Assembly (NCBI GenBank): GCA_005772945.1
Contig: SXIE01000192.1
Coordinates: 1-16,690 of the forward strand
Length of the DNA: 16,690 nt
Direction of reading: 5' to 3'
Origin: Pseudomonadota bacterium
Lineage (GTDB): Bacteria; Myxococcota; UBA9042; PHBI01
The notes beneath the pieces are model-generated. The model worked only from the letters and a program-made list of their open reading frames with translations, had not been told where the DNA came from and searched no databases. The number at the start of each line of letters is the position of its first letter. The stretch's first letter is position 1. A program made the translations under genes and the position numbers. Below are positions 1-16,690 of this stretch, piece by piece.

Positions 1-148
1 AAGTCGCCGTCTCGCGGTCGTCGAGGCCGCGAAAATAGACGGCCATCGCCAGCGCGGCCATCTGCTCGTCGGGCAGCGTGCCGGCGCTGTAGGCGGCGAT
101 CATGGCGCGAATGTCGGCGTCGGCCAGCGCGCCGCCGTCCCGCAGCTC
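1..148 (-). pseudogene. deoA: Inverted N-terminal fragment of thymidine phosphorylase
   Basis: Read on the minus strand from about 145 down to 2, this stretch encodes LRDGGALADADIR, then MIAAY, then LPDEQMAALAMAVYFRGLDD and RETAT. This is the classic N-terminal helical domain of thymidine/pyrimidine-nucleoside phosphorylases (family pattern KRDGxxLsdxeIr...pdyQmaAlaMaiyfrGm...ET). The reading frame runs off the left edge at about family residue 50. The rest of the gene, from about family residue 110 onward, is on the opposite strand starting near 149. The roughly 60 residues between, including the phosphate-binding KHSTGGVGD loop, are not in the window. The codon register is the same on both strands across the junction, and the plus frame is open all the way to the left edge, so an automatic caller may extend the plus gene through this antisense segment. 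The homology is clear by eye. Whether the rearrangement is biological or an assembly error cannot be decided here. Confidence 0.8.
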
Positions 149-1105
149 GCCGGTCGCGGGCTCGGACACACCGGCGGGACGCTCGACAAGCTCGAGGCGA
201 TCCCCGGCTTTCAGGTCGGCCTCTCCGAGGACGACTTCGAGCGTGTCCTGCGCGAGGTGGGATGCGTCATCGCCGGCGCCACCGCGATGCTTGCACCGGC
301 CGACAAGCGTCTCTACGCCCTGCGCGACGTGACCGCGACGGTGTCGTCGATCCCGCTCATCGTCAGCTCGATCATGTCCAAGAAGCTCGCCGAGGGCCTG
401 GACGCGCTGGTCCTCGACGTCAAGGTCGGGCGCGCCGCCTTCATGCCGACGATCGAGGCCGCCCGCGAGCTCGCGCGCCGCATGATCGCGGTCGGCACGC
501 GCACTGGCGTCCGCACGCAGGCGGTCCTGACGCGCATGGAGGAGCCGCTCGGGCGCATGGTCGGCAACGCCTGCGAGGTCCGCGAGGCGCTCGACGTGCT
601 CGAGGACGCGGGTCCGCCCGACCTCACCGCGCTGACGCTCGTGCTGGCGGGACGCATGATCGCCGCGGGCTTCGACATCGCGCCCGACGAAGGCCTCGCC
701 CGCGCGCGCGCCGAGCTGACCAGCGGACGCGCCCGCGAGGTCTTCGCCAAGATGGTCGCCGCGCAGGGCGGCGATCTCCTCGCCCTGCCCGCCCCCGCAT
801 CGGAGCTGGTCCTACGCGCCCCGCGCGACGCCTACGTCACCGACATCGACGGCCTCGCGATCGCCCTCGCGCTCGTGCGCCTCGGCGCCGGCCGCGACCG
901 CGCCGACGACGTCATCGACCCGCGCGTAGGCCTGCGCATCGAGGCGCCGCGCGGGTCCCAGGTCTGCCCGGGCGCACCGCTCGCGACCCTCTACCTCGGC
1001 GCACGCGCCCCCGATCCCGGGACGCTCGCGGCCCTCACGGCCGCGTTCGCCCTCGGTGACGCACCGGTCCCCCACGCCCCGCTTGTGCTCGAGACGATGG
1101 GCTGA
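149..1105 (+). CDS. deoA: Thymidine phosphorylase, C-terminal part of a rearranged gene
   Basis: This encodes the alpha/beta and C-terminal domains of a thymidine phosphorylase (nucleoside phosphorylase family 2), which cleaves thymidine plus phosphate to thymine and 2-deoxyribose-1-phosphate in the cytosolic salvage pathway. Visible motifs in order are GRGLGHTGGTLDKLE (from about 152), LAPADKRLYALRDVTATV (from about 292), and SSIMSKKLAEGLDALVLDVK followed by VGRAAFMPT. These include the Arg of LRDVTATV, the Ser of SSIM and the Lys of SKKLAEG, which correspond to substrate-binding residues R171, S186 and K190 of E. coli DeoA. The C-terminal domain runs to a TGA at 1103-1105. The first ~110 residues are not joined in sense orientation: their beginning lies inverted at 1-148. 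A GTG at 257 could start a product, but it would lack the N-terminal domain and phosphate loop. If the assembly is right, the gene is probably non-functional. The family identification itself is secure. Confidence 0.88.
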   Translation, partial: AGRGLGHTGGTLDKLEAIPGFQVGLSEDDFERVLREVGCVIAGATAMLAPADKRLYALRDVTATVSSIPLIVSSIMSKKLAEGLDALVLDVKVGRAAFMPTIEAARELARRMIAVGTRTGVRTQAVLTRMEEPLGRMVGNACEVREALDVLEDAGPPDLTALTLVLAGRMIAAGFDIAPDEGLARARAELTSGRAREVFAKMVAAQGGDLLALPAPASELVLRAPRDAYVTDIDGLAIALALVRLGAGRDRADDVIDPRVGLRIEAPRGSQVCPGAPLATLYLGARAPDPGTLAALTAAFALGDAPVPHAPLVLETMG

Positions 1106-1128
1106 CGCTACGGTCCACGCGCGTCAGC
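1101..1128. terminator. Hairpin between convergent genes, both stop codons in its arms
   Basis: GCTGACGC (1101-1108) and GCGTCAGC (1121-1128) form a perfect 8-bp inverted repeat around a 12-nt loop. The left arm holds the TGA of the phosphorylase gene (1103-1105), and the right arm holds the complement of the CBS gene's TGA (1124-1126). There is no T-tract on either side, so it is at best a bidirectional hairpin terminator of the GC-rich kind. The inverted repeat is seen directly; the role is inferred. Confidence 0.4.
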
Positions 1129-1567
1129 GCGGGTAGCTCCCGACGATGTAGTGCGTGAGCTCCTCGGTCTGCGCTTGGGCACCGCGCGAGATCTGATTGA
1201 CGCAGTCGCCGATGGACACCAGCCCGACGAGCTTGCCGGCGCGCATCACCGGCAGGTGTCGGCAGCGATGGATCGTCATCAGCGCCATCGCCTCGTCGAT
1301 CGTGTTGTCGACCGACACCGAGACGAGGTGACGCGTCATGACCTCCTCGACGCGCGTCTCCCACGCGTTGCGCCCCTCGAGCGCCACGCGCCGCACCACG
1401 TCGCGCTCGGTGAAGATGCCGCAGACGACGCCATCGGCGATGACCAGCACGGAGCCGACATTCGCGGTCGTCAGCCTGCGAAGCGCGTCGTAGACGGAGG
1501 CGCCGCGCTCGATCGAGATGACCTTCGTTCCTTTGCTACGGACGATATCGCCGATTCGGATTTCCAC
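1124..1567 (-). CDS. Two-CBS-domain protein
   Basis: A 147-residue stand-alone CBS-pair (Bateman module) protein. The first CBS domain covers about residues 7-62 and carries VGSVLVIADG and GIFTERDVV. The second covers about 75-128 and carries HLPVMRAGKLVGLVSIGDCV. Such soluble pairs usually bind adenosyl ligands (AMP, ATP, SAM) and sense energy state; no effector domain is attached, so partner and ligand are unknown. I chose the GTG at 1567 because AGGAG lies 7 nt upstream. An ATG at 1612 in the same frame has no such site and would add 15 residues unlike the family. The gene is convergent with the phosphorylase gene and lies downstream of the M50 gene on the same strand, separated by 193 bp. 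The family call is confident; the physiological role is unknown. Confidence 0.9.
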   Translation of the reverse strand: MEIRIGDIVRSKGTKVISIERGASVYDALRRLTTANVGSVLVIADGVVCGIFTERDVVRRVALEGRNAWETRVEEVMTRHLVSVSVDNTIDEAMALMTIHRCRHLPVMRAGKLVGLVSIGDCVNQISRGAQAQTEELTHYIVGSYPR

Positions 1568-1669
1568 GGGGGCTCTCCTGACTGGGGGGAATACGGCGCA
1601 CGCAACGGCCATGGCGAAGCCCCTCGCCTGGAGGCCAGGCGGCGGGTCGAAAGCGAAACATGCGTCGGG

Positions 1670-1682
1670 TACCTTGAAGGTA
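1670..1682. promoter_or_regulatory. Short palindrome upstream of the CBS gene, possible operator
   Basis: TACCTT-G-AAGGTA is a perfect 6-bp dyad around one base, in the 193-bp gap upstream of the minus-strand CBS gene and about 100 nt from its start. A second small hairpin, GCCTGG-AGG-CCAGGC, lies at 1626-1640 in the same gap. The dyad is more AT-rich than its surroundings, as operators in GC-rich genomes often are. I cannot match it to a named regulator and see no clear promoter boxes beside it. Confidence 0.25.
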
Positions 1683-1760
1683 ACCGAACGGCGGGTGGAG
1701 CGGGTCGGATTTCGCCCATACGCGCCTCGGAGCCTTGTCCGAAGCGCCCGCGCGCTGCTG

Positions 1761-2393
1761 TCAGCGCCGCTGGCGGGCCCGCTCGTTGTGGGAGCGCGCG
1801 ATGCCCTCGAGCTCGGCCTCGACCTCGGCGCGGACGCGCGCTTCGTCCTCGGGTGCGACCGTCAGCTCGTCGACGTGAACGTGCGTCGTGGTCTCGCGAT
1901 AGAGCCCGTGCCCGGGTCGCAGCGCCAAGACGCGCCACGCGCGCTCGCCATCGAAGCTCGGTAGCGGCAGGAGGTGCACCGCGATCACGATCAGGTTCGC
2001 GTCTGTCAGCACATAGACGAGATCCGCCGACCACATGTCGACCGGGTCACCGAAGGCGACGAGCCCCACCCGCGCCGCGACGTAGGCCGCAAGCTGCGCG
2101 AGGACACCGCCCCAGGCGATCGCGGTCTCCGTGATGGGCCCCGCGTCCCCGCGCCAGCGCGTTTCGCCTCCGACCCCCTGCAGATCGACCGCCGCGACCC
2201 GCAGACCGTGGCGCCGGACCATGGCCGCATGCCCGGCCTGATGGAGGAGGATCAGCAGGAACGCGAACAGCCAACGCCACGGCGCGAGCTCGAGCCCGCT
2301 CATGAGCGCAATCCCGATCGGCAACGACACGTGCCAGCGGACCGGCGCCCCGCGCCAGCGTCCGAGCTGCACATAGCCGAACGTGAACATCAT
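1761..2393 (-). CDS. M50/site-2-protease-like membrane protein with HQAGH in place of HExxH
   Basis: A 210-residue membrane protein with the layout of a minimal M50 (site-2 protease/SpoIVFB-like) metalloprotease. A hydrophobic stretch at about residues 42-51 leads into LLHQAGHAAMVRRHG, the position of the zinc-binding HExxH helix (H51, H55). Further membrane segments lie at about 88-112 and 125-145. NLIVIAVHLLPLPSFDGERA (N133-A152) is the NPxPxxDG-type motif that supplies the third zinc ligand (D148). The catalytic Glu is replaced by Gln (Q52), while both His and the Asp are kept. The protein may therefore bind metal but not cleave peptides, or act as a pseudoprotease. A charged, Glu-rich tail (about 170-210) is probably soluble. 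The start follows a promoter whose -10 box ends 8 nt before ATG ATG, with no Shine-Dalgarno. Confidence is good for family resemblance and low for activity. Confidence 0.8.
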   Translation of the reverse strand: MMFTFGYVQLGRWRGAPVRWHVSLPIGIALMSGLELAPWRWLFAFLLILLHQAGHAAMVRRHGLRVAAVDLQGVGGETRWRGDAGPITETAIAWGGVLAQLAAYVAARVGLVAFGDPVDMWSADLVYVLTDANLIVIAVHLLPLPSFDGERAWRVLALRPGHGLYRETTTHVHVDELTVAPEDEARVRAEVEAELEGIARSHNERARQRR

Positions 2394-2401
2394 ACGCGTT
2401 C

Positions 2402-2430
2402 ACGGTAGCCAGCCCGACGGCTCAGGGCAA
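2402..2430 (-). promoter_or_regulatory. Predicted promoter of the M50-like gene (leaderless)
   Basis: On the minus strand, TTGCCC (2425-2430) and TACCGT (2402-2407) are separated by 17 nt. The -10 box ends 8 nt before the ATG at 2391-2393, so transcription should begin at or 1-2 nt before the start codon. This agrees with the absence of a Shine-Dalgarno upstream of this gene. The -10 matches the TAnCGT form of two other promoters in this window. Confidence 0.45.
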
Positions 2431-2450
2431 CGCCGAGGCTCGTTCGCGAA

Positions 2451-2474
2451 GGCCCGGCCGGGCCCGTCAGGGCC
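2451..2474 (-). terminator. GC hairpin downstream of the cysteine-rich lipoprotein gene
   Basis: A perfect 14-nt self-complementary block (GGCCCGGCCGGGCC, 2451-2464) overlaps a GGCCC-GTCA-GGGCC hairpin (2461-2474). They lie about 30-55 nt beyond the stop of the minus-strand lipoprotein gene and before the promoter of the M50 gene. There is no T-tract, so termination is inferred from position and stem strength only. Confidence 0.3.
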
Positions 2475-2505
2475 GTCGCCGGGCTGCCCGCGACGCCCGA
2501 CCGGC

Positions 2506-3381
2506 TCAATCGGCGAAGAACGCGCGCGCCTTCATCGCCCGGTCCGCGGCAGCGCGCGACCCAGCATCGCCGCCGCCGCCGCCGGCGCCGCTGCCGTCGG
2601 GACCAGCGCCCGTGCCGCCGAGACAGTTGTTATAGAGGAGCGAGCACGGTTGCTGCGCCTGCGCCTGCTGGATGCAGCCGGCGTACTCGGCGTTGGTCTG
2701 CTCCTTCTTGTAACACTGCGCATTGACACACATATTGAGGTCCATGAACGCCGTCGAGTTCGGCTTGCTCGCGGCCGAGAAGCACGTGCGGCCACAGATG
2801 TAGTCGCCCTCGTCGCACGACTGCACGCAGCCTCCGACGGCGGGGCACGGGCCGGTCCCGAACTCGGTGCCGGCGTAGCAGGTCACGTACGCGTCGAGGC
2901 ACTTGGTTCGTTGGCACTCGAAGTACTTCTTGTAGTCCTCGTCGGTCGGCGTCTGCGTCGTCGGCAAGCAGGCGTTGTCCTTGAGGCACTTGAGCAAGCC
3001 GACGAACGCCGCGCCCTCGGCCTGGGTGTCGGCCGAGCTGACGCAGTTGTTCGCGCAGGCTTGCTCGGTGCACCCACCCACGCAGTCCGCAATCCCAGGA
3101 CAGAGGCCCTCGCCAAGGCCCTCGGTCGTTTCGCCGGGCGTCGTCTCGGCCACGCTGGTCTCGCCCGTCGTCGTCTCGGCCACGACCGTTTCGTTCGCGC
3201 TGGTCTCGCCGACGCTGGTCTCGCCGGACGTCGTGACCGCCGTCTCGGAGACCGTGGTCTCGGACGTGGTGCTCGTCTCCGAGGTCGTGGAGTCCGTCGG
3301 GCTCACGCCGCCCGCCTTGTCCTCGCACGCCGCCGCCAAGCCCGAGACACCCAAGACAACCAACGCCAACGCGAGCCGCAT
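2506..3381 (-). CDS. Cysteine-rich lipoprotein with duplicated ten-Cys module and Thr/Ser/Glu linker
   Basis: A 291-residue exported lipoprotein of unknown function. Residues 1-18 form a lipoprotein signal peptide (MRLALALVVLGVSGLAAA) with the lipidation site at C19. Residues ~29-88 are a low-complexity spacer built from T, S, E, V and G with recurring GETSV and ETT units, typical of a surface stalk. Residues 94-168 hold ten cysteines (94, 100, 104, 109, 113, 132, 138, 156, 161, 168). Residues 179-253 hold ten more (179, 185, 189, 197, 200, 218, 223, 236, 246, 253) in nearly the same spacing, starting CPxxxxCVxxC in both halves, so the module is duplicated. A Gly-rich tail follows. The ATG at 3381 is preceded by GGGAGGT at 5-nt spacing and leads straight into the signal peptide; a longer in-frame ORF reaching 3621 overlaps the promoters and the radical SAM gene. 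I do not recognise the ten-Cys domain. Confidence 0.9.
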   Translation of the reverse strand: MRLALALVVLGVSGLAAACEDKAGGVSPTDSTTSETSTTSETTVSETAVTTSGETSVGETSANETVVAETTTGETSVAETTPGETTEGLGEGLCPGIADCVGGCTEQACANNCVSSADTQAEGAAFVGLLKCLKDNACLPTTQTPTDEDYKKYFECQRTKCLDAYVTCYAGTEFGTGPCPAVGGCVQSCDEGDYICGRTCFSAASKPNSTAFMDLNMCVNAQCYKKEQTNAEYAGCIQQAQAQQPCSLLYNNCLGGTGAGPDGSGAGGGGGDAGSRAAADRAMKARAFFAD

Positions 3382-3403
3382 ATGGACCTCCCAATGGCGG
3401 CGA

Positions 3404-3432
3404 ACGCTAGGCGGCACCCCCGCCGCTGTCAA
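3404..3432 (-). promoter_or_regulatory. Predicted promoter of the cysteine-rich lipoprotein gene
   Basis: On the minus strand a perfect -35 box TTGACA (3427-3432) is followed after 17 nt by TAGCGT (3404-3409). The expected start site is near 3397, giving a leader of about 16 nt that contains the GGGAGGT ribosome site at 3387-3393. The spacer contains GCGGC and GCCGC as a small inverted repeat. Confidence 0.6.
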
Positions 3433-3483
3433 GCGCTTCCGCTGGGACCCGGCGTGGGCGGCGCGCGGCCGCGACGCTGTACG

Positions 3484-3512
3484 TTGACTCTCGGTCGCCG
3501 GTCGCGTAGGAG
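3484..3512 (+). promoter_or_regulatory. Predicted promoter of the radical SAM operon
   Basis: TTGACT (3484-3489) is followed after 17 nt by TAGGAG (3507-3512). The -35 is good and the -10 only fair. The implied start near 3519 gives a short leader carrying GAGGAGG (3525-3531), 4 nt before the ATG at 3536. It is divergent from the lipoprotein promoter, and the two -35 boxes are about 50 bp apart. Confidence 0.4.
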
Positions 3513-3535
3513 CCTGGCCCCCTCGAGGAGGCCCC

Positions 3536-6441
<2,906 letters not shown>

Positions 6442-6445
<4 letters not shown>

Positions 6446-7008
6446 CCCCGTCCCGACTTCTTTCTCTCGCCGGCCTCGCGCTGGCCTCGCTGCTAGCGAC
6501 CGGCTGCGGCACGACCGGCGCCGCCGGCACCACCGGCACCACCGACGCACCGGTCGCCGGCTCCGGCGATTTGGCCGCGCCCTTTCGCGCTCAGACGCTC
6601 GATGGCGCGCGCCTCGACCTCGCGCATTACCTCGGTAAGGACGTTGTGCTCGTGTCGTTCTGGGCGACCTACTGCGAGCCATGCAAGTCCGAGATGCCGT
6701 CCCTGCAGCGCTTCCACGAGCGCTTCGCCAAAGACGGGCTGACCATCGTCTCGGTCGCGATGGACGGGCCCGACACGAAGTCGGGCGTCGCGCCCTACAT
6801 TCGCAAGCAGGGCTACACGTTCGCCGTCGTCATCGACGAGGACGGCGCCATCACGCAGACGCTGAACCCGACCGCGACGGCGCCCTATGCGGTGCTCGTC
6901 GGACGCGACGGGCGCGTCAAGAAGCGCATCGCGGGCTTCCAGCCGTCGGAGGCGCCGGCGATCGAGGCCGAGATCGAGGCGCTCGTGAAGCCCGTCAGCA
7001 CGCCGTGA
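6442..7008 (+). CDS. TlpA-family thioredoxin-fold lipoprotein
   Basis: A 188-residue envelope protein. The signal peptide (residues 1-21) ends in LLATG before C22, a lipobox-type site, and a Gly/Thr/Ala spacer (23-40) follows. A TlpA/AhpC-like thioredoxin domain covers ~45-185, with the redox site WATYCEPCKSEMP (C78 and C81). Further along, VSVAMDG precedes the substrate-loop insertion, and the TAPYAVLVGRDG segment carries the likely cis-Pro. Such proteins reduce or oxidise disulfides of exported partners, for example in cytochrome c maturation or the quality control of outer-membrane and Cys-rich proteins. The ATG at 6442 overlaps the radical SAM stop (ATGA) and has GGAGG at 6430-6434, 7 nt upstream; a TTG at 6436 is less likely. 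It overlaps the following barrel gene by GTGA. The divergently transcribed lipoprotein with 21 cysteines is a tempting client, but that is inference. Confidence 0.92.
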
Positions 7009-8684
7009 AAGCGGTTCACATTGTGACGGCGGCCGCGGTTGCTACGCTCGCGGCGGCGCTGTCGCCAAGGGCCAAGGCGGCTCCGGTCACGTTCGAGGTC
7101 ATCGAGAGCTTCTTCGCCGACTGGCACTGGTCGCTCGAGGATCCGCGGCTCGACGAGGCCGATCGCGACCACGTCGTCGATCTCCGCAACCGCCTCAACC
7201 TGCGATTGCGCACCGGCGAGTGGGCTTTCGGCTTGCGCCTCGACGCCGCGCTCTTCGTGGGCCCGCCGAGCAGCCAGTATGCCAGCGACATCCGCCCCGA
7301 GGAGGTCTTCGTCACCTGGAAGAATCCGACCTGGACCCTCACGCTCGGCGACGACTACCTGACGGTCGGGCGCGGCATCGCGCTGTCGCTGCGCAAGTTC
7401 GACGAGATCGGCTTCGCGACGGGCCTGCGCGGCATCCATGCCCAGTGGCGCCCGGTCGACGCGTTCAAGATGCGGATCGGCGCCGGTTTCACGAACACGG
7501 TGAACGTCGATCTGGTCGAGGAAAAGCTGGTCCCCGATCCGAACGATCTCGTCTTGGTCGCGCGCACGGACGTCGAGGTCGCGAGCGGCGTGACGCTCGG
7601 CGCGCACGTCGTGGACATCGAGCGACGCCACTCGGACGCGCGCAGCACCTTGACCGGCGCCCTCTTCGCCGACGGCGACACCGATCCGATCCAGGGCCAC
7701 CGCTACCTCCGCTCGTGGGTCGTGGGCGGGAACGTCGACGTGCAGCGCATCGCCGACGTGCTCGATCTCTACGCCGAGTTCGACTGGCTGAACCACGACG
7801 AGACGCGCACGACGCTGCAAGGCGAAGCCGACTCGGGGACGACGGGAACGGCGCTCTACGCCTCGGCCACGGCCGCTCTCGGAAGTGTGAACGTCCTTCT
7901 CGAAGGCAAGCGCTACGACCACTACAAGCTCGAGTCGACACTCCACCCCGACACCGCCGACCAGCAGGCCATCACGCACGTCTTCCCGTATATGGCGGCG
8001 CCGACCCTCGAGCGCGTCGACCAGCGCGTCGTCAACAACACCGATGTGACCGGCGTTCACGCGCGCGTCGACGTGACGTTGCCGCGTGCCAAGAAGGCCG
8101 ACCCGGAATCCGCGACGACGTCGCGCGCCGGCGCCGCGCACAACGCCCTCTTCGTCTCGGCCGCCTACTTCGCGGACGCGCCGCTCGAGCACGAGTGGAC
8201 GTTCCACACTTACCTCGGCTGGGAGCGGACGACCGCGAGCGGCCAGCGGCTCCAACTCCAGGCGGGGTATCGGCAGGAAGAAGCGCCCCGCGAGGGGCTG
8301 ACGCGCCTGCGCATGTTCCACCTCGATCTGGACTGGGCCAGCGTCCTCGCCCCGGGCGTCGACCTCCAACTCCACTGGAAGAACGAGGTGCGCGCCAAGA
8401 ACGTCGGCGGCGGGCTGCTGGCCGAAGACTACATCGAGGGTGCGTTCTACCTGTCGGTGAACCTGCCGCCGCATTGGTCCTTCACGGCCCAGTGCGACTA
8501 CCTCACGGACGACTCGACCGACCCGCTTTTCCCAGGTGGTTTCGTGCAGTTCCGTTGGAACACCGACAGCTTCGTGCGCGTCTTCGTCGGGCGCTCCAAG
8601 GGCGGCCTCAAGTGCGCGGGCGGCGTGTGTCGCGTCTTTCCGAACTTCGAGGGCGTGAAGCTCGAGTCGACGATTCGCTTCTGA
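7005..8684 (+). CDS. Outer-membrane beta-barrel protein, possibly DUF6029-like
   Basis: A 559-residue predicted outer-membrane protein. Residues 1-26 form a signal peptide (AVATLAAALSPRAKA, then APV). The rest alternates aromatic and polar residues in strand-sized stretches (LNLRLRTGEWAFGLRLDAAL, VFVTWKNPTWTLTLGDDYL, WSFTAQCDYL). The chain ends ...LESTIRF with a C-terminal Phe, the BAM-complex recognition signature. The segment WTLTLGDDYLTVGRGIALSL followed by RKFDEIGFATGLRG recalls barrels annotated as DUF6029, but I am not certain of that family. The substrate is unknown. The start is GTG 7005, overlapping the TlpA stop (GTGA); the frame open further upstream is only a shadow of the TlpA gene. 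No strong ribosome site is seen, so translation probably depends on coupling. Two cysteines near the C-terminus (KCAGGVCR) could form a disulfide, a possible link to the TlpA-like protein. Confidence 0.85.
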   Translation: MKAVHIVTAAAVATLAAALSPRAKAAPVTFEVIESFFADWHWSLEDPRLDEADRDHVVDLRNRLNLRLRTGEWAFGLRLDAALFVGPPSSQYASDIRPEEVFVTWKNPTWTLTLGDDYLTVGRGIALSLRKFDEIGFATGLRGIHAQWRPVDAFKMRIGAGFTNTVNVDLVEEKLVPDPNDLVLVARTDVEVASGVTLGAHVVDIERRHSDARSTLTGALFADGDTDPIQGHRYLRSWVVGGNVDVQRIADVLDLYAEFDWLNHDETRTTLQGEADSGTTGTALYASATAALGSVNVLLEGKRYDHYKLESTLHPDTADQQAITHVFPYMAAPTLERVDQRVVNNTDVTGVHARVDVTLPRAKKADPESATTSRAGAAHNALFVSAAYFADAPLEHEWTFHTYLGWERTTASGQRLQLQAGYRQEEAPREGLTRLRMFHLDLDWASVLAPGVDLQLHWKNEVRAKNVGGGLLAEDYIEGAFYLSVNLPPHWSFTAQCDYLTDDSTDPLFPGGFVQFRWNTDSFVRVFVGRSKGGLKCAGGVCRVFPNFEGVKLESTIRF

Positions 8685-8721
8685 CGCGACCCACGCCGCC
8701 GCCGCCTCGTTCGGGCCCGAC

Positions 8722-8749
8722 TTGACGCCGGGCCCAGGCAGGCTAACGT
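8722..8749 (+). promoter_or_regulatory. Predicted promoter of the NfeD-flotillin operon (leaderless)
   Basis: TTGACG (8722-8727) and TAACGT (8744-8749) are separated by 16 nt. Transcription is expected to start about 7 nt after the -10 box, at 8755-8757, which coincides with the GTG start codon at 8756. The -35 box sits in the 11-nt gap between two GGGCCC blocks (8713-8718 and 8730-8735). These can pair as a hairpin and may terminate the upstream barrel gene or act as an operator. Confidence 0.55.
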
Positions 8750-8755
8750 CCGCGC

Positions 8756-9466
8756 GTGCTTGCAGTCTATCTCGTGTGCCTCGCCGTCGGCGCCGTGTTC
8801 GTCGGCATGAGCATCTTCGCCGGTCACGACCATGGCGTGGGCGACGGCGACAGCGATCTGGCTGGGCATGACGTCGGTGGGCATGACGTCGGTGGGCATG
8901 ACGTCGGCGGGCATGAGGTCGGCGGGCATGAGGTCGGCGGCCACGACCACGGCGGGTACGCGTCACTGCCGTTTCTGAGCCTGCGCTTCTGGACCTTCGC
9001 AGCCTTCTTCTTCGGGCTCTGCGGCTTGGCGCTGCGCGAGCTCGCCGGGACGCCCGAGCCCGTCACCGCGCTCGCCTCGGCCGCCGTCGGAGCGTTCACC
9101 GGGACCGGTGCCACCTGGCTCATCCGACGCCTCAAGCGTCCGGTCGGCGCGACCGTCGCGAATGATCATTGGGTCGGCCAGGTCGGCGAGATGCTCCATC
9201 CGCTCGGCCCCGGGCAGGTCTCCAAGCTGGTCGTCCGCGCCGGTGCCCGGCCCGAGCGCGAGCTGCTCGCGGTCCTGTCGTACCCCGAGGCGGGGAGCAT
9301 CGACCGCGGCATGCGCGTCATCATCCTGGCGATGCACGACGGCAAAGCCGTGGTGCAATTGGAATCCCAGGCGCTCGGCATGCCGACCGTCGACCCCCAG
9401 GTGCCGGCGGCCCGCGAGCAACACGAGCAACACGAGTCCCACGAGAACGCGAAGGAGGACGCATGA
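8756..9466 (+). CDS. NfeD-like/YqiJ-type membrane protein with His-rich GHDVG repeats
   Basis: A 236-residue inner-membrane partner of flotillins. Membrane segments lie at residues 1-22, ~77-95 and ~103-121. They are followed by an OB-fold NfeD-type domain (~130-207; VGQVGEMLHPLGPGQVSKLV, DRGMRVIILAMHDGKAVVQL). Between the first two membrane helices lies a loop (23-68) of repeated GHDVG/GHEVG units with nine His and many Asp/Glu. Family members often carry a similarly acidic repetitive loop. The C-terminal tail is also His/Glu rich (EQHEQHESHE). The ClpP-like protease domain of long NfeD proteins is absent. GTG 8756 is the only plausible start: an in-frame TAA lies 12 nt upstream, the next Met is inside the first membrane helix, and no Shine-Dalgarno fits between. 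It ends in an ATGA overlap with the flotillin gene. Confidence 0.87.
   Translation: MLAVYLVCLAVGAVFVGMSIFAGHDHGVGDGDSDLAGHDVGGHDVGGHDVGGHEVGGHEVGGHDHGGYASLPFLSLRFWTFAAFFFGLCGLALRELAGTPEPVTALASAAVGAFTGTGATWLIRRLKRPVGATVANDHWVGQVGEMLHPLGPGQVSKLVVRAGARPERELLAVLSYPEAGSIDRGMRVIILAMHDGKAVVQLESQALGMPTVDPQVPAAREQHEQHESHENAKEDA
8864..8953 (+). repeat. Six tandem 15-bp units encoding GHDVG-type pentapeptides
   Basis: The unit GGGCATGACGTCGGT occurs at 8864, 8879 and 8894 (near identical), then as GGGCATGAGGTCGGC at 8909 and 8924, and as a diverged GGCCACGACCACGGC at 8939. The period is exactly 15 bp, so copy-number change would keep the frame. It codes the His/Asp/Glu loop of the NfeD-like protein. 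Confidence 0.92.
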
Positions 9467-10824
9467 GACTTCTTGCCGCCAGCGAACTACTGGACCCGAG
9501 CCTTTGGAAAACAGTCGGGATCTATTCAGCAATCGCCATCGCCAGCATCGCGCTGCTGATCCTCTTCATCAAGAGCTTCCTCAAGATCGGACGCCCGAAC
9601 GAGATCCTGATCTTCTCGGGCCGAAAGCACACGAACGCCGAAGGCGCGGCCGTCGGATGGCGCTACATCGCCGGTGGGCGCGCGATCCGCTGGCCGATCA
9701 TCGAGCGCGTGGACCGCATGGACATCACGACGATGCCGATCGAAATCCGCATCCGCGCGGCGTACGCCAAAGGGAATATCCCGGTGAGCGTCGACGCCGT
9801 CGCGAACGTGAAGATCACGCTCGATGAACCGAACGTCCATCATGCGATCGAGCGCTTTCTGGGCCGCTCACAGGACGAGATCCAGAAGGTCGCCAAGGAG
9901 ACCCTCGAGGGCACGCTGCGCGGCGTCATCGCGCAGCTGACGCCCGAGGAGATCAATCACGACCGCCAGAAGCTCTCCGAGGTCATGCGCCAGGAGGTCG
10001 CCGATGACCTCGGGCGCCTCGGCCTGATGGTCGACACGTTCAAGATTCAGCACGTGACCGACGACGTGAAGTACCTCGACTCGATCAGCCGCGTGCGCAT
10101 CGCCGAGGTGCTGCGCGACGCCGAAATCGCCGAGTCGAACGCCCACCGCGAGGCCGAGGAGGCTATCGCGGGCGCGTCGATGCGGGGGCAGGTCGCGGGC
10201 GAGCAGGCGGCCTCGGCGGTCGCCGAGAGCGAGAACGAGCTGGCGCGCCAGAAGGCCGAGCTGGAGTCGCGCGCGAAGTCCGAAGAGGAGCGCACGATCG
10301 CCGCCGGGCGCGAGGCGCGCGCGACGATGGAGCAGCAGCTTCAGACCGTTCGCAAGAGCGTCGAGCAGCTGCGCCTCGAGGCCGAGCAGGTGATCCCGGC
10401 GCAGCGCGAGGCCGAGGCGGCGGCCCTCCGAGCGGCCGGCGATGCGGCGATCAAAGCCGAGACCGGCAAGGCGCAGGGGCAGGCGCTCGCGGCGCTCTAC
10501 TCTGCGTGGAAGACGGCCGGCCCGCGGGCGCGCGAGGTCTTCCTCATCCAACAGGTCGACCAGATCTTGGCGGACGTCGCGAGCGTGACGGCGAACCTCG
10601 AGATCGGCCACGTGACGCTCATCGACAGCGGCAACGGCGAGAGCCTCGCGCGCTACATCGGCTCCTTCCCGCAGGTCGTGGGCGAGATCCTCGGCCGCAT
10701 CAAGGACACTGTCGGCGTCGACGTCGCGGCGATCCTCTCGAACTCGGGCGGCAGCAACGTCGCCCCGGCGCCCGCGGCTCCGCGCGCGACGCTCCGCTCA
10801 CCCGCCGACAAGGAGACCACCTGA
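9463..10824 (+). CDS. Flotillin/SPFH-domain protein (first copy)
   Basis: A 453-residue flotillin-like protein. A short N-terminus is followed by one membrane segment (~17-38), then the SPFH/PHB domain (~43-215; GRPNEILIFSGRKH, VDRMDITTMPIEIRIRAAYA, VSVDAVANVKI). The AxAE-rich coiled coil (~225-350) is typical of flotillins, with many Glu-Ala pairs. A C-terminal region (~355-425) follows the flotillin pattern (EVFLIQQVDQILADV), then a variable Ala/Pro tail. Flotillins assemble into membrane rings and microdomains on the inner membrane, with an NfeD partner. The ATG at 9463 overlaps the NfeD stop (ATGA), and AAGGAGG lies 4 nt upstream. It is closely related along its length to the next gene (AIERFLGRSQDEI here, AVERLLGKSRDEI there), so the two are tandem paralogues. 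Confidence 0.93.
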   Translation: MRLLAASELLDPSLWKTVGIYSAIAIASIALLILFIKSFLKIGRPNEILIFSGRKHTNAEGAAVGWRYIAGGRAIRWPIIERVDRMDITTMPIEIRIRAAYAKGNIPVSVDAVANVKITLDEPNVHHAIERFLGRSQDEIQKVAKETLEGTLRGVIAQLTPEEINHDRQKLSEVMRQEVADDLGRLGLMVDTFKIQHVTDDVKYLDSISRVRIAEVLRDAEIAESNAHREAEEAIAGASMRGQVAGEQAASAVAESENELARQKAELESRAKSEEERTIAAGREARATMEQQLQTVRKSVEQLRLEAEQVIPAQREAEAAALRAAGDAAIKAETGKAQGQALAALYSAWKTAGPRAREVFLIQQVDQILADVASVTANLEIGHVTLIDSGNGESLARYIGSFPQVVGEILGRIKDTVGVDVAAILSNSGGSNVAPAPAAPRATLRSPADKETT

Positions 10825-12179
10825 TGGACGCCGGACTCGTCATCGTCCTCGTCATCGCGATCGCGGTCGCGGTGCTCCTCCTCTCGGTGAAATCCCTGGT
10901 CGTCATCTGCCAGCCGTCCGAGGTCGTCATCTTCTCGGGACCGCCCAAGCGCGAGGGCGCGCGCGTCGGCTATCGGGCGGTGCGCGGCGGCCGTGGGCTG
11001 CGCATCCCGATGTTCGAGATCGTCAGCCGCCTCGACGTCTCGAACATGTCGGTCGAGGTCGCGGTGCGCGGCGCGTACACGCGCGAGGGCGTGCCGCTCA
11101 ACGTCCAGGGCGTCGCGAACTTGAAGATCGACGGCGACGCGCCCGGGCTCGACAACGCGGTCGAGCGCCTCTTGGGAAAGAGCCGCGACGAGATCGCCAA
11201 GATGGGACGCGAGACCCTCGAAGGCAACCTGCGCGGCGTGCTCGCGCGGCTCACGCCCGAGCAGGTCAACGAGGACAAGGAGAGCTTCGCGCGCGAGCTG
11301 ATCGAGGAAGCCGAGGCGGACCTCGGGCGGCTCGGGCTCTTGCTCGACACGCTCAAGATCCAGACGGTCGCGGACGAGGTCGGCTACCTCGACTCGATCG
11401 GGCGCAAGCAGGGGGCTGTGCTCATCCGACGCTCGCGCATCGCCGAGGCCGAGCGTCAGTCCGAGGCGGTGGTCCAGTCCGCGATGAACATGCAGCGGAC
11501 GCGCGTCGCCCAGATCGCGGCCGAGACCGAGATCAACATCGCGACGGCCAATCGCCGAATCGTGAAAGCGACGAGCTCGCGGCCCGCGGTCGTGGCTCAG
11601 GAGCGCTCGGCGATCGAGTCGCAGATCGCGCGCGCCGAGGCCGAGGTGGGCGTGCAGAAGGCCCGCATCGAGCAGGTGCGCGTGCAGCTCGAGGCCGATC
11701 TCGTGGCGCCGGCGCGTGCCTATCGCCTGCAGATGGAGGCGCAGGCCCAGGCGGATACCGCCGCAATTCGCGAGTCGGGCATGGCGACCGCCGAGGGCTT
11801 GAAGCAGCTCGCCGAGCGGTGGCGCGAAGCCGGTGACAGCGCGCGAGAGATCTTCCTGCTCGAGAAGCTGCGGACGCTCGTCGGTATCATGGTCGGTACC
11901 GTCAAGAACGCGCGCGTCGACCAGATCACGTTCGTCGGCTCGGGTGGCGACGCGGGGACCCCGATGGCGGGGAAGGTCGCGAGCCTCATGGAGCAGCTGC
12001 GCGCGAGCGGCATCGACGTCCCCGAGCTGCTCAGCAGCGCGTCCGTCGGGATGAGCGCGATCGGGCAGCGGGCGCCGGTTCGGGCGTCGACCACTCCGAC
12101 GGCTCCGACCCCACCGACGGCGCCGCCGCCGACGCCCGCGGCTCCAACGCCACCGGCCCGGTCGCGCAAATCGCCGTGA
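10824..12179 (+). CDS. Flotillin/SPFH-domain protein (second copy)
   Basis: A 451-residue flotillin paralogue. One N-terminal membrane segment (~4-28, starting almost at the first residue) is followed by the SPFH domain (~30-205; QPSEVVIFSG, IVSRLDVSNMSVEVAVRGAY), a long Glu/Ala/Arg/Gln-rich coiled coil (~205-345), and the flotillin C-terminal region (EIFLLEKLRTLVGIMVGTV). The last ~35 residues are a Pro/Thr/Ala tail ending in basic residues (PPARSRKSP), absent from the first copy. The start overlaps the previous stop by one base (TGATG), with AAGGAG 8 nt upstream, so both paralogues should be made together and could form mixed oligomers. The N-terminus before the membrane helix is shorter than in the first copy. 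Confidence 0.93.
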   Translation: MDAGLVIVLVIAIAVAVLLLSVKSLVVICQPSEVVIFSGPPKREGARVGYRAVRGGRGLRIPMFEIVSRLDVSNMSVEVAVRGAYTREGVPLNVQGVANLKIDGDAPGLDNAVERLLGKSRDEIAKMGRETLEGNLRGVLARLTPEQVNEDKESFARELIEEAEADLGRLGLLLDTLKIQTVADEVGYLDSIGRKQGAVLIRRSRIAEAERQSEAVVQSAMNMQRTRVAQIAAETEINIATANRRIVKATSSRPAVVAQERSAIESQIARAEAEVGVQKARIEQVRVQLEADLVAPARAYRLQMEAQAQADTAAIRESGMATAEGLKQLAERWREAGDSAREIFLLEKLRTLVGIMVGTVKNARVDQITFVGSGGDAGTPMAGKVASLMEQLRASGIDVPELLSSASVGMSAIGQRAPVRASTTPTAPTPPTAPPPTPAAPTPPARSRKSP

Positions 12180-12238
12180 TCGGTGAGGCGCTGAGCTCGA
12201 GCGCGCGACCCCTTCCGCGCAGCACGCCATTCGCGGTT

Positions 12239-12301
12239 ACCTCCGGGGTAAACGCGTTCACCTCCGGGGTAATCGCGTTCACCTCCGGGGTAATCGCCCG
12301 G
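12239..12301. repeat. Three direct 21-bp repeats in the gap after the flotillin operon
   Basis: Units begin at 12239, 12260 and 12281 with no spacing between them. The consensus is ACCTCCGGGGTAA, then A or T, then CGCGTTC. The first two differ at one base, and the third diverges in its last four bases. The first copy is preceded by TT, giving TTACC-TCCGG-GGTAA, a short inverted repeat. The 130-bp gap (12180-12309) shows no promoter I can support. A weak GC hairpin (12201-12205 with 12216-12220) lies just after the flotillin stop. Two helical turns per unit would put protein-binding sites on the same DNA face. On the minus strand each of the last two units carries GGAGGTGA. Confidence 0.9.
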
Positions 12302-12309
12302 TCCGCACC

Positions 12310-13620
12310 ATGACGGCTCCAGACGCAAAGAAGAACTTCATCCTGACGGCGGACTTCGAGGGTCAGGAGGCCCTGCTGCGCCCGCCGAACGAGCCCGTCG
12401 TCGAGGTCGCCCTTCCGCGCCCGGGCGCCGACACTTGCGCTTCGACGCAAGTATCATCCGCACCGCTCGCCGAGAACCACGCGCCCGCGCACCGCTTCGT
12501 CCTCCAGCCGACGGCCCACCCGCAGTGGTCCGAGTTCCTGGCGCGCGCCCTCGCGCATGGACTCTCGGCGTGGCAGGCGCATGCCGCCTTTGGCCTCGCG
12601 ATGCAGGCGCTGCACGGCGCGGACGCGAGCGAGCGCGCGCAGGGCCTCTCGCAACTCGGCCCCGAGCTCGATGCCTGGCTCCGCCCGAGCACCACCCTGG
12701 TCGTGGGTCCCATCAGCATGCTCGCGCCGAGCGCGAGTCCCGTCGCGAGCCCGGCGCTCCCGGGGCTGAGCCTGTTCGCTGGGCTCGCGCTTCCGGAGAC
12801 GAGCCCGGAGCGCATCGCCTCGATCACCGCGGCGCTCACGGGGTGGGCCGCGGGGCACGCGCCCTCCTTCCGCCTGTTCGCGCCCGAGGGCGAGTCGCCG
12901 CCGCCACTCGATCTGGTTCTCGCCATCGCCACGGCGCGTGCGCGTCCCGCCGAACGGGTGCCTTTGCCAGGGTTCGCGGCGCCCGCGATCGAGGACCCCC
13001 TCGCCCTCATCGACAGCGGCGTCATGCTCCACGAGCTCCGAGCGGCCTACGCGCTGGCGGAACACGCCCCCGCGGACGCGATCGCGCGGCTGCCGGCGCT
13101 CATCCGACGTGGACCGATCCCGGCCGCGCGGATCACGCTCATGAACGCCCTGTCGGACGCCTTGCGGCGCCATCACGGCCTGCCGGCGCCCCAACCGAAC
13201 GCGCCTGGCCTCCTCGCGCAGATCACCGCGCGCCTCCAGTCCCCGCTTGCTGCCGTCACGGCCACCGCGCTGGCCGAGCTCGAGACCCTCGCGCGCGCGC
13301 CCGACCCACTCGCCTTGGGCCTCGACCTTGCGACGCGCTACCCCGATGCCCTCACGACCGCTCGCCAAGCGCTCGCCAAGGGCATGCGCGTGCCGCGCTG
13401 GGTCATCGCCAATACCGAGGGTGCCGATCGCGGACTGCTCTGCGCCACGCTCATGGGACGCCTGCCCAGCCCCGACGGACACCTCTTGCAAGCGCTCGCC
13501 GACCTGGCCCCCGCCGACCTCGGCCCCGCCCTCGCCGAGACAGCGCGCCTGTCGTGGATCGACGACGCGACTCGCCGCGCTGCGCAAGACTGGCTCGCGC
13601 GCCTCCGACGCGCGACGTGA
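12310..13620 (+). CDS. Uncharacterised Ala/Leu/Pro-rich helical protein
   Basis: A 436-residue protein I do not recognise. There is no signal peptide or clear membrane helix, so it is probably cytosolic. A less structured N-terminus (~1-60; FILTADFEGQEALL, EPVVEVALPRPG) precedes a mostly helical body. The regularly spaced Ala/Leu helices (LSAWQAHAAFGLAMQALHG, LAALAELETLAR-like stretches, LLQALADLAPADLGPALAE) suggest a HEAT-like or other alpha-solenoid scaffold. The plus frame is chosen over a 391-residue minus-strand ORF in the same place because its third positions are consistently G/C. The ATG lacks a clear Shine-Dalgarno. It sits 8 nt after the 21-bp repeats and converges on dapA 44 bp downstream. 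Confidence 0.75.
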   Translation: MTAPDAKKNFILTADFEGQEALLRPPNEPVVEVALPRPGADTCASTQVSSAPLAENHAPAHRFVLQPTAHPQWSEFLARALAHGLSAWQAHAAFGLAMQALHGADASERAQGLSQLGPELDAWLRPSTTLVVGPISMLAPSASPVASPALPGLSLFAGLALPETSPERIASITAALTGWAAGHAPSFRLFAPEGESPPPLDLVLAIATARARPAERVPLPGFAAPAIEDPLALIDSGVMLHELRAAYALAEHAPADAIARLPALIRRGPIPAARITLMNALSDALRRHHGLPAPQPNAPGLLAQITARLQSPLAAVTATALAELETLARAPDPLALGLDLATRYPDALTTARQALAKGMRVPRWVIANTEGADRGLLCATLMGRLPSPDGHLLQALADLAPADLGPALAETARLSWIDDATRRAAQDWLARLRRAT

Positions 13621-13664
13621 CGCGGCCATCGCCAGCGGGCGCGTTCGCCGATCGCCTCCGGACG

Positions 13665-14561
13665 CTAGCGCGCGCCGAGGTAGCCGCGGGTCCGCAGCTC
13701 GTCACGGAGCAGGTCGACCATCTTCGAAGTCGCGGCCACCAGCGGCAACCGCACCTCGGCGGACGCGCGCCCCAGCAACGCGAGCGCGGCCTTGGTGGGC
13801 GCCGGGCTCGGCTCGGCGAACAGCATCTGATTGAGCACGCGCAGCTCGAAATGACGGGCCCGTGCCCGCGCCCAGTCGCCTTCCCGGACGGCATCCCACA
13901 TATCGCTCATCGCGCGCGGGGCGACGTTCGAGACGACCGAGATGACCCCACGACCCCCGCACGCATAGAGCGGGAATGTGGTGCCATCGTCGCCCGAGAG
14001 CACCGCCATCGTGTGGCCGACCGCGGCGACGAGCTCGCTGCCGCGCACGAGGTTGCCGGTCGCGTCCTTGATGGCGATGATGTTCTCGAGCTCCGCGAGG
14101 CGCACGACCGTCTCGGTGAGGAGATCGCAGCCCGTCCGGGTCGGCACGGTGTAGAGCACGATCGGCAGGTGAGACGCGCGCGCCACCGCCGCGAAGTGCT
14201 GGTAGAGACCTTCCTGGCTCGGCCGGTTGTAGTACGGCGTCACGTGCAGGAGCGCGTCGGCGCCGGCGCCCTCGGAGGCGCGCGTCAACGCCAACGCCTC
14301 GGCCGTGGAATTCGCGCCGGCCCCGGCGATCACCGGCACGCGCCCGCGCGCGGCCTTGACCGTCGCGGCGATGACGGCGACGTGTTCGTCGACGTCGAGG
14401 GTCGCCGACTCGCCGGTCGTGCCGACCGACACGAGGCCGTCGACGCCTTCGTCGATCTGCCAATCGACCAGGCGCGCGAGCGTATCGAAGTCGACCTGCC
14501 CGTCGCGAAACGGCGTCACGAGCGCGGTGTAGCAGCCTTCGATGGCGATGGAGCGGGTCAT
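13665..14561 (-). CDS. dapA: 4-hydroxy-tetrahydrodipicolinate synthase
   Basis: A 298-residue cytosolic DapA, the usual length for the family. It condenses pyruvate with aspartate semialdehyde in the lysine/diaminopimelate pathway. The TIM barrel carries the full catalytic set: GTTGE with T48 and T49, the tyrosine pair of VTPYYNRPSQEG (Y110, Y111), Y137 in LYTVPTRTG, R142, and the Schiff-base lysine K165 in IIAIKDATGN. The ATG at 14561 is preceded by CAGGAGG at 6-nt spacing. The frame stays open for another 45 codons upstream, but these encode nothing like the family. The gene follows the small acidic protein gene on the same strand, but a 100-bp gap with a GC hairpin and a possible promoter separates them. 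It is probably an independent housekeeping unit. Confidence 0.96.
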   Translation of the reverse strand: MTRSIAIEGCYTALVTPFRDGQVDFDTLARLVDWQIDEGVDGLVSVGTTGESATLDVDEHVAVIAATVKAARGRVPVIAGAGANSTAEALALTRASEGAGADALLHVTPYYNRPSQEGLYQHFAAVARASHLPIVLYTVPTRTGCDLLTETVVRLAELENIIAIKDATGNLVRGSELVAAVGHTMAVLSGDDGTTFPLYACGGRGVISVVSNVAPRAMSDMWDAVREGDWARARARHFELRVLNQMLFAEPSPAPTKAALALLGRASAEVRLPLVAATSKMVDLLRDELRTRGYLGAR

Positions 14562-14582
14562 GGCGTGCCTCCTGTCGGAAGC

Positions 14583-14611
14583 CCTATCACACGCAGCCCC
14601 GCTCCCTCCAA
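14583..14611 (-). promoter_or_regulatory. Possible dapA promoter
   Basis: On the minus strand TTGGAG (14606-14611) and GATAGG (14583-14588, preceded by TGT as in an extended -10) are 17 nt apart. This would give a leader of about 15 nt containing the CAGGAGG ribosome site (14568-14574). Box matches are only moderate, and the -10 does not follow the TAnCGT form of the clearer promoters here. Confidence 0.3.
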
Positions 14612-14624
14612 TCCGTTCTCCGTT

Positions 14625-14648
14625 CGCGCGCGGCCAGGGCAGCGCGCG
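14625..14648 (-). terminator. GC hairpin after the small acidic protein gene
   Basis: CGCGCGC (14625-14631) and GCGCGCG (14642-14648) form a 7-bp G/C-only stem with a 10-nt loop, 14 nt beyond the stop of the minus-strand gene ending at 14662 and upstream of dapA. No T-tract follows. The position suggests a transcription boundary between the right-edge gene pair and dapA. Confidence 0.35.
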
Positions 14649-14661
14649 CCGCGGCCCGGTC

Positions 14662-15291
14662 TCAGGCCCCGCGCACGGCCGCCTTGAGGCGGTCACCCTC
14701 GCCGCCGCTGGGCAAGCGCTCGGCGACGGCGTCGATCACCGCGCCCGGGCGACCGGCGAACGCCGCGTAGTAGTCCGCTTCGCGCTGCGCCAGGCAAGCC
14801 GCCTCGAAGCCGGACGCGAGCACCGCCGGGTCCTCGATACGGGCCAGCGCCGACACGTACGCATCCCAGACTTGCCCTCGTGGCTCCATCATCACGAGGT
14901 TTCCGGCGAGCGCGAAGTGCCCGACCGGGTCCGCGGCGAACAGCGCGGTCAGCGTCTGGCGATCGGCCGCCGACAGGCGAGTCCGCGACCCGCCGAGGAT
15001 CCGCTCGAGCACCGCCGTTCCGGGCGATGTCCCCGCCGCGACGATCGCCACGAACCGCCCGTAGATCGCCTCCGGCGGCGTCGCGTTGGCGAAGAAGTTC
15101 TTCGCCATGTAGGCCTCGCCGTCGTCCCCGTCGCTCGCAAAGGTGGCGAACACCTCCCAAATCTCCGCGCGGACCGCGTCGTTTCCCGCGTCGAACACAT
15201 CGCTTATCTGCTCGATCCCGGACGCGTCATGCCGATAGCGCTCGCCCCCCGAGCGGGCCGCGTAGTACGCGCGTGCTGCCTCGATGTCCAT
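14662..15291 (-). CDS. Small acidic helical protein, candidate immunity or chaperone partner
   Basis: A 209-residue soluble protein I do not recognise. It has no signal peptide or membrane segment, is rich in Ala, Asp and Glu, and is predominantly helical (AARAYYAARSGGERY, AVRAEIWEVFATFASDGDD, FEAACLAQREADYYAAFAG). The ATG at 15291 has GAGAGG 7 nt upstream. It begins only 13 nt after the stop of the large proline-linker protein and is followed by a GC hairpin, so the two form a two-gene unit. A small acidic cytosolic protein directly downstream of a large protein with a variable C-terminal module is the usual layout of toxin-immunity or effector-chaperone pairs. The partner role is inferred from context alone. 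It could equally be an unrelated DUF protein. Confidence 0.7.
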   Translation of the reverse strand: MDIEAARAYYAARSGGERYRHDASGIEQISDVFDAGNDAVRAEIWEVFATFASDGDDGEAYMAKNFFANATPPEAIYGRFVAIVAAGTSPGTAVLERILGGSRTRLSAADRQTLTALFAADPVGHFALAGNLVMMEPRGQVWDAYVSALARIEDPAVLASGFEAACLAQREADYYAAFAGRPGAVIDAVAERLPSGGEGDRLKAAVRGA

Positions 15292-15304
15292 CGAACGACC
15301 TCTC

Positions 15305-16690
15305 TCAACGTGCGTAGGTGATGCTCTCGGCGTCGGCGAACTTGACCGCTGGGATCATGACCTCGCCCATGCCCCCGGACGTCACGCCGCAGAACGCGCC
15401 GGCCGGCGCTAGGTCGAACTGGGTGAAGCCGAGACCGTCGATCGCGGTCGGCCGGTACACGTTGGGAGCGAGCCCCCTGGCCGTCTTCGTGATCGTCTTC
15501 TTCAGGTTCACGACGACGGCGCCGGTGTTGTACGCGGCGGTCTCTTCGATCGCGAGCTTCTGCCTGAGGGCCGCCAGGTCATACGTCTTGAGGAGCGAGA
15601 TCGGCGCGGTGGCGTCCGCGGTCCAGTACGCGATACCGCCGCCGCCGGTGATCTCCAAGTCGGCCAATGCGCCGACGTCGGTCACCTGGAACGCCCCGCC
15701 ACCCCGGAGGTAGGCTTCGATGAACGGCGTCTTGGTCGCCCGCGTGAGCGCGTCGTAGGCAGCCACTGGCGGCGTGATCTTCTGCTGAGTCTTGGCGCCG
15801 GTCGCGGGATCGGTCACCTCTTGCGTGGGATACGCAGGGTTGGCGTCGTTCGCGGTCATGATGCGCGTCTTCAGTGAAGCGCCGGGGTCGTTGAAGGCGA
15901 TGACGTTGACGATCGGGATGGCCTTGCACAGATCAGGGATGGTCGCGTCGCTGATGGGGGTCTCAGTGCCCGCCAAGGTGTACGGCGGCCTACGCAGAGC
16001 CTGCATGTGAGTCCACGCGTCCTTGCTGGTGTCGGCGAGGATGTTCGTCCGCAGCTCGGCGATGAAGTCGATCGGCGTCTGCGCGTTGCGGAATCCTGGA
16101 TCGGCCGCGATGCGGCGCAGATTCTCACCGGCAGGTCCGGCGCAGATCTGCTGGAGTTCCGTCGCGGGGTTGCCGGTGGCGTTGATGAGCGCCGCGGCGA
16201 GATTCCGGTTCGACGACAACGCCGCCTCGGCCGCCACGCGCGTCGCGTTCCAGTGGGCGAGCTTGGTCGTGTCGGTCATCGTCGCGAGGCGCACGACCGG
16301 GTCGGTGATCTTCAGGAGATCGGTCCGCTCGTTCGGGGTGATCGCCAGCCACGCCGTGCAGGCCGGGGCATTGGAGACGATGGTCTCGAAGTAGGCGAGG
16401 TGTTCCGCCGTCGCCACCATCGCATCGATGGTCGCGCGCTTGTCGGTCGTGCCGACGTAGAACGGCTTGGACGCGGCCAGCTTGAAGTAGGTCCGCTTCT
16501 GCGAGGTGGGCATCGCCATCAGCGCCGTCTGCGTCGGCACGTCGGCGACCGACTGGCACTGCGTCTTCAGCTCCACGGGCAGGGTCGCGAGGTGGGCCTC
16601 CCACGGCGTGGGCGTGGGTGCGGGTGCCGGCGTGGGCCCTGGCGTGGGCCCTGGCCCTGGCGTGGGCCCGGGCGCGGGTGTGGGCGTCGG
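15305..16690 (-). CDS. Large proline-linker protein, 5' end beyond the window; candidate effector/toxin
   Basis: The visible C-terminal 461 residues of a longer protein. The frame is open to the right edge, so the GTG at 16576 is probably not the start. The first 29 visible residues are a Pro/Thr/Gly/Ala linker (PTPGPTPGP-type). A helical middle region follows (about 16600-15800; MAMPTSQKRTYFKLA, TIDAMVATAEHLAYFETIV, NERTDLLKI). A C-terminal ~150-residue domain from about 15750 to the end mixes strands and Gly-rich turns: FIEAYLRGGGAF, ITGGGGIAYWTADA, AYNTGAVVVNL, and a conserved-looking end FCGVTSGGMGEVMIP. An Arg early and a Gly-Glu-Val near the end (Glu at 15362-15364) recall ADP-ribosyltransferase toxins, but this is only a resemblance. 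A Pro-rich linker, variable C-terminal module and adjacent small gene suit a secreted or injected effector. The N-terminal delivery domain, which would settle this, is outside the window. Confidence 0.8.
   Translation of the reverse strand, partial: PTPTPAPGPTPGPGPTPGPTPAPAPTPTPWEAHLATLPVELKTQCQSVADVPTQTALMAMPTSQKRTYFKLAASKPFYVGTTDKRATIDAMVATAEHLAYFETIVSNAPACTAWLAITPNERTDLLKITDPVVRLATMTDTTKLAHWNATRVAAEAALSSNRNLAAALINATGNPATELQQICAGPAGENLRRIAADPGFRNAQTPIDFIAELRTNILADTSKDAWTHMQALRRPPYTLAGTETPISDATIPDLCKAIPIVNVIAFNDPGASLKTRIMTANDANPAYPTQEVTDPATGAKTQQKITPPVAAYDALTRATKTPFIEAYLRGGGAFQVTDVGALADLEITGGGGIAYWTADATAPISLLKTYDLAALRQKLAIEETAAYNTGAVVVNLKKTITKTARGLAPNVYRPTAIDGLGFTQFDLAPAGAFCGVTSGGMGEVMIPAVKFADAESITYAR
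16604..16690 (-). repeat. Low-complexity Pro/Thr/Gly linker-coding repeat
   Basis: On the minus strand, 29 codons encode alternating Pro with Thr, Gly or Ala (units such as PTPGP), continuing past the right edge. At DNA level the plus strand repeats GTGGGC and CCTGGC/GGCCCT motifs in 6-bp steps. Such stretches vary in copy number and assemble poorly. It reads as a flexible linker between an unseen N-terminal domain and the visible helical region. Confidence 0.85.

Follow-up and report, generated by a model that had tools for sequence, protein, structure and literature searches.

The stretch of DNA analysed here (the window, 16,690 bases) comes from an uncultured bacterium related to Deltaproteobacteria/Myxococcota and carries at its left end two pieces of a thymidine phosphorylase gene in opposite orientation. 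The N-terminal part lies on the minus strand at 1-142, where it corresponds to positions 13-58 of NF004490 (the NCBIfam thymidine phosphorylase model, 439 positions) and continues past the left edge of the record. The remainder lies on the plus strand at 150-1105 and reads, without an internal stop, from an S/A-GRGLGHTGG motif (profile position ~112) to the stop codon. The minus-strand frame in 1-178 has 59 residues, of which 12-58 match NF004490 positions 12-58 (E 4.9e-12) and 10-58 match the Pfam family Glycos_trans_3N (PF02885, E 3.8e-13); when the query is trimmed to 1-145 the NF004490 match stands at 13-58. On the plus strand, 149-1105 corresponds to NF004490 positions 112-436 (E 4.2e-110), with further matches to PF00591 and PYNP_C. 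E-values of this size exclude chance as the source of either family match, and the helical N-terminal, central and C-terminal phosphorylase domains (NF004490, TIGR02644) are all recognisable in the record. The matches to NF004490 and Pfam on both strands bear out an earlier note on this DNA, which had placed the N-terminal part on the minus strand and the later domains on the plus strand, and the inverted arrangement of the two pieces in the record is confirmed. Both pieces are open and undecayed.

The same note had proposed that a segment is missing between the halves and that the plus frame stays open through the antisense stretch, and both proposals hold. Allowing up to 3 mismatches, neither strand of the window contains a segment coding for KHSTGGVGD. 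As assembled, the record lacks ~55 residues including the KHSTGGVGD loop and has the N-terminal part reversed; the gene in this form is without the phosphate-binding segment present in a functional phosphorylase. DNA coding for that segment may be present further left, beyond position 1. Translated in the plus frame, 2-148 matched no family in either profile library at E 0.1, and none of 215 fetched phosphorylase-related proteins at E <= 1e-3. The tail (as we call the first ~149 bases) has a GC content of 72%, and, with no family or protein match, its plus frame is open as a read-through of GC-rich DNA in antisense.

Elsewhere in the record, a cysteine-containing lipoprotein-like protein with a Thr/Ser/Glu-rich stretch and no Pfam match is encoded at 2506-3621 on the minus strand. 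Two adjacent Band_7/SPFH (flotillin-like) proteins lie on the plus strand at 9169-12179, preceded by a small protein (8756-9466) with a His/Gly/Asp-rich stretch and no Pfam match, and a 436-residue protein, also with no Pfam match, is encoded at 12310-13620 on the plus strand. At its right end too the record breaks off in difficult sequence, GC-rich tandem repeats with periods of 12 and 18 (16629-16685) that encode a PTPAPGP-type linker within a minus-strand open frame (15305-16690). These repeats suggest an assembly break at the right end.

P0003, a 385-residue protein from a JGI contig of 1,426 bases, came out as the nearest match, sharing 92.7% identity with the plus part across 317 residues; upstream of these it continues collinearly through the join and into the segment absent from the window. 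It begins with the same 15 residues that end the window tail; P0006 and P0007 share them, so they cannot serve to identify the species. The P0003 gene call starts at an internal methionine (MAVYF...) near profile position 44 and has no N-terminal domain match, and its contig may be cut at that methionine or its 5' part may be odd as well. A search with P0003 residues 1-80 gave no second piece of the same species among the best 120 of 7998 proteins scored, the next after P0003 itself being P0006 at 90%. A syntenic relative, L001 (JAEUKJ010000526.1, from a MAG named Deltaproteobacteria), has an intact phosphorylase frame of 444 residues with no stops, followed in the window's order and orientation by M50-like, lipoprotein-like, radical SAM, thioredoxin-like and DUF6029 proteins; at the threshold used, L001 gave no hit for the CBS protein.

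The collinear arrangement extends to all relatives that could be compared. Among 66 loci examined, both pieces could be placed in 37 (34 distinct places, three pairs being the same place twice); at a threshold of E 1e-8, one or both pieces went unmatched in the other 29, which were left uncounted. In 37/37 the pieces lie on one strand, 154-199 bases apart. P0003 was matched in 267/377 genomes of the phylum of G001, and at the places listed among those 267 the match runs from query residue 1-4 across the join position with no stops. No inverted join occurs in the 37 placed loci, nor in the places listed among the 267 matching genomes. That the same inverted join might occur elsewhere, as the 99% coverage of P0003 and the high coverage of some other hits could suggest among 7999 proteins scored, was rejected: in three pairwise alignments the true native segment had been forced into alignment, and the antisense stretch had 0 matches at E <= 1e-3 among 215 fetched proteins. 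Used alone against the protein database, the tail gave no candidate with three words in common. An exact 30-mer of the tail was absent from viral contigs. In a plasmid collection 39 records matched, 38 at 60-80% identity and one at 80-90%, none of them covering 80% of the query. From the collinear relatives, we infer that the native gene is an ordinary collinear thymidine phosphorylase.

Two separate phosphorylase copies lying head to head, one of them truncated, would also place pieces on opposite strands, and some relatives do have two phosphorylase genes (G001 and G002 gave two matches each). The pieces in the window, however, are non-overlapping and complementary parts of one gene, and both rank with the same closest clade of relatives, a few members of which are out of order. 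The best 11 hits of the tail are P0004, P0005, P0006, P0007, P0009, P0010, P0011, P0015, P0017, P0018 and the fragment P0123, while P0013 and P0014 of the same clade fall 62 and 58 places down; with so short a tail and a rank correlation of 0.46 over 212 proteins, the shared ranking stops short of proof. Both pieces fit one ortholog. Two truncated head-to-head copies, one of the options in the earlier note, are accordingly a poor candidate, and we consider them improbable.

The breakpoint lies between 143 and 150 of the 16,690-base record. Per-position identity to 36 relatives, together with the residue before RDG in the protein set, defines a join zone at 143-149 in which ~1-6 bases agree with neither of the native flanks, N-terminal or downstream, as these are conserved in relatives. 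The pattern R-D/N/E-G/R was hit in 197/217 protein records and is preceded by lysine in 195, the two non-lysine hits being misplacements (P0003 has no N-terminus, and KKRDG is present in the sequence of P0104). Where the 195 validly placed proteins have lysine before RDG, the minus strand of the window has leucine. On the other side of the join, PM precedes the two residues before the GHTGG-type motif in 213 of the 214 proteins having the motif, and the second of those two residues is serine in 175 proteins and alanine in 39; the window plus strand reads PQLA. Comparison of these conserved flanking residues with the window indicates that native N-terminal DNA ends at 142-143 and that native downstream DNA starts at ~145-150. 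The odd bases would be fewer if the strain itself were unusual at these residues. From the K of KRDG to GRG there are 101 residues in 24/36 relatives, 103 in nine, 100 in two and 109 in one, giving the two joined points a native spacing of ~300-309 bp, which agrees with the ~300 bp, inversion-type geometry proposed earlier.

Across the join, at 137-151, the tail imperfectly resembles native sequence upstream of the second breakpoint, with a mean of 9.0/15 bases in 37 relatives, whereas antisense registers of the gene average 4.0. This value was reached in 0/136 tail registers and 1/939 antisense gene registers. A patch standing above nearly all control registers would be of use to a reversible intragenic inversion (inverton) that turns the gene on and off. 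Against such a switch, the exact run shared at the right junction is never longer than 7 bases against the 37 relatives, and only the collinear state is seen in relatives that could be compared. Inverted repeats in 1-1200 number 68 pairs, and the 25 listed, all imperfect and GC-rich, are read as chance matches. No recombinase family was matched when the 13 window proteins were compared with Pfam (5 of the 13 matched no family), and the enzyme is a housekeeping one. An inverton is very improbable here; it would mean that a ~300-bp reversible inversion, acting through very short imperfect inverted repeats, turns a nucleoside-salvage enzyme on and off in an uncultured deltaproteobacterial or myxobacterial lineage.

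A recent in-place inversion of ~300 bp in the strain, reversing residues ~10-112 with the phosphate-binding-loop segment and leaving the gene dead, predicts exactly the right-hand junction seen, and the few odd bases there would be in keeping with cellular end joining. Several points count against it: the junction lies within 150 bases of the contig end, a second junction is absent from the record, and no inverted join was met in the 37 placed loci or in the places listed among 267/377 genomes. Neither half is decayed, which a real inversion could show only if it were very recent. A real junction placed uniformly would come this close to one or other end of the 16,690-base record in ~1.8% of cases (by arithmetic). 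We regard an in-place inversion as unlikely. Of the heading of the earlier note, an inversion junction inside the gene, the inverted join is present; an inversion within the gene is not established, and the evidence leans to a chimera.

The chimeric or mis-assembled join, also among the options named in that note, is the reading to which we lean because of the position at the contig end, the undecayed halves, the collinear gene in all comparable relatives and the lack of a useful inverted repeat. The first ~149 bases are probably an inverted (fold-back) chimera at the contig end, a laboratory or assembly artefact. Such a chimera could arise if a 3' end that had been extended along the gene, from the C-terminal end as far as residue ~112, switched to the other strand and annealed ~300 bp onward to a short patch of imperfect complementarity near residue ~10. 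Extension would then run back through residues ~10-57, and the assembly would keep ~142 native bases of this fold-back path before stopping. The stage of origin could be amplification, library making or assembly; an origin in vitro or in silico, and the route just described, are presumed; library making or assembly can also produce such a join by other routes. As is characteristic of fold-back chimeras, two pieces of the same locus are inverted with the interval between them missing, and the joined places are less than 10 kb apart (~300-309 bp in relatives). Chimeras of this type would be expected to have 2-21 complementary bases where priming occurs; the putative priming point here has the imperfect 9.0/15 patch, with runs of up to 7, together with the 1-6 bases that agree with neither conserved flank of the relatives.

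Some observations count against a fold-back chimera. The 1-6 odd bases are not predicted by the simplest re-priming model and do not fit it. The tail is too long for one 150-base read, and the join therefore probably has some depth. A survey of contig ends (36 ends of fetched MAG or genome contigs and the two of the window) found inverted self-matches at 1/38, a weak repeat in L020 that is not a clean fold-back; the survey, which is blind to the present kind and of low power, does not support such artefacts being common. Because of the odd bases, the tail length and this survey, a real inversion retains a small share of the probability. The fold-back chimera and the in-place inversion give an identical right-hand junction and differ only left of position 1. 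Common assembler k-mer values are 127 or 141, and an explanation of the tail as a k-mer overlap was dropped since its length of ~142-143 equals neither. PMC7111523 describes scaffold ends, some of which retain non-unique sequence of length n or n-1.

The join itself has little biological weight. Its lesson is that a fold-back join at a contig end can mimic a gene inversion and seed databases with truncated or antisense-extended proteins, and that comparison with collinear relatives exposes such joins. If the inversion were real, its significance would be that of a single dead allele or, with much lower probability, of a phase switch acting on core metabolism.

Intragenic invertons have reportedly been described by Chanin et al. 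2024 (Nature 634:234). Like them, the window would have its inverted segment within coding sequence; unlike them, it has no inverted-repeat pair of useful length, no recombinase was seen and there is a single junction. A second known system is the chimeras of phi29 multiple displacement amplification (MDA). In Lasken and Stockwell 2007 (PMC1855051), chimeras occur at a frequency of ~1 junction per 22 kb, and the inverted (A'C) form is the commonest type (406/475), given as what displaced 3' ends mainly produce when they re-prime on strands nearby; 337/406 of the inverted chimeras join places <10 kb apart, and inverted junctions in this range have perfect complementarity in 93.5%. PMC4060946 reports more wrongly oriented read pairs in amplified libraries, the re-priming mechanism accounting for only some of them. 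The window differs from most MDA junctions, which in PMC1855051 have perfect short complementarity, in the 1-6 join bases that fit neither flank. In form it resembles the inverted phi29 MDA chimeras of that account, nearby pieces of one locus being inverted and the interval between them lost; an origin by MDA itself would presuppose an amplified sample.
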